In this document: piece after piece, positions 1 to 64,000 of the stretch
Position numbering within the stretch: position 1 is the first letter of the stretch
How the letters are laid out: the number at the start of each line of letters is the position of its first letter
Assembly (NCBI RefSeq): GCF_035658495.1
Contig: NZ_CP141945.1
Location: 1,477,501 to 1,541,500, forward strand
Reading direction: 5' to 3'
Source: Novosphingobium sp. RL4
GTDB taxonomy: Bacteria; Pseudomonadota; Alphaproteobacteria; Sphingomonadales; Sphingomonadaceae
DNA: 64,000 nt
The notes under the pieces: model-generated
What the model was told of the DNA's origin: nothing
Databases searched by the model: none
What the model saw: the letters and a program-made list of their open reading frames with translations, nothing else
Program-made: the position numbers and the translations under genes

Positions 1-62
1 GGCCGGCCACAAATTGGCATTGCCAAATATCGCTGCAGTTCATTGTTTGGGGACAATTGGGC

Positions 63-1646
63 ATGGCGCACAGCAGAAACTGTATTGCATTGTACGTGGC
101 CGCCGCTGCTATTTCGGGCTGCACAGTTATCGGCAACGGTCACAATTCGGTGGTTCTAGGTGAGCTCCCACAGGACCCCGACTATCCGAGGTATCCAGGC
201 CGGGAATTCCAAGGGCTGCTCAGGTCGCCAGATGGCCCGCCAATCATTCCGGGGAAAGGAACGATCACCGAGGAATATGCCGGCTGGACGGCCTATCGAG
301 CGACCCACGCCGGCACACTGGATAGCGCGCAGCTCGATCTGATCGTGCGCGATCTCAATGTGACGCCTTCGCTTGATCCGCTGAACATCGAGACGAACAA
401 TGCGGCTGACGTCGCCAAGATCATGGCGGACAGCACGACCAGTGCTGACCAGAAGGGGCAATTGGTCGAGCGGTTCCGCAACAACTATCGCAGGATGCCG
501 GAGAATTATCTGCCGATGGTGCCCCGGCAGGAGTTCAGGGATTTTGGCGACGGTTCGGGAGAGCAGCAGGTCACGGCCTATCACTGGTTTCCGAAAGTCG
601 CGCTTGATCTGACCGGGCAGCTTCAAACCGTCGGGAGTTCGGATCGCTTCGAATATCTGGCTGTCGCGGTTACGCTGGTGAACGAGCGCGAGCCCGGCAC
701 GAGCACACCGCTTCCCGTCACTTTTGTGAACTTCGCACCCAAGGCGGCCGATCTGTTCGACTTCACATTGGGAACGTTCAAGCAGACGGCCTCCATGACA
801 GGGAAGGCGTCAATCGGCGGGAGCGCGTCGAGCAAGACGACGTCAGGATCGAGCCAGACGAACACGGGCACCGGGACCTCCTCGACCGAGACCAAGGGAA
901 GCGAGACCAACGCCGGTTCGACCAATGGCGCCTCTGTGAGCCTCACCGTCTCTGACGAGCTCACACGTGACCTGCGCTCCTCGATCGACACGCGCTCGGC
1001 TGGCATTACGAATGATGGAAAGACCTTCGTGATTGCGTTGCGGAGCAACGAGCAGCGCCGGATTTCGGGCACCTACAATTATGCCGTCATGCTCGACATC
1101 GCCCCGAAGATCAGCAAGGTGAAGCTTGCGAATGGGTCGATCGTCGTGGTGAGCGACACCCCGACGCGCCAGATCTGGGCGGATGTTCGGATCATAGGGG
1201 TGATCCGGCATGTCGCGAAAATGGGCAAGACGGGCACTTTCAAACGCGTTCCGGAGCCAACCAATGACGCGGTGTTTAACGAGGTCCTTGTCCGCCAGAA
1301 GCGCGTGCTGCTGTGGGAACTGCATCAGGACGCGCTGATCGACAGCCTCCCGGCACCGAGCAACCTCATCGTCTATACCAATCATGACAGCGCAACCTTC
1401 TCGGTGATCGCTGCGGACACGCGGAAAATCCTCGCCCGCGGCAAGGGACGGGAAACGAGCCTTCCGCTCAAGGACGGGCAGGATGTCGATATCGAATTCG
1501 ATCCGATCATCCTTGCCGGAAACGCACCGAGCGTGCTGATCGCAGCGCCGATCCGCCATGTGAAGCTTGGCGCCGAGCCCGCCAAGCTCGTCGGCACCTA
1601 TCTGCTTCAGGCCACAGCGGCGAAGGAGAAGAAGAATGGCAAGTGA
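63..1646 (+). CDS. Predicted lipoprotein of unknown function
   Basis: The 527-residue product starts with a short signal peptide and a lipobox (AISGC, Cys20), so it is probably a membrane-anchored lipoprotein. I do not recognise a family. A low-complexity Ser/Thr/Gly segment (about residues 250-295) looks like a flexible linker between an N-terminal half and a C-terminal half rich in beta-strand-like sequence. A TTG six bases upstream (57) would add two residues, but ATG63 gives a cleaner signal peptide. The stop overlaps the start of the next small gene, which suggests cotranscription. Reading frame and codon use look genuine; function is unknown. Confidence 0.75.
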   Translation: MAHSRNCIALYVAAAAISGCTVIGNGHNSVVLGELPQDPDYPRYPGREFQGLLRSPDGPPIIPGKGTITEEYAGWTAYRATHAGTLDSAQLDLIVRDLNVTPSLDPLNIETNNAADVAKIMADSTTSADQKGQLVERFRNNYRRMPENYLPMVPRQEFRDFGDGSGEQQVTAYHWFPKVALDLTGQLQTVGSSDRFEYLAVAVTLVNEREPGTSTPLPVTFVNFAPKAADLFDFTLGTFKQTASMTGKASIGGSASSKTTSGSSQTNTGTGTSSTETKGSETNAGSTNGASVSLTVSDELTRDLRSSIDTRSAGITNDGKTFVIALRSNEQRRISGTYNYAVMLDIAPKISKVKLANGSIVVVSDTPTRQIWADVRIIGVIRHVAKMGKTGTFKRVPEPTNDAVFNEVLVRQKRVLLWELHQDALIDSLPAPSNLIVYTNHDSATFSVIAADTRKILARGKGRETSLPLKDGQDVDIEFDPIILAGNAPSVLIAAPIRHVKLGAEPAKLVGTYLLQATAAKEKKNGK

Positions 1647-1848
1647 CCAGCACCGGAAACTGACGATGCTCGTTCGCGAGCTCGCCCGTGAAGGCAAATA
1701 TCTCACAATCGAAATCCATGAGGAGAGACCTGCGGGCTTCGCCGAAGGGACAGTCCTTAAGTCACTGGCGGCCAGGGATGCGAGTTGCTGCCGTCGCTGG
1801 GGCTATGACCCGGCGACGGGCCAGCGCATTTGCATCGAGCCTTGCTGA
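1636..1848 (+). CDS. Small protein of unknown function, 70 aa
   Basis: The ATG lies inside the last codons of the upstream lipoprotein gene, a typical arrangement for translational coupling. A purine-rich stretch (GGAGAAGAAG, about 1625-1634) just upstream can serve as ribosome binding site. The product is charged at the N-terminus and has a Cys-Cys pair followed by a third Cys near the C-terminal end (DASCCRRWGYD then CIEPC). I recognise no family. It may work with the lipoprotein, judging only from the overlap. Confidence 0.5.
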   Translation: MASDQHRKLTMLVRELAREGKYLTIEIHEERPAGFAEGTVLKSLAARDASCCRRWGYDPATGQRICIEPC

Positions 1849-2466
1849 AACTCGGTCTGGGCAGGGGGCGCCGTCAGATTTACGCGTTGATCAACTGCCT
1901 AGACGATTGCTTGCGGCCGAGGACAATCGTCCGGCTGCTCTGCGCGATATTGATGTTGAGCGCACTGCCCACACCGAAAGTGGCGCGCAGTAACCCCGGC
2001 GTCATCGTCAATTGAGGAGCCGGATCTCCTGGCCAACGAGCAATGCGCCGCTCTAGGGCCGAAGCGCTTCACCGACAATAATCAAATGCTAACAGGAGAT
2101 TGCGTCCAGTTCCGGTGGCACTGATCGAACTATAAGGCAGTTGAGAATAGCGATTTGCCGACGCCTCCGACCCATTCGTGCCGTTCAGCCGTTAAAATCC
2201 GGCGCCCAAGTGCGGTCCGTCCGCTAACCGGCAGGTCGCGACCAGCTTAAGATATTCAGCGACGTCAATGCGAGCGACGGCTTTCGGCCCAAGAAACGAC
2301 GGCTCGCTCCGGTTCGGTCGCGATTATTCTTGCCCCATAACGACATGCTTCGTAATAATGTTAAGCACTGCCCGCCGATCTACCGAGTCCGATCTTTTTC
2401 GGCGCAGTGAAATTGTGGGATTTTTGCGATGACTGGTCACTGTCTACACTTGTCGGGGGACGAGGG
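1849..2466. other. Intergenic stretch without a convincing gene
   Basis: No reading frame here has a plausible start, ribosome binding site and protein-like composition. It holds one copy of the dispersed intergenic repeat (2167-2252) and, presumably, the promoter of the nine-gene operon that starts at 2467. I could not pick out a confident -35/-10 pair. Confidence 0.5.
2167..2252. repeat. Dispersed intergenic repeat, copy A (5' half)
   Basis: It contains the recurring order of short blocks seen elsewhere in the window: CGACCCATTC, GCCGTTCAGC, GCCCAAGTGCGG, TCCGTCCGCTAACCGGCA and TCGCGACC. It is closest to copies D (31128) and E1 (36201), which share the CCGCTAA-CCGGCA ending. It lies just upstream of the quinoprotein operon. 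Confidence 0.6.
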
Positions 2467-4035
2467 ATGCCGGGAAAAATCGATAAGGTCATTGTCACCA
2501 ACTTCGGTGCGCTCCATGGCAAGTATGGCACATCTTATGCCAACGTCCACACCGCGCTCACCCGGTGGATCCAGGCTGACCTGCAGCGCGGATTGATTAC
2601 CGAGGTCGTCGGTATCGATGACGCTGTCGCCATGCAGGCCGCCGGCGGATCCGCGGTTACGGACGCTCTCGACTGCGCGCAGAACAAGCAGGCTGTCGAC
2701 GAAGTCTATCGCGCCTTCGCGCCTGACTATATTGTTATCCTGGGTTCCATCGACGTGATCCCGCACCAGGACATGCTGAACCCTCTATACACAGGCCCCG
2801 GTGGCGACGATCCGGACGAGCACGCGTTTGGTGACCTACCCTATGCCTGCGACGTGCCCTACGGCCATGACATCTCGGCCTTCAAGGGTCCCACCAGGGT
2901 CGTCAGTCGTCTTCCAGACCGAACCGGTGCGCAAGATCCGCAGAGACTCGTGGACCTGATAGAGGCGGTCATTCGCCATCACCCGCGGCCTCGCGCCGAC
3001 TTCCAAGACTATCATGCGGTATCAGCCGAGGTATGGAAGGATTCGACTCTGCTTTCGGCCAGAAACATGTTCGGCTCGGACAGCGACCTTCAGTTGGTTC
3101 CACCCGCGGGGCTGCCATGGCCCGGTGCGCGCTTGGCCCGCCTGGTGCACTTCTACAACTGCCATGGCGCCTCCGTGGATCCTCAGTTCTACGGTCAGCG
3201 CGGCACGCAATATCCGCCGGCATTGAACAGCCAGGATCTGGCGGGAAATGTGACCGATGGGACGGTTGTCACGGCGGAGTGCTGCTATGGTGCCGAACTC
3301 TACGCGACGAGCGCGGTCCAACCGGTCGCGCCCACGTGCAACAGCTACCTCGAGGCGGGCGCAATCGGCATGTGGGCCAGCACAACGATTGCCTATGGCC
3401 CGGCATCCGGCAACGGCCAGGCGGATCTGATCACGCAGTTCTTCATCACGGAGGTCTTAGCTGGCGCATCGACGGGACGCGCGGCTCTTGAGGCGCGTCA
3501 GCGCTTCGTGCGCGCCGCCTCTCCGGCTGGCCCCGAGGACCTGAAGACTCTCGCGCAGTTCAACCTCTATGGCGACGCGTCGGTGGTCCCGGTCGATATA
3601 CCAACAGCGACGAAGGCGCCTCCCGGAACCGCGGAATCGGTCGCCCAGCGCGCGACCCGGGTGGACCGGCGCCTGTTGCTCGCACGCCAAGGCGTTTCCT
3701 TGCTGGCATCCGAACCTGACCTCATAGCGAGCCAAGAGCTGGCCTCGGACCTAATCCTCGGCCAGCTGCGCACCCACGTCGATGGCGAACGCGAACGCGA
3801 GCGCGAGCGCGAGCGCGAGCACGTCGGGCCTGTGCTCGGATTTCGCCTGCGTTTTCCGGATCAGGGCTTCCTCGCTCATTCGCTCAATGAGATGCAGGAC
3901 GCGAGCGACGGATACGTCGTCGCGTTCGTCCGCGTTCCGAGTCCCGAGGATGCCCCGGTCCGGCCCGTCAAGCTCCTCGTGGGGCGTGTCCAGGGTGGCC
4001 AGGTCGTCCGCGTATCGACCGTGGTGAGCCGGTGA
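2467..4035 (+). CDS. Caspase-fold, peptidase C25-like protein
   Basis: The 522-aa protein has the layout of clan CD (gingipain C25/caspase fold) peptidases. An early strand (KVIVTNF) is followed by PDYIVILGSIDVIP and LPYACDVPYG, then a catalytic His candidate in FYNCHGA (His233) and a Cys candidate in TAECCYG (Cys273, or Cys272). I see no signal peptide, so it is probably cytoplasmic. ATG2467 is preferred over an upstream start at 2407 because it follows a GGGGGA/GAGGG ribosome binding site and matches the domain start. A hexanucleotide tract encodes an Arg-Glu repeat near residue 440. It is the first gene of the quinoprotein operon and could be the maturation or leader-cleaving protease of that system; that role is inference. 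Confidence 0.7.
   Translation: MPGKIDKVIVTNFGALHGKYGTSYANVHTALTRWIQADLQRGLITEVVGIDDAVAMQAAGGSAVTDALDCAQNKQAVDEVYRAFAPDYIVILGSIDVIPHQDMLNPLYTGPGGDDPDEHAFGDLPYACDVPYGHDISAFKGPTRVVSRLPDRTGAQDPQRLVDLIEAVIRHHPRPRADFQDYHAVSAEVWKDSTLLSARNMFGSDSDLQLVPPAGLPWPGARLARLVHFYNCHGASVDPQFYGQRGTQYPPALNSQDLAGNVTDGTVVTAECCYGAELYATSAVQPVAPTCNSYLEAGAIGMWASTTIAYGPASGNGQADLITQFFITEVLAGASTGRAALEARQRFVRAASPAGPEDLKTLAQFNLYGDASVVPVDIPTATKAPPGTAESVAQRATRVDRRLLLARQGVSLLASEPDLIASQELASDLILGQLRTHVDGEREREREREREHVGPVLGFRLRFPDQGFLAHSLNEMQDASDGYVVAFVRVPSPEDAPVRPVKLLVGRVQGGQVVRVSTVVSR
3787..3820 (+). repeat. In-frame hexanucleotide tandem repeat
   Basis: Two GAACGC units followed by three GAGCGC units and a partial one encode alternating Glu-Arg in the C-terminal part of the caspase-like protein. 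Because the unit is six bases, copy-number change would lengthen or shorten the charged tract without shifting the frame. Confidence 0.75.
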
Positions 4036-4093
4036 CCATTTCTTCCGGCGCGCCGCGATACCATTCCGGATGCAAGTGCATTAGGCTCGTCCC

Positions 4094-4330
4094 ATGGAGG
4101 AACTTACTGGTCTCGTCACGTCCGGGGTGTTCGCGCCTGGCTCGAAGAGCGAGCGGCGCGGCGTCTATCTCGACACCGCGGCCGGCCGTTTCGTTCTGCG
4201 GCGGCCGGGTGCGAACGCCTTCAGCGATCCCGTGCTTGAGGAACTGGTCGGACGCCGGATCACCGCCTTCGGAGAGACCCGGGACTACGTCCTGCTCCTG
4301 GCTGACTGGCGCGCGGTCGACGACGACTAG
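4094..4330 (+). CDS. Small protein of unknown function, 78 aa
   Basis: The gene sits 58 bases after the caspase-like gene and about 100 bases before the ferritin-like gene, on the same strand. The product is acidic at its C-terminus (ending in DDD), contains no Cys, and its sequence (for example GVYLDTAAGRFVLRR) looks like a small beta barrel or sandwich. It is too Cys-poor to be a Qhp-type cross-linked subunit. It could be a chaperone, an inhibitor of the neighbouring peptidase, or an accessory subunit; the sequence does not decide. Confidence 0.6.
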   Translation: MEELTGLVTSGVFAPGSKSERRGVYLDTAAGRFVLRRPGANAFSDPVLEELVGRRITAFGETRDYVLLLADWRAVDDD

Positions 4331-4432
4331 CGCCTCCGACAACTGGTCGGCGCTGATCGTTGTGCGATCGTGCCGGTCCCGCTCTCCGATGGGACGTCAC
4401 GCTTAGAGAAAACTGGCTTGGGGGATTTCCGA

Positions 4433-5887
4433 ATGCGAAGTCGTGTGACATTCCAGCTGCAACGGATCCTCGAGCAGGCCCATGAGGCCGACCTCGCGCA
4501 GGCCCACACCTTCTCGAAGTCCTTGGGAGTAGGCGCGGGATCGAAGAAGCACGTCGATGTGCCGGACGGCTTCTCGCCCCACGACTACGCGGTCTTCCTC
4601 CTGCACGTGGCTGCCGAGATCGAGCACGGCCTGCTCGTCCAGTATTTGTTCGCCGCCTATTCGCTTGGCGGCCCGCAGGTGCCCGCCGAACACCACGATA
4701 AGGTGGCGCGCTGGCAGGCCGTGCTCCTCGGCATAGCACGGGAGGAGATGGGGCACCTCGTCACGGTCCAGAATCTCCTTAAGCTGCTTGGCGGCCCGAT
4801 CAACCTCGAACGCGACGACTTCCCGTGGGATACGCCATTCTATCCCTTTCCGTTCTCTCTCGAGCCGGTGAGCCTCGGATCGCTCGCCCGCTACGTGTGC
4901 ATCGAGAGTCCCGAGACGTGGCCCGATCCATGGGCGAAGAGACGTGCGGAGATCGAGGGGATAGGGTTTCCCGGCGGCGCCAGCGACTTCAAGCGCGTCG
5001 GTCTGCTCTACGAAACGCTGAAAAACCTGGTCGGCGACAAGACGCTGATTCCCGACGATCTCTTCCATGCCGACACGCTCAGCTTCCAGGCCAGCTTCGC
5101 CGAGTGGGGACGTGGCTATGCGGCTGGCGCGCGTGGCGCGACGGAACCTGGAGCGAGGGTGCCGGACGTCCTGATCCACACCGCTTACTCCCGTTCGACC
5201 GCACTGGATGCGCTCGAGGCGGTCGCCGAGCAGGGGGAGGCATCGCACGCCGACGGCGACAAGGATCCTGCCCCTTCGCACTTTGAGCGGTTCATGGGAC
5301 TATTCCTGGAGATCGAAGCCGTCACGGGCTGGACTCCATGGCGTCCCGTTGCCGCCAATCCCCGAGCGGTCGGGGATCCCGACGCGGTGCCCGGCACGAC
5401 CTACATCGGCAATCCAGTGGCGCGGGTCTGGGCGCGTCTGCTCAACCTGCGCTACCGGATGCTGCTTTCCTACATCGCCCATAGCTTCCGAATCTCCGGC
5501 GACTACACGTCGGCGGACGGCCTGACGCGAAGCGCGGTGCTTAATCGCGCGTTCGGGGAGATGTATAATCTCCGGGCCATCGCCAACATCCTCGTCTCCA
5601 TGCCGGCCGACGACCCCAAGCAGCCGGAACGCGCGGCGCCGAGCTTCGAGCTTCCCTACTCGATGGATCTACCTATGCTCGACCGGGACGCCTGGCGGCA
5701 GCACATCGACCTCCTTCAGGCGTCGGCCAAGCTGATCGGTCAGATCCATGGAACCGCCGGCTCCGCCGCCGACGCGTATCTGGATTCGCTGCTTGCCCTG
5801 GATGGGCAGGCGATCGCGACCTTCGAGGCGGCGGTCCGGGGCAGCCGCGGCCCCGGTCTCGCTTACAGCGTGGGGGGACGGGCATGA
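4433..5887 (+). CDS. Ferritin-like protein of the VioB/RebD (iminophenyl-pyruvate dimer synthase) type
   Basis: The 484-aa product matches the ferritin-like domain found at the C-terminus of VioB and RebD and in many stand-alone bacterial proteins. A helix carries AAEIEHGLLVQYLFAAYSL and a second carries IAREEMGHLVTVQNLLKLLG, giving the paired Glu and ExxH metal ligands. In VioB/RebD this domain takes part in oxidative coupling of amino-acid imines; here the substrate is unknown. ATG4433 is chosen because TGGGGGA lies about eight bases upstream; the longer GTG4370 form lacks one. The stop overlaps the next start by four bases (ATGA). The VioB N-terminal extension is absent, so it is a stand-alone domain. 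Confidence 0.75.
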   Translation: MRSRVTFQLQRILEQAHEADLAQAHTFSKSLGVGAGSKKHVDVPDGFSPHDYAVFLLHVAAEIEHGLLVQYLFAAYSLGGPQVPAEHHDKVARWQAVLLGIAREEMGHLVTVQNLLKLLGGPINLERDDFPWDTPFYPFPFSLEPVSLGSLARYVCIESPETWPDPWAKRRAEIEGIGFPGGASDFKRVGLLYETLKNLVGDKTLIPDDLFHADTLSFQASFAEWGRGYAAGARGATEPGARVPDVLIHTAYSRSTALDALEAVAEQGEASHADGDKDPAPSHFERFMGLFLEIEAVTGWTPWRPVAANPRAVGDPDAVPGTTYIGNPVARVWARLLNLRYRMLLSYIAHSFRISGDYTSADGLTRSAVLNRAFGEMYNLRAIANILVSMPADDPKQPERAAPSFELPYSMDLPMLDRDAWRQHIDLLQASAKLIGQIHGTAGSAADAYLDSLLALDGQAIATFEAAVRGSRGPGLAYSVGGRA

Positions 5888-6639
5888 GCATCCTGGAGCT
5901 TCGCATCCTACCGCCACTTTCGGTCGCCCGCCTTGGCGCCTCGGCGACACCCTTGGAGAGCTATCGGATCGAGGTCGATGACAAGCATCCCCTCGGCTAC
6001 CGCAACGTGGTCCCCGACGAGACGTTGGAGCTGAGCAAGGAAACGGGTGAGATCGTCCGATGCTACACACCGAAGCGCGTGAAGTTTCGCGATGGCGACG
6101 ATGTCCGGCCGGTGGCGCCGTTCCTCGAGGTGTTTGCGCGGACGTCCGAAGACGTGCTTGAGCCGCTGACGGTCGATCTTCTGGAAGCGCACGGCCTGAA
6201 GCCGGCGGACGTGAACTGGACCGTCCACCTCGGATGCCGCAAGATCGAGCGGCGCACGTTCGACAAGAATGATCGAATCGAGGCGATCCTCAAAGTTGGC
6301 GACCACGCTCGGCACAGGGTCGATGCGACCTGCGCCAACTTTCGTGACGGCATGACCCTTCCGATTGGATGGGTGCAGTATGTTCGCCCCAACGAGGACT
6401 TCCCGGAGATCCGGCTCCGCTTTACGCCCGCCGCCGGACTGGTCTACGGCGCAAGTCCGACCGGCGCCGTCTTCGATACCAAAGGCCCCGACCCCGCGCA
6501 CACCGATCCGAACGTGCCCCCTGAGCGCATCATCTACGATCCCAGGAAGGGCAACTGGCTGGGTTATGTCCAGATAGAGGCCTTTTCCCACCTGTTTACG
6601 AACCCTGGCAACATCTCGCCCAGAATGACGAAGGTGTGA
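5884..6639 (+). CDS. LodA/GoxA-like quinoprotein, N-terminal part (split gene 1 of 3)
   Basis: This 251-aa protein resembles the N-terminal domain of LodA/GoxA family amino-acid oxidases. It begins with a strand and PLSVARLGAS (family pattern IGIARLGNS), then APFLEVFA and VNWTVHLGCRKIERRT (Trp112). In known LodA-type enzymes these elements belong to one chain of about 700 residues that also carries the CTQ (cysteine tryptophylquinone) cofactor; here the reading frame stops and the next gene starts in a GTGA overlap. The C-terminus (GNWLGYVQIEAF) still ends at a natural domain edge, which argues for a designed split rather than a random nonsense mutation. Confidence 0.7.
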   Translation: MSILELRILPPLSVARLGASATPLESYRIEVDDKHPLGYRNVVPDETLELSKETGEIVRCYTPKRVKFRDGDDVRPVAPFLEVFARTSEDVLEPLTVDLLEAHGLKPADVNWTVHLGCRKIERRTFDKNDRIEAILKVGDHARHRVDATCANFRDGMTLPIGWVQYVRPNEDFPEIRLRFTPAAGLVYGASPTGAVFDTKGPDPAHTDPNVPPERIIYDPRKGNWLGYVQIEAFSHLFTNPGNISPRMTKV

Positions 6640-7265
6640 GCTGCGGCTATTTCGACGACGAGTGCGATGGGGTCGTGACTGTGGCCCTGGAAATCGATGG
6701 CAAGTCCCTGACGGCGTTCGCCCGCATCGGTGCGGGCCCGCCGACGTTTGCGCCGGACACGATCCCCATTCGCACGGTGGCCGACGAACTCGAACAGATC
6801 GCGTTTGGGGTCGAGCACGACGGGATGGCGACGCTCGCTGACGCGGAGGAGATTCTTCGTCGCGCCGTGGAGACCGTGCGGCTATTCAACACGGCGGCGC
6901 TCAACGGCAACACGGTCAAGGGCCGCACCAACCAGACGAGCACCATGGTGCGCCAGGACTCGAACGACTTCGGTCGCTACTTTGAGCCGATCATGGCGCC
7001 GGCGATCGTCGACAATCATGCCATCCTCGCGCTCCACCAGAACATCCTGACCGCGCTGCGTAGCGGCACCGGCGCGTGGTTCGCGGATGCCCTCCGCAGA
7101 CCCGAGCAGATCGGGGATCTCTCCGATATCGGCCGCCGCAAAATGCCCGCGATGATGCGCGGCGCCGACGGACGGCATCTGGTGTTGACCCGCCGGCAGA
7201 TCGATGCGGTCGTCTCGGCCGCCATGGGCAGCCTTTTCTCCGATCCGACCGAGGTGTCCGCATGA
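6636..7265 (+). CDS. LodA/GoxA-like quinoprotein, middle part (split gene 2 of 3)
   Basis: The 209-aa product starts with GTG inside the stop of the preceding gene (GTGA) and continues where a LodA chain would continue: CGYFDDECDGVVTVALEI corresponds to the GYxDDxxDGPV strand of LodA-like proteins, followed by an APPxFAP-like segment (GPPTFAPDTIPIRTV). The second half is helical. Its stop overlaps the next start (ATGA). Read together, the three genes add up to 752 residues, close to a full-length LodA. It has no catalytic motif of its own and is most likely a structural piece of a heteromeric enzyme. Confidence 0.65.
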   Translation: MSCGYFDDECDGVVTVALEIDGKSLTAFARIGAGPPTFAPDTIPIRTVADELEQIAFGVEHDGMATLADAEEILRRAVETVRLFNTAALNGNTVKGRTNQTSTMVRQDSNDFGRYFEPIMAPAIVDNHAILALHQNILTALRSGTGAWFADALRRPEQIGDLSDIGRRKMPAMMRGADGRHLVLTRRQIDAVVSAAMGSLFSDPTEVSA

Positions 7266-8140
7266 CCAAGATCTCACCGAGCAACCTGGCGGCGCAACTC
7301 AACCACCGCAGCCGAGGCAATCCGTGGAACACGCTGCCTGTAACTGCGATATCCAACTGCTTCCCCGGCCTCGAGTTCGATTTTCGGGTCATATGGCGCA
7401 GGATTTTCGAGGGTTTGACCCTGATCGAATGCCATAACCTCGTGCTCGACGGGGACGGCCCTCTCGCCGACATGAAGGGTCATCGGCTGCTGGCAATCGA
7501 GGATCCCGGCGCAGGCAAGGGACCGTTGCCGATGGCCGTCGAGACGCAGGGCGTCCAGATGCCGGGTTACGAGGGGGCCCTCGGCAATCCGGATCACCTG
7601 AACGGTGTTTCCTTCATGGAGTGGGCGAACAGCCTGGCGAGGATCCACGCCGCGCAGGGTCGGGTGCTCGTGGGCTACTTCACGCCGGAACCTTCATCGG
7701 TGGAAGTCCTCTTCCCCACTGATCCGGCCGAGGTCGCGAAGCTGCCCAAGTTCGACCTCAAGGTCCGTCCGATCTTCGAGAGCAGCGCCGTGGACGGCAA
7801 GTCGATGGCGACGCTGTCTCAGGCGCTGATCGAGCCTGGGGAGCTGACGCAGGGGCTCTGCTCCCCTTGGCAGAACGACTATCGCGAATGTGCGTGCTAC
7901 TACTGGGCCGCGAGCCGCCCCGACTTCGTGAACGTGGTCGATGGCCCGGACGGCACCAGCGTGGGTGACAACTGGATGGCCATCGAGCGCCCCCCGGGCG
8001 GCGGCTACATCCTCGACGATCGGAGCGATGGCGACGTCTGGAGCTACGACCAACTGTTTCAGAACTGGCAGGGCTTCCTGAAGTTCGTGGTCGGAGGCTC
8101 GGAGGAGCAGGATCGGCTGGACAGGGAGGATCGGTCGTAG
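7262..8140 (+). CDS. LodA/GoxA-like quinoprotein, catalytic C-terminal part with CTQ-type Cys/Trp (split gene 3 of 3)
   Basis: The 292-aa protein carries the signature around the CTQ-forming Cys of LodA/GoxA oxidases: SPWQNDYRECACYYW then ASRPDFV, matching the family pattern PWQxDFxxC...WxPaxRPD. The candidate modified Cys is Cys210 (Cys212 is close). Trp candidates for the quinone are Trp238 in GDNWMAIE, Trp260 and Trp271. In LodA the Trp is oxidised by the flavoprotein LodB and cross-linked to Cys; a LodB-like gene lies two genes downstream. Expected chemistry is oxidation of an amine or amino acid giving peroxide, but substrate and activity are unproven. No signal peptide is visible. Confidence 0.7.
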   Translation: MTKISPSNLAAQLNHRSRGNPWNTLPVTAISNCFPGLEFDFRVIWRRIFEGLTLIECHNLVLDGDGPLADMKGHRLLAIEDPGAGKGPLPMAVETQGVQMPGYEGALGNPDHLNGVSFMEWANSLARIHAAQGRVLVGYFTPEPSSVEVLFPTDPAEVAKLPKFDLKVRPIFESSAVDGKSMATLSQALIEPGELTQGLCSPWQNDYRECACYYWAASRPDFVNVVDGPDGTSVGDNWMAIERPPGGGYILDDRSDGDVWSYDQLFQNWQGFLKFVVGGSEEQDRLDREDRS

Positions 8141-8144
8141 CGCC

Positions 8145-9488
8145 ATGACCTTGGCCACCGCCATCATCGACGCTTCACGCCCCCGCTCACGCGACGCACA
8201 TGTGCTCCGGTGGGACGGTGCCGCTCAGCTTCTCCTTCCGGACGGTAGCCAACTGTTCGACATCGACGAGGCGCTTGCCGACGAACTCACGCTGGCCGGC
8301 TCGTCCGCAGACGGTGCCGCCACCGCTGCGATCCTAGCACGCCTCGGTCTCGAGCCGCGCGCGGACCGCTGCGCGTCGACCCCGGACGATCGACGCGTGC
8401 GGGCGATCTCGCTCGCTGTTGCGCAGAGTTGCAATCTCGGGTGCGGCTACTGTTACGCCCAGGGTGGATCGTTCGGTGGGTCACCCAAGGGGATGGACCT
8501 GGGGACCGCGCAGGCCGCGATCGACATGCTTTTGCGGGAGACCCTTCCCTACGAGCAGGTCAACATCGCCTTTCTGGGCGGCGAGCCGCTTATGGGTCGC
8601 GATGTCGTGCATGCGTCAACCCGATATGCGGTCGAGGAGGCGGCGCGGCGCGGTATCGCCGTTTCCTTCTCCATCACCACCAACGGCACCCTTGTCTCCG
8701 AGCGCGACATCGAGCTGTTTGACGCGCACCGCTTCGCCGTCACCGTCAGTCTCGACGGTGTCGGCGGCGACCACGACCTGCAGCGTCCCTTCAAGGGTGG
8801 CCGCGGAAGCTACGCGCGGATCATGGAGCGCATCGCACCACTGCTCGGCGGCGGGCGTGGCTGCCAGGTATCGGCCCGCGTGACCGTCACGCCGCGTAAT
8901 CTCGACCTGCTGCCGATGCTCAATCACTTCACGGACATCGGCTTCCACAGCGTCGGGTTCTCGCCAATGCTTTCCGCGCCCGGCGAGCAGGATGAGATGC
9001 AGGAGCGGCACCTGCACTCAATGCTCGAGCAGATGGTTTCCTGCGGCCGGGAATTCGAGGCGAGGACCGCCGCCGGCGAGCGCTACCCGTTCCTGAACCT
9101 CCTCAACGCGCTTCGCGAGATCCACCGCGGCACGCACCGCCCCTATCCCTGTGGCGCCGGGGCCGGCTACCTCGGCGTCTCTGCGGAAGGGGAGTTGGCC
9201 GCCTGCCACCGCTTCGTCGACGCGCCGGAAGGTGCGATGGGCACGCTTGCGGACGGCGTTGATCGCGAGCGGCAGGATGTCTGGCTGAACGAACGGCACG
9301 TCCACGCCCAGCCTGGATGCCGTTCGTGTTGGGCTCGCTACCTTTGCGCTGGCGGTTGCCATCACGAGACACTGAGCCGTAGCCGTCCGGCCTGCGACTT
9401 CATTCGTGGCTGGCTGCACTACGCGATCGGGGCCTACGGCCGCCTCTCGCGGACGAGGCCCGACTTCATCGGCCAACTGGTGCGGTGA
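8145..9488 (+). CDS. Radical SAM/SPASM protein, QhpD-like maturase
   Basis: The 447-aa protein has the radical SAM motif CNLGCGYC (Cys96, Cys100, Cys103) for the SAM-binding cluster, then a C-terminal SPASM region with Cys336, Cys354 (ACHRF), Cys392, Cys395, Cys401, Cys405 and a last Cys near 418 for auxiliary Fe-S clusters. The CGAGxGxLGVSAxGExxxCHRF arrangement is the one I associate with peptide maturases such as the quinohemoprotein amine dehydrogenase maturase QhpD. The first ~85 residues (LLLPDGSQLFDIDEAL) look like a small winged-helix, possibly a peptide-recognition domain. It follows the catalytic quinoprotein gene after four bases, so that protein or the 78-aa product is the obvious substrate candidate. 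Target and product are not shown by the sequence. Confidence 0.8.
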   Translation: MTLATAIIDASRPRSRDAHVLRWDGAAQLLLPDGSQLFDIDEALADELTLAGSSADGAATAAILARLGLEPRADRCASTPDDRRVRAISLAVAQSCNLGCGYCYAQGGSFGGSPKGMDLGTAQAAIDMLLRETLPYEQVNIAFLGGEPLMGRDVVHASTRYAVEEAARRGIAVSFSITTNGTLVSERDIELFDAHRFAVTVSLDGVGGDHDLQRPFKGGRGSYARIMERIAPLLGGGRGCQVSARVTVTPRNLDLLPMLNHFTDIGFHSVGFSPMLSAPGEQDEMQERHLHSMLEQMVSCGREFEARTAAGERYPFLNLLNALREIHRGTHRPYPCGAGAGYLGVSAEGELAACHRFVDAPEGAMGTLADGVDRERQDVWLNERHVHAQPGCRSCWARYLCAGGCHHETLSRSRPACDFIRGWLHYAIGAYGRLSRTRPDFIGQLVR

Positions 9489-10894
9489 CGGGCCTTACCG
9501 ACGTGATCGTCGTCGGCGGCGGTCCGGCGGGGTGCATCAGCGCGCTTGCGCTTTGTCGCCTGGGCTTGTCGGTCCGCCTGATCGAGGAGCATGTCGGCGC
9601 CAGACCCCATGTCGGCGAGGCGATCAGCGTGGCCGTTCTCCGCCAGCTCCACGACTTAGGCCTCGAAGGCATCCTAGATCGTGCCGGCTGGCAGCGGTTT
9701 TCACGGTGCGACGAGCGCTGGGCAACGGAAAGCTGGATCACGAGGGACGCACCACCGGGCGCGGCGACGTTAGACCGGGGCCGCTTCGATGCGGCACTGG
9801 TGGACATCTGTCGGGAGGCGGGTGTCGTCGTCGATCTCGGACGCCGCGCCACCACCGCCATCCGTCGGTCAGAAGGAGGTTGGAGCGTTATACTCGCGGA
9901 TGGCGAGGTTCGCGGGGCCAACTTCTTGGTCGATGCGGCTGGTCGGCGGGGCCTGTTGCCGAAGTCGCGCCGCTGGCAGGGACCGCGCACGATCGCGCTC
10001 TATGCCTATTGGAGCGGTGCGGGTCTCCCGGATCGACCCCGCATCGCGGCCGGTGGAGGCGTTTGGTCTTGGGGCGCGCCGGTCGCGGATCTGGGCTTCA
10101 ACGCTACGCTGTTCACCGATCGTCAGGCCTTGCCACGGAGCCGAGGGGATCTGCGCCAGATCTATCTCGACGGGTTGGCCGACACGGACCTCCTGCCTCA
10201 ATTAAGAACCGTCCTTTCCTGCGGCCAAGTGACCGCGTGCGACGCCAGTGCCTGGCTCGACGAGGAGGCAGTGGGCCCGGACTATATCAAGGTCGGAGAG
10301 GCGGCGCAGAGCTTCGATCCGCTAGCCTCGATGGGCGTCCAGCACTGTATCCAGTCGGCCCGTAGTGCGTCCGTCGTGGTCAACACCATCCTTCGCCGAC
10401 CCGGCTCGCAAGCCGTGGCGCGGCAATACTATGAGCAGAGGTTGGAGCGATCGGCCTGGACGCATGCCGTCGCGACCAAAGAGATCTACGGCCGGAGCGT
10501 CCACGCCGAGAAGCCGTTCTGGCGGTCCCGGTGCGCGGGCGGCGCGGCGGCTGCGCGCGTCGAGGCGCATCCCATGAGCCGTCCCAAGCCAGTTCTCTCG
10601 ACGCCCATCCATCTGGACCGAAGCCGCGTTGTGGAGGTACCCTGTCTGTGCGGTGATTTCGTCGAGCCACGCCTAGCGGTGTTGGCTGGGACCGAGGGGG
10701 AGCCTGTAGCCTTCCTCGGCGGCATTCCGATTGACATGATCGTACTAGCGATAGTGGATAGCGAAACGGTCGGGGACCTGCTGGAGGCACTCGTGCGCGG
10801 GCAAGCCGGAACTCAAGCCCACCGGGTCTGCGGCTGGCTCATCGACAAGGGAGTCGTTCAGGTGTCCGCTGTGTGCGAACAGCCACGACGATGA
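9485..10894 (+). CDS. LodB/QhpG-like FAD monooxygenase with C-terminal winged-helix-like extension
   Basis: The GTG start overlaps the stop of the radical SAM gene (GTGA). Residues 1-350 form a flavin-dependent monooxygenase of the tryptophan-hydroxylating/geranylgeranyl-reductase type: FAD Rossmann motif VVGGGPAGC near the start and GEAAQSFDPLASMGVQ near 272-287. LodB and QhpG of this class hydroxylate the Trp that becomes CTQ. After a Gly/Ala/Arg-rich linker there is an extra ~105 residues whose end (ETVGDLLEALVRG...VCGWLIDKGVV) resembles a PqqD-like winged helix, the usual peptide-binding module of RiPP modification enzymes. A fused recognition domain would fit an enzyme that must bind its protein substrate; fold and role of the extension are inference. 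Confidence 0.75.
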   Translation: MTGLTDVIVVGGGPAGCISALALCRLGLSVRLIEEHVGARPHVGEAISVAVLRQLHDLGLEGILDRAGWQRFSRCDERWATESWITRDAPPGAATLDRGRFDAALVDICREAGVVVDLGRRATTAIRRSEGGWSVILADGEVRGANFLVDAAGRRGLLPKSRRWQGPRTIALYAYWSGAGLPDRPRIAAGGGVWSWGAPVADLGFNATLFTDRQALPRSRGDLRQIYLDGLADTDLLPQLRTVLSCGQVTACDASAWLDEEAVGPDYIKVGEAAQSFDPLASMGVQHCIQSARSASVVVNTILRRPGSQAVARQYYEQRLERSAWTHAVATKEIYGRSVHAEKPFWRSRCAGGAAAARVEAHPMSRPKPVLSTPIHLDRSRVVEVPCLCGDFVEPRLAVLAGTEGEPVAFLGGIPIDMIVLAIVDSETVGDLLEALVRGQAGTQAHRVCGWLIDKGVVQVSAVCEQPRR

Positions 10895-11526
10895 TTGTCG
10901 GTCGGTCGGAGGCGTTCTGGAAGCTCAGAACTAGCTTGGGTAAAGTGACCAATTTGTAACGATGGAAGCAGACGCGCGCTCGATGGTCGCGAGAGGGAAA
11001 TCAGCGCTGGGTGGCGGATCAAATCGTTTTGGACGCCGCGCCGGCGGTTGGTAGCGGCGTGAGAGCGTTACCGGTCCGTCTTAGCATGAATGTAAGTGTG
11101 ACGCGCGCAGGTGTCAGCTACTGCTTGTACATTGCTAAAAGCCGACGGCCTGCAAACGAACCAATATCCGTCTTTTAACGAGACCAGTCGGGCAAATGCT
11201 GAACGTCGGCTTTTGAGAAGACCTGCCATTCTACATTTCATCGGCGAACGGCGGCTAAGTCCCAAGGCCCGGCGTTCGCCCTCGGGCGAAACCGACCCTT
11301 CCCGGTCGTTCAGCGGTCAACTTCACGCTCTCAGGTGCGGTCCGTCAGCTTTCCCTTTTCCGGATACCCAAGATGGCCGAGACGCGACTGTCCGGTCCTG
11401 ACCGGGAATGCTAGGATAGCTGCCACTCGCGGGGGGATAGATCATCAACATACTCCATTCCGACGTCGTAGCGGAAATGCCAGTTGGATCCCAGTTGTGA
11501 TCTAGCCCCAATCCATATGTGCTGGA
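10895..11526. other. Intergenic stretch without a convincing gene
   Basis: The reading frames on both strands here look like chance ORFs with no ribosome binding site and no protein-like composition. The stretch separates the quinoprotein operon from the convergent LOV/kinase operon and contains dispersed repeat copy B (11291-11424). I see no clear terminator hairpin. Confidence 0.5.
11291..11424. repeat. Dispersed intergenic repeat, copy B (near full length)
   Basis: This is one of the most complete copies: CGACCCTTCCCGGTCGTTCA, then CAGGTGCGG, TCCGTCAGCTTTCCC, CCCAAGATGGCCGAGACGCG, ACTGTCCGGTC and the ending GGATAGCTGCCA. Blocks occur in the same order and spacing as in copies E2 (36273) and G (58792). 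Confidence 0.65.
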
Positions 11527-11886
11527 TCAGGCTGTTCTGCCGACGGCCTTCTTTAATGCCTCGCGCAGGTGGGAAGGAGAACTGGGCTTGGGGCATATCT
11601 GCGCATCCGGATAGCGAGTGCGCAGAGCATTCTCGTTAGCGTGGCCTGAATGAAAAATAAGCGGAACTTTCATCTCCTGCATTCGATCCGCCGCCGGGAA
11701 GACTTCTCCGTCTGGGAGGCGGACATCGAGGATAGCGCAGACTGGTCGTTGACGCTCGATCGCCCGCATGGTGGCGGCAACAGTGCCGCAATGCGCGGAG
11801 ACAGCGAAACCCTCTTCGGCGATCAGATCTTCCAGATCGAGGACGACGAACAGTTCGTCCTCGACGATCAGTACGGTGTCGGTCAT
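11527..11886 (-). CDS. Single-domain response regulator
   Basis: The 119-aa product is a stand-alone CheY-like receiver: acidic pair in VLIVEDELF, phospho-acceptor Asp in AILDVRLPDGE, Ser/Thr in IFHSGHA and the Lys in ICPKPSSP. No output domain follows. The start at 11886 overlaps the stop of the kinase gene (ATGA), which is stronger than the upstream in-frame start at 11913. Single-domain receivers beside HWE kinases are common in alphaproteobacteria, often as phosphate sinks or adaptors in the general stress response. It is probably phosphorylated by the kinase encoded next to it. Confidence 0.85.
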   Translation of the reverse strand: MTDTVLIVEDELFVVLDLEDLIAEEGFAVSAHCGTVAATMRAIERQRPVCAILDVRLPDGEVFPAADRMQEMKVPLIFHSGHANENALRTRYPDAQICPKPSSPSHLREALKKAVGRTA

Positions 11887-14800
11887 CGAACCATCACACC
11901 GCCAGGCAGCCATAATCGAAGGGCAAAATGGCCATCGCGCAGTTCACGGGAAATCCGGGCACCAAGTTGCCGCGCGGAAGTGGTGACGAGCAATGTCCCG
12001 AAGCCCGATCCCTCGCCCACATCAATCGTGTCATCACCCTCTTCGTCCCACAGCAAGTCAATCCCGTCGGCGCTCAACGTCCAGCGCACTCGAAGAGTTC
12101 CCGCGCGCGGCCCCAGGACGCCGTACTTTGCGGCATTGGTCGTCCATTCGTGCAGGATGAGGGCAAGAGGGGAGAGGCAGTTGCGATCGATGTCGATCTG
12201 CGGGCCTTCGACCAGAATCCCGGATTGCCCAGCGTAGGCGGCCGTCGTCGTTTCGATGAGGGTACGAAGCGAGAATGTCTGCTGCTCGTCGCCGGAAGGC
12301 GATGCCAGGGAGTGTGCCCTGCCCAGCGCCGCGATGCGCTCGCGCAGATCCGCGCCATAGCTGCGAACGTCGTTGTGAGACCGACCGGCAACCGAAATAA
12401 TGCCGCTGACCACTGCGAACAGGTTCTTCACCCTGTGGTTCATTTCGCGCAGCATGAGGCCGCGCGTCTCAGCGACTGCATATTCGGCCGTCAGGTCGAT
12501 CGTTGCCCCCACCAAGCGGCGCGGACGCGAGTCGATGAGCCGGCCGTATGCCTTGAGCTGACGGCAGGCGGCGGCATCCTCCGCGTCGCACACCCGGAAG
12601 GCGATTTCCATGTCCTGATCGCTGTAAAGGGTATGAGCGATGCAGTCTTCGAGCGAGGCGCGATCCTCGGGATGTACCTTCGCCAGCACATGGCCGAGAC
12701 TCACATTGCCATTGGCCGGCAACGAAAGCTGGCTACGGCTCGTGGTATCGAGGATCACGTCGTCTTCATCCGGACGATACTCCCAGATCCCGATTCCGCC
12801 GGTCTTCACGGCCAGATCGAGTCTTTCGCGCTCGGCAGCCAGATCGTCTTCCATCAGCAGGGCTACGGTGATGTCGCTCAGTACCAGCGTGGCGCCATCG
12901 ATCGTCCCGTGCTGGGTCCGATAGGGCAGAACGCGCAGCGACAGGGTTCGGCCGCCGTCGCTCGTGCGAACCCGGCGGTGGAGAGGCTCGCCGCTGCCCG
13001 CCACGCGCCGCGCGTCGTCAAGGTAAGTGCTGTCGTCCAGGCGCGTTGCGACGTCTGCCAACAGGCGCCCCCGATCGGTCTGCTGCAACGGGAAAATGGC
13101 AGTCGCCGCTTCGGTGAAACTGCGGATACGAAGCTGTCCGTCGAGCACGATCACCGCCAGTTCGGTGGACTCAAAGAAGTTGCGCAAGTCAGCATTCGCG
13201 ACGGTAAGCTGGTCCACCTTGCTTTTCAGCTCGTCGTTGACGGTGGACAGCTCCTCGTTGGTGGACTGCAGCTCCTCGTTCATCGACATCATTTCTTCGT
13301 TGGAGCTTTTCAACTCCTCGTTCGCTGTCTCCAGTTCCTCAACAGCGGTGCGCAGCTTGTGGCGGGTGAGGCGAAGTTCCTCTTCCAGCGCTTCCATGTG
13401 ATCGTCGCCGCTTTCGATCTCGGTAAAGTCCGGCCCGTCGAACGGCTGAAAGGGGCCGCGATCGCGCAGGATAAGCAACAGCGAGTTGTCAGGCAACGGC
13501 TCGCAAATCGCCTCGACAGGCTGGATGCCGTAATCCGAACGCACCTCGACCTCGCGGGCCACCACCTTCTTGCGGGCATCGCGGGCCTGGCGCACGAGCG
13601 GGCCGAGCACGTCGCGCAGGCCCGGCTTGGCTAGCGAGATCGCGCTGGTGCCGCCCGTGCGGGTTACCGGGAAATCGAAATAGCGGCTCAACTTGCCATA
13701 GGCGGCAAGCACCGCGCCGTCCTGATTGAGTACCATGGCAGGCGGCGCATAACGATCGACCAGGCGCTGGACGGCTATGCCGGCGTCGGACTGCTTGCGC
13801 CTGACATCCCGATTGCTGCTATCTTCGCGGTGACGCTGAACGCCTCGCTCTCCGCCCGGCAAGTCGATCGGGTATCGGGGGTTGCCGGGGGCGCGCTCGA
13901 AGATGCGGGCGTGATTATCCAGAGCCGGGAACAGATGGTCGAAGCGGCCGATGCTTTCCGAAGGCCCGAGGAATAAGTATCCGCCCTCCCGGATCGCGTA
14001 ATGCAGGATCGGCATTACCGATTGCTGCAGGCGATCGTCGAAGTAGATCAGAAGGTTGCGGCAGGAAACAAGGTCGATCCGCGAGAACGGCGGATCCTTT
14101 ACAACTGAGTGGTTGGAAAACCGGATAAGATCGCGGATTTTGTTCGAGATTGCGAATTTCTCCCCATGCAGCGTCGTCCACCGCTCGCGCATGGGCGAAG
14201 GGATATCAGCCAGCGCGGAGGCGGGATAAATTCCCTCCCGCGCGATCTGCAGCATCTGCTCGTCGATGTCGGAGGCGAATATTTGCACCGGGTTGGCGAA
14301 ATTCATGCGCCGTGCCGTCTCGGCGAACAGCATGGCGATGCTGTATGCCTCCTCCCCGCTGGAACAGCCCGGGATCCAGACCCTGATGTCGTCGTCGCTG
14401 GAACGGTCGCGCAGTAGCGGCTCGATCACCTTCTCGCGCAGCGCGTCGAACATCTCGGGGTCGCGGAAGAACCGCGTGACATTGATCAGCAGATCGCGGA
14501 ACAGCGCCTCGCATTCGCCTGAATCCGATTGCACGCGTTGGAGATAGCCACTGGCCGAATCGATGTTCAGCACGTGCATGCGCCGCTCGACGCGCCGTAC
14601 CAGCGTCGAGCGCTTGTAGCCCGAGAAATCGTGACCGACGGCCTTGCGCAAGGTGGCGCACAGGTCATCGACATGATCGGCGACAAGTTCGGCTTCGCGT
14701 TCGTGGGGCTCGCCTCGGCGTCGGGCGAAGAACGCGCCGAGGCAATCGAGGATCTCCGACGGCTGCTTGACGTAATCCACGAGGCCTGTCCCGACCGCGG

Positions 14801-15302
14801 ATACGGGCATCCCATCGTAGCGCGCGGTTTCCGGTGTCTGGACGACGCAGACCCCGCCTTGCTCCTTGATCGCACGCAATCCCGTCGATCCGTCGGCTCC
14901 CGTACCGGAGAGGATCACGCAGGCGGCATCGGTCTGCTTCTCGGCGGCGAGCGAGATGAAGAAATCGTCGATCGGACGGCGAAGCCCGCGCGGCTGGGCG
15001 AAATCGGTCAGCTGCAGTTTGCCGTCCTGCAGCGCGAGACCGCGGCCCGGCGGTATGATGTACACGCGGTCTGGCAGCACTTCTTCGCCGCCCTCGCACT
15101 GGAGCACGTCGAGCGGGCTAGCCCGGTCCAGCAGCTGGGCCAGCATGCTCTCGTAGTTGGGGTCGAGATGCTGGACGACCACGAATGCCATTTCAGTAGG
15201 CAGTCGGGCCACCGAGAGCATCTCACGCAGGGCCTCAAGCCCGCCCGCCGATGCGCCGATCCCGACGATCGGGATACCGCGCGTCCGTTCGTCGCCGCTC
15301 AA
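11883..15302 (-). CDS. CheB-CheR-PAS-HWE histidine kinase fusion
   Basis: The 1139-aa protein joins several modules. Residues ~10-190 are a CheB methylesterase (GIGASAGG with the catalytic Ser, VVVQHLDP, ILSGTGADGS). Residues ~205-470 are a CheR methyltransferase (NVTRFFRDP, WIPGCSSGEEAYSIAML). A long Glu-rich coiled coil (repeats such as ANEELKSSNEE) precedes PAS-like segments. The C-terminus is an HWE-type kinase with EMNHRVKNLFAVV, LHEWTTNAAKYG and LLWDEEG. The CheB part has no receiver domain of its own. Start and stop overlap the LOV gene and the response regulator gene by four bases each, so the three are cotranslated. The CheB/CheR target is unknown; there are no chemoreceptor genes here. 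Confidence 0.85.
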   Translation of the reverse strand: MSGDERTRGIPIVGIGASAGGLEALREMLSVARLPTEMAFVVVQHLDPNYESMLAQLLDRASPLDVLQCEGGEEVLPDRVYIIPPGRGLALQDGKLQLTDFAQPRGLRRPIDDFFISLAAEKQTDAACVILSGTGADGSTGLRAIKEQGGVCVVQTPETARYDGMPVSAVGTGLVDYVKQPSEILDCLGAFFARRRGEPHEREAELVADHVDDLCATLRKAVGHDFSGYKRSTLVRRVERRMHVLNIDSASGYLQRVQSDSGECEALFRDLLINVTRFFRDPEMFDALREKVIEPLLRDRSSDDDIRVWIPGCSSGEEAYSIAMLFAETARRMNFANPVQIFASDIDEQMLQIAREGIYPASALADIPSPMRERWTTLHGEKFAISNKIRDLIRFSNHSVVKDPPFSRIDLVSCRNLLIYFDDRLQQSVMPILHYAIREGGYLFLGPSESIGRFDHLFPALDNHARIFERAPGNPRYPIDLPGGERGVQRHREDSSNRDVRRKQSDAGIAVQRLVDRYAPPAMVLNQDGAVLAAYGKLSRYFDFPVTRTGGTSAISLAKPGLRDVLGPLVRQARDARKKVVAREVEVRSDYGIQPVEAICEPLPDNSLLLILRDRGPFQPFDGPDFTEIESGDDHMEALEEELRLTRHKLRTAVEELETANEELKSSNEEMMSMNEELQSTNEELSTVNDELKSKVDQLTVANADLRNFFESTELAVIVLDGQLRIRSFTEAATAIFPLQQTDRGRLLADVATRLDDSTYLDDARRVAGSGEPLHRRVRTSDGGRTLSLRVLPYRTQHGTIDGATLVLSDITVALLMEDDLAAERERLDLAVKTGGIGIWEYRPDEDDVILDTTSRSQLSLPANGNVSLGHVLAKVHPEDRASLEDCIAHTLYSDQDMEIAFRVCDAEDAAACRQLKAYGRLIDSRPRRLVGATIDLTAEYAVAETRGLMLREMNHRVKNLFAVVSGIISVAGRSHNDVRSYGADLRERIAALGRAHSLASPSGDEQQTFSLRTLIETTTAAYAGQSGILVEGPQIDIDRNCLSPLALILHEWTTNAAKYGVLGPRAGTLRVRWTLSADGIDLLWDEEGDDTIDVGEGSGFGTLLVTTSARQLGARISRELRDGHFALRLWLPGGVMVR

Positions 15303-15913
15303 AGGATCGCGCCGTCGTCTAGACCGGCCAGGGTCAGCCTTGCCTGGGCGATCGTCGAGGCCGAATTCGCGATCGTCGTCAAGGTGCCCTCGAGGATGAT
15401 GCCGCTCTCGGCGGCCACCGGGCTAAGGCGCGTCAGCGTCAGGCCAAGGTCGCTGTCATATGCCTTGAGCCGATCGGGCTGGGCGCGGCTGACATCGAAC
15501 TGCGACGCGAAAATGTAGCGCGTCGTGCCGGAAAGGGTGCGCAGCCTCGACATGTAAAGCAGGTTCACAAAAGGCGTTCCGTCCTTCCGAAAATTGGGGA
15601 TCGGGGTGCGCACATTGACCGCAGCATCGTCGCCCAGGAAAGTCCGCAGTCTAGCTCGGGCTTCATGATCCTCTGCCTGCCCCTGCAGAATGCGGCAATT
15701 GCGACCTGCAAGGTCCTTTTGCGAATAGCCCGTCAGGTCCGCAAAGCGGCCGTTCACCAGGATCAGCGGATTGTCCGCGTCCGGACTTCCCAAGGCCAGG
15801 GCTACCGGCGAATTCTCGAAGAAGGTGCGCAGGTCGTCGGGAATAGTCAGATCGGACAAGTCGTTACTCCCGGCCATCGGGTATGAGGTAAGGTGGTCGT
15901 TCGTTCCGGCCAT
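15299..15913 (-). CDS. LOV-domain blue-light receptor protein
   Basis: The 204-aa product has a PAS fold with the LOV signature GRNCRILQG, whose Cys forms the flavin adduct in blue-light receptors, and downstream IPNFRKDGTPFVNLLYMS with the usual flavin-contacting Asn residues. About 60 C-terminal residues after the LOV core form a helical, acidic tail. ATG15913 is chosen because it opens directly onto the domain; a start at 16099 would add a long unrelated extension that crosses a dispersed repeat. The stop overlaps the kinase start (ATGA), so the LOV protein probably feeds light input to the CheB/CheR/HWE kinase. Confidence 0.8.
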   Translation of the reverse strand: MAGTNDHLTSYPMAGSNDLSDLTIPDDLRTFFENSPVALALGSPDADNPLILVNGRFADLTGYSQKDLAGRNCRILQGQAEDHEARARLRTFLGDDAAVNVRTPIPNFRKDGTPFVNLLYMSRLRTLSGTTRYIFASQFDVSRAQPDRLKAYDSDLGLTLTRLSPVAAESGIILEGTLTTIANSASTIAQARLTLAGLDDGAIL

Positions 15914-16010
15914 GCGGGCAAGACAGCAACGACTCTTTGCACCATCTGTTGCCGAAGGTCGAGCCGAGAGGGGAATTGCCCATGGGCAAGTGAGGTTCAG
16001 GAAGGACATA

Positions 16011-16063
16011 TGGGCCGTTAGGCGATTGTCCGGTTTTGGACTGGGACAGAGAGATAGCTGCCT
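16011..16063. repeat. Dispersed intergenic repeat, partial copy I (3' half)
   Basis: Only the second half of the unit is present: TGGGCCGTTAGGCGATTGTC, CGGTTTTGGACTGGGA and GAGATAGCTGCC. The same end block occurs in copies B and E2. Confidence 0.55.
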
Positions 16064-16136
16064 TTTACATTTCTTGATCGACGATCTCGAGAGATTCACG
16101 TGTCAGTGGCGAGCGTGCCTCGCAGGCCAATGACCC

Positions 16137-16763
16137 CTAATCCGTTTCACGTGTCCCAGTGAGCAGCAGCATCAACCCGTTATCGACTAGCTTGGCAAGA
16201 CGGTCGCGCGGAACTGAAGTACCGGCCGGTCCCGCGTCATGGGCGAGAAGCGCAATCACCGTGTCCACCATCACGTCGAGTTCGGCCTCCGACAAAGGCA
16301 CATGTCCAGTATCCGCTGATCGCTGCGCCAGCTTATGTAGTTCAGTGCGGATGAACGTACTGAACCTTTCGGTAAGGGATCGATAAAGGTCCGGGTGCGA
16401 CCCCGCCTGCTCCATGGTCGCAATCACGACCGCACTTCTCCCGTCACAATTGCCGGCCTGCTCCAACAGCGCGAGCAGATCATCGCGCAACGATGTGCCC
16501 GGATAGCGAGGTGTGCTCACCGGGCTCAGCGTGGCGACCGCATCAGCGACAAGGTCCGCCTTTGCCATCCAACGTCGATACAGCGTCGCCTTCGATACCC
16601 CCGCACGCGAAGCCACATCGGTCATTGTTAGGCCGTGATATCCGTTGGTGCCGAGCAGCTCGAGTGCGGCGCTGATAATCAGGTCATCACGGCTGCTGTC
16701 CTGCGACCGCCCGCGTTCCGCTGGAGGCAAGCGATGTTGGTGGCTCTGGGCTGGTACGGTCAT
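16137..16763 (-). CDS. TetR family transcriptional regulator
   Basis: The 208-aa protein has an N-terminal TetR helix-turn-helix (residues ~25-70: ISAALELLGTNGYHGLTMTD, then GVSKATLYRRW) and a helical ligand-binding C-terminal domain. It is transcribed divergently from the NmrA-like gene, with a palindromic element between them, so it most likely represses that gene and itself. The ligand is unknown. Confidence 0.85.
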   Translation of the reverse strand: MTVPAQSHQHRLPPAERGRSQDSSRDDLIISAALELLGTNGYHGLTMTDVASRAGVSKATLYRRWMAKADLVADAVATLSPVSTPRYPGTSLRDDLLALLEQAGNCDGRSAVVIATMEQAGSHPDLYRSLTERFSTFIRTELHKLAQRSADTGHVPLSEAELDVMVDTVIALLAHDAGPAGTSVPRDRLAKLVDNGLMLLLTGTRETD

Positions 16764-16784
16764 GGCAACCTTATAAATCCTTTT

Positions 16785-16824
16785 TTACGAAAATCAACCG
16801 TATCGAAACTCTTGCGTTTCGTAA
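16785..16824. promoter_or_regulatory. Candidate TetR operator between tetR-like and nmrA-like genes
   Basis: A perfect pair of inverted octamers, TTACGAAA (16785-16792) and TTTCGTAA (16817-16824), flanks a shorter inverted repeat CGAAAC-N6-GTTTCG (16804-16821). The position between two divergent genes fits a TetR-type operator controlling both. Binding is inferred from symmetry and position only. Confidence 0.5.
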
Positions 16825-16892
16825 TGATCGACCCCATCCTTGGGGCTGCAAGTTGATGCGCATTCCGCGCTGTCGATCAAGAAAGGCTCACA

Positions 16893-17819
16893 ATGTCGAA
16901 TTCCGAAACCCCTCTAATCCTGGTGGCCGGCGCTACTGGCAAACAGGGCGGCGCTGTCGTTCAAGCGCTTTTGCAGGCAGGCCGTGCCGTCCGTGCATTG
17001 GTGCGCGATCCGGATTCGCTTGGAGCGCGGGCGCTTGCGGCTCGAGGGGTCGAGGTCGTCAAGGGCGACTATCACGATTCTGCCAGTCTCGATGCAGCGT
17101 TGGCGGGGACATGGGGCGCGTTCTCCGTGCAGATGGGCTCGCATCCCGGCGATCCGGATACCGAGATTGTCACCGGCAAGGCGTTCATCGAGGCGGCCCG
17201 TCGCGCAGGTGTCGATATGGTCGTCCACACCTCTGTCGCCCGTGCAGGCGATCAGCAGAACTTCGTCGGTTGGGACGAAGGCCGTTGGGAGCCGCTGTAC
17301 TGGAACAACAAGGCGGCCGTGAACGACATGGTCAAGGCGCAGGGCTTCCGTCACTGGACGATTCTGAAGCCAGCTATGATTATGGAGGACCTTGTGCCGC
17401 CGATGGTGGAATCCATGTATCCCTCGCTACGTGAACGCGGCCGGTTCGAAACAGCGATCGAAGCGGATACCGGCATGGACTGGATCGCGGCGAAGGATAT
17501 CGGCGCATTCGCGGCGGCCGCATTCGCCAATCCGGATCATTTCCATGGCCATGAGATCGACCTTGCCGCAGAGACCTTCACGATGCCCGAGGTGGCGGCT
17601 AAGATCACTGCGGCTACGGGGAAGCTTGTTTCGGCAGTTACGTTGTCGAAGGAAGAGGCGCTGGCAAAACCCTATGGCGAGCTGGGCTATCAGCACGAGT
17701 CATGGAACAACGCCGAAGGTTATAAGGTGGATCTCGACACCGTCCGCAGTTGGGGCGTGCCACTGACGACGCTCGACGAGTTCATCGCGCAGAACCGCGA
17801 CAAGTTCGCCATCGGCTGA
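16893..17819 (+). CDS. NmrA-like NAD(P)-binding protein
   Basis: The 308-aa product is an atypical short-chain dehydrogenase of the NmrA/HSCARG group. It has an N-terminal dinucleotide motif LVAGATGKQGGAVVQALL and the downstream segment VVHTSVARAGD, but no YxxxK catalytic pair in the usual place. Members act as NAD(P)H redox sensors or as quinone/isoflavone reductases. The divergent TetR regulator suggests induction by a small molecule. Confidence 0.8.
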   Translation: MSNSETPLILVAGATGKQGGAVVQALLQAGRAVRALVRDPDSLGARALAARGVEVVKGDYHDSASLDAALAGTWGAFSVQMGSHPGDPDTEIVTGKAFIEAARRAGVDMVVHTSVARAGDQQNFVGWDEGRWEPLYWNNKAAVNDMVKAQGFRHWTILKPAMIMEDLVPPMVESMYPSLRERGRFETAIEADTGMDWIAAKDIGAFAAAAFANPDHFHGHEIDLAAETFTMPEVAAKITAATGKLVSAVTLSKEEALAKPYGELGYQHESWNNAEGYKVDLDTVRSWGVPLTTLDEFIAQNRDKFAIG

Positions 17820-17842
17820 ACACTCGCACAATTTTTCCTCCA

Positions 17843-17885
17843 CAGCCCAGCGTGTCCGCTTTTAGAAGCGAGACACGCTGGGCTG
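17843..17885 (+). terminator. Strong hairpin after the nmrA-like gene
   Basis: A 14-bp perfect stem (CAGCCCAGCGTGTC pairing with GACACGCTGGGCTG) encloses a 15-base loop. It begins 23 bases after the stop codon. There is no clear T-run, so it may act as a terminator or as an mRNA 3' end stabiliser. Confidence 0.6.
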
Positions 17886-17920
17886 AATGCCCGCAAAGGG
17901 CGCGTTCCGGCCGTCCCGCC

Positions 17921-18004
17921 GTCGACCCTTACCGGGCGTTCAGAGGCAATTTTTGTTGCCCAGGTGCGGACGGGTAGCTTTCCCTCTCAGGGTTCCCAAG
18001 CTGC
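17921..18004. repeat. Dispersed intergenic repeat, copy C
   Basis: Blocks GTCGACCCTTACCGGGCGTT, CAGGTGCGGACGGGTAGC, TTTCCCTCTCAGG and TTCCCAAG recur in the family order. It lies between the nmrA-like gene and the 3' end of groEL. Confidence 0.6.
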
Positions 18005-18091
18005 CTGCCAGAAGAGGAGGTCGACGAAGCCCTTGCTTGTCGATGGAATCAGAGACTCCTGGGCCGGCTGGTGCGCCGGCCCCGTCTAACG

Positions 18092-20082
<1,991 letters not shown>

Positions 20083-20149
20083 GGCAAAACCTCCAGATGC
20101 AAAACAAGATGTGATGGGCCTATCGCTCTTCTGCGCGACAGGTGCGGGC

Positions 20150-20178
20150 AAATTATGAAAACCCCTTTTGCGCTTCAA
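20150..20178 (-). promoter_or_regulatory. Candidate groESL promoter
   Basis: On the minus strand TTGAAG (20173-20178) and TAATTT (20150-20155) are spaced by 17 bases and lie about 70 bases before the groES start. The preceding CTC gives CTCTTGAA, which also resembles a heat-shock sigma -35 box, although a good CCCCAT-type -10 is missing. Confidence 0.45.
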
Positions 20179-20196
20179 GAGGGTGCCAAAAAAATT

Positions 20197-20223
20197 TTGG
20201 CAGTCCCGCCCAACGAGTGCCAA
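20197..20223. promoter_or_regulatory. CIRCE-like HrcA operator upstream of groESL
   Basis: The inverted repeat TTGGCAGTC-N9-GAGTGCCAA closely matches the CIRCE consensus TTAGCACTC-N9-GAGTGCTAA, with the canonical nine-base spacer. A second palindrome, TGCCAAAA-N3-TTTTGGCA (20184-20202), shares one half-site with it. This predicts HrcA repression of groESL, and possibly of the divergent small-protein operon. Confidence 0.75.
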
Positions 20224-20353
20224 AAGCGCGCGTTCGAGCGGCATGCAGCCACTGCATTGGCATCTTGACGCGACTCAATGAACCACCAAAATATCTCGTG
20301 TGCGGCATCACCGCGCACTTGATCACCGCGACTCAAGGAAAGGAGAGACGGCC

Positions 20354-20590
20354 ATGTCGCAGCCATTCTCGCGTTTTCTTCACCCCTTCGATGTTGCACA
20401 TCACCCGAGCCTGGAGCCGGAAGTGAAGCGTGCCATACTCGCATCGTGGGCTTCCGATCGGTCCGCGGTCCGAAATGAGCCCGCCTTGCGCAAACCGCCC
20501 GGTGCGAAACGCGCCGTACCGATCGACGACATCCTTGCCGCAATGCGCGATCTTGAACGAGGCGAGAATCCGATCCGCTCGCGCCAATGA
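20354..20590 (+). CDS. Conserved small protein, 78 aa, Usg-associated
   Basis: A strong ribosome binding site (AAGGAAAGGAGAG) precedes ATG20354. The product contains EVKRAILASWASDRSAV and VPIDDILAAMRDLERG, a pattern I recall from small alphaproteobacterial proteins encoded beside Usg and heat-shock genes. Function is unknown. It is divergent from groES and its stop overlaps the Usg start (ATGA). Confidence 0.7.
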   Translation: MSQPFSRFLHPFDVAHHPSLEPEVKRAILASWASDRSAVRNEPALRKPPGAKRAVPIDDILAAMRDLERGENPIRSRQ

Positions 20591-20856
20591 TGGACCGCAG
20601 CTTTCTGGCGCAGTTGGAAGGTTACGGGCTGACGACTGCGGAAATTCATTTCTACCTTCCGGATGCGCCCTCGATCTTGCAACTGTTCATCTGGCAGGAA
20701 TACGATCTTGCGCCTGATTTTCCGGTGCTGTTCGACTTTCTCGACCACTGGCGGCGCGAGATCGAGGGCGCTCTCCATTCAGTCAGAATCGCCCATGACC
20801 GTCTGATCCGACCGACCGAATGGCGGCCGGTGAACCATGTCCTGCGGCTGGAATGA
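20587..20856 (+). CDS. usg: Usg family protein
   Basis: The 89-aa product matches the small alphaproteobacterial Usg family (QLEGYGLTTAEIHFYLPD, FIWQEYDLAPDFPVL, EGALHSVRIAH). The family has no established biochemical role. It is translationally coupled to the upstream 78-aa gene and, through another ATGA, to a 35-codon ORF. Its place beside groESL and hsp20 suggests a stress-related role. Confidence 0.8.
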   Translation: MMDRSFLAQLEGYGLTTAEIHFYLPDAPSILQLFIWQEYDLAPDFPVLFDFLDHWRREIEGALHSVRIAHDRLIRPTEWRPVNHVLRLE

Positions 20857-20960
20857 TATTCTGTCGCGCCAGGGATGAGACGCCGTTGCCGCCGATGCAT
20901 CCCGTTCTGCAAAAAATCTTCGAGCCCCATCTTGAAGCGGAATTCGACTACATTAGCTAG
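20853..20960 (+). CDS. Possible coupled mini-protein, 35 aa
   Basis: An ATG overlaps the Usg stop (ATGA) and opens a 35-residue frame ending at TAG 20958-20960. The C-terminal half (HPVLQKIFEPHLEAEFDYIS) looks like an amphipathic helix. It is too short for most gene finders. The overlap is the main support, so this could be chance. Confidence 0.4.
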   Translation: MIFCRARDETPLPPMHPVLQKIFEPHLEAEFDYIS

Positions 20961-21065
20961 CGATTGCCGGGCGCCGCGTTCGGGCCCGGTGGGTCATGGA
21001 GAACGCCGGCTCTTTTGCTACCGGCGTAGCTCATGCCCAGATCGCTCAACAGAGGATTTGGAAAA

Positions 21066-21539
21066 ATGAGAACCAACTTTGACTTTACGCCTTATCAGCG
21101 CTCGACGGTCGGTTTTGACCGGTTGTTCAATCTGCTCGAAGCAGGCGCGCGTGAGGAGGACGGCTATCCGCCCTTCGATATTTTGAAGCTCGGCGAGGAT
21201 AGCTACCGCATTACGCTCGCGGTCGCTGGGTTTAGACCCGAAGATATCGAACTGGTCGCTCAACAGAACTTGCTCATTGTCACCGGCAAGCGCGCTGAAG
21301 ACGACAGCAAATGCGAGTATCTGCATCGCGGCATTGCGGCGCGCTCTTTTGAGCGGCGGTTCCAGCTTGCTGATTTCGTCGAAGCCGGAAATGCCACATT
21401 CGAAAACGGCTTGCTTTCCGTCGATCTCAAACGTGTCGTGCCCGAGGCGATGAAGCCGCGGCGCATCGAGATCCGCGGCGGCGAGCCGGTCACTGCTCGA
21501 CTTGGCGAGACGAAGGATCAGGTTAGCGAAGCTGCCTGA
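21066..21539 (+). CDS. Small heat shock protein Hsp20
   Basis: The 157-aa protein is an IbpA-like alpha-crystallin chaperone. An N-terminal DFTPYQRSTVGFDRLFNLL is the classic IbpA start, followed by ITLAVAGFRPEDIELVAQQN in the crystallin core and FENGLLSVDLKRVVPE near the end. It binds unfolding proteins as oligomers. ATG21066 matches the family N-terminus; a longer frame from 21033 is not needed. A further gap with some symmetry upstream may hold its own heat-shock control. Confidence 0.9.
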   Translation: MRTNFDFTPYQRSTVGFDRLFNLLEAGAREEDGYPPFDILKLGEDSYRITLAVAGFRPEDIELVAQQNLLIVTGKRAEDDSKCEYLHRGIAARSFERRFQLADFVEAGNATFENGLLSVDLKRVVPEAMKPRRIEIRGGEPVTARLGETKDQVSEAA

Positions 21540-21826
21540 CCCTGGTTGCTGGCCTGTCGGTGTCGCGTCTTTCCCAATTCCTTAGCGGCGGCGACAGGCC
21601 AGAGTGCCACTCGCGACCGATCCCGCCACGCCGGGGCGCAACGGCATCCATGGGGGCAGCGAAGGACTTGCAGCTCTAATCCACCGAAGCGGTGATCTTT
21701 GATACGGCAAAGGAGAAGCAGTCCTGGACGATGGTGCAAAGGATTTGTGATGCGAGGGGAAGAGCCGACCGGGACGGCTCCGTATGCTTTTCCGAGGCTT
21801 TGCGCGACAGAGTGGAGACAAAGAGG

Positions 21827-22018
21827 ATGAGACAGATTGATCCCTCGGACCTGACTCTCTATGCGCTGACGAGCACCGAACTCACGCGGTTCTCACGCGG
21901 CGTCGCCCTTGGGCTGCTCGAACCGCCATGTTCCGTGATCCGTCGATCCGACACCGAAATCAGCGTCAGATTTCGCTCCCATCGCGAAGCGGAACGAACG
22001 AGAAAGTACATTTCCTAG
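21827..22018 (+). CDS. Hypothetical small protein, 63 aa
   Basis: AGAGG stands just before ATG21827 and the product (for example LYALTSTELTRFSRGVALGLLEPPC) has a protein-like composition. The same frame is open back to 21692, where an alternative start would give 108 residues, but that stretch looks less protein-like. No family is recognised. It lies between hsp20 and convergent htpG. Confidence 0.4.
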   Translation: MRQIDPSDLTLYALTSTELTRFSRGVALGLLEPPCSVIRRSDTEISVRFRSHREAERTRKYIS

Positions 22019-22394
22019 CGCTCGGATTGCTCGGCACTGGTAGCGCAAAGCGGTGCGAATGATCAGTCGGCGGGCCGCGCACCTTGATCAGCCGATATCT
22101 GAGGTGGTTGGCCCCCCTTATAGGCCGGAAGTCGGGCTTGTGGATCGCAATCCGCCGGCCGTTGGATTATCGGGACTTGCAGAAGCGTTATTATCGGCAT
22201 GCGTGCGAGACGCGTTCCCTGGTGCCAGGGCGTCAATGGCCAATCGATCTGTCGTTCTATATACGACGAAGTTTTACGCGGCTGACGAAGACGCGGGAGT
22301 AACCTCGCGCAGCCACAGTACCCTCAGTCACCAAGCTTCTTGGTTGATGAGCGTGGCAAGACGGAGGGGAGCCAAGCGGCTCCCCTCGCTGGCC
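22019..22394. other. Intergenic stretch without a convincing gene
   Basis: A 115-codon frame on the plus strand runs into the 3' end of htpG, but its composition is erratic and it lacks a ribosome binding site. I see no other feature apart from the convergent gene ends. Confidence 0.45.
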
Positions 22395-24275
22395 TTATAG
22401 AGATTTGGCCATCAAGCGCTCAAGCCGCTCCACGAATCCCCGCGGGTCGGCCGGTGCTTCGCCCTCGGCGATCCGGGCTTCGTCGAGGAGAAGAAACGAA
22501 AGGTCGCGCCGTTCATCGTTCGTGGCACTGCTCTGCGCCAGCTTCCCGATCAACGTGTGCCCGGCATTGACTTCCAGAACAGGCTTCGCCCGCTCCGGTG
22601 CACGGCCGGCGGACGCCAGCATCTTCTCGAGCTGGAGGTCCATCGCGTTGTCGGGGGCGACAATGCAAACCGCGCTCGTGGTCAGGCGGTCTGAAATCCG
22701 AACGTCGGAGACATGATCTGCCAGGGCTTCCTTTGCGAAATCAATGAACCCGGTCACATCCTCGGCGGCCTTGGCTGGCTCGCGACCTTCCGCCAGGGGA
22801 ATTAGGCTGAGATCGGCCGCACCCTGTGTAACCGACTTGAACGGCTTGCCTTCGTATTCCGCGCCCATCGACGTCCAGAAGTTGTCGATCTGGTCGGGTA
22901 GCAGCAGTACTTCGATGCCGCGTGCCTTGAAACCCTCAAGCTGCGGGGAATCGGCGATCCGTTCGAGGTCGGTACCGGTCGCATAGTAGATTGCCGTCTG
23001 GTTTTCCTTCAGTGCGGAAACGTAATCCTTGAGCGAGCGCCACTCACTGTTCGAGGTCGTGGTCTTGAAGCGGGTAAGGCCGAGCAGGGTCTCGCGCCGT
23101 GCAAAGTCTTCGTAGAGACCTTCCTTCAGCACGGCCCCGAAGTTTTCCCAGATCGCCGCAAAGCGTTCGGGCTCGGCGTCGGCGAGCTTCTCCAGCTCGG
23201 AAAGAACGCGGTTACTCACGCCCTTCTGGATTGCCGAAAGGACGGGGCTGTCCTGGATCATCTCGCGCGACATATTGAGCGGCAGATCCGCGGAATCGAC
23301 GAGGCCGCGCACGAAGCGCAGATAGCGCGGCAGGATCTCCGCCTCATCGGTGATGAACACGCGCCGGACGTAAAGCTTAGTGCGCCCGCTGCGATCGGGA
23401 TCGAACAGATCGAATGGCTTGCTCTCCGGAATGAAAGTCAGCACCGAATACTCATGCCGCCCCTCTGCCCGGTAATGGAGCGTCAGGGCGGGCTTATCGA
23501 ACTGGCCCGCCACGCTGCGATAGAAGTCGGTGTAATCTTCCTCGCTGATGTCCGACTTCGGCTTGGTCCACAGCGCCAAGCCGTCCGCGAGTTGCCGAGC
23601 TTCCTCGTCGCTTCCGGCTTCCTCGATGAAAATGGGGACCGGTACATGGCCCGATTGGGCCTTGACGATCCGCTCGAGGTTGTAGCGCTCCGCATAGCTT
23701 TTCGCGTCATCAAGAAGATGGAGAGTGACTTTGGTCCCGCGGGCAGGTGCTTGCGCTGGATCTACGGGCGCAATTGTGTACGTGCCAAGTCCATCGGACG
23801 ACCAGCTGGATGCATCACTTTCACCCGCTCGCCGCGACACGACGTCGACTTTGCCCGCCACCATGAACGCCGAATAGAAACCGACGCCGAACTGACCGAT
23901 TAGCTGCTGGCCTTCTCCGTTCTTGTCCGCGGAGAGCCTGTCCATGAAAGCCTTGGTCCCGGAACGGGCGATGGTGCCGAGCGTTTCGCCCATATCGGCA
24001 GCGGTCATGCCGATGCCGTTGTCCGCCACGGTCAGCGTGCCGGCATCCTTGTCCAGTGTGATGGTGATTTTCGGCTGCGGATCGTCGCCTAAAAGCGACG
24101 GATCGCCAATCGCTTCATAGCGCAGCTTCTCGCACGCATCGGCGGCATTCGAGATCAGCTCGCGCAGGAATACGTCCCGGTCCGAATAGACCGAATGGAC
24201 CATCATGTGCAGCAGCTTGGAGACATCCGCCTCGAAGGCGCGGGTTTCAGAGGCGATAGCGGAATCTGTCGTCAT
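22395..24275 (-). CDS. htpG: Molecular chaperone HtpG (Hsp90)
   Basis: The 626-aa product is a full-length bacterial Hsp90: ATP-site motifs VFLRELISNAADACEKLRYE, VADNGIGMTAADM and GQFGVGFYSAFMV, a middle domain with the RRVFITDEAEILPRYLRFV and LPLNMSREMIQ segments, and a C-terminal dimerisation domain. It remodels client proteins in an ATP-driven cycle. ATG24275 follows AAGGA by six bases, better than the start six codons upstream. It is the last member of the chaperone block. Confidence 0.95.
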   Translation of the reverse strand: MTTDSAIASETRAFEADVSKLLHMMVHSVYSDRDVFLRELISNAADACEKLRYEAIGDPSLLGDDPQPKITITLDKDAGTLTVADNGIGMTAADMGETLGTIARSGTKAFMDRLSADKNGEGQQLIGQFGVGFYSAFMVAGKVDVVSRRAGESDASSWSSDGLGTYTIAPVDPAQAPARGTKVTLHLLDDAKSYAERYNLERIVKAQSGHVPVPIFIEEAGSDEEARQLADGLALWTKPKSDISEEDYTDFYRSVAGQFDKPALTLHYRAEGRHEYSVLTFIPESKPFDLFDPDRSGRTKLYVRRVFITDEAEILPRYLRFVRGLVDSADLPLNMSREMIQDSPVLSAIQKGVSNRVLSELEKLADAEPERFAAIWENFGAVLKEGLYEDFARRETLLGLTRFKTTTSNSEWRSLKDYVSALKENQTAIYYATGTDLERIADSPQLEGFKARGIEVLLLPDQIDNFWTSMGAEYEGKPFKSVTQGAADLSLIPLAEGREPAKAAEDVTGFIDFAKEALADHVSDVRISDRLTTSAVCIVAPDNAMDLQLEKMLASAGRAPERAKPVLEVNAGHTLIGKLAQSSATNDERRDLSFLLLDEARIAEGEAPADPRGFVERLERLMAKSL

Positions 24276-24642
24276 CGTATCCTTGGCTCGCATGGTTCAG
24301 ATTTGCCCCGGTCAGATGGAAAGCCCCTGGGCTCTCGTCAAGGCGTTGAGCGTGATAAGGGTTTATGCGGGAGCCACCGTTCTAAGGCCGACTTGCAGGC
24401 GTGTTGGGACCTTGTGAGGGTCAGTCTAGGAGCACCGCCGTTGGGATTTCGATTCTGCGCACTGCCTGGGCCAAAACAGCTGATCTTCGACCCTGGTCTT
24501 GGCACCGCCAAAGTAGGCGATGTTCTCCAGATTCAAAGCGGCTCCGAGTGGCTGGGATGTTGGACCCCGCGTAATTGATGTAGCCACCCTGCCTGCATGT
24601 TACGAAGTCGCAAATGAACGCTTCAATGCAGGAGGGTGACCG
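24276..24642. other. Intergenic stretch upstream of htpG and the IS110 transposase
   Basis: No gene is seen. The left part should hold the htpG promoter (minus strand) and the right part (from about 24570) the left end of the IS110-type element. IS110 elements lack clear terminal inverted repeats, so I cannot define the boundary. Confidence 0.4.
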
Positions 24643-25659
24643 ATGTCGATCTATGCCGGATTGGATGTGAGCGACAAGACCACGCACGTTTGTATCGTCG
24701 ATAACGATGGCGCGGTGTTGAAGCGCGATGTGGTGGCCAGCGATCCCGATGCGTTGGCCAAATGGCTCAATAAGCACTGCCCTGATCTAGCGCGGGTGGT
24801 GCTGGAGACGGGCCCCTTGTCGACCTTTTTGTACCACGGTCTGGCAGAACGCGAAGTGGCCGTCGCATGTATTTGTGCCCGCCATGCCAAGGGCGTGCTG
24901 TCCGCTCGGGTCAACAAAAGTGATGTCCATGATGCAGAGGGATTGGCGCAACTCGCCCGCACTGGCTGGTTCAAGCGCGTTCATATGAAAGCATCAGCCA
25001 CCCACATCGACCGGGCTGCGCTGCGGATCCGTGCGCAGCTGATTACCACGCGCGTGGCCATGGCCAACCAGTTGCGCGGGTTACTGAAGTTGTTTGGCTT
25101 GCGAATGGGCAAGGTCACCACCTCCGGCAAACGCAGCGAACGTCTGGCAGCTCTTTTCCGGCAGCGCCCTGATCTCGCAGACCTTTTCGCGCCGCTTATC
25201 GCCGGTATCGAGGTCATGGAGGAACAGTTGCGCGCTTCTAATCGTCTGCTGGAAGGGCGGGCCGCGGCGGATCCGGTGTGCGTTCGGCTGATGAGCGTCC
25301 CTGGCGTTGGTCCAATCACGGCCCTGACATACACAGCCAGCGTCGAAGATCCGCATCGCTTTGCCCGAAGCGAAGATGTCGGCGCTTATGCAGGCCTTGC
25401 TCCACGTCGAAGCCAATCGGGTGACCGCGATGTGCTAGGGCATATCTCCAAAGCTGGCGATCCGATGCTGAGGCGATCTCTCTATGAGGCGGCCAATATA
25501 ATGCTGTCTAGGGTGAAAAGGCCTTTTGCGCTCCAGCAATGGGGGCAAAATCTTGCGGAAATCAAAGGTAATAAGCGCGCCAAGATTGCGGTTGCCCGCA
25601 AGCTGGCTGTGCTGCTTCACTCGCTTTGGCTGAACGAGACGGAGTTTCGCTGGGCATGA
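24643..25659 (+). mobile_element. IS110 family transposase gene
   Basis: The 338-aa protein has the two parts of IS110 transposases: an N-terminal DEDD-type domain (YAGLDVSDKTTHVCIVD, VLETGP, KSDVHDAEGLAQLARTGW) and a C-terminal transposase_20 domain (LMSVPGVGPITALTYTAS, AYAGLAPRRSQSGD, GHISKAGDPMLRRSLYEAA) with the catalytic Ser region. A GGAGGGTGACC ribosome binding site precedes the ATG. It appears intact. A bridge RNA would be expected in the flanking non-coding region of such elements, but I cannot fold one with confidence here. Confidence 0.9.
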
Positions 25660-25904
25660 AACCAGCGTTCTTCTTCCCGGTTAGCCATGCCTGGACGATC
25701 TCGCCCGGACTGTAGAGGCACAACCTCGAGTTGGACCCAGAGACGTCCCCCCTTCCGCCTGGCCGCGACCATGATGGCTTGGACACATCGCGATCAAACG
25801 CTGTCCGATGACCTCGAAGACAACCGTCGGCACCGGGAAAAAGGAATGGCCATGAGAATATCAATTAGACAACTGTCCAGAACGACAGTTTCGAAGACGC
25901 GGAA

Positions 25905-26010
25905 CGAGATAGCTGGCATTCGATCGGGTCGGCGTGCGGTTTCGTGACCGACCCTTTGAAGACATTCAGCGGCTTTAATCTCCGTCTCAACAGCTGACAT
26001 TCCGCTTTCC
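25905..26010. repeat. Dispersed intergenic repeat, copy H
   Basis: It shows the end block GAGATAGCTGGCA (from 25905) followed by the start of a second unit: CCGACCCTTTGAAGACATTC, AGCGGCTTTAA, GACATTCCGCTTTCCCTGCC. Two partial copies therefore abut here, as in copy E. Confidence 0.5.
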
Positions 26011-26018
26011 CTGCCCTT

Positions 26019-26852
26019 TCAAGAGCTACGCGTCAGCGCAATGAACGGCTTTGCCGCCTCACTCAGGATTCGGTAGGCACTATCACCCTCCGGCACCACC
26101 GTCCCCAGCAGAGTGACATCCTTGTCGAGCAAGGCCCCGCCATGGGCAAAGCCGGCAGGCGAAGTCATGCGTGCACAGACGCCGAGGCCGAAGCTGTTGC
26201 CGCTGCTCTCTCCGACAAGCCGCACCAGCGTATGCTTCTCGATGCCAAGGGTTCGGCCCACCTCAATGGCGGCGTGCGCGAGGGCCATGTTAGCTGCCAG
26301 CAGCGTGTTGTTGATGAGCTTGGCGTACTGACCCGTGCCGACATCCCCCAGATGCACGATCAGGCGGCCGAAGGTCCTGAACACCGGCATTGCTCGCTCG
26401 ACCACTGCCTCGTCCCCGCCGAGCATCAAGGTCAACGTCCCGGCCCTAGCCGCAGGCTCGCCCCCGCTGACGGGCGCATCGATACAATAGAGGCCGAAGC
26501 CCGCAGCCCTCTCCTCCATCTCCCGGCAGGTGTCGGGGTGAATGGTCGAGTGGATGGCGATAGTGGAACCCTGGCGCATGGCCGGGAACAGCCGAGCGCA
26601 AACCTCTCGCACGCCAGCATCATCGACGACGCAGATGCCGACATGGGTGGCCGTGGCGCCCAGTTCCTCGACGCTGTCAGCGAATTGGGCGCCAGAGAGC
26701 CTGAACGGTTCCAGCGTATCCGCCCGGCGCGCCCACAGCCATGTAGACATGCCCGCGTCGACCATGCGCCGCGCGATCGGCGCGCCCTGGCTGCCGAGAC
26801 CGATAAAGCCCGCCACCGGCCACGCCGGCGCGCTATCCATCGTTCCCGTCAT
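26019..26852 (-). CDS. 3-hydroxyisobutyrate dehydrogenase family NAD(P)-dependent oxidoreductase
   Basis: The 277-aa protein has the N-terminal dinucleotide motif GFIGLGSQGAPIARRMVDAG, the substrate segment DAPVSGGEPAARAGTLTLM, and the catalytic Lys region GQYAKLINNTLLAAN typical of beta-hydroxyacid dehydrogenases. The substrate is unknown. ATG26852 overlaps the stop of the upstream SDR (ATGA); the much longer frame extending to 27524 is a shadow of that SDR. Confidence 0.85.
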   Translation of the reverse strand: MTGTMDSAPAWPVAGFIGLGSQGAPIARRMVDAGMSTWLWARRADTLEPFRLSGAQFADSVEELGATATHVGICVVDDAGVREVCARLFPAMRQGSTIAIHSTIHPDTCREMEERAAGFGLYCIDAPVSGGEPAARAGTLTLMLGGDEAVVERAMPVFRTFGRLIVHLGDVGTGQYAKLINNTLLAANMALAHAAIEVGRTLGIEKHTLVRLVGESSGNSFGLGVCARMTSPAGFAHGGALLDKDVTLLGTVVPEGDSAYRILSEAAKPFIALTRSS

Positions 26853-27640
26853 AGCGACTTCACCATACGGCCGCCATCGACGACGAGGACGTCGCCCGTG
26901 TGGAACTTCGATGCATCGGACGCAAGGTAGGCGCCCGGCCCCTCGATATCGTGCGGGTAGCCGGGACGGCCCAGCGGCGTGATGGAGGAGAAACGCTGGA
27001 TGATGGCGTCGCGCTGGTCGCTCGCCTCGGTCATCTCCGTCATGATGAAGCCGGGCGCAATCATATTCACCCGCACGCCATATTGTCCCATCTCGACGGC
27101 CAGTCCCTTCATCATCGCGTTGAGGGCACCCTTGGCCCCTGCATAATGCTCCATCCCTTGCAGGCCGTGGAACATGGACAGGCTGCCGCAGATGGCGATG
27201 GAGCCGCCGGGATCGTCGGCCTGCGCCCGCGCGCGCATGTGCCGCGTCGCCTCGCGCAGGGTGTAGAAGGCGCCATGCAGGTTCACGTTGAGCAGTTCGT
27301 GATACATTTCGCTCGTCATGTCCGGGAAGGATGGCGCGCGTGAACTGAAGCCTGCATTGGCGAACAGGGTGTCCACCCGCCCCATCGCCGCGAGGGTGGA
27401 CGCGAAGGCCGCCCCCACGGCCGCCTCGTCCCCCACATCGACCGCTTCCTGATGCGTGCGCCCGGCACCGGCATCCCTGAGTTCGGCCAGCGCCGCCTCG
27501 TTGCGATCCGCCCGGCGTCCCCACACCACGACGTCAGCGCCCTGCTTGGCGCAGCCCATCAAAAAGCCAAAGCCGATACCACTGTTGGCGCCCACGCCGA
27601 CGACGACGCGGCCCGACAGGTCGAAGAGGGCGCGGCTCAT
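26849..27640 (-). CDS. Short-chain dehydrogenase/reductase
   Basis: The 263-aa classical SDR has a cofactor motif VGVGANSGIGFGFL, NAGFSSR for the NAG element, and the Tyr/Lys pair in MEHYAGAKGALNAMMKG, with GGR near the C-terminus (VVDGGRM). The usual TG of the first motif is VG here. Start ATG27640 is coupled to the sulfotransferase stop (ATGA), and the stop to the next dehydrogenase. The three-gene operon suggests a degradation pathway involving alcohol or hydroxyacid steps. Confidence 0.85.
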   Translation of the reverse strand: MSRALFDLSGRVVVGVGANSGIGFGFLMGCAKQGADVVVWGRRADRNEAALAELRDAGAGRTHQEAVDVGDEAAVGAAFASTLAAMGRVDTLFANAGFSSRAPSFPDMTSEMYHELLNVNLHGAFYTLREATRHMRARAQADDPGGSIAICGSLSMFHGLQGMEHYAGAKGALNAMMKGLAVEMGQYGVRVNMIAPGFIMTEMTEASDQRDAIIQRFSSITPLGRPGYPHDIEGPGAYLASDASKFHTGDVLVVDGGRMVKSL

Positions 27641-28785
27641 ACCAGCGCCTCCTTCCGGGCGACGGGATGTTCTCGCAGATAGTCCGAGAAATAGGGCATC
27701 AGTTCCTCCTTCGACAGGCCCCACTCTCCAAGGGAATAGCTGTGCTTGCCGCGTTTGTTCTGGGGATTGTCGGTCAGCCAGCCACGCATTCCCATCTCGC
27801 CGGCATGGGTCCATTCGAAGCCGAGCCAGTCATAAATCCTGCGGGCCTGCGCGATGGGATGGGCGACCATGTCGTCATAATAGAGGTGGTAGATGTCATC
27901 GGGCCGCTCGTGGGACAGTTCCAGCGGGCGGGCAGCGTGGAGCGCCAGCTGCAACGGGAAAAACTGCCGCATATAGTCACGCCCCTCGTCGACCTCGAAC
28001 ATCGGGCGCGACCCGCCGCGCATGCCGAAGGAGGAACCGACCGCTGCAAAGGGGTCGCGATGCGTCCAGATCACCTTCGCATCGGGAAAGGTCCGAAAGA
28101 TCTGGCGGATGAACAGCGCGTCCGACGGCATCTTGAGAATCCAGCGCCCTGGATTGGTCGTCTGGAGAATCTGGAGCACGCGCTTCCGGTGTTCGAAGGC
28201 CGTCGCCATATCCGTGAACAACAGCCAGTCGTGATAGCTGGGCACCGTCGTCGTCACTGCCAGCATCAGCGACCGGAAATCCTGCGCCACGAGGTGGACA
28301 CATTCCGTCGGGCCGTCGCCAGGCTCGAAATGCGCGGCGGCGACATGGGGGGCGGCCTTCTGAATCATCTCGTCCTTCGCCATCTCGGCAAGGCAACGCG
28401 GGTCCGTCTTCAGCGCGCCAGGCGCGGCCGGGGGCGCGGGACTATAGGCTTCCCACCGTAGCATCGAGCGATTGGCCGGATCGGCGTCCAGCATATAGCT
28501 GAGCATCGTCGTGCCGGTGCGTGGCAGGCCGAGAATGAACACGGGCGCCTTGACCGGCGTATCGAGTATCGCCGGGTTGCGGCGCAGATAGTCGTCGACC
28601 TGCATGCGCGCGGCCAGGATCGTCTCGTAGCGCCCCTGTGTGTTGGCGAGGCCGCGCTCGGTCAGGCGGCCCTGCCGGTTGTGGTCGTGGACGAGGAAAT
28701 CCAGCCCCTCGCGCCAGCTGTCGCTATCCGGGTCCGCACACCCCGCTTTGCGTCGCGCGCCCTCGACAATGTCCTCGAACCTCAT
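27637..28785 (-). CDS. Sulfotransferase family protein
   Basis: The 382-aa product has the PAPS 5'-phosphosulfate loop (FILGLPRTGTTMLSYML) and the downstream 3'-phosphate region (KVIWTHRDPFAAVGSSFG) of the bacterial sulfotransferase_3 family. Such enzymes move a sulfuryl group from PAPS to hydroxyl groups of small molecules. It is the first gene of the minus-strand operon and is divergent from an alkylsulfatase-like gene. Its acceptor cannot be read from sequence. Confidence 0.8.
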   Translation of the reverse strand: MRFEDIVEGARRKAGCADPDSDSWREGLDFLVHDHNRQGRLTERGLANTQGRYETILAARMQVDDYLRRNPAILDTPVKAPVFILGLPRTGTTMLSYMLDADPANRSMLRWEAYSPAPPAAPGALKTDPRCLAEMAKDEMIQKAAPHVAAAHFEPGDGPTECVHLVAQDFRSLMLAVTTTVPSYHDWLLFTDMATAFEHRKRVLQILQTTNPGRWILKMPSDALFIRQIFRTFPDAKVIWTHRDPFAAVGSSFGMRGGSRPMFEVDEGRDYMRQFFPLQLALHAARPLELSHERPDDIYHLYYDDMVAHPIAQARRIYDWLGFEWTHAGEMGMRGWLTDNPQNKRGKHSYSLGEWGLSKEELMPYFSDYLREHPVARKEALV

Positions 28786-28972
28786 GCCCTCATCTCCTCA
28801 CCCATATCATGAAGCCCCGGATGCAGCGCGCGGTCCCGGCCAGCAACGGCCCGGCTTGTCGGCAAGTCCCCAGCCTTGTCTGTGTCCGGCCATATTGCTG
28901 CGCCGGCCCAATCCCTGCGCTTGCACTTCACGCCGGCCCTGCCGAAGCGTGGGACGACCCCGGAGGATTAAG

Positions 28973-30217
28973 GTGGACATGAGCAAGGAAGACAAGCTGT
29001 CGTCAAAGGGCCTGCGCGTGGCCGACTTCGTCCAGTCGGGCGAGGGACAGGAAGCCGCCATCGATCGCGGACATGGCATTTTCGAAAGCCGGGGCGTGGG
29101 CAACAGCTATCTGGTGACGACGGCGGAGGGTGATGTGCTGGTCAACGCAGGCACGCTGGGCGATGCGCGTATCGGCAGGGACCGCTTCGCCAAAGTCTCC
29201 TCCGCGCCCATCCGCAAGATCGTCCTGACCCAGAGCCACGCCAATCAATATGGCGGGCTGGAGGCCTACAAGACGCCGGACAATGAGGTCATCGCACATC
29301 ATATCTACCCAGAGGACCGCCGCTATTCAAAGGCACTGGACGCGCATTACCGGCGCGGCTCGCGGCGCATCTTCGGGCAGATCACCGGGCGCAGCGACGC
29401 CATCGTGCCGACTCAGGAGGTCATGCCCGACTTTCTCATCGACGCGCATCATGCCTTTGCACTGGGCGGCCGTCGGTTCGAGCTGATCTGGACGCCGGGC
29501 GGCGAAACCCGCTCCGCGCTTATCGTCTGGCTGCCCGACGACAAGGTGGCAATCGTCGGCAATCTGTTCGGCCCCTTGTTCGGCAACCACCCGAACTTGA
29601 ATACCATGCGCGGCGACAAGCCTCGTTCAGCGGAGGCATTCATCGCCTCCATCTCTATCGTCCGCGCGCTGGAACCGCAGATGATCCTGACGGGGCACGA
29701 GGCGATCATCGGGGGCGATCACATCCGCACGGAGACGACGCGCATCATCGACGCCGTTCAATGGGTGCTGGACCGCACCATGGAGGGCATGAATGCAGGC
29801 ATCGACCTGCGAACCCTGATGCGGGAGATACGCACGCCACCGGAACTCACGCTCACCGAGGAATATGGCAAGGTTGCGTGGAATGTGCGCGCGATCTGGC
29901 ATGAATATAGCGGCTGGTTCGACCCGGCACGCGGCACCACCGAACTCTATGGCGTGCCCCCGGCCAGCGTCGCTCCTGCCCTTGCCGAACTGGCGGGCGG
30001 TGCGGATCGCATCGTGGCGCGGGCGCGGGACTTCGTCGAGGAAGGCAGACCGCTGGAAGCGCTCCACCTCCTCGACATCGCGCTGGAGGCCGAACCGGAC
30101 AGCGCGGATGGACGGGAGGCGAAGCGGGCCGCGCTCGAACGGCTGCTCGAGCAGAGCGGCGGCAGCAATCTGTGGGAACGCATGTGGATCGCGGCGGCCC
30201 TGCGCGACCTCGACTAG
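28973..30217 (+). CDS. Alkylsulfatase-like MBL-fold protein with a degenerate metal motif
   Basis: The 414-aa product resembles type III (SdsA1/BDS1-like) alkylsulfatases. An MBL core (GNSYLVTTAEGDVLVNAG, GNLFGPLFGNHPN, ILTGHEAIIGG) is followed by an alkylsulfatase dimerisation-type helix domain (EEYGKVAWNVRAIWHEYSGW). The metal motif, normally HxHxDH, reads QSHANQ, so three of the four usual ligands are replaced. GTG28973 lies six bases after GGAGG; ATG28979 is the alternative. The stop overlaps the convergent AraC gene. It may have lost hydrolase activity or use another site. Confidence 0.7.
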   Translation: MDMSKEDKLSSKGLRVADFVQSGEGQEAAIDRGHGIFESRGVGNSYLVTTAEGDVLVNAGTLGDARIGRDRFAKVSSAPIRKIVLTQSHANQYGGLEAYKTPDNEVIAHHIYPEDRRYSKALDAHYRRGSRRIFGQITGRSDAIVPTQEVMPDFLIDAHHAFALGGRRFELIWTPGGETRSALIVWLPDDKVAIVGNLFGPLFGNHPNLNTMRGDKPRSAEAFIASISIVRALEPQMILTGHEAIIGGDHIRTETTRIIDAVQWVLDRTMEGMNAGIDLRTLMREIRTPPELTLTEEYGKVAWNVRAIWHEYSGWFDPARGTTELYGVPPASVAPALAELAGGADRIVARARDFVEEGRPLEALHLLDIALEAEPDSADGREAKRAALERLLEQSGGSNLWERMWIAAALRDLD

Positions 30218-31092
30218 ACGGATGCCCGCACGAGGCTCTCGCGGAACTGGCCGGGCGTCACCCCCGTCGCGCGGCGGAAGGACTGGGTGAAGCTGGACGG
30301 CGAGACGAAACCCAACTGCGCGGCCACCGCCTTGATGCTCTGCCCCTCGGCGATCATCCGCCGGGCATGCTCAACCCGTGCGTCGGCGACATGGTCGGCT
30401 ATGGAACAACCCTTGCTCGCCCGGAACCCGCGCGTCAGCTGGCGCACCGAGACGCCGCACAGCTGCGCCAGCTCTTCGAGACGCGGCGTATCGAGCCGCT
30501 CGGTCAGCCGCTCCTCGATCAAGCGCAACCGCCAGGGCGCAAGGCCACCCTGCGCACGATCATTCTCGATCGCGACGCAATGGCGGCGAAGCTCGACCAC
30601 CGCCTGCACGGCCAGAGCCTCCAACAGCAGGCCATGGGCAAAACCCGGCTCGCGCAGTTCAGACGCCATGCGGTGCAGCAGCGCCTTCAATTCCGGCGAG
30701 CGCAGGTCCAGGCACGCCTCCAGCCGCCGGTCGGTCCATTCCATTTCATCGTCGAACCAGTTGGCAACGGCGGAAGGAGCGAGATGGCAGACGACCGCCG
30801 CGCCATGGCCCGGCTCGCTCCGCGCCTGCACTCGTTCGCCTTGCCGGACAAGGAACAGCGGACCGATAGGCTCGAACCGGTGCGATGCCCAACGATCCCG
30901 ATAACGCCCGCGCGGGCTGCCTGGTCGCGGGTGGAGGGCTAAATCCAACCTGTAGCCTTCGCCCGTGCGCAACACATCGTCCATCGGCTCTGCCAGATGG
31001 AACCGGTTTAGCTGGACGCTGAACAAGTCGGAGCGAAACTCCGTTTGCGTGGTCGCGAAATCAGTTGGTTGCAGATGCTGCATATTGCCCAC
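30214..31092 (-). CDS. AraC family transcriptional regulator
   Basis: The 292-aa protein has a C-terminal pair of AraC helix-turn-helix motifs (LEELAQLCGVSVRQLTRGFR and IKAVAAQLGFVSPSSFTQSF) with the typical GVTPGQFR ending. The N-terminal ~180 residues should bind an effector. It is convergent with the alkylsulfatase-like gene, overlapping it by four bases at the stops, and probably controls the surrounding sulfotransferase/dehydrogenase genes. Confidence 0.85.
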   Translation of the reverse strand: MGNMQHLQPTDFATTQTEFRSDLFSVQLNRFHLAEPMDDVLRTGEGYRLDLALHPRPGSPRGRYRDRWASHRFEPIGPLFLVRQGERVQARSEPGHGAAVVCHLAPSAVANWFDDEMEWTDRRLEACLDLRSPELKALLHRMASELREPGFAHGLLLEALAVQAVVELRRHCVAIENDRAQGGLAPWRLRLIEERLTERLDTPRLEELAQLCGVSVRQLTRGFRASKGCSIADHVADARVEHARRMIAEGQSIKAVAAQLGFVSPSSFTQSFRRATGVTPGQFRESLVRASV

Positions 31093-31500
31093 TTACAGCA
31101 TATATCTATCCAAAGGGAGATCACCTTGAACGACCCTTTCCGGCCGCTCAGCGGCCAAATTTGGCTTCCCAACTGCAGACCGTCCGCTAATCCGGCAGGC
31201 GCCGACCAAGATGGGTCGTTCGCCGGTCGCGCCTTAAATGACGGCCTCCGACAAAAGCTTCCGCTCGGTCGTCGTAAAATTGTTTCGCAGCAATGCGCCT
31301 CAAGTCCGGACATTTCGGCACGAGCTATCCGAGGCCCGCAAACGGACAGGCCAGGCCAAAGACGGGCGTCGTACGGGCCGAAGGCGTTACCACGAACGAA
31401 GTTATGATCGCTTCCGCTCGCCGATGACGCTATCATATTGGTTTGATCCAACCTTCGGCGGCCGAGTCTGCGCGTGGGCGGCTGCAAAGGAGGAGCGAGT
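31093..31500. other. Intergenic stretch without a convincing gene
   Basis: This stretch lies between divergent araC-like and kaiC-like genes. Apart from repeat copy D (31128-31210) I see no gene. It should contain both promoters. A purine-rich AAAGGAGGAG at its right edge is the ribosome binding site of the kaiC-like gene. Confidence 0.5.
31128..31210. repeat. Dispersed intergenic repeat, copy D
   Basis: Blocks: ACGACCCTTTCCGGCCGCTC, AGCGGCCAAATTTGG, CTTCCCAACTGCAGA, CCGTCCGCTAATCCGGCA and GCCGACC. It is nearly identical in plan to E1 (36201-36275). Confidence 0.65.
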
Positions 31501-33009
31501 GTGGCGCCCAACAATAAAGAGACCGGATTAGCTTCGACCGGCACAAGCGGCCTGGATCATATTCTTAACGGCGGCCTCACGCCCGAGCGCATGTACCTAG
31601 TGGAAGGCACACCAGGCACGGGCAAGACGACGCTGGCAATGCGCTTCCTGCTCGCCGGCGCCGCTGTGGGAGAGCCCGTCCTCTACATCACGTTAGCGGA
31701 AACCGAAGTCGAACTACGCGCCGTCGGCGACGCGCATGGCTGGTCACTGGATGGTGTTGACCTCTTCGAGATGGTTCCGCCGGACGGTTTCGGCGAGGAT
31801 CAGGAGCAGACGCTGCTGCACCCTAGCGAGGTTGAACTCGGAGAAACGGTCCGCGATATCATGGCAAAGGTGGACAAGATCCGTCCTGCCCGCCTCGTCC
31901 TTGACAGCCTTTCCGAACTGCGATTGCTGGCGCAGAGCCCTATCCGCTATCGCCGTCAAATCCTCGCTCTCAAGCACTTCTTCTCGACGCGTGCCTGCAC
32001 GGTGCTCGTCCTCGACGATAAGGGCGCGAGCGGCAATGACCTCCAACTACATAGTATCGCCCATGGCGTGATCTCGCTTGAGCAGACGTTGGCGAGTTTC
32101 GGCGCTCAGCGGCGTCGCCTGAATGTCGTGAAGATGCGCCAGCGACAGTTCAGGGGTGGCTACCACGATTTCGAGATCGAGCGGGGCGGGTTGTGTGTGT
32201 TCCCGCGGCTGGTCGCTGCGGACCACACCACCCAGCAAAGCGGTGAACCTGTCTCGACCGGCTCGCCTGAGCTGGATACCCTGCTCGGCGGCGGTCTTGT
32301 GCCTGGAACCGCCACGCTGTTTTCGGGACCCGCTGGAGTCGGCAAGACGACAGCTTCGATCCAATGTATTGAGGCGGCGCTCAAGCGCGGCGAGAAAGCT
32401 TCCTACTTTCTGTTCGATGAGCGCGCGTCGACGCTGCTCACGCGGAGCGCTGCGCTCGGTCTAGACCTTCAGCCGCACATCGACAGCGGCCTGCTTGAAC
32501 TGCGTGCCATCGACCCGGCCGAGATGTCGCCGGGCGAGTTCGCTAGTCGCATTCAGGAAGCGGTTGAGAGCGGGGCGAGTATGATCGCGATCGACAGTCT
32601 CAACGCTTACCTCCAGGCTATGCCCAACGAGCAGTTTCTCATTATCCAGATGCACGAGATGCTGAGCTATCTCGGACAAAAGGGTATCGTTAGCCTTCTT
32701 ATCCTCGGCTTCCACGGCATCGCTGGCGACATTCGGACGGACGTGGATCTCAGCTACCTCTCCGATACGGTCGTCCAGTTGCGCTACTTCGAGGCGTTGG
32801 GCGAGGTCCGCCAAGCCATCTCGGTGATTAAAACGAGGACGGCGCGGCACGAAAGGACGATCCGGGAGTTTCAAATCAGCAGCGACGGGCTGCGATTGGG
32901 TGAGCCACTAGACAGGTTCCAAGGCGTTCTGACGGGCGTGCCCACTTTCTCTGGCACGCGGGATACGTTGATGGCTAGTCAGATCGATCCGGAAAATCCA
33001 CGCGGTTGA
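31501..33009 (+). CDS. Double-domain KaiC-like ATPase
   Basis: The 502-aa protein has two RecA-like KaiC domains, each with a Walker A motif (EGTPGTGKTTLAMRF near residue 35 and SGPAGVGKTTASIQ near 270) and a Walker B-like strand (ARLVLDSLSEL, MIAIDSLNAYL). Each domain starts with a STGxxxLDxxLGGG loop. KaiC-type proteins are circadian ATPases in cyanobacteria; in other bacteria they often partner with histidine kinases. GTG31501 follows AAAGGAGGAG. The kinase gene starts one base after its stop. No kaiA or kaiB gene is in the window. Confidence 0.85.
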   Translation: MAPNNKETGLASTGTSGLDHILNGGLTPERMYLVEGTPGTGKTTLAMRFLLAGAAVGEPVLYITLAETEVELRAVGDAHGWSLDGVDLFEMVPPDGFGEDQEQTLLHPSEVELGETVRDIMAKVDKIRPARLVLDSLSELRLLAQSPIRYRRQILALKHFFSTRACTVLVLDDKGASGNDLQLHSIAHGVISLEQTLASFGAQRRRLNVVKMRQRQFRGGYHDFEIERGGLCVFPRLVAADHTTQQSGEPVSTGSPELDTLLGGGLVPGTATLFSGPAGVGKTTASIQCIEAALKRGEKASYFLFDERASTLLTRSAALGLDLQPHIDSGLLELRAIDPAEMSPGEFASRIQEAVESGASMIAIDSLNAYLQAMPNEQFLIIQMHEMLSYLGQKGIVSLLILGFHGIAGDIRTDVDLSYLSDTVVQLRYFEALGEVRQAISVIKTRTARHERTIREFQISSDGLRLGEPLDRFQGVLTGVPTFSGTRDTLMASQIDPENPRG

Positions 33010-33010
33010 C

Positions 33011-35857
33011 ATGCACAAGCGGGTTCTGATCCTCGCTCCCCGCGGTCGGGACGCTGCCATCGCTGCCGAGCTCCTGGCACGACACGGCATCGACGCACAG
33101 ATTTGCTCTGATCAGTCCCACCTCGTTGAAATGCTCGAACAAGGCGCGGGCACAATTCTGATCACGGAAGAGGCGTTGGCGACGTCGCCGCTTTCCGAAC
33201 TCGCCTCGTGGGTTGCAGCACAGCCTGCATGGTCGGACGTACCCTTCGTGGTGCTGGCCAACGGATCACGCTCGCCGCGGTCGATATCCGCTACCGATCG
33301 CCTTGCAGAGCTCGGCAATGTCGTATTGCTGGAGCGTCCTCTTCATGCGGAGGCGATGCTCGGGGCGATACGCTCGTCCCTCAAGGCCCGAGACCGTCAA
33401 TACCAGTTGCGCGACACAACCGCGCAGCTTCGGGAAAGCGAGGAAAGGCTCCGACTGGCGGTCGAGAACGCCGAGATCGGCTTTTGGGATGTGGATGTTG
33501 TCAACGACCGCTTGATCTGGCCGGCACGTACCAAGGCGATGTTTGGTATCTCACCGGACGTTCCGGTCACAATGGCCGACTTCTACAATGGCCTACATCC
33601 CGACGATCGCGAAGCGACGAGCTTGGCCTACGCTGCCGCCGCCGACCCGGCCACGCGTGCCTTGTATGACGTCGAATATCGCACGATCGGGAAGGAAGAC
33701 GGCGTCGAGCGTTGGGTCGCTGCCAAAGGCCGTGGTGTGTTTGACGCAGCAGGCCGTTGTCTTCGCGTCGCAGGTAGCGTGCTGGAGATCACCGAGCGAA
33801 AGGCGGCCGAGATCCGGCGCGTGGCTCTGATCGACTTCGCTGAGGCACTGAAGGATGTACAGGAGCCGGCCGGCATCGCCAGTGCCGCCGCGCGCATCTT
33901 AGGTGAGACGCTGCGCGTTACGCGCGTCGGGTACGGCGCGATAGACCATTACGCCGAAACGCTGCACGTCGATCGTGACTGGACGGCACCTGGGGTCGAG
34001 AGCCTCGCCGGGATTACTCCGCTGAGGGATTATGGCTCCTTTATCGACAGCCTCAAACGCGGCGAGTTCACAGTAATAGCCGATGCTCGGTCTGATCCGC
34101 GGACTTCCGGCGCCGCCGCCGACGCGCTGGAAGCCAAGTCCACACGTTCCTTCGTGAACGCGCCTGTCTTGGAGCGCGGACGGCTCGCGGCGGTGTTCTT
34201 CGTCAACGACGGGAAAATGCGGAACTGGAGCGATGCCGACCTTGCGCTTATCCGCGAGTTCGCGGAGCGCACGCGCAGCGCCGTCGAGCGAGCCCGGGGC
34301 GAGCAGGCACTCCGTGATAGCGAGGCGCGCCTGCGCGAGCTAAACGAAACACTTGAGCTACAGGTCGAAGCGCGTGTGGCGGAGCGCGATCGACTGTGGA
34401 ACCTGTCGCAGGATATGCTCGCCCGGGCCGACTATGGCGGCATGATGTCAGCGGTAAGTCCCGCTTGGACGCAAGTCCTGGGCTGGTCTGAGCGCGAATT
34501 GCTCTTAAACGGCTATGCCACTTTCATGCATCCGGACGATGCTCCACCCACACTGGCGGCAATCGAAAATATGCGGGGTACGGGGCAGCCTACACGTTTT
34601 GAAAACCGCATCAGCACACGCGATGGCGGGTGGAAGCCAATCGAGTGGACTGTGGCGCCCGAACCCGATGGTGTGAACTTTATCGCGATCGGCCGCGATC
34701 TCAGCCACGCAAAGGCGCGGGAGGCGGAGCTGGCCCGCGCCCAGGACGCGCTGCGCCAGAGCCAGAAGATGGAAGCGATGGGGCAGCTCACCGGTGGCGT
34801 TGCCCACGACTTCAACAATCTTCTGACGCCGATCGTCGGTTCTCTCGACATGCTTCAGCGCAGGGGGATAGGTAGCGAGCGTGAGCAGCGACTGATCGCT
34901 GGCGCGGCCCAATCAGCGGAACGCGCCCGGATACTTGTTCAGCGATTATTGGCGTTTGCACGGCGTCAGCCGCTCCAGGCCGTGTCTGTCGACGTGGCGG
35001 CGCTCGTCGCCGGAATGGGTGACTTGGTCGAGAGCACTACGGGGCCACAGATCAGGGTTGTCGTGGATGTCGCCGAAGACCTGCCACCGGCCCGAGCGGA
35101 CCCGAACCAATTGGAAATGGCGCTTTTGAACCTTTCGGTGAACGCACGCGATGCGATGCCGGACGGGGGTACGCTGCGAATAACGGCGAGCACGGAGACT
35201 GTAGACGGCGACCATCGATCGCAGCTCTCTAGCGGAACCTATATTCGCCTTTCAGTCGCCGATACGGGTATGGGGATGGATGAGGCGACGCTCGCCCGCG
35301 CAATCGAGCCATTCTTCTCAACCAAGGGCATCGGCCAAGGCACTGGCCTCGGCCTGTCATCGGTGCACGGTCTGGCTTCCCAGCTGGGTGGAGCGCTGAC
35401 AATTCAAAGCCAACCGGGAATGGGCACCACTGTCGAGCTATGGCTCCCCGTCAGCAACGAGGACGCAAATCTGCCGTCGAACGTAAGCCGGTTTGAAGAA
35501 GAAGGATCGGACCGCGGAGTAGCCCTCCTTGTCGATGACGAAGAGTTGGTGCGAATGAGCACCGCCGACATGCTCGCCGATCTCGGCTTCGCCGTGATCG
35601 AAGCGAGTTCTGCTGATGAGGCGGTGCGAATGCTGGAACGTGATCAGGCATTCGATGTCATCGTTACCGATCACCTCATGCCGGGCATGACGGGGACCGA
35701 GCTTGCCCGCCATGTGCAACGCATCCGCCCTGGACTTCCTGTTCTCTTAGTGTCCGGCTATGCCGAAACGGCCGGCGTCGATGCGGATCGCCCAAGGTTG
35801 ACGAAGCCGTTTCGTAAAGATGAATTGGCCACGACGCTCCTGGCGTTGTTGCACTGA
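33011..35857 (+). CDS. Hybrid PAS/GAF histidine kinase with C-terminal receiver
   Basis: The 948-aa protein has, in order, a receiver-like N-terminal domain (1-115) lacking an obvious phospho-Asp site, a PAS domain (~140-255), a GAF domain (~275-420), a short coiled coil, a second PAS (~465-575), HisKA with His in [11 protein letters not shown], HATPase with [13 protein letters not shown] and [11 protein letters not shown], and a receiver with Asp in [13 protein letters not shown]. No transmembrane segment is seen, so it is cytosolic. It lies one base after the kaiC-like gene and should act with it. Confidence 0.9.
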
Positions 35858-36200
35858 GCAGTTAGCTCCTCATAATACCTGCGTGCGGCGCTCAGGCTGA
35901 CTCTCATTCATTGCCCGGCTGATTGTCCGTTCTTGCCGCTCTGTTCGGCCGCTTGTGATAAGAAGGCCGTAATCGGATCGGAGCCGAACGACCGCGCCTT
36001 GTCGACAATTGCCGCTTGAAGGGCAGTCGCTTACGGCAGCTGTGCCGACCTTCGCCGGAAAGCGGGCTGGCAGCAAGCGGCCAAGCTTTGTTGCGACGCG
36101 TATCGGCGGGGCAGGCGCAGTATGTTCGCTCCGGAGCAAACTTGCCATCCAGCCTTTCGCTCGCGAATGTCAGAAAAGTCCCAGGCCCTGTCCATCATTG

Positions 36201-36275
36201 TCGACCCTTTCCGGCCGTTCGGCGCCCAAATTTGGCACTCCACGTGCGGACTGTCCGCTAATCCGGCAAGTCGCG
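36201..36275. repeat. Dispersed intergenic repeat, copy E1
   Basis: Blocks: CGACCCTTTCCGGCCGTTC, GGCGCCCAAATTTGGCAC, CACGTGCGGACTGTCCGCTA and ATCCGGCAAGTCGCGACC. The last block runs directly into copy E2, giving a head-to-tail arrangement. Confidence 0.7.
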
Positions 36276-36408
36276 ACCCTTTGTGGTCGCTCAGCAGCCA
36301 GTGTTTTGTTCCCAAGTGCGGACGGGCCGCTTTCCCATCCTGGACGCCCAATTCTGGCCGGTAGGCGACTGTCGCGTTTGGAGAAGCGCGAGTGAGATAG
36401 CTGCCGAT
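36273..36408. repeat. Dispersed intergenic repeat, copy E2 (near full length)
   Basis: Blocks: CGACCCTTTGTGGTCGCTCA, CCCAAGTGCGGACGGGCC, GCTTTCCCATCC, CCCAATTCTGGCCGGTAGGC, GACTGTCGCG and GAGATAGCTGCC. Together with copies B and G it defines a unit of about 135 bases. Confidence 0.7.
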
Positions 36409-36619
36409 GGGACGTGTCGGAAAACATCTCTGCACAGGGTTTCCGACACATTTTCAATCCGTCGGGGTTTTCCGTAAAGTCGCCTCCCCGCGAATGCCAA
36501 GAGGCGGCGTGCGTGACGTGTTTCTGGCGGAATTACGTGTCTCCTGTACGGAAAACATGTGTTTGGCGTCACGCCGCAGGGTTCAAGTCGGGGATCCAGC
36601 ACCTGCTGCGGCAGAACAT

Positions 36620-37525
36620 TCAGGAATTTGCGGTTGCTCCAAGCGTCCTTATTTCATGACGGAATACCTGCTCAAACAGCAATGCGCCGGGGGACTGCGA
36701 GCGTCGCTCCAAGGAGTACATGACCATCCGGAACTGCTGGCGCTTGGTATTGTCCTTCGCTTGCAGTTCGCAAAGCCGTCCAGATGCGACTTCATCCATG
36801 ACAGCGTAGCGGGACGCTATCCAGATCGCGTCTGTCGACGCAGTCAGTGCGATCAAGGTGCCATAGTCCTCCACCAGATGGATGGTGTCGTTCGCCCAAA
36901 TCGGGAGGTTTTGAGGCAATTGATGGCTTTCGCCGTAGTTGTTGGACAGCAGAACCGGAAATTTTACGTCCGTGTGTTTCTGCGCGAGAAGCGGATGGTT
37001 GGGCCGGACTAAAAGCGTGACGGGAAATGTTCCCAGCGTCACGGCGCGGACCGGAGGTGCTTCGGGCACCTGCCCTTCGGCACTCACGAAAAACTCGATC
37101 TCGCCTGCGAACAGCAGGGGCCACAACGCTTCGACATTGCGCACGATGACCTCGTTTGCGCGCTGCGGTGACGATCGCATCTGTTCGGTCAATGCCCGTG
37201 CCAGCAAAGCCTGCGCCGGAAGCGGCGCCATGCCGAAGCGGACCCGTCCGCCTTGGCCGGTCGCGGCGAGTCTGGTCTGGCGTTCGAACTCGTCGATATC
37301 CGCGATGATCGCGGTCGCCCGTTCGACGACCTGTTGTCCCTGAGCCGTAATGATGACGCCCGACCGGCCGCGATCGAACAGGCGTGTCCCAAGATGGGTT
37401 TCCAGAGCCTGGATCGCCTTGGTCAGCGCCGGCTGGGATATGCCGAGATCTTCTGCCGCGCGGGTGAAACTGCGCCGATCTGCCACGGCCAGCATGTTGC
37501 GAAGGGAGCGTAAGTCGAGAGCCAT
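36620..37525 (-). CDS. LysR family transcriptional regulator
   Basis: The 301-aa protein has an N-terminal LysR winged helix (LRNMLAVADRRSFTRAAEDL, GISQPALTKAIQALE) and a substrate-binding fold after residue ~90. It is divergent from the fatty acid hydroxylase family gene with 85 bases between the starts, so it probably controls that gene. The inducer is unknown. Confidence 0.9.
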   Translation of the reverse strand: MALDLRSLRNMLAVADRRSFTRAAEDLGISQPALTKAIQALETHLGTRLFDRGRSGVIITAQGQQVVERATAIIADIDEFERQTRLAATGQGGRVRFGMAPLPAQALLARALTEQMRSSPQRANEVIVRNVEALWPLLFAGEIEFFVSAEGQVPEAPPVRAVTLGTFPVTLLVRPNHPLLAQKHTDVKFPVLLSNNYGESHQLPQNLPIWANDTIHLVEDYGTLIALTASTDAIWIASRYAVMDEVASGRLCELQAKDNTKRQQFRMVMYSLERRSQSPGALLFEQVFRHEIRTLGATANS

Positions 37526-37610
37526 TCGCTGTGGTTATCATAATCGGTATTGTCATTCATTGGACAAATTGCAGCGCGAATGTGATTCCCGAGGTGAGAG
37601 GAGTTGCGCG

Positions 37611-38468
37611 ATGGGAAGTCTAGGTGTCTGGATACTGGGGGTTACGGCGGTCATTCTGGTCGCAGAGTTGGTGGCGGGCCGCCATCGCGGAGTGTATTCC
37701 CGCAGCGATTGGTTCGTGAACGGCATTTGCATTTTTGTCGGAGCGGCTATCAGGCCGCTGGGTGCGGTGGCCGTGGCCTTCGTCATCGGATGGCTGGTGC
37801 CATCGGGTAAGGGCGCGCTGTCCGGAATGCCGTTCTGGCCCGCAGTCCTCGCCATCGTTCTCGTGGCGGAATTCGCCAATTACTGGGTTCATCGCCTGTC
37901 CCACCAGCTCAAGGGTTCGCGCCGCTTTGACTGGCTGTGGCGGATGCACCGCACCCATCACACCGCAAAATATGTCAATGTCCTGCTGAACTTCAGGATC
38001 AGCCTCTTCTGGTCACTCGTTGCCGGTCTGACCTGGGCATTTTCGCTTGCTCTTTACCTCGGCCTCGCCAAGCCCGCTGTCGTTGCCATTGCCCTGTTCT
38101 CGTTCTGGGGCATCTTCACGCACAGCGATTTCCGGTGGGACATCACCGTGCGGCAGCATCCGGTCTTTGGCCGCCTGTTTCGCGCGCTCGAACATGTCAT
38201 CGTGTCGCCGGGCATGCATCACAGCCACCACGGCTATGGCAAGGATGGCGGCAACTATCGTAATTTCGGAATATTATTGTCCATCTACGACTGGATGTTC
38301 GGGACCCTGTATATTCCCGAAGGCCGCCCGTTCCGTTATGGTATTCCCGGTGCGACGCCGCACTGGGCGGACGATGCCTTCTCGCCCTTCAATGTTGGCT
38401 CGATGCTCGGCAGAAAAAAGGCAAGCGACGCGGGGAAAAGCCCCTCAACTGACACTGCAGCGGCATAA
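37611..38468 (+). CDS. Fatty acid hydroxylase/sterol desaturase family membrane protein
   Basis: The 285-aa integral membrane protein has the di-iron His clusters of the family: HRLSH, HRTHH, and HHSHHG with a nearby HSDF. Hydrophobic segments lie near residues 5-25, 40-65, 75-95 and 130-165. Members hydroxylate or desaturate lipids, sterols or carotenoids using oxygen. ATG37611 follows GAGGAG by eight bases. The substrate is unknown; the divergent LysR suggests conditional expression. Confidence 0.85.
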   Translation: MGSLGVWILGVTAVILVAELVAGRHRGVYSRSDWFVNGICIFVGAAIRPLGAVAVAFVIGWLVPSGKGALSGMPFWPAVLAIVLVAEFANYWVHRLSHQLKGSRRFDWLWRMHRTHHTAKYVNVLLNFRISLFWSLVAGLTWAFSLALYLGLAKPAVVAIALFSFWGIFTHSDFRWDITVRQHPVFGRLFRALEHVIVSPGMHHSHHGYGKDGGNYRNFGILLSIYDWMFGTLYIPEGRPFRYGIPGATPHWADDAFSPFNVGSMLGRKKASDAGKSPSTDTAAA

Positions 38469-38871
38469 TTAGCGTCAGGCACAGCTTGGGTGGAGGTGAC
38501 TGGAACAGGTGTTTTCGGACGCCTGGGCGGGCTGACGGCACTTAGCGTATATCTGGGTCTGTTCTATGTGCCGACCCCAATAGCGGTCGTCGCTATCAAG
38601 CGGTCGACAATCAGGTGTTTTCCGGCATGGCCGGTTTCGGGAGTGTGTCTTCAGACACAATGCGACCGACATGGGCGCAAAGAGGGCTAGCTGCACACGC
38701 CCCATTGCGACTGCTCAGGTCAATGATGTGGGGCTCTATAGCAGCTATTCATGAAGTGCGGTCACTACCGCACTTCGGTCATTCGTAAATTCAAACTTCA
38801 AAGATGTAAGGCCGTTGGTAGTTCCTTCGTGAACCTTTGATTGGGTGCACGGCATCGAAAGGAATGCAAAC
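38469..38871. other. Intergenic stretch without a convincing gene
   Basis: Short frames on both strands look accidental. The only structure I note is the hairpin at 38753-38776. The promoter of the SGNH lipoprotein gene should lie here. Confidence 0.45.
38753..38776. promoter_or_regulatory. Perfect 10-bp hairpin
   Basis: GAAGTGCGGT pairs perfectly with ACCGCACTTC around a four-base loop (CACT). It lies ~95 bases before the SGNH gene start. With no T-run it could be an operator, a transcript leader structure or a weak terminator. Confidence 0.5.
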
Positions 38872-39744
38872 TTGCGCGATTTGAAATGGGGTTTCGGCTG
38901 CCTGCTCACTTTATTGAGTATCGCCGCCTGTGCGACACCGCGTTCCACGCATGTCAGTCCGATCTCGCCGGCATCAATCTATGTGGCAATGGGGAGTTCT
39001 TATGCCGCTGGGCCTGGCATCACGACTTCAGCGGATCAGCCACAGAACCGGTGCGCGCGATCGACGGACAACTACGCGCATATCCTGGCTCGAAAGCTAA
39101 ATTTACGGCTCATCGATGTAAGTTGTAGCGGTGCTACAACCGAACATGTCCTCGGGCGGTGGAAAGAACTGCCAGCTCAGATCGAAGCGCTGACTGTCGA
39201 CACCAAGCTAGTCACGGCAACAATCGGTGGCAATGATGTCGGCTATTTCGGGATGCTGTGGTCTGCCTCCTGCACTACGGCTCCAGTGCCTGCCGCGTCG
39301 CGCAATTTCAAATGCCCCTCGCCTCCGGCAGGGGCTGATGCGTGGACGAAGGTCGAGGCCGGTATGCGACAGATCGCCGCCGAAGTTCATCGGCGGTCGC
39401 CTACCGCCCGACTGGTTTTCGTGGATTATCTGTCTGTCCTACCCGCAACGGGGACATGCGGTAATGCTCCCATGAGTCCGGATACGGCCCAGAGCATTAG
39501 GCTGGTCGCGCAAAGGCTCGCGCGGCTCACCAAGCGTGTGGCAGCAGAAACGCAGGCCGACGTTATCCAGGCATCGACATTGTCAGCCCACCACGATGCC
39601 TGCAGCCGCGATCCATGGATTACGGGTTTCCCGACGGAGAGATCGGCACCGGGTTTCGTGCCCTATCATCCCAATGAAAACGGCATGACCGCTATTGCTG
39701 ACGCGTTGATGCAGCGGCTCGTCACCGTTCCTAGAACACCATAG
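38872..39744 (+). CDS. SGNH/GDSL-type hydrolase lipoprotein
   Basis: The ~290-aa product is a predicted lipoprotein (LLTLLSIAAC, Cys20) with SGNH hydrolase blocks: a GDS-like AMGSSYAAG carrying the nucleophile Ser, ATIGGNDVGY for block III, and YHPNENGM with the catalytic His. A fold of the SEST/GDSL lipase type with several Cys pairs is likely. TTG38872 is preferred because AAAGGA lies seven bases upstream and it gives a compact signal peptide; GTG38845 is the alternative. It probably removes acyl or acetyl esters at the cell surface. Confidence 0.75.
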   Translation: MRDLKWGFGCLLTLLSIAACATPRSTHVSPISPASIYVAMGSSYAAGPGITTSADQPQNRCARSTDNYAHILARKLNLRLIDVSCSGATTEHVLGRWKELPAQIEALTVDTKLVTATIGGNDVGYFGMLWSASCTTAPVPAASRNFKCPSPPAGADAWTKVEAGMRQIAAEVHRRSPTARLVFVDYLSVLPATGTCGNAPMSPDTAQSIRLVAQRLARLTKRVAAETQADVIQASTLSAHHDACSRDPWITGFPTERSAPGFVPYHPNENGMTAIADALMQRLVTVPRTP

Positions 39745-39882
39745 TCGTTTTCGGGGAGCTCCAGCGCCGGACATATCGACTCTCCGCATCTGCATTTTCA
39801 AAATCGGGCATGCTGCAATTGATCTGCCCCCTTCTGAGTGGCCCAAAATCTGTTTTAGATTTGGCCACGAAGGAGGACTTGA

Positions 39883-40158
39883 ATGGCGAGGAAGCACAAG
39901 CCGGAAGAGATCATCGGCAAGCTGCGTGAAGCGGAGATCGTGCTGGCGCAGGGCGGAACGGTGGCGGATGCGTGTCGCCGGATCGGCGTCACCGAGCAGA
40001 GCTACTACCGCTGGCGCAAGGAGTATGGCGGCCTGAAGATGGACCAGGCTCGGCGCATGAAAGAGCTTGAGAAGGAAAACGCCCGGTTGCGGCGGGCGGT
40101 GTCAGATCTGACGCTGGACAAGTTGATCCTACAGGAGGCCTCGCGGGGAAACTTCTGA
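39883..40158 (+). CDS. IS3 family transposase OrfA
   Basis: The 91-aa product has the IS407-type helix-turn-helix (PEEIIGKLREAEIVLAQGGT, RRIGVTEQSYYRWRKEYGG) followed by a leucine zipper (ELEKENARLRRAVSDLTLDK). It binds the element ends. Near its stop, GGGGAAAC (40145-40152) allows a -1 shift into orfB to make the fused transposase. Confidence 0.9.
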   Translation: MARKHKPEEIIGKLREAEIVLAQGGTVADACRRIGVTEQSYYRWRKEYGGLKMDQARRMKELEKENARLRRAVSDLTLDKLILQEASRGNF

Positions 40159-41051
40159 GCCCCGCGCGCCGCAGGCGCTGTATCGATCATATCCGGGGCA
40201 TGATGCCGGTGTCCGAGCGGCGGGTCTGCCGCGTGCTCGGGCAACATCGATCGACGCAGCGCAAAACGCCGCGTGGGGCGGATGACGAAGCAGCCCTGAC
40301 CGAGGATATCATCGCGCTTGCCCGGCAGTATGGCCGCTATGGCTATCGCCGGGTGACGGCCTTGCTGCGCGATGCCGGTTGGCATGTGAACCGCAAACGG
40401 GTGGAGCGCATCTGGCGCCGTGAAGGGCTCAAGGTGCCGCAGAAGCAACCGAAGCGTGGAAGGCTCTGGCTCAACGACGGATCATGTATCCGCCTGCGAC
40501 CGGAATATCCGGGCCATGTGTGGTCTTACGACTTCGTCGAGGGACGCACACATGATGGCCGCAAGTTCCGCATCCTGTCGATCATCGACGAGGCCAGCCG
40601 CGAGTGCCTCGCCTTACCCATCGCGCGACGGCTGCGCAGCGAGGACGTGCTGGCGGCTCTCGCCGAGTTGTTCGTCACACGGGGGCCGCCGGCGCACATA
40701 CGGTCAGACAATGGCCCTGAATTTATCGCCAATGCCGTGCAGCAATGGCTGGCGAAGATCGGCGTGAAAACGCTCTACATTACACCCGGCAGCCCATGGG
40801 AAAATGGCTACTGTGAGTCCTTCAACGGCTCGATGCGTGATGAGCTCTTGAACGGGGAGATCTTCTACACCTTGGCCGAGGCGAAGATCCTGATCGAGGC
40901 CTGGCGGCGGCACTACAACACCGTCAGGCCTCATAGTTCGCTGGGGTATCGACCGCCGGCCCCGGAGACGGCGACGGCGCCATGGCTGCCCTCCGGTTCC
41001 GCTACGCTGCACCTACGGCCAGCCATGGCGCCGGAGGCAATCTTACACTAA
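40149..41051 (+). CDS. IS3 family transposase OrfB (made by -1 frameshift)
   Basis: The integrase part has an HTH_21-like region, then the DDE catalytic domain: WSYDFVEG for the first Asp, RSDNGPEFI for the second, and GSPWENGYCESFNGSMRDE for the Glu. It ends with the YNTVRPHSSLGYRPPAPE region. The open frame begins before the first ATG (40200), which fits translation by frameshift from orfA at GGGGAAAC. It looks complete. Confidence 0.9.
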   Translation, partial: KLLSPARRRRCIDHIRGMMPVSERRVCRVLGQHRSTQRKTPRGADDEAALTEDIIALARQYGRYGYRRVTALLRDAGWHVNRKRVERIWRREGLKVPQKQPKRGRLWLNDGSCIRLRPEYPGHVWSYDFVEGRTHDGRKFRILSIIDEASRECLALPIARRLRSEDVLAALAELFVTRGPPAHIRSDNGPEFIANAVQQWLAKIGVKTLYITPGSPWENGYCESFNGSMRDELLNGEIFYTLAEAKILIEAWRRHYNTVRPHSSLGYRPPAPETATAPWLPSGSATLHLRPAMAPEAILH

Positions 41052-41085
41052 CAAACAACCCGGACCACTCGGTGGGGGCCGGTCA

Positions 41086-41504
41086 CAATCCACCCATCCC
41101 GACTGCCAGCCGATCGGGTCGACAAGCGTAACCGGACCGACGGCTTCCTGGCACGCCAGATCGGCCCTCGAGTGGCTGACTAGGGCGCGTTGCTGCCAGT
41201 CCGTCGCCGACCCCTATCGGACGCTCAGCATCCAATTTTTGACCTCTAGGTGCTGACGGTCCGCTTTCCCGGCGGGTGTCGACCAACTTCAGCCGTTGCA
41301 TCGCCACGACAAAAGAGTCAGCTCGCGCCGAAACCGGTCGTCCACCTTAGTATAGTGCGGCATGAGCAGCACCTCCCAGAATGTGAAACTGCGACGCTCA
41401 TCGCTCCACGCTTGCGATCCTTAGTTTGCATGCCCGGGCTTCCGCGTTTTCTCGAAAGCGGGAGCCTTTTCCGGCAAAGCGCCGCAAGGCTGGCCGCGCT
41501 TAAT
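41086..41504. other. Intergenic stretch without a convincing gene
   Basis: It lies between the right end of the IS407-like element and the 3' end of the broken SDR. Repeat copy F occupies 41202-41284. No other feature is supported. Confidence 0.5.
41202..41284. repeat. Dispersed intergenic repeat, copy F
   Basis: Blocks: GTCGCCGACCCCTATCGGAC, GCTCAGCATCCAATTTTTG, CTCTAGGTGCTGACGGTCCG, CTTTCCCGGC and GTGTCGACC. The preceding GCTGCCAGTCCGTCGCCGAC is also found at copy J. Confidence 0.6.
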
Positions 41505-42271
41505 TTAGGTCACCTGGTCGGTCGGCATGACCCACATTTCTGCGATCGACGCACGGCGCGGACGGGTCACCATGAACGCGATCCCATCCGCGATATCCTC
41601 GGCTTCAAGGCGCTCATGCTGTGCGTTGAACGGCTCCAGCATCTCGCTGAGCATGTGGTCATTATTATGCGAAATGAGCTCGGTCACGACCGCGCCGGGT
41701 TCCAGCACGCCAACACGGACATGGCGCCGTGTCACCTCCTGGCGGAGCGACTCGGTGAACCCATTCACCCCGAACTTGGTCAGGTTGTAGATCCCAAAAG
41801 TGCGGATGCCCGTCGTCCAGCGGTCGAACTGATGTTCACCACGTCGGCGACGTTTCGGGGCCCAGCCGCCGCCGCAGTCAGCAGATGCGGCAGAGCCGCA
41901 TGCGTGATGTAGAGCAGGCCACGCACATTGACGTCCAGCATACGCTCCCATTCATCGACATCTGCGCCGACGATCGGGCCGATCAACATGAGGCCGGCAT
42001 TGTTGATCAGGATGTCTATCCGACCGAAGCGGGCGATGACCGACTGAATGGCGGCTTCTGCCTGTGCCTGGTCAGCGATGTCGGAAGGAGCAGTGAGTGC
42101 TGTCCCTCCAGCCGCTTCAATCTCGGCGACAAGGGCGTCGAGCCGCTCTTTGCGGCGGGCCAGGAGCGCGACCGAGGCGCCTGCTTGCGCCAAGCGTCTT
42201 GCCGTGGCGGCGCCGATGCCGCTGCTTGCGCCGGTCACGACCGCAACGGTTCCCGTCAGTTTCGAAATCAT
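41505..42271 (-). pseudogene. Short-chain dehydrogenase gene broken by a frameshift
   Basis: The N-terminal frame (from 42271) is a normal SDR: VVTGASSGIGAATARRLAQA, INNAGLMLIG, NISSTAG. Around 41790-41800 the frame shifts by one base, and the rest (IYNLTKFGVNGFTESLRQEV, VRVGVLEPGAVVTEL) continues in another frame to 41505. One base near a GGG/TTTT run appears lost or gained. The Tyr/Lys active pair (YNLTK) lies after the break, so the truncated product is inactive. It precedes another SDR gene at 23 bases spacing. Confidence 0.8.
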
Positions 42272-42294
42272 GAGTGGGCCTTTCTCAGTAATGA

Positions 42295-43143
42295 TTAGGC
42301 CGTTGCATCGAAGGACATCGACGCGGACAGGTCGCGGTGCGCATCAATCTGACCCTGAATGATATTCAGATTGGCCTCGACGGCAGCGATGGCATCTGAA
42401 CCCGCCACGAAGCGCTGGGGCAACGCCCCGGAGTCCGACAGGGTTACCAGCGCCGCAGCGAGCTTCCCGGGATCACCGACCTGCTGGCCGTTCATGCCCT
42501 TCAACGCTTCGATCGTCTGCGCGGTGCGCTCGGCATAGTCCTCGATCGAAAGCTCGGGCCAGATTGTCGAGGCGCCCTCGACCAGCAGCTCGGTGCGGAA
42601 GAAGCCCGGCACGACGGACATGACGGCGATGCCGTATGCCTCGAGTTCTGGGCGCAATGAGTCGAGCCACCCTTCAAGCGCAAACTTCGATGCCGCGTAG
42701 GCTGACGTGAATGCTCCGCCGACCAGAGCGGCGGTGGAGGTGACAGTGATCAGCTGACCGCTACGCTGCTTGCGCAGAATCGGCAGGATGGCACGGGTTA
42801 CGTTCAACGGGCCGAAGAAGTTGGTTTCCAACTGCGCCCGGAACTGCGCGTCGCTGATCTCCTCGAAAAAGCCCGCATAGAAGTTGCCGGCATTGTTGAC
42901 GAGAACATCGATCCGGCCGAAGCGATCGACCCCGGCCTGGGCGGCTGCCGCTGCGGCCTTGGAATCGGTGATATCCAGCGCGACGGTCAGAAGATGGTCG
43001 TGCGCACCAACCGCTTGCCGCACCCGCTCTGCGTCGCGTCCTGTTGCGATGACGGAGTGCCCTGCCGCCAGCGCCTTCTGCGCGATATCGACGCCGAGTC
43101 CGCGGCTCGCACCGGTGATGAACCATACTTTCTCGTCAGCCAT
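42295..43143 (-). CDS. Short-chain dehydrogenase/reductase
   Basis: The 282-aa protein is a classical SDR of the ketoreductase type: WFITGASRGLGVDIAQKALA, DITDS, VNNAGNFYAGFF, and the catalytic YAASKFALEGWLDS. ATG43143 follows AGAAGG and fits the family N-terminus. It is divergent from a LysR regulator 235 bases away, which probably controls it and the frameshifted SDR downstream. Confidence 0.85.
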   Translation of the reverse strand: MADEKVWFITGASRGLGVDIAQKALAAGHSVIATGRDAERVRQAVGAHDHLLTVALDITDSKAAAAAAQAGVDRFGRIDVLVNNAGNFYAGFFEEISDAQFRAQLETNFFGPLNVTRAILPILRKQRSGQLITVTSTAALVGGAFTSAYAASKFALEGWLDSLRPELEAYGIAVMSVVPGFFRTELLVEGASTIWPELSIEDYAERTAQTIEALKGMNGQQVGDPGKLAAALVTLSDSGALPQRFVAGSDAIAAVEANLNIIQGQIDAHRDLSASMSFDATA

Positions 43144-43378
43144 AGAATCTGCCTTCTCTTCTTGTGATGCCGCGCCGCGGCCTCGGTTTGTTGAGCAGCC
43201 GATCGAGACCGACACCCAGCCGCGTTGCCCGAAATCCAGCCCTCAGATCGCTGCCAGGCACTACCGCCGCTGCGCACAGGGGCTCACCATAATCCGGCGA
43301 CAAGTCGATATTTTAATTCATCCGGGAATAGCTTATTAGATGACATTATCTGCATAGACCTAGAAATTGGGCTTCTGA

Positions 43379-44275
43379 ATGCGCCGAGAGAACGTGAATG
43401 ACTATCTGGCCTTTATCGCGGTCGCGCGTGCGCAGAGCTTTACCAAGGCTGCGGCTCAGTTGGGGGTCTCACAGTCGGCGCTGAGTTATACTGTGCGCAC
43501 GCTGGAAACGCGTCTGGGACTGCGATTGCTCACGCGCACGACCCGAAGCGTTTCGGTCACCGAGGCTGGCGAACGTCTGCTCAACAGCATCGGCCCGCAT
43601 TTTGACGAAATCGAAAGCGAGATCGCGGCGCTGAGCGGGATGCGCGACAAGCCGGCCGGCACGGTGCGCATCACCACCGTGGAGCACGCCGCCGAAACCA
43701 TAATCTGGCCAAAGCTCGCGCCTTTACTCCTCGAATACCCGGACATAAACGTCGAGATCATCAGCGACTATGGTCTGAAAGACATCGTCGCAGACCGATA
43801 TGACGCGGGCGTGCGGCTCGGTGAGCAGGTCGACAAGAACATGATCTCGGTCCCGATCGCCCGGGATTTTCGCTTCGCCGTCGTCGGCGCACCGTCCTAC
43901 TTCGAAGGACGGCCACCGCCTCTCACGCCCCACGACCTGACAGAGCATAGCTGCTTGAAGCTCCGGCTACCTACCTATGGCAGTTACTACGCATGGGACC
44001 TTTACAAGGATGGGCGTGAGCTGAAGGTACGCATCGACGGACGGGCAGCGTTCAGCACCTTGGTTCTGATGCGCCAAGCCGCGCTCGAGGGGCTAGGGCT
44101 TGCCTATCTTCCCGAAGATCAGGTGGACGCGCTGATTCAGGAGGGCCGACTGGTCCGCGTCCTTGCCGACTGGTCGCCGCCACGGCCCGCCTATCATCTC
44201 TACTATCCGAGCCGCCGGCACCACTCCCCCGCTTTTGCGCTCGTGCTCGAAGTGCTTCGCTATCGCAGCTCCTGA
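43379..44275 (+). CDS. LysR family transcriptional regulator
   Basis: The 298-aa protein has the LysR winged helix (YLAFIAVARAQSFTKAAAQL, GVSQSALSYTVRTLE) and a C-terminal effector domain of the group with LPTYGSYYAWDLYKDG. It is divergent from the SDR operon. Genes downstream on the same strand (aldo/keto reductase, flavin oxidoreductase) were separated from it by the IS5-type insertion. Confidence 0.9.
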   Translation: MRRENVNDYLAFIAVARAQSFTKAAAQLGVSQSALSYTVRTLETRLGLRLLTRTTRSVSVTEAGERLLNSIGPHFDEIESEIAALSGMRDKPAGTVRITTVEHAAETIIWPKLAPLLLEYPDINVEIISDYGLKDIVADRYDAGVRLGEQVDKNMISVPIARDFRFAVVGAPSYFEGRPPPLTPHDLTEHSCLKLRLPTYGSYYAWDLYKDGRELKVRIDGRAAFSTLVLMRQAALEGLGLAYLPEDQVDALIQEGRLVRVLADWSPPRPAYHLYYPSRRHHSPAFALVLEVLRYRSS

Positions 44276-44441
44276 CCTCTGCACAATGCGGAATAACCCC
44301 GCGACACACTCCCATTAAGAAAACGCGCTTCTAAGGCTATGCAGAATGCGGTGGCTAATCACTTAATGCCGTGAGGTTTATCTTCATCCGGTGAAATGGT
44401 CTCGGGCGCGTCTGCGGTGAGGACCAAGCATCGGAGACTTA

Positions 44442-45788
44442 GCAGGCTGCGGAAAAAGGCGCCGCAGTGGTCACCGTCGATCTGCGTTCGAAGGAGGGGG
44501 ACTGGTCTGTCGCTCGTTTCAGGGTGAAATTCGGAGATACCGACCACGTTGGCGCGGTCGTGGTGACGTGAGCGACACGATTAGGCCGCGGCCAGAAGTT
44601 TTGGCAGTCTGATGAGGTTGTAGGCGGCAGCGGTGAGCGTAAAGGACCATCCGACGCGGTCCTGGCCTCGATGGCGGGTCTTTCGCATGGTGCCGCAGGT
44701 CTTCGTCCATCCGAACACCTCCTCGATCCGCTTGCGGATTTTCTGGGAGAGGCCGTAGCCGGGATGGCGTGTCGTGCGCCTGTCGATGGCGGAGCGCCGG
44801 TTGGTGTTGTTCTGGGCTACGTGCGGGGTGACCTCCATCTCGCGCAGCGCCGCGACGAAGGCGGCGGTGTCGTAGTTCTTGTCCGCGCCCAGTGTAATCC
44901 GGTGGCGTCCTTCCATGCGGCCCAACATGGTCAGCGCGGCCTCGCGTTCGGCGGTGCCGGTGGCGTGGGTGAGGATCGCATCGACGACGAGGCCGTTGCG
45001 GTTCTCCATCAGGACATGGCCCATGTGGCACAGCTTCGCTGCCTGGCCGCGCGCCTTCTTGAATAGTCGGGCATCAGGATCTGTGGTCGATGCATGGGTT
45101 GCATTGCTGCGCTTCTCGCCGCGAAAATCGCGTTCGGCATTACGGTCGGTCGGCGCTGTTGCCTGCTCGCTGCGGCTGGAAGCCAACCCGGCGTCATCGT
45201 CATCTCCGGGGCCGCCTTCATCCTTGGGTCTGAAGCTTTTCGCGCTTGCCCACGCTTCGATCAACGTGCCGTCCACCGAGAAATGATCGTCCGAAAGAAG
45301 AGCCTGCACGCGTGGCTGGTTGATGATGGCCGACAGGAGCTTGGCGGCAACGTCCCCGGACAGCAGCCTCTCGCGGTTCTTGGTGAAGACCGTGACATCC
45401 CAGATCGGCGCATCCATCGCCAGGCCGACGAACCAGCGAAAGAGCAGGTTGTAGTCCATCTGCTCCATCAACTGGCGTTCCGAGCGGATCGAATAGAAGG
45501 CCTGCAGGAGCAAGGCCCGAAGAAGTTTCTCGGGTGGGATCGACGGCCTCCCGATACGAGAATACAGGCCGTCGAAGTCCGCGGACAGCACTTCGAGCGC
45601 TTCATCGACAATCGCCCGGATCGCGCGAAGAGCATGGTTCGCCGGCACCCGAGCCTCGCAACTCACGTACGAGAACAGCCCCTCGCTCCGTTCATCACCG
45701 CCGCGCATCCCGATCCCTTCAACATCCCTCGACGGGATCCTGGAATCAGCAATGCCACATCAAGGCAAGCGCCTTTTTCCGCAGCCTG
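44442..45788 (-). mobile_element. IS5 family insertion sequence
   Basis: Near-identical terminal repeats (left GCAGGCTGCGGAAAAAGGCG, right, reverse complement, CAGGCTGCGGAAAAAGGCG) bound a ~1.35-kb element carrying one transposase gene. TTA flanks both ends, which may be the target duplication; the exact ends may be off by a base or two. The right end lies about eight bases before the aldo/keto reductase start codon. Confidence 0.75.
44581..45708 (-). CDS. IS5 family transposase
   Basis: The 375-aa protein has an IS5-type N-terminal domain (IGRPSIPPEKLLRALLLQAF, SERQLMEQMDYNLLFRWFVG) and a DDE domain: HFSVDGTLIEAWAS for the first Asp, GADKNYDT for the second, and RKRIEEVFGW for the Glu. A Lys/Asp-rich insert lies between them. 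The gene appears intact. Confidence 0.9.
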   Translation of the reverse strand: MRGGDERSEGLFSYVSCEARVPANHALRAIRAIVDEALEVLSADFDGLYSRIGRPSIPPEKLLRALLLQAFYSIRSERQLMEQMDYNLLFRWFVGLAMDAPIWDVTVFTKNRERLLSGDVAAKLLSAIINQPRVQALLSDDHFSVDGTLIEAWASAKSFRPKDEGGPGDDDDAGLASSRSEQATAPTDRNAERDFRGEKRSNATHASTTDPDARLFKKARGQAAKLCHMGHVLMENRNGLVVDAILTHATGTAEREAALTMLGRMEGRHRITLGADKNYDTAAFVAALREMEVTPHVAQNNTNRRSAIDRRTTRHPGYGLSQKIRKRIEEVFGWTKTCGTMRKTRHRGQDRVGWSFTLTAAAYNLIRLPKLLAAA

Positions 45789-45796
45789 TTAGACCC

Positions 45797-46849
45797 ATGA
45801 AGTATCGCAAGCTCGGCAATTCGGGCCTGTCGGCCTCGAACCTGATCCTTGGCACCATGGGGTTCGGGACCGAGACCCCCGAGGACGAAGCCTTCGCTAT
45901 TCTCGACGCCTTCCTCGAAGCAGGTGGCAACATGATCGACACGGCCGACGTCTATGGCGGCGGCGCGTCGGAAGAACTCCTCGGTCGCTGGCGGGCCGCA
46001 CGCCCCGAGACCACGAGCCGCCTTGCCATCGCCACCAAGGCACGGTTTGGAACCGGCCCCGATGTGAACGATGTCGGCACGTCTCGCCCCCACCTTCATC
46101 GCGCGCTGAACGCGTCGCTCAAGCGCCTCGGGGTCGAGGCGATCGATTTGTATCAGATGCACGGCTGGGATCCGCTGACTCCGATCGAGGAGACGCTTGC
46201 CTTCCTCGACGCAGCCGCGCGTGCCGGCAAGATCCACTATGTCGGATTGTCCAATTTCACCGGCTGGCAACTCCAGCTTGCGCTCTCGACGGCTAAGGCG
46301 ATGGGTCTTCAGGTGCCGATCACGCTGCAGCAGCAGTACAGCCTGGTGTGCCGCGAGATCGAGTATGAGGTCATCCCCGCCGCGCTGCATAACGGCATCG
46401 GATTGCTGCCTTGGTCGCCGCTGGCAGGCGGGTTCCTGAGCGGCAAATATGATCGCGCGCACGGCGTGGACAAGGACGGTACGCGCTACGGCAACGGCAA
46501 CCCGATGCTCGGGCATATCGGCAAGGAGCACGCCGCGTCCGAACGCAATTGGGCAACCGTCGATGCGTTGCGGCAGATCGCCGACGAGATCGGCGCTACG
46601 CCCAGCCAGGTCGCGCTGAGCTGGGTCAACAACCGGCCGTCTGTGACGGCGCCCATCATTGGCGCCCGCACTATGGGGCAGCTGGAGGATAACCTTGTCG
46701 CTGCGAACCTTCAGATCGACGCCGATGCGATTTCGAAGTTGGACAGCGTCAGCGCCCCGACACCGGAAGACTATCCCTATGGTCGCTTCGGCACGCTCCA
46801 GCGCGAACGATACATCGACTCCAGCGAACAAGCTCTGCGCGAACTCTGA
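45797..46849 (+). CDS. Aldo/keto reductase
   Basis: The 350-aa protein is an AKR of the YajO/Tas-like branch: MIDTADVYGGGASEELLG (catalytic Asp and Tyr), IATKARFG (Lys), YQMHGWD (His), then IGLLPWSPLAGGFLSGKY and GARTMGQLEDNL for NADPH binding. It reduces carbonyls with NADPH. ATG45797 is only about eight bases from the IS5 end, so its native ribosome binding site and promoter were probably displaced. Confidence 0.85.
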   Translation: MKYRKLGNSGLSASNLILGTMGFGTETPEDEAFAILDAFLEAGGNMIDTADVYGGGASEELLGRWRAARPETTSRLAIATKARFGTGPDVNDVGTSRPHLHRALNASLKRLGVEAIDLYQMHGWDPLTPIEETLAFLDAAARAGKIHYVGLSNFTGWQLQLALSTAKAMGLQVPITLQQQYSLVCREIEYEVIPAALHNGIGLLPWSPLAGGFLSGKYDRAHGVDKDGTRYGNGNPMLGHIGKEHAASERNWATVDALRQIADEIGATPSQVALSWVNNRPSVTAPIIGARTMGQLEDNLVAANLQIDADAISKLDSVSAPTPEDYPYGRFGTLQRERYIDSSEQALREL

Positions 46850-46928
46850 TCACGCCGCTTTAGCATCACTCGACAGAACCCGGAGGGCGGCAGCTGCCCT
46901 CCTTTGATCACATGACGGACCTTCGAAT

Positions 46929-48056
46929 ATGAAACCAATGAACCTTCTTGAACCTGTCTCGCTGGGTCACGGCATCCTCCTGCGAAACCGCGTCGCGATG
47001 GCCCCGATGACCACTTGGGCTGGCAATGACGACGGCACTGTGTCCGGCGAAGAAGAGGCCTATTACAGGCTGCGCGTGAAGGACGTGGGCCTGGTCATCA
47101 CCGGTTGCACCCATGTCCAGGAAAACGGCATCGGGTTCACGCATGAATTTGCGGCTTACGACGACAAGTTCATTCCAAGCCTGAAGCGGTTGGCGACGGC
47201 GGCCAAGAGTGGTGGCGCCCCGGCCATCCTTCAGATGTTCCATGCCGGCGTAAAGACATCGCCGGATCTCGTATCCGACATCGTCGCCGCGAGCGCGGTT
47301 GCCGGCGACGCGGGGCCATCGGCGCCCGCGGTGATACCGCGTGCGCTCGCCAACGCTGAGGTCGAGGAGGTCGTCCACGCCTTTGGCGAAGCGACCCGCC
47401 GCGCCATCGAAGCGGGTTTCGATGGCGTCGAGCTGCATGGCGCACACGGCTTCCTGCTTCAGAATTTCTTCTCGCCACATTTCAACCAGCGTGATGATCG
47501 GTGGGGTGGCTCGCTGGAAAATCGGATGCGCTTCCCGCTCGCCGTCGTGGCGGCGGTTCGCAAGGCGATCGCCGATCATGCAACGCGCCCGTTTGTGCTG
47601 GGTTATCGGATCACCGTTGATGAACCCCATGACGATGGCCTGCGTATCGCGGACTCGCTCAATCTGGTCGATCGCCTGATCGCCGCCGGGATCGACTATC
47701 TCCATATGTCGCTCGCCGATGCGCTTGAGGCACGGCCGGTCGACGCGCCGGACGGCCTGACGATCACCGAGATCGTGCGAGACTATCTGAATGGCCGTAT
47801 CCCGCTCATTGCAGCAGGCCAGATTCGGACACCCGAGCAAGCGAGCCAGGCGATCGCGGCAGGCCTGTCGCTCGTCGCCGTCGGTCAGGGGCTGGTGATG
47901 AATCCAGATTGGGTCCGCCACGCGCGCGGCGATGTGCCGGGACCGGTCGCGCTTGACGTCGGCGCTGCGGACGTGCCGCGTCTCGCAATACCAGCCAAAT
48001 TGTGGACCGTCATCGAGGCCATGACCGGCTGGTTCAATGTGCGGCAGGCTGCCTGA
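46929..48056 (+). CDS. NADH:flavin oxidoreductase, old yellow enzyme family
   Basis: The 375-aa TIM-barrel flavoprotein has VAMAPMTTWAG at the N-terminus (FMN contacts), ELHGAHGFLLQNFFSPHFNQ with the catalytic region, RWGGSLENRMRFPLAVV, and a late FMN-phosphate segment (LSLVAVGQGLVMNPDW). OYE-family enzymes reduce alpha,beta-unsaturated carbonyls or nitro groups. It follows the aldo/keto reductase and precedes the molybdenum hydroxylase genes. Confidence 0.85.
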   Translation: MKPMNLLEPVSLGHGILLRNRVAMAPMTTWAGNDDGTVSGEEEAYYRLRVKDVGLVITGCTHVQENGIGFTHEFAAYDDKFIPSLKRLATAAKSGGAPAILQMFHAGVKTSPDLVSDIVAASAVAGDAGPSAPAVIPRALANAEVEEVVHAFGEATRRAIEAGFDGVELHGAHGFLLQNFFSPHFNQRDDRWGGSLENRMRFPLAVVAAVRKAIADHATRPFVLGYRITVDEPHDDGLRIADSLNLVDRLIAAGIDYLHMSLADALEARPVDAPDGLTITEIVRDYLNGRIPLIAAGQIRTPEQASQAIAAGLSLVAVGQGLVMNPDWVRHARGDVPGPVALDVGAADVPRLAIPAKLWTVIEAMTGWFNVRQAA

Positions 48057-48083
48057 TCCGTTTGCGAAAAACAGGAGCACCCC

Positions 48084-48587
48084 ATGGCGAACGGCTCAAC
48101 AGCGCTGGAGATCAATGGCAGGCGTCATGATCTCCAGCTCGACATACGCACGACGCTGCTCGACGCGCTGCGCGAGCATGCCGATCTGTGCGGAACAAAG
48201 AAGGGCTGCGATCAGGGCCAGTGCGGCGCCTGCACGGTTCATGTCGATGGCGAGCGGGTGCTGAGCTGCCTGACCCTGGCGGCACAGGTCGAGGGGCGCC
48301 GGATCACGACGATCGAGGGATTGCGGCCGGCCGACGGAACGCTGCATGCGGTTCAAACCGCCTTCATCGAACACGACGCGTTCCAGTGCGGATACTGCAC
48401 CCCGGGCCAGATCATGTCCGCTGTCGCTTGCATCCGCGAAGGCCATGCCGACAGCGATGACGAGATACGCGAATATATGAGCGGCAATATCTGCCGCTGC
48501 GGCGCCTATCCGCACATCGTCGCGGCCGTTCGCGATGCTGCTAGTCGCCTCAAGCCCAACCCGCCCGAGCATGGAGCGACACGATGA
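48084..48587 (+). CDS. Aldehyde oxidoreductase, 2Fe-2S subunit (PaoA-like)
   Basis: The 167-aa protein has two 2Fe-2S motifs: CGTKKGCDQGQCGACTVHVD with Cys for the plant-type cluster and CGYCTPGQIMSA...GNICRCGAYPHI for the second. In PaoA of E. coli this subunit carries the Tat signal; here it has none. The stop overlaps the next start (ATGA). Confidence 0.9.
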   Translation: MANGSTALEINGRRHDLQLDIRTTLLDALREHADLCGTKKGCDQGQCGACTVHVDGERVLSCLTLAAQVEGRRITTIEGLRPADGTLHAVQTAFIEHDAFQCGYCTPGQIMSAVACIREGHADSDDEIREYMSGNICRCGAYPHIVAAVRDAASRLKPNPPEHGATR

Positions 48588-49576
48588 GGACCTTCGATTA
48601 TATTCGCGCCGACGATGCGGCGACGGCAGTCGTCGAAGCGCGCAAGCCCGAGACGAGATTTCTGGCAGGCGGAACCACGCTGCTCGACCTCATGAAACTC
48701 AATGTCGAGCGCCCGGCGCGCCTGGTCGACCTTACGCGCCTTTCCGGCCTCGATTCGATCGACGTGTCGGCCGACGTTATCCGGATCGGGGCGCTCGCCA
48801 GGATGAGCAAGGTCGCGGACCACGCCGACGTCAAGGACGTGGCGCCGGTTGTCTCGGAAAGCCTGTGGCGGGCGGCCTCGGCGCAGCTCCGCAACATGGC
48901 GTCGATCGGCGGCAACCTGATGCAGCGCACCCGATGTACCTATTTCCGCGACCCCGGCGCTTATGCCAACTGTAACAAGAGCAATCCCGGCTCCGGATGC
49001 GCGGCGATCGGAGGGGTCAACCGCAATCACGCGGTGCTCGGCACCAGCAGCGCCTGCATCGCCATCTATCCGGGAGACTTTGCAGTCGCGCTTACGGCAT
49101 TCGATGCCAAGGTCATTGTCCGGGGCTCATCTGAGCGGTCCATTCCGGTCAACGATTTCTTCCTCGTCCCGGGGAAAACGCCACACATCGAAAACAGACT
49201 TTCGCCTGGCGAGATGATTGTCGGCGTCGAGATACCACGCGTCGCGGCATTGAAGCGCTCGCACTATCTCAAGGTCCGCGATCGGGCGTCCTACGAGTTC
49301 GCAGCCGCCAGCGCCGCCGTCGGCCTCGAGCTCGAGGCCGACGGCAGGACCATTCGCGATGTCCGCATCGCCTTGGGCGGCGTCGCTACCAAGCCGTGGC
49401 GCCTGCACGCTGTCGAAGCGACGCTTAAGGGCAAGACGCTCAATGAGGCAACGCTGCGCGCTGCCGCCGCTGCCGCCGTCGAGGGCGCGACGTCGAGCGG
49501 CCATAACGCCTTCAAGATCGAGCTGACGCCCAAGGTCGTGGCACGTGCCCTGATGACGGTGGGAGATATCGCATGA
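48584..49576 (+). CDS. Aldehyde oxidoreductase, FAD subunit (PaoB-like)
   Basis: The 330-aa protein has the FAD-binding segments FLAGGTTLLDLMKLNV and ASIGGNLMQRTRC. The Cys-rich stretch RCTYFRDPGAYANCNKSNPG followed by SGCAAIGG resembles the extra 4Fe-4S site of PaoB. It transfers electrons from the Fe-S subunit to the acceptor. Start and stop overlap neighbours by four bases. Confidence 0.9.
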   Translation: MRTFDYIRADDAATAVVEARKPETRFLAGGTTLLDLMKLNVERPARLVDLTRLSGLDSIDVSADVIRIGALARMSKVADHADVKDVAPVVSESLWRAASAQLRNMASIGGNLMQRTRCTYFRDPGAYANCNKSNPGSGCAAIGGVNRNHAVLGTSSACIAIYPGDFAVALTAFDAKVIVRGSSERSIPVNDFFLVPGKTPHIENRLSPGEMIVGVEIPRVAALKRSHYLKVRDRASYEFAAASAAVGLELEADGRTIRDVRIALGGVATKPWRLHAVEATLKGKTLNEATLRAAAAAAVEGATSSGHNAFKIELTPKVVARALMTVGDIA

Positions 49577-51963
49577 GCAAGGATACCGATCTCGATATCG
49601 GTCTGGACCGCCGCACCATCATGAAGTTGGGCGCCGGCGCCGCCGCCGTCGCCACCACCGGGCTTGCCTTTACAGGCGAGCCGGCGCTTGCCAATGAGCC
49701 CGCCCCCACTGCGCGCCCTTCGCTGGGAGCGCCGCTGTCGCGTGCCGAGGGACCTCTCAAGGTCGCCGGTCAGGCGCGCTATGCGATCGAGCAGAAGCTT
49801 GAGAACATGGCGTACGGCGTCACCGTGCAATCGACACGCGCGGCGGGACGGATCATCAGCATCGATACCTCGGCAGCCAAGGCGCTGCCCGGCGTCATCG
49901 ACGTCTATACCCATCAGAATTCGCTGAAGATCAATAAGCCGACCTTCTACGGCGCGGGCGGCGGCGCAACCGAGGTGTTCACGCCGATTCAGGATGACAT
50001 CGTCCGTTTCAACGGCATGCACATCGCGCTCGTCGTTGCCGAGACCTTCGAGCAGGCGACCGAAGCGGCCAGCCTGCTCAAGGTCGTGTATGAGGATGCG
50101 AGCCCCATCCTCGATCTGGACGATCCCAAGGCCAAGCCGCAGCCGATCGATGCGATGGCCACCGCATGGGGCGACGCTCCGGCCGCGCTCGCCAGCGCCG
50201 AGGTCAAGTTGAATGCGACCTACACGACCGCACGCGAATACAACGTGCCTCTGGAACCCCATGCCTGCATCGCGTCATGGGCGGACGGCAAGATCACGGT
50301 CTGGGAACCCAGCCAATGGGTCGGCGGTGCGCGCGGCGTCGTGGCAGAATGGCTCGGCATCCCGATCGACAATGTGCGGGTGATATCGCCCTATGTTGGC
50401 GGTGGCTTCGGGTCGAAGATCGGCGCGCATCCCCATGTCGGGCTGGCCTGCGTGACGTCCCGCGAGCTGGGGCGGCCGATCAAGGTCTCGCTCACCCGTC
50501 CGCAGACGTTCACCGGCCTCGGTGGCCGCCCTGCGACCAGGCAAAATCTATCGATCGGCGCGACGAAGGACGGAAAAATCCTCTCCATTGTCCATGAGAG
50601 TTGGAACGAGACCGCGATCGACGAGACCCATGTCGAGGCGTGCAACAATGTGACGAAGATCATGTATGCCACGCCTAATCTGACGTCGCGGCTCAATGTC
50701 GTGCCTGTCAATGCGGTCATGCCCGGTTGGAAACGCGGCCCCGGTGAGAACCCCAGCGCCTGGGCGCTCGAAAGCGCCATGGACGAATTGGCCTATGCCC
50801 TCAAGATGGACCCGCTCACGCTGCGCCTCGCCAACTGGGCTGACGTGGATCCGAGCAACCAGATGCCCTGGTCGACCCGGCAGCTGCGCGAAGCCTATGC
50901 GGCCGGCGCGGAAGCGATCGGCTGGTGGAAGCGCAATCCCGAACCCCGCTCGATGCGGGAAGGCCGGCAACTGATCGGCTATGGCATGGCCGCAGGGGCC
51001 TATCCGATGATCCGCACCGCCAGCGAAGCGAAAATCGTCCTGCATGCCAGTGGGCAGATTGAGGTTCTCAGCGCCGGCACCGATATCGGCACGGGCACCT
51101 ATACTATCCTCGCCCAGACCGCGGCCGATGCGCTGGAGGTTTCGGTGGGCTCCGTGATGGTTCGCCTCGGTGATACGATTCTCCCCCGATCAGCGCTCGC
51201 CGGGGGCTCGCAGCAGGCCAACAACCTGGCCGGCGCGGTCGCCCGGGCGGCGAAGAACGCGCGCGACACCTTGCTATCGCTTGCGGCGACCGATCCCAAG
51301 TCGCCATTGGCGGGCGCCAAGATATCAAGCCTGACTTTCGAGAAGGGCGTCATCCGGCCGGCGCGGCGAACGCGCGGAGGGATTAGTTTCGCCGACCTGC
51401 TGAAGGCTGTCGGTCAAACCAGATTGGAAGTGGAAGGCAACACCTTCGCCGCGGGCGCCACCGAAGACATGAAGAACGGCGCCGACCGCAGTTTCGCGCA
51501 GTTGAAAGGCGCCACCGAAGGCGGGCTTTCCGCGCACAGCTGGTGCGCGCATTTCGTCGAAGTCCGCGTCGATGAGGACTTCGGCACGATCCGCGTCAAG
51601 CGCATGGTGTCCGCCTTCGACAGCGGCCGGATCTTCAATCCCAAGCTGGCCGAAAGCCAGTGGATCGGCGGCATGATCATGGGCCTTGGGCAGACGTTGC
51701 TCGAAGAGGGCTATGTCGACCAGCGCGACGGCCGCACGGTAAACGCCAACTTTGCCGATTATGCCGTGCCCGTGAATGCCGATGTTCCGGACGTTCAGGT
51801 CATCTCCGTCGGTATTCCGGACATGAGAGCCACGGCACTGGGCGGCAAGGGCGTCGGCGAAATCGGGGTCGTGGGGATCGCGCCTGCGATCGGCAACGCC
51901 GTCTTCCATGCGACGGGTAAACGCATTCGAAGTCTGCCGATCACACTCGAGAAGCTGGCCTAA
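49573..51963 (+). CDS. Aldehyde oxidoreductase, molybdenum cofactor subunit with Tat signal (PaoC-like)
   Basis: The 796-aa protein has two molybdopterin-binding domains with the family motifs YVGGGFGSKIGAHPHVGLAC, RGPGENPSAWALESAMDELA, and C-terminal GGKGVGEIGVVGIAPAIGNA containing the catalytic Glu. An N-terminal LDRRTIMKLGAGAAAVATTG resembles a twin-arginine signal, which suggests periplasmic export of the folded complex. In E. coli PaoABC the Tat signal sits on PaoA, so the placement here differs. No PaoD-type chaperone gene is present in the window. Confidence 0.9.
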   Translation: MSKDTDLDIGLDRRTIMKLGAGAAAVATTGLAFTGEPALANEPAPTARPSLGAPLSRAEGPLKVAGQARYAIEQKLENMAYGVTVQSTRAAGRIISIDTSAAKALPGVIDVYTHQNSLKINKPTFYGAGGGATEVFTPIQDDIVRFNGMHIALVVAETFEQATEAASLLKVVYEDASPILDLDDPKAKPQPIDAMATAWGDAPAALASAEVKLNATYTTAREYNVPLEPHACIASWADGKITVWEPSQWVGGARGVVAEWLGIPIDNVRVISPYVGGGFGSKIGAHPHVGLACVTSRELGRPIKVSLTRPQTFTGLGGRPATRQNLSIGATKDGKILSIVHESWNETAIDETHVEACNNVTKIMYATPNLTSRLNVVPVNAVMPGWKRGPGENPSAWALESAMDELAYALKMDPLTLRLANWADVDPSNQMPWSTRQLREAYAAGAEAIGWWKRNPEPRSMREGRQLIGYGMAAGAYPMIRTASEAKIVLHASGQIEVLSAGTDIGTGTYTILAQTAADALEVSVGSVMVRLGDTILPRSALAGGSQQANNLAGAVARAAKNARDTLLSLAATDPKSPLAGAKISSLTFEKGVIRPARRTRGGISFADLLKAVGQTRLEVEGNTFAAGATEDMKNGADRSFAQLKGATEGGLSAHSWCAHFVEVRVDEDFGTIRVKRMVSAFDSGRIFNPKLAESQWIGGMIMGLGQTLLEEGYVDQRDGRTVNANFADYAVPVNADVPDVQVISVGIPDMRATALGGKGVGEIGVVGIAPAIGNAVFHATGKRIRSLPITLEKLA

Positions 51964-52072
51964 TTTATCGCAAGGCCTTGCATTCTCTCAATCGCCAGGG
52001 CCGCGCAAGCCTGACGCTGAAAGCACGATCGGGCAAGGATTTCAGTCCATTCTACAGGAGCACCTCAGACAA

Positions 52073-52846
52073 ATGACCGGAAATCCATCCTACGACTTTT
52101 CCGGACAGGTCGCCTTGGTCACCGTCGCTAGCGCCGGCATCGGCTTCGCCACCGCCAAGGCTTTTGCCGAAAACGGCGCGTCGGTGATTCTGGCAGACAT
52201 CGATATGAACGGCATTGTCGAGGCTGCAACGAAACTCTCTACGGCTGGTCATTCTGCCATCGGGCTGCCTTGCGATGTCACAGACGATGCGCAGGTGGCT
52301 GCCCTCATTGCTAAGGTCGTCGAGACCTACGGCAGGCTCGACATGGCATTCAACAACGCCGGGATCGCCGGCCCTTCGGGCATATTCACTGAAGAGACGG
52401 TCGAGGGCTTCGATGCGGTAAACAGCGTCAATCTTCGCGGCGTTTGGTCGTGCATGAAATACGAAGTGAGTCAGATGGAAAAGCAGCGTGGCGGTGCGAT
52501 CGTCAACTGCTCGTCCCTGGGCGGCCTGGTCGGGCTACCGGGTCGCGCCGCCTATCATGGTACGAAGCACGCGGTGCTCGGTCTAACGAAGAGCGTGGGC
52601 GTTGAGTATGCGTCCCGAGGTATCCGGGTGAACGCGGTGTGCCCCGGCGTCGTCGAAACGCCGATGCTTGGAGACCTCGTCGCACGGTCTGCTGAAGCGA
52701 TGGAGCAGATCCAGCGCGACCAGCCCATCGGCCGTCTCGGTCAACCCGAAGAGATCGCAGCTGCCGTTCTTTGGTTGTGCAGTCCCGCCGCGAGCTTCGT
52801 CGCTGGAGCATATCTCTCCGTTGACGGCGGCTTTGTCGCCCACTGA
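52073..52846 (+). CDS. Short-chain dehydrogenase/reductase with altered cofactor motif
   Basis: The 257-aa SDR has NNAGIAGPSG, the catalytic YHGTKHAVLGLTKSV and GGFVAH at the end. The first glycine motif, usually TGxxxGIG, reads TVASAGIG, so the first Gly is Val. CAGGAG precedes ATG52073. It is the last gene of the molybdenum hydroxylase operon. Activity may be reduced or cofactor preference changed. Confidence 0.8.
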   Translation: MTGNPSYDFSGQVALVTVASAGIGFATAKAFAENGASVILADIDMNGIVEAATKLSTAGHSAIGLPCDVTDDAQVAALIAKVVETYGRLDMAFNNAGIAGPSGIFTEETVEGFDAVNSVNLRGVWSCMKYEVSQMEKQRGGAIVNCSSLGGLVGLPGRAAYHGTKHAVLGLTKSVGVEYASRGIRVNAVCPGVVETPMLGDLVARSAEAMEQIQRDQPIGRLGQPEEIAAAVLWLCSPAASFVAGAYLSVDGGFVAH

Positions 52847-53035
52847 ACCGTGCATCTATCCGGATCGAACGCCGGCAGCACTTCCATTCCCCGGACCCGC
52901 GAATGGCAGAAGGTCCGATTATCAAGGAAGAGAGAGAAGACATGAAGATAGAGGTGGCCTGGGGAATCTGCGCACTGAGATAATTGGATTTTCTGCCTGA
53001 GAGCAGCCAGGAAGGCTGCGAGACAGGAGCAGAGA

Positions 53036-53340
53036 ATGAGCAGACGACCCCGGCGCAACCACAGCCCGGCATTCAAGGCGAAGGTAGCACTTGCCGCGAT
53101 CAAGGGCGAGAAGACGCTTGCAGAGCTGGCGCAGGACTATGACTTGCATCCCAACCAGATCACGACGTGGCGCGCGCAGTTGCTCGAAGGAGCCGCCGGC
53201 GTATTCGGGTCGGAGAAGTCCTCGGACGAGCCCGCCGTCGACGTGAAGACGCTGCATGCCAAGATAGGCGAGTGACGTTGGCGAATGATTTTTTGGAAGG
53301 CGCGCTCGGCAAGGCAGGACTGTTGCCGAGCGCAACGCGA
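53036..53340 (+). pseudogene. IS3 transposase OrfA, frameshifted
   Basis: The N-terminus (RRPRRNHSPAFKAKVALAAI, LHPNQITTWRAQLLEGA) is a good IS3 OrfA. At about 53271 one base appears missing: GAGTGACG stops the frame, while inserting a base restores LTLANDFLEGALGKAGLLPS. The product is truncated to 79 residues. Confidence 0.75.
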
Positions 53341-54165
53341 TGATTGACCGAACGCACACCTTACCGGTGAAGCGTCAGGCGAAGGAACTGGGGATCAGCC
53401 GGGGCAGTGTCTATTATCTGCCCCGGCCGGTTTCGTCGGAGAATCTCGCGATCATGCGGCGCATCGACGCGTTGCCCCTGGAGTTTCCGTTCGCGGGAAG
53501 CCGAATGCTACGTGATTTCCTGCGCCAGGAGGGTATCGAGATTGGCCGCTGCCATGTCGCGAGCCTGATGAAGAAGATGGCGATCGAGGCGGTCTATCGA
53601 CGTCCCAGCACCTCGAAGCCGGCGCCAGGGCACAAGATCTACCCCTATCTCCTGCGCAAGCTTCCGATCGTGAGGCCCTCAAGTCTGGGCGACAGACATC
53701 AGTTACATCCCCATGGCGCGGGGCTTCGTTTATCTCGTAGCTATCGTCGACTGGTTCAGCCGCAAGGTTCTGAGCCATCGGATTTCGATCACGCTGGAGG
53801 CCGACTTCTGCGTGGAAGCGCTCGAGGAAGCCCTGGCGCGCTATGGCAAGCCGGAGATTTTCAATACAGATCAGGGGAGCCAATTCACGAGCCAGGCCTT
53901 CACCGGCGTGCTCCGGCGCGAGGGTATCGCGATTAGCATGGACGGCCGCGGCGCCTGGCGCGACAATGTCGTGGTCGAGCGGCTGTGGCGCTCGGTGAAG
54001 TGCGAAGAAGTCTACCTGCACGCCTACGCTTCGGTCAGCGAAGCGCGCAACGCGATCGGCCGATATCTGGGCTTCTATAACGCCCGGAGACCTCACTCGA
54101 GCCTCGGTGGGCGTCCGCCCGATCAAACCTACATTGACAATCTGCCACAGGCCGTGGCAGCGTGA
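53340..54165 (+). pseudogene. IS3 transposase OrfB, frameshifted
   Basis: The first part (to ~53680) matches OrfB (RTHTLPVKRQAKELGISRGS, FPFAGSRMLRDFLR), then a small indel shifts the frame; the DDE domain continues from about 53685 in the next frame (VWATDISYIPMARG, NTDQGSQFTS, NVVVERLWRSVKCEEVYLH, YNARRPHSSLGGRPP). Neither piece alone is a complete transposase. Confidence 0.75.
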
Positions 54166-54179
54166 ATTGGCCGCGACTT

Positions 54180-54228
54180 GCGGGGCGTCACTCCGGCCGG
54201 GCTACGCCCGACCTCCATGACGCCCCGC
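54180..54228. repeat. Large inverted repeat after the decayed IS3
   Basis: GCGGGGCGTCA (54180-54190) pairs with TGACGCCCCGC (54218-54228), and the loop contains a smaller hairpin CGGGC-TA-CGCCCG-type. It could be an IS end structure or a strong bidirectional terminator. Confidence 0.55.
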
Positions 54229-54344
54229 AGGCGGCAGCTTGAACAACCAACCCGCAGACGATCCACTTATCAAACGTCAAAGGCTGTTCAGACGAGCCGG
54301 GCCACTTCTCTCCCTGTTATTGCACGGATCTGATCTATCAGGAG

Positions 54345-54494
54345 ATGGGGCCTGCACTAGCGTCCACCGAACGACACAGGATTGCAAAACGCCGCGATAT
54401 AGCGACATTGGCTATTGCGGAACGAATGGGCCATGAAACGATCAATCCTGGCGCGGAAGTTTTGGTGCGGCTGAATCATGCCCTGTTTCGATGA
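54345..54494 (+). CDS. Doubtful small ORF, 49 aa (possible gene remnant)
   Basis: CAGGAG lies just before ATG54345. The product (HRIAKRRDIATLAIAERMGH) looks like a helical segment of a larger protein, so this may be the tail of a degraded gene beside the decayed IS3. No family is assigned. Confidence 0.25.
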   Translation: MGPALASTERHRIAKRRDIATLAIAERMGHETINPGAEVLVRLNHALFR

Positions 54495-54897
54495 GCTAGT
54501 TCGCAGCATCTGCCCGCTGAAATTGACCGTCCGATCTGTGTTCTACAGCGCGATGTTTCGGAACGAGATCACGCGTAGAATTCAAAGTGAAAGATATCTC
54601 GCCATCGATCTCTACAGTCGCGACCAGGTCGAGATACGGTATCAGCGCAGCTCTGAATATCACGCGCAGAACAATGCGCTCGCAGGAAATACGAGAAATC
54701 GTGCCGCTTGCCGACAGCGCGGTCAACGACATGCAGCGGCGGGTAAAATTCCCACCGCACTTCTATCTCACCTCGAGCTGAGTGGCTTGGAGCAGAAAGA
54801 GGAGCACGTCCTGAGCGCCGGTGGTTATGTCTGCTTTTTCCGAGACCAGCCGTTCAACACCGCGCCTGCGAATGGCTGCTTCGTCCCAGCCCCGGCC

Positions 54898-55050
54898 ATA
54901 ACCGGACTGACCGCTCGTAGGCGCGGGACTTTTCCAATTGAGCGGCTTGGATGGGCGCATTGTGTTGCTGCCAGTCCGTCGCCGACCCATTCCAGAAGCT
55001 CAACGCTAAAACTTTTCTTCCCAGGAGCCGACTGGCCGCTATCCTACTGG
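54898..55050. repeat. Dispersed intergenic repeat, copy J (two joined fragments)
   Basis: It holds a block also found at 61945 (CGGACTGACCGCTCGTAGGC, TTTTCCAATTGAGCGGCTTG, GATGGGCGC) and then a block like copy F (GCTGCCAGTCCGTCGCCGAC, CCATTCCAGAAGCTCA, CCCAGGAGCCGACTGGCC). Confidence 0.55.
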
Positions 55051-56060
55051 CGGAGCCCGACTGTGACCGGCAGTAGGTACTTCAGCCCGTGGGTGAAGCC
55101 GCGCGGCGCGACGCTGACGTGATCTTCGTCATTGAGAACTTCCGTCTGCAAACGAAGGGAGGGATATCTGCGGGATCGCAGGATCTGATCCATGTCCCTG
55201 GTATCAGTCACCATATTGGCGGATTTGGAAAAACGCGCATCGCCGGGTCGCGTCTCTTCGTATTCGCCAATGTACATGTAGACCCGCGCCGGCAAGTCGT
55301 CGTGGCTGGTCGCGTAGGCGCGTGCCTGATTCACCATGAAATGATGATCGTACCAGAACGAGGGGCTCCCCAGAACATAGCCATCAAACAGGCCGGGTTC
55401 GCTCAGCAGGATCTGCATGCCGAGCAGCGAGCCGTATGAATGGCCCAGAAAAATCCGCCGCTTCTCGTCCGTCCGGTAGCGTTGAGCGACGAAAGGTAGC
55501 ACTTGGTCCCGAACATAGGTTTGATAGGCCTTCGCTTGACCGTGTACCGCTCCCTTCGGCGATCCGGCAGGGCCGTTCTCCGTCGGCGTGTAATCGCGAC
55601 GGCGGCTTTCCACGCCGCCTTCCCCTTTTGCATAAGAGAGCCCGACGAGGATGAACTCTTCGATGGTCGGCCCCTCGACATTGAGACGGCGGCCGATCTG
55701 CTTGAGCATCGGGAACGCGTAATCGGCGTCCGTCGCATAGATTACCGGATATCGACGCTCAGGCTGTGTGCGGTAGGATGGCGGTAGGGCCACGAAGACC
55801 TGATAGCCTCGTTGCGATGCGGGATCGGGCACGTCCCATACCTCGCTTTCGGTGACCTCGTAGGGCCGCCCGTCCCCTCGTTGTACGGCTACGCCGGGCG
55901 TCTCTTTTGCCTGGGTTTGTCCCGTGGACGCATCCGTGCAGGCGGCGAGCGCGTTGGCACAGAAGCCGATGAAAAGGAATTGCTTCAACAATGCCGCCCC
56001 CGTCTTAACAATGTCGAGCTTAGATCCCGGCGGCCCCCGGCCGTCAGAATTCGTAATCAC
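55044..56060 (-). CDS. Alpha/beta-hydrolase esterase lipoprotein (IroE/Fes-like)
   Basis: The up to 338-aa protein is a putative_esterase family hydrolase. Its nucleophile elbow is FLGHSYGSLLG, the acid is probably in the MYIGEYEETRPG region, and the His is in NDEDHVSVAPRG. A lipobox (NALAAC) marks it as a lipoprotein. A TTG start near 55990 after GGGGGCGG would give a neater signal peptide than 56060. Related enzymes hydrolyse ferric siderophores or acyl esters; no siderophore genes are near. Confidence 0.75.
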   Translation of the reverse strand: MITNSDGRGPPGSKLDIVKTGAALLKQFLFIGFCANALAACTDASTGQTQAKETPGVAVQRGDGRPYEVTESEVWDVPDPASQRGYQVFVALPPSYRTQPERRYPVIYATDADYAFPMLKQIGRRLNVEGPTIEEFILVGLSYAKGEGGVESRRRDYTPTENGPAGSPKGAVHGQAKAYQTYVRDQVLPFVAQRYRTDEKRRIFLGHSYGSLLGMQILLSEPGLFDGYVLGSPSFWYDHHFMVNQARAYATSHDDLPARVYMYIGEYEETRPGDARFSKSANMVTDTRDMDQILRSRRYPSLRLQTEVLNDEDHVSVAPRGFTHGLKYLLPVTVGLRQ

Positions 56061-56225
56061 CGTAGAGTGTTAGCAGTCGCTCGGAAGACTGTCTCGATCA
56101 CGTCAGCCCCAAGGAAAGGCGCTTCGTCGCATCGCTTGAATGATCAGATCGGCAATTTCATCGCCATCAAGAGCATTCAAACTAAAATCAGGCTGATTGG
56201 ATTAAGACGAGTGCCGAGCGGTTTC

Positions 56226-56292
56226 TGAAACCGACCCATTCCGGACCTTAAATGGCAAATTGAGCGCACCGATAAGAGGAAGGTCCGCTTAT
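56226..56292. repeat. Dispersed intergenic repeat, copy L (weak)
   Basis: Blocks CCGACCCATTCCGGACCTTA, AATGGCAAATTGAGC and AAGGTCCGCTTATCC follow the family order but are diverged. It lies at the 3' side of the TetR gene. Confidence 0.4.
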
Positions 56293-56294
56293 CC

Positions 56295-56930
56295 TTACAC
56301 GCTCCGACTGGCGGCCACCAAATAACCGTGGCAGGCCTCGGGGAGTTCGCGCCGAAGTCGCGCGAAATTTTCCTCTGAAGGGTCGGCCTCCATGACGACC
56401 CGGACGGACCCGCCCAACAGCGCCGCTAGCATGAAAGCCACTGACGCTCGGTCGGCGAATTGCGCATCGCAGGCACTGGCGAGCAGCCCATCGATCGACA
56501 CCGTCATGGTCTGCGCCGCTCTGCTCATCAGTTCGGACAAGTCAAATTCGGCAGAGATGCCGTAGATAGCGCGCGAGGCGACCATGTCTGCCATCTTCGC
56601 GTCCAGCCAGGCCGTCGCCACGCCATGCGCGATCGTCTTGAGGTCACCGCCCATCAACTGGTCTGTCGCGTCCCTCATCGCCGTTTCGATCAGGTTGAAC
56701 TGGCGCTCGACCAGAGCGAAGAGCAACGCCTGCTTGTGGGGGTAATACTGGTACATCGTACCTACGGAAACGCCGGCGCGCTCGGCGACTTGCGTCGTGG
56801 TGAGATGTCCGAGTCCCCGCGTCAGCAAAACCTGAATGGTCGCGCAGTGAATGGCCTCGATCGTCACGGCAGAACGCACCTGTCGCGGCGTCTTGCGCGG
56901 TTTTAGCAGTGCAGGCGTCGGGCGGCTCAT
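56295..56930 (-). CDS. TetR family transcriptional regulator
   Basis: The 211-aa protein has a TetR helix-turn-helix (IEAIHCATIQVLLTRGLGHL, TTTQVAERAGVSVGTMYQYY) and a C-terminal TetR_C-like ligand domain. ATG56930 opens directly onto the family N-terminus. It is divergent from an SDR gene with 71 bases between the starts, so it is likely that gene's repressor. Confidence 0.85.
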   Translation of the reverse strand: MSRPTPALLKPRKTPRQVRSAVTIEAIHCATIQVLLTRGLGHLTTTQVAERAGVSVGTMYQYYPHKQALLFALVERQFNLIETAMRDATDQLMGGDLKTIAHGVATAWLDAKMADMVASRAIYGISAEFDLSELMSRAAQTMTVSIDGLLASACDAQFADRASVAFMLAALLGGSVRVVMEADPSEENFARLRRELPEACHGYLVAASRSV

Positions 56931-57001
56931 ATGCGAATACCAAAGCTGAAGGATCATTCATATCTAAGGGATAAGAACGATCCCCTGCAAGGAGCTTTAC
57001 G

Positions 57002-57757
57002 TTGAAGACTGTCCTCATCACCGGTTGTTCGACCGGCTTCGGTCGCGACACGGCCTTACATTTCCTCAACCAGGGCTGGCGCGTGGTAGCCACCATGCGC
57101 AATCCGGCCGCCAGTACACTCCCGACGTCGGACCGGCTGCATATCCTTCCGCTCGACGTGACCGATGCAGACAGCATCGCGGCTGCAATCGGGCAGGCCG
57201 GAGCGATCGACGTGCTCGTGAACAACGCCGGTATGGGATGGCTGAACGCGGTCGAGGGCTCGCCTCTCGAAACGGTGCGCGAGGTTTTTGAAACCAACCT
57301 GTTCGGGGCGATCGCGATGATGCAGGCCGTCCTTCCCGGGATGCGAGAGCGACGCTCGGGCGTCGTCGTCAATGTCAGTTCCAGCTCGCTCTACAAGCCC
57401 TTGCCCCTGCTGTCGGTCTATCGTGCCAGCAAGGCGGCGATGAACGCTCTCAGCGAATCCGCCGCGCACGAACTGGCACCCTTCGGCATCCGCGTTCGGG
57501 TCGTCATGCCCGGCATGGCGCCATCGACCAGTTTTGGCAGCACCGCCCAAGGCCACGTGGCCGATGCCGGTGGCTTCGCCGAACCCTATGCCGACTATGC
57601 CCGGCAAACGCTGGCGACGATGATGGAGGCTGCCAATGGCCCGGTCACAGAGGCCCAGGACGTCGCGGATGCGATCTTCCGTGCGGCGACCGACGCGGAC
57701 TGTCCGGCGGTTCTTCCGGCGGGCGCAGACGCCATTGCCTGGGCGGAGGTGAAGTGA
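57002..57757 (+). CDS. Short-chain dehydrogenase/reductase
   Basis: The 251-aa SDR has ITGCSTGFGRDTALHFLNQG, VLVNNAGMGWLNAVEG and the catalytic VYRASKAAMNALSES. The start is TTG57002, preceded by AAGGAG with proper spacing. The stop overlaps the MBL gene start (GTGA). Confidence 0.85.
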   Translation: MKTVLITGCSTGFGRDTALHFLNQGWRVVATMRNPAASTLPTSDRLHILPLDVTDADSIAAAIGQAGAIDVLVNNAGMGWLNAVEGSPLETVREVFETNLFGAIAMMQAVLPGMRERRSGVVVNVSSSSLYKPLPLLSVYRASKAAMNALSESAAHELAPFGIRVRVVMPGMAPSTSFGSTAQGHVADAGGFAEPYADYARQTLATMMEAANGPVTEAQDVADAIFRAATDADCPAVLPAGADAIAWAEVK

Positions 57758-58764
57758 TCCACTTGAAGCGAGGCCCTATGTCATCCGCGAACCGCTACTA
57801 CTCCGGGCCCGTCTCATCCCACTTCGACGGGCACCGCTTTACGAACTCGGCAGGAGAGCCGGAAACGGACCGGTCTATGCGCGATATCCTGCGCTGGTAT
57901 CGCACGGCTCCCCGGACCAGATGGCCGAAATCGATGCCGGTGTCTCCCATCGTTCCGGCGGAACGGGTGGAGGGATTGTGCATCACCATGGTCGGCCATG
58001 CATCCGTGCTGATCCAAACCGGCGGGCTCAACATCCTGACCGATCCGGTCTGGTCCAACCGTGCCAGTCCGCTCGCCTTTGCCGGGCCGCGCCGCGTGAC
58101 CGCGCCGGGTGTCCGGATGAGCGATCTGCCACCCATCGACGCGGTCCTCCTGTCCCACAATCACTACGACCATCTGGACGTTGCGACCCTGCGTCAGCTT
58201 CAGGCGCGGCATGCCCCAAGGATCATCACCCCTTTGGGCAACGACAGCATAATTCGCCGCCACATCCCCGATGCCCGCGTCGAAACGGGCGACTGGTTCG
58301 ACCGCTTCGACATCGCCCCGGGTGCTCAAGCGCATGTCGTACCGGCCTTGCACTGGTCATCGCGTGGTGCCCGCGACCGCCGCATGGCTCTGTGGGGCGG
58401 CTTCATGTTGCAGGCCTTTGGCCGGACGGTCTATTTCGCTGGGGACACTGGCTACGGCACAGGTGCGATCTTTCGCAACTTGCGGGCACGCTTCGGGCCG
58501 GTCGATGTCGCAATCCTACCGATCGGTGCGTATGCACCGCGCTGGTTCATGGCAGCCCAGCATATCGATCCCGACGATGCCATCCAGATCATGCTGGACC
58601 TGGATGCAAAAGCGGCTGTCGGCATGCACTGGGGGACATTCAAGCTGACGGACGAACCCTGGGATGAACCCGCCCGGCGCCTAACGGCGAGCCTGCGTAC
58701 AGGCGGCATCGATGCCGCGAAATTCATAGCCATGCGGCCTGCTGAAACAGCTGAATTCGAATAG
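57754..58764 (+). CDS. MBL-fold hydrolase, UlaG/NAPE-PLD-like
   Basis: The 336-aa protein has an intact MBL metal motif (LLSHNHYDHLDVATL), TMVGHASVLIQTGG, VPALHWSSRGARDR, YFAGDTGYG and GMHWGTFKLTDEP. It resembles the RomA/UlaG group that cleaves lipids or lactone-like substrates. GTG57754 overlaps the SDR stop; ATG57778 is the alternative. Confidence 0.85.
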   Translation: MIHLKRGPMSSANRYYSGPVSSHFDGHRFTNSAGEPETDRSMRDILRWYRTAPRTRWPKSMPVSPIVPAERVEGLCITMVGHASVLIQTGGLNILTDPVWSNRASPLAFAGPRRVTAPGVRMSDLPPIDAVLLSHNHYDHLDVATLRQLQARHAPRIITPLGNDSIIRRHIPDARVETGDWFDRFDIAPGAQAHVVPALHWSSRGARDRRMALWGGFMLQAFGRTVYFAGDTGYGTGAIFRNLRARFGPVDVAILPIGAYAPRWFMAAQHIDPDDAIQIMLDLDAKAAVGMHWGTFKLTDEPWDEPARRLTASLRTGGIDAAKFIAMRPAETAEFE

Positions 58765-59155
58765 CTACATGCCCCGGGGTGCGCGTACACCACCGACCCT
58801 TTGTCGCCGTTCAACCGCCGATTGTCCGCTCCCAGGTGCAGCCGGTCTGCTATGCCATTCAGGATGCCCAAGACTGGCCGGTTGCGGAATGGCGGCTCAC
58901 CGGCTCAGATCGGCAGATAGCTGCCCGTCGCCTTTCGTTTGGCGCATCGCCAACAAAGGAGATTTGCTGCCGGTCTGCAGACCCCCCATTGCGGCCCCTC
59001 ATCAGCCGGAGGGTCGCGCTCCATAGCGGCCTGTCGGTGCTCACCGCTCGGGAAGGAACGCAACCTGACCAGAGAGCCCCATCTCAGTCATGTTTATGGA
59101 ACATCGGCGCTTGCGGCGGTCCTCCGGTGCAAGCGCCCCCATTCACACTCTCTAT
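58765..59155. other. Intergenic stretch with a dispersed repeat
   Basis: No gene is supported between the convergent ends of the MBL gene and the GH43-like gene. Repeat copy G occupies 58792-58925. Confidence 0.5.
58792..58925. repeat. Dispersed intergenic repeat, copy G (near full length)
   Basis: Blocks: CCGACCCTTTGTCGCCGTTC, CGATTGTCCGCTCCCAGGTG, CCGGTCTGCTATGCC, AGGATGCCCAAGACTGGCCG and CAGATAGCTGCCCGTCGCC. Length and block order match copies B and E2. Confidence 0.7.
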
Positions 59156-60196
59156 TTATCGCGGTATACGCACACCGCTGCGGTTCAGATGCAGCGGCGC
59201 AATGCGTCCGTCCGGCAGGTAGTTGACCTCGCAGAGAACGCTCCGGCGGAAAAGCGGTGAAGTGCCGGGTTGGGATTGATCATTGCACGCGAAAAACCAC
59301 TTGCCGCGCCATTCAAAGAACGACCCGTGCCGATCAAAATTGAGCCAGTCCTTCGGACGATATTGTGGCGGGGGCGCATGGGGCCCGCGCATGGCGCTGT
59401 CGTTGCGGAAGGTCTCGTCTACATTTTCAGGCTTCAGCAACGCCCCTTGACACTTGAAGGGGCCGTACGGTGAGCTGCTGACTGCATAGTAGGTGCCCCA
59501 AGACAAGTAATAGAGATCACCTCGACGGTGGAGAAACGGCTTGTCGTCCGTTTTACCGGGTCCGAACGGCCCTTCCTTGTCGGTAATCTCGACCAGACGC
59601 GGTTCCTCGGCCAAGGAGACCATATCCTCGTTAAGACGCACCACATAGAAGTCGAAGGTGCCGAAGACCATGTAGCTGGTCCCGTCCGCTTCTTGGAGAA
59701 TGCCCGGGTCGCGCGATGCAGTCGGAACTTGCCCCTTTGCGATCAATGGCTTCCCGAGAGGGTCTTTCCACGGACCTTCTGGCCGGTAGCTCTCGACCAC
59801 CCCGATGTCCTCCGGACCCATGGAAAAGTAGAGATAGAACTTTCCGTTTCGAGCGGCCGCATCCGTAGCCCAACATTGGGTACTTGGCTGACGCAAGTAG
59901 GTCTGTTCCGGCGTGAGGGTTCCTGCGAGCATCCAATTTTCGAGATCGGTGCTACGCCAGATTTGCCAATCGTTCATGGTGAAGGTTAAATTGTCTGGTT
60001 TCGCATCATGTGTCGCGTAGAGCCAGGCGACGTCATTGTAGACCCGGATCTGCGGGTCACATACACCTGCCGGAAGCTTCATCGGATTTCGAATTGATCG
60101 AAACTTGACTTCCGCGCTGCAACCGAACGAAGGAGCAACAAGCGCAGACCCGGCTATCAAGGAAACTTGGAGCAAGTCCCGACGTGATACGTCCAT
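59156..60196 (-). CDS. GH43-like beta-propeller glycoside hydrolase with Tat-type signal
   Basis: The 346-aa protein has a five-blade propeller pattern of GH43/GH117-like enzymes: KLPAGVCDPQIRVYNDVAWL (candidate base Asp), SRDPGILQEADGTSYMVF, GPGKTDDKPFLHRRGDLYYL and RDPSG-like later motifs. The N-terminus SRRDLLQVSLIAGSALVAPS looks like a twin-arginine signal, and a Cys follows (SFGC). It probably acts on plant arabinan or xylan fragments, but no other polysaccharide genes are nearby. Confidence 0.75.
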   Translation of the reverse strand: MDVSRRDLLQVSLIAGSALVAPSFGCSAEVKFRSIRNPMKLPAGVCDPQIRVYNDVAWLYATHDAKPDNLTFTMNDWQIWRSTDLENWMLAGTLTPEQTYLRQPSTQCWATDAAARNGKFYLYFSMGPEDIGVVESYRPEGPWKDPLGKPLIAKGQVPTASRDPGILQEADGTSYMVFGTFDFYVVRLNEDMVSLAEEPRLVEITDKEGPFGPGKTDDKPFLHRRGDLYYLSWGTYYAVSSSPYGPFKCQGALLKPENVDETFRNDSAMRGPHAPPPQYRPKDWLNFDRHGSFFEWRGKWFFACNDQSQPGTSPLFRRSVLCEVNYLPDGRIAPLHLNRSGVRIPR

Positions 60197-60706
60197 TTAT
60201 TATCTCTCCACTGATCGACGTTGGGATCATCGTCCCTGCGTTTTCAGGGTAAACGACACGTTCCATCGCGTCCAATAGCGCCTTCTCGATAGGCCATAGC
60301 CTGTAACTATGGATCGCCTCTGTCCGTGGAGGACGTACGCGCGCGGAAGAAGCGAGCTGCGGTTCAATAAGTGAGCGGGCATAACCGCGAGCGGCGGAGT
60401 TCAGGATCGTTAATTAATCGCGATATGTTTGATCGAGGCTCTGCGATCTGATTGGACGGGTCGACCGACTGCCAGGCGACACTGGCGGTTGAAAGGCGCG
60501 AAATGGGACGGCTAGATCTGGTCGGCAGGTGCCGCTTTGGTCGGGTGCGATCAATGTCAATCATCGGCGGCCTGTCACCCGAAAGCGGCCTGACCGCCAT
60601 CCACCCATCCCGGTCTTTGTGGTGCCCTTATCGCTTCTCTTGAAACCGGTCCGGCGGGTTTGTGCAAGGCTCGTGACGTTTGCGTCTTTGATCGGCTGCG
60701 ATGGGT
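60197..60706. other. Intergenic stretch without a convincing gene
   Basis: Short overlapping frames occur on both strands; none has a ribosome binding site or family match. The stretch from 60530 to 60620 has traces (GGCGGCCTGTCACCCGAAAG, GGTCGGCAG) of the dispersed repeat but is too diverged to call. The promoter of the GH43-like gene should be near 60200-60260. Confidence 0.45.
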
Positions 60707-61932
60707 GGTGGGTTCAACGGGTGGCGGCAACACAGGCTTGAAAGCGCTCTGCGGGTGTTTGGTATTCGAGCGTTTTCCTTGGCCGTTCGTTGAGTTGCCG
60801 GGCAACGGCACTCAGTTTGGCCTGGCTGTATAGCGATAGATCGGTTCCTCTGGGAAAGTATTGTCGTAGCAGACGATTGGTGTTTTCGTTGGAGCCGCGC
60901 TGCCAAGGCGATTGCGGATCGCAGAAATAGACTTCGACATCGGTAGCCAGTGAGAGGCGCGGATGATCGGCCAGTTCCTTGCCGCGATCCCAGGTGAGCG
61001 ACTTGTAGAGTTCGCGCGGTAGGCGCTGCGTCTGCCTGATCAGCGCCGACACCACGCTCCTTGTTTCCTTGTTGGCGACCTTGACCAGCATCACGTAGCG
61101 CGAATGCCGTTCGACCAGCGTCGCGATGTAGCTGTTCTTTGTGCCTCCGATCAGATCGCCTTCCCAGTGGCCGGGAATGGCGCGGTCCTCGACCGACGCG
61201 GGACGCTCGCTGATCGACACGGCATCCTTGATCTGTCCCAGCCCGTTGCGCTTGAGGCTGGCGTGCCGCGACCTGCGGATGGTGCGCCGGGCGCGCAGAT
61301 GCTCCAGCAATTCCTTCTTAAGAACTCCCCGCGCCTGTATGTACAGGCTTCTGTAGATAGTCTCGTGCGACACTTGCCTATGCGGCTCCTCGGGAAAGCT
61401 GCGCCTGAGCCACCCCGCAATCTGCTCTGGTGACCATTTGCGGCACAGCTTGGCCGATACTGCCCGGGCCAATGGCGGCGAGCAAGCCAACTTGCAGGGC
61501 TTGGGCCGCAAGGCTCGGTCCCAGGCCGCCTGATCGGACACGGTCGCCCGATACCGTGCAAGGCCGCCGTTACGCCTGACTTCGCGACTGATCGTCGAAG
61601 GCGCGCGGCCCAGTCGCCGTGCTATCGCACGCAAGGGTTCACTGACGCTCAGGCCCCGCGATATCTCCTCCCGTTCGGCAAGGCTCAGCGCAAGGCGGCC
61701 ACGCTTGCGATCGGCGGGCCTGATACCGCCGGTCGGCGAAATCACCGAAAATACCGACGATGACTCTCGATCAAACCTTCGCCCGATCGAACTCATCGAT
61801 TCCCCGCGCTGCCAACGATCCCATATCTCCGCTCGCTGGCTGGCCGTGTAATATATCCGACGACGCTGCTTCATCGCGACACTCCATCTTCCTCAAAAGA
61901 TTAAAGTGTTGCCACCACCCGTTGAACCCACC
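60707..61932 (-). mobile_element. IS30 family insertion sequence
   Basis: Terminal inverted repeats of 27 bases: left GGTGGGTTCAACGGGTGGCG and right, reverse complement, GGTGGGTTCAACGGGTGGTG, with one mismatch over 27 bases. They bound one intact transposase gene. Flanking duplication could not be recognised. Confidence 0.85.
60714..61874 (-). CDS. IS30 family transposase
   Basis: The 386-aa protein has an N-terminal IS30 helix-turn-helix (SASQRAEIWDRW-type YTASQRAEIWDRWQRGESMS), a second HTH (LRAIARRLGRAPSTISREVR), and the DDE domain: HWEGDLIGG for the first Asp, LTWDRGKELADH for the second, GSNENTNRLLRQYFPRGTDL for the Glu. It appears intact. Confidence 0.9.
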   Translation of the reverse strand: MKQRRRIYYTASQRAEIWDRWQRGESMSSIGRRFDRESSSVFSVISPTGGIRPADRKRGRLALSLAEREEISRGLSVSEPLRAIARRLGRAPSTISREVRRNGGLARYRATVSDQAAWDRALRPKPCKLACSPPLARAVSAKLCRKWSPEQIAGWLRRSFPEEPHRQVSHETIYRSLYIQARGVLKKELLEHLRARRTIRRSRHASLKRNGLGQIKDAVSISERPASVEDRAIPGHWEGDLIGGTKNSYIATLVERHSRYVMLVKVANKETRSVVSALIRQTQRLPRELYKSLTWDRGKELADHPRLSLATDVEVYFCDPQSPWQRGSNENTNRLLRQYFPRGTDLSLYSQAKLSAVARQLNERPRKTLEYQTPAERFQACVAATR

Positions 61933-62165
61933 CCCAGCCTCAGTCATGAGCGGACTGACTGCTCATAGGCGCGCTGCTTTTCCAATTGAACGGCTTGGAT
62001 GGGCGCGTAGCTGTCAAAGCACAGATGGCAATCTCTATGCCAGGAGCGTCAGCTTTCTTGGGCTACGTGCTCGGAACCGGACCGAGCAAAATGTCGAAGG
62101 GTTTCGGGCGCCGGCAGGCGTACGAAAGTCTTACATGTACGACCCGCGGTGCCTCAAGCGCTGAG
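61933..62165. other. Intergenic stretch between IS30 and IS91-type regions
   Basis: It carries fragment K of the dispersed repeat (61945-62010). No gene is seen. Confidence 0.45.
61945..62010. repeat. Dispersed intergenic repeat, fragment K
   Basis: Blocks GAGCGGACTGACTGCTCATA, GGCGCGCTGCTTTTCCAATT and GAACGGCTTGGATGGGCGC match the first part of copy J at 54898 closely. Confidence 0.6.
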
Positions 62166-62396
62166 CTATGGGGATTTCGGATCAGAGCCGTTAAGCGCGC
62201 TGGCGCTATTACTGGTTTGGTATGATCCGTGTGGCCCAGGCGGACTGCCGTTCGCCCGGTTCAGACGGTTTAATTGGTGGCAGTGCGCATCGTTTTCGTC
62301 ATGCGTTATGGCATCGGCGATGCGCAGCGCGAGCGTCAGCGCTTCCCGCCACGGTGCTTGGGCAGGATGTATATATGCCAGGCCATGCCGGATCAT
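62166..62396 (-). CDS. Small ORF coupled to the IS91-type transposase
   Basis: ATG62396 overlaps the transposase stop (ATGA) and opens a 76-residue frame beginning MIRHGLAYIHPAQAPWREAL. The coupling and sensible start are the only support; it may be an accessory IS protein or a chance frame. Confidence 0.35.
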   Translation of the reverse strand: MIRHGLAYIHPAQAPWREALTLALRIADAITHDENDAHCHQLNRLNRANGSPPGPHGSYQTSNSASALNGSDPKSP

Positions 62397-63682
62397 GGCG
62401 CGGTCTCCGGGTTACGGATCGGGATGTTTGGCGGTGCCCGCGGTTGTCGCCAGCGTTCGAAGGTCTCGATGATGATCATATGCCCGCCGCAACAAGGGCA
62501 CGGTGGTCGCAGATCGACGGGCTCTTCCAGTACAGCATCGTCGGGCGGCGCGGCGACCTCGAGCAAGTCACGAGCACGCGCAAGATTGGCTTTGCGCGAT
62601 GAACTGGCCAGCAGACCATAATGCCGGATACGGTGGAAGCCACGAGGCAGGACATGGGCCAGGAACCGCCGGATAAACTCGCCGGTGGCGAGGGTCATGA
62701 CGCATTGTCGTTCGGGTCCATCGCGACGGTAATCTTTGTAACGGAGCGTGACGCCGGTCTTGTCGAAGGCGATGAGCCGTCGGTTGGAGATGGCGATCCG
62801 GTGGGTATAGCGGGACAGGTAGGCGAGCACCGCTTCAGGGCCCGCAAAGGGCGCCTTTGCATAAACCACCCATCGCGTCTTCCGGACCGGTGCCAGATGA
62901 CGCAGGAAGGCGCGCCTTCCGGTGAGTGATGCGAGCGACCTGAAGAAAGCGAGCTTACCGGCGTCGTAAAGCTGGATCAGCCGGGTCAGGAACAGACGGC
63001 GGAACAGCTTTCCCAGGACGCGCACCGGCAAGAGGAAGGCGGGCCGCGTAGATATCCAGCGCGTTCCGTCGAGTGCGATGCCGCCACCTGGCACCACCAT
63101 ATGGACGTGGGGATGGTGCGTAAGCGCCGAGCCCCAAGTGTGGAGCACGGCGGTGATCCCGATCCTGGCGCCTAGATGCCTGGGATCGGCCGCGATTGTC
63201 AGCATGGTCTCCGACGCTGCCTTGAACAGCAGATCATAGACCACCGCCTTGTTCTGAAAGGCGATACTGGCGATCTCTGCCGGTAGCGTAAAGACGACAT
63301 GGAAGTAGCCGACCGGCAACAGATCTGCCTCGCGTTCCGCCAGCCAAGTGCGCGCCGCCGCACCCTGGCACTTGGGGCAGTGCCGATTGCGGCAACTGTT
63401 GTAGGCGACCCGCCAATGCCCGCAGTCCTCGCAGCCCTCGACGTGACCCCCAAGGGCTGAGGTGCGGCAGTTCTCGATCGCCGTCATTACCTTGAGCTGG
63501 GTGAGGCTCAGATGTCCGGCATGGGCGGCCCGATAGGCCGGCCCGGCGGCACGGAAGATATCGGCGACCTCGAGTGAGGTGCGCAACAGCTCAGCCGTCT
63601 GGCGCTGCCTGTGGCTGAGGTGCTGGGAGCAAGGCGAGCTTGTCGAGCGGACTGATGACAGCACGCGCAGTTCGGGTCGCAA
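62393..63682 (-). CDS. IS91 family transposase
   Basis: The up to 429-aa protein has the Zn-binding N-terminal domain (CEDCGHWRVAYNSCRNRHC and CPKCQG) and the Y2 rolling-circle domain of IS91 elements: HVVFTLPAE, HPHVHMVVPGGGI, and VLAYLSRYTHRIAISNRRLI with the Tyr pair. A C-terminal CPCCGG zinc knuckle follows. The nominal TTG start at 63682 overlaps the recombinase gene; a start just after 63591 is also possible. Rolling-circle transposition needs no target duplication. Confidence 0.85.
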   Translation of the reverse strand: MRPELRVLSSVRSTSSPCSQHLSHRQRQTAELLRTSLEVADIFRAAGPAYRAAHAGHLSLTQLKVMTAIENCRTSALGGHVEGCEDCGHWRVAYNSCRNRHCPKCQGAAARTWLAEREADLLPVGYFHVVFTLPAEIASIAFQNKAVVYDLLFKAASETMLTIAADPRHLGARIGITAVLHTWGSALTHHPHVHMVVPGGGIALDGTRWISTRPAFLLPVRVLGKLFRRLFLTRLIQLYDAGKLAFFRSLASLTGRRAFLRHLAPVRKTRWVVYAKAPFAGPEAVLAYLSRYTHRIAISNRRLIAFDKTGVTLRYKDYRRDGPERQCVMTLATGEFIRRFLAHVLPRGFHRIRHYGLLASSSRKANLARARDLLEVAAPPDDAVLEEPVDLRPPCPCCGGHMIIIETFERWRQPRAPPNIPIRNPETAP

Positions 63683-64000
63683 CCTTGGTGTAAAAGGCCG
63701 TAGTCTCCAGCTTCTCGTGCCCCAGCAGCGCCTGGATTACCCGGATGCTCACGCCATCCTCCAACAGGTGGGTCGCAAAGCTGTGTCGTAAGGTATGGGG
63801 ACCGACCTTCTTCGCGATACCGGCCGCGTGCGCCGCCTCCGCGACGATCCTATACAGATGGCGCGTGCTGATCGGCTTGAGATAATGCTGTCCCGGAAAC
63901 AGCCATCCATCGGCATGCATGACGCCTTGTTGACGCCCGACCTTCCACCACTCGCGCAACAGGATGAGCAGATCGGCAGGGAGGATCGCATTGCGATATC
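63591..64000 (-). CDS. Tyrosine recombinase, partial at the window edge
   Basis: The open frame continues past the end of the window (it reads YRNAILPADLL at the edge). It shows the C-terminal catalytic residues of XerC/D-like recombinases: HTLRHSFATHLLEDG with Arg, LLGHEKLETT with His, and the Tyr in AFYTKV. Pairing of a tyrosine recombinase with an IS91-type transposase is known for several IS91 elements. The N-terminal part is outside this window. Confidence 0.8.
   Translation of the reverse strand, partial: YRNAILPADLLILLREWWKVGRQQGVMHADGWLFPGQHYLKPISTRHLYRIVAEAAHAAGIAKKVGPHTLRHSFATHLLEDGVSIRVIQALLGHEKLETTAFYTKVATRTARAVISPLDKLALLPAPQPQAAPDG

Follow-up and report, generated by a model that had tools for sequence, protein, structure and literature searches.

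The window, i.e. the whole stretch of 64,000 nucleotides analysed here, carries an operon of eight open reading frames (A to H), whose cassette probably yields an amine or amino-acid oxidase with a LodA fold and CTQ, matured by two enzymes of the QHNDH type. The operon is real and its core consists of five proteins, namely C, D+E, F, G and H, while A and B are accessory and lie outside this conserved core. From the gene order, the families, the residues and the predicted fold of a relative, all of which are documented below, we infer every chemical step and the substrate class of the oxidase. In brief, (i) the radical SAM protein G would form Cys-to-Asp thioethers inside F, predicted at Cys200-Asp206 (corresponding to Cys27-Asp33 of QHNDH gamma) and Cys212-Asp221 (corresponding to Cys41-Asp49), (ii) the QhpG-type protein H would then hydroxylate Trp215, which would join Cys210 to give CTQ, (iii) DE would provide the remaining LodA scaffold, and (iv) C probably handles iron, O2 or H2O2 from the oxidase. 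A preliminary description of this DNA had proposed a hybrid maturation system for a protein-derived quinone; the combination of a LodA-fold part with QhpD-like and QhpG-type proteins stands, and the role given to the peptidase is not supported. Judged from sequence, this hybrid-quinone idea fits the evidence well, and it is strengthened because F keeps the residues that such enzymes would need.

Layout and conservation of the cassette

Table 1. Open reading frames of the operon (positions are those of the window)
ORF	Positions	Strand	Assignment	Model or remark
A	2467-4035	+	C25 (gingipain-like) cysteine peptidase homologue	PF01364
B	4094-4330	+	78-aa protein, no family assigned; companion of A	
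C	4370-5887	+	PF12902 ferritin-like (VioB-type)	alternative ATG start 4433
D	5884-6639	+	LodA-like scaffold, N-terminal part	tblastn relatives
E	6636-7265	+	LodA-like scaffold, middle part	GTG start overlapping D stop
F	7262-8140	+	LodA-like catalytic part, putative CTQ pair	PF18417 LodA_C
G	8145-9488	+	QhpD-like radical SAM/SPASM protein	TIGR03906
H	9485-10894	+	QhpG-type flavin-dependent monooxygenase	NF049967

The six ORFs C to H are tightly joined, as already noticed in the preliminary description, with 4-base overlaps at C/D, D/E, E/F and G/H and a 4-base gap at F/G. The same-strand operon described there is thus real, with eight ORFs in place of the nine genes counted: the stretch from ATG 10574 is not a separate gene, since it is in frame within H and the QhpG model spans H residues 7-452.

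A search of genome contigs with F alone as query gave 128 relatives, and the loci of the best 80 were taken for comparison (locus counts are without L001). The ordered core C-D-E-F-G-H is present on one strand, each match starting at most 5 kb from F, in 75 of these best 80 of 128 loci, so the grouping of the genes is not due to chance. Taken singly, E is present in all of the same best 80, D in 79, G in 78, and C and H in 77 each, and the presence of G and H is informative because the loci were selected without either. Five loci are without the full core: in L008, G and H are absent beside F and the nearest G lies 9.7 kb upstream; L023, L078 and L080 are short contigs or contig ends (L023 is without G at a contig end); and neither C nor D was found in L031. 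The co-occurrence elsewhere that had been raised for all nine families therefore holds for the five-protein core, with A and B mostly absent. As to further conserved neighbours, no family of ORFs of at least 90 aa occurs in more than 13 of 86 loci.

Judging from genus names, the cassette hosts presumably belong to Pseudomonadota, Bacteroidota, Acidobacteriota, Myxococcota, Planctomycetota, Actinomycetota and Verrucomicrobiota. Relatives of F are found in none of 60 genomes related to the window strain (36 of the same genus, 24 of the same order); the distribution of the cassette is therefore patchy, and the cassette is perhaps mobile. Furthermore, 18 plasmid records carry F relatives (Bradyrhizobium, Rhizobium, Mycetohabitans and others). 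Six plasmid loci encode a second form, type II, with a radical SAM clade of its own, in which the ferritin-like domain is fused to F in 5 of 6 (blastp or Pfam); in L117 such a domain is also fused to the E part, and L118 gives no C match by blastp. The type II locus L085 is counted both among these six rows and among the 87 F rows, which comprise the window and L002-L087, including L006, L010 and L078 with a stop in the span.

ORF A matches PF01364 (5.8e-6, 26.2 bits, cut-off 23) and is a C25 peptidase homologue with predicted activity; an in-frame GTG start is possible at 2407. B has no match in Pfam or NCBIfam. By tblastn, relatives of A are encoded only in L002, L082 and L083 of 86 loci (the L083 copy on the other strand) and relatives of B in the same three, and A also adjoins the type II cassette of L120, with B beside it. 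Near the cassette, A is present in 1 of the best 80 of 128 loci from genomes and in 2 of 6 from plasmids, and B in 1 of the same best 80; in L136 and L137, a relative of A is present with no cassette gene among the annotated neighbours. Being rare at cassettes and occurring without annotated cassette genes, the peptidase was rejected as a general counterpart of QhpE, the partner role first suggested for it.

The LodA-like scaffold and the active segment of F

Three separate LodA-like parts, as seen in the window, are not a general feature. Indeed, a single open frame covers D and E in 84 of the 85 relatives having both parts (tblastn), so the D/E split is local; the remaining one, L078, a MAG contig of 3.4 kb, has stops within its matches. 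D-E-F is a single ORF in 39 loci (not counting L006 and L010, whose F matches extend beyond a stop), and most of the rest have DE and F as two ORFs. By comparison of the junction with L002, L082 and L083, the frame break of the window falls within a variable loop immediately ahead of GYFDDECDG; it may come from a mutation, accompanied by coupled restart, or from an error in sequencing. With D/E broken, the window copy may be non-functional. That it is a decaying pseudo-operon, its scaffold destroyed by the break, would be compatible with the maturation reading and is possible, if somewhat doubtful: the single frame of D and E in relatives and the position of the offset just before the motif favour decay, whereas every other ORF is open, the restart GTG of E overlaps the D stop in such a way that coupled re-initiation could yield a three-part protein, and the break could be a sequencing error.

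The assignment to LodA is made from several models and a predicted structure. E matches the tail of LodA_N under the cut-off (0.006, 17 bits, cut-off 26.3) and the GoxA model far below its equivalog cut-off (2.7e-4, 18.9 bits, cut-off 750), and F matches PF18417 LodA_C just over the cut-off (25.7 bits, cut-off 25) and the LodA equivalog far below it (12.1 bits, cut-off 600). The predicted structure of a fused relative resembles GoxA/LodA, with a LodA-type fold over the whole chain and low Foldseek TM-scores (0.25-0.40). Profile A3 comprises 29 of 41 fused spans (without L010, which has a stop) and 24 split chains.

According to the available part of PMC4417212, CTQ in LodA is made from Cys516 and Trp581; in the chain alignment, W581 is the second W of YWWPPQSPW. 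Cys210 and Trp215 of F align to this pair and Asp206 to the conserved Asp (12 ordinary LodA/GoxA, six type II and 36 F sequences). All three residues are present in 87 of 87 F sequences, as for a CTQ Cys/Trp pair with its active-site Asp, the cofactor itself being predicted. Trp238 was rejected as the CTQ Trp, since LodA carries Tyr where F has Trp238, its W581 being the Trp of YWWPP. Also rejected was a pairing of the Trp238 loss in L085 with a loss of QhpG, since L085 keeps a QhpG-like protein, albeit a weak one (61 bits); that of L117 scores 98 bits.

The links described for QHNDH in the available part of PMC8172795 are Cys7-Glu16, Cys27-Asp33 and Cys41-Asp49. The segment of F, LC[SA]PWQNDYRECxCYYWAASRPD with few changes, and that of QhpC, LCQPxxxDxxxCxxxCxWPxQVPD (five qhp loci including the host's own, four of them aligned), share LCxPxxxDxxxC...C...W.....D, although in F the CTQ Cys and Trp stand one residue closer together and the second Cys is placed differently. 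Cys27, Asp33, Cys37, Cys41, Trp43 and Asp49 of QHNDH gamma correspond to C200, D206, C210, C212, W215 and D221 of F, found in 87 of 87 sequences, and the counterparts of Cys27, Cys41 and Asp49 are also found in 6 of 6 type II proteins (L085 being in both sets). In ordinary LodA/GoxA proteins, by contrast, these counterparts number 0/12, 0/12 and 1/12 in a first set and 0/11, 0/11 and 2/11 in a second set, taken from genomes that also hold cassettes and counting as Cys41 any Cys within six residues before the Trp; pooled, the extra Cys are present in 0/23 and the Asp in 3/23. The first set (A4, 12 proteins) leaves out L107 (partial) and L116 (no motif), and L099 is without flanks.

Single Cys residues are present near the segment in proteins without a G relative, namely in LodA one place after the Cys27 position, in L114/L115 before the Asp and in L174 just after the Trp; these residues, and L008 with neither G nor H beside its F, count against the preferred reading. 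So does the Cys7-Glu16 link, which is not clearly mirrored in F: a third thioether, Cys33-Glu38, is not proposed here, as Cys33 is present in 80 of 87 F sequences and a Cys is likewise found close to this place in ordinary LodA proteins.

Among 18,950 NCBIfam models, QH_gamma matches 34 and LodA 28 of the 36 F sequences (out of 87) in profile A1, all weakly (E up to 1, best 0.0033), and QH_gamma matches 3 of 12 ordinary LodA proteins in the same weak range (E up to 1). In profile-profile comparison, the probability is 6% for QhpC with F, 48% for LodA with F and 40% for QhpC with ordinary LodA, the latter in another register, and this comparison does not separate the families. The altered Cys-Trp spacing, the weak profile-profile scores and the low TM-scores likewise weigh against the preferred reading.

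The start of F, [LI]4-x-[AP]6-x-N8-x-x-A11-Q12 (respectively 82, 84, 74, 82 and 84 of 87 sequences), resembles that of four aligned QhpC proteins, MKHL[KT][PA]xNxKA[QK], whose leader is required for interaction with QhpD according to the available part of PMC7876137. The N-terminal [LI]x[AP]xNxxAQ may thus be leader-like, and is taken here as a lead.

Putative maturation enzymes and alternative readings

QhpD, QhpE and QhpG are described for QHNDH in the available part of PMC7876137. The best model for G is TIGR03906 (QhpD), matched at 8.7e-98 and 328 bits under an equivalog cut-off of 453; the host's own QhpD scores 674 bits with this model. All 84 G sequences have the CxxxCxxC motif and 83 of them another seven Cys, a set that would suit two auxiliary Fe-S clusters. 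A tree built with 32 of the 84 G rows places the sequences of the core, of type II and of QhpD each on one side of a branch (88/91, 96/90 and 100/100; 32, 6 and 5 rows); the separate clade of G and its score under the QhpD cut-off are further observations against the preferred reading. A comparison of four proteins with a defence library gave viperin-like matches to G and nothing else.

H matches NF049967 (QhpG) at 2.6e-83 and 280 bits, over the equivalog cut-off of 240, and scores 104 bits with GoxB and 102 bits with LodB, under the cut-off of 400 for each. The H tree (28 of 78 H rows, no QhpG from a qhp locus included) leaves the order of QhpG, LodB and H without resolution, and the host qhp ORF scoring as QhpG reaches just 60 bits. 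Within about 7 kb on each side or up to the contig end, 14 ordinary LodA loci (blastp) encode a G relative in 0 and an H-like (LodB) protein in 8 cases, and 11 more (blastp) encode an H-like protein in 10, their one G relative being MoaA.

In the available part of PMC7876137, LodB and GoxB are the flavoproteins named for the CTQ of LodA/GoxA. F could likewise gain CTQ through H alone, with G modifying F otherwise or acting on another protein, and G is indeed not a QhpD equivalog; this is unlikely, however, as G stands beside F in 78 of the best 80 of 128 loci (missing in L008 and L023) and the extra Cys of the cassette proteins are found in none of the 23 ordinary LodA proteins.

A far less probable reading is a RiPP-like pathway, the modified-peptide alternative of the preliminary description, in which G and H would in truth act on a small peptide, with the LodA-like protein as a later tailoring oxidase. 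After QhpD, the radical SAM models nearest to G are peptide maturases such as PapB; on the other hand, no family of small flanking ORFs (25-120 aa, ATG start, within 1.5 kb), as expected for a RiPP or ranthipeptide precursor, occurs in more than 7 of the 78 loci scanned, and B is as rare as stated above. This alternative is thereby weakened.

C matches PF12902 (7e-32) over the profile cut-off and agrees with the fold, its carboxylate/His set is invariant (81 of 81; profile A6 holds 26 of the 81 C rows), and in some relatives C is fused to F or E. That C is the true enzyme, coupling imines for example, beside a silent LodA-like scaffold is hardly credible: it would accord with the VioB similarity of C (TIGR04492, 46 bits, cut-off 1250) and its invariant set, but the CTQ Cys, Trp and Asp are kept in every F sequence and a QhpG-type enzyme is present in 77 of the best 80 of 128 loci.

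Comparison with known systems

CTQ is known to be built by two routes: a flavoprotein serves LodA/GoxA, and in QHNDH a radical SAM enzyme and QhpG act on a small subunit. The chances are about even that the cassette represents a third CTQ enzyme class, namely LodA-fold oxidases in which two Cys-Asp thioethers would hold the CTQ segment; a radical SAM enzyme dedicated to this task would introduce them into a large folded protein, often at an internal leader-like motif. This class would link QHNDH gamma and LodA/GoxA, would work with a double ferritin-like protein and would include a second form in which the ferritin-like domain is fused to F. This suggests an unrecognised way of building cofactors out of protein. 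If QHNDH-type machinery does serve a LodA scaffold in the cassette, the origin of tryptophylquinone enzymes would become testable, the known range of radical SAM thioether chemistry would come to include proteins of about 290-800 residues, and there would be an explanation for many proteins whose present annotation is hypothetical or tryptophan 7-halogenase.

In the open-licence literature, including the available parts of PMC7876137 and PMC8172795, a cassette uniting a LodA-like protein with QhpD or another radical SAM protein was not seen, which does not prove its absence in print; no paper there matched the ferritin-like/VioB/radical SAM/LodA combination, and titles and abstract starts of related open-licence papers among the matches listed hold no description of the cassette. 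A related arrangement is found in fungi, where, according to the available part of PMC4417212, a PF12902 ferritin-like gene adjoins a LodA-like gene, as in the cassette; the word 'radical' is absent from the main text of that paper and no radical SAM partner is described in it, whereas the cassette has G.

The cassette differs from LodA/GoxA with LodB/GoxB by its radical SAM and ferritin-like genes; F differs from these oxidases by an Asp and two additional Cys in the active segment, the cassette flavoprotein scores as QhpG, and F and E stay far below the LodA and GoxA equivalog cut-offs, respectively. The qhp operon of QHNDH and the cassette both encode QhpD-like and QhpG-type enzymes, with G remaining under the QhpD cut-off. 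QHNDH uses heme and propeller subunits, whereas the cassette uses a LodA scaffold: the heme alpha and propeller beta models match none of the eight ORFs and match once each in the host genome (C2:783733-785349 and C2:780829-781782), where some 0.7 Mb separate the host's own qhp genes from the window. If the preferred reading is true, QHNDH machinery acting on a LodA scaffold would tie the two CTQ routes together.

A qhp operon in the same genome

The host genome encodes, apart from the hybrid cassette (genes C to H), a separate quinohemoprotein amine dehydrogenase (qhp) operon (L128), with matches to QhpC, to QhpD (674 bits) and to the alpha subunit (545 bits), and weaker matches to the beta subunit (63 bits) and QhpG (60 bits). 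One cell houses both the qhp operon and the hybrid cassette. Adjoining the window operon is an ORF pair named by reading the sequence (Table).

Table. Coordinates of the features
Feature	Sequence	Position	Strand
qhp operon (L128)	G000:C2 (host genome)	~779700-785600	
Hexamer repeat inside A, encoding repeated Glu-Arg (ERERERER)	window	3787-3820	
Putative response regulator and CheB/CheR-PAS-type histidine kinase ORF	window	11527-15302	-

Cassettes and peptidase genes on plasmids

At four loci (L084, L087, L090, L091), from Bradyrhizobium barranii and Mycetohabitans endofungorum, the plasmid that bears the hybrid cassette also carries, no more than about 10 kb away from it, an annotated LodA/GoxA gene and an adjoining flavoprotein gene. 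In the variant cassette of a Mesorhizobium plasmid (L086), which lies close to genes for a tyrosinase, a multicopper oxidase, a cytochrome P460 and two octopine/nopaline dehydrogenases, tblastn found no relative of the ferritin-like protein C. The radical SAM proteins of the type II cassettes (L085, L117 to L121) form their own clade; a ferritin-like domain was seen joined to F, the LodA-like catalytic part, in five of the six, and Phe replaces Trp at the Trp238 place of F in two.

On two Rhizobium plasmids (L136, L137), genes for caspase-family proteins, chitosanase and L,D-transpeptidase occur in the vicinity of a C25 peptidase gene, and LodA-cassette genes are absent from the annotation within 10 kb of the peptidase gene. 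In L137 the peptidase gene is followed by a small ORF.

The N-terminus of F and the QhpC leader

The leader-like motif of F is internal in relatives with fused chains. Residues 4-13 of F, at its N-terminus, resemble residues 4-13 of QhpC, which belong to the QhpC leader.
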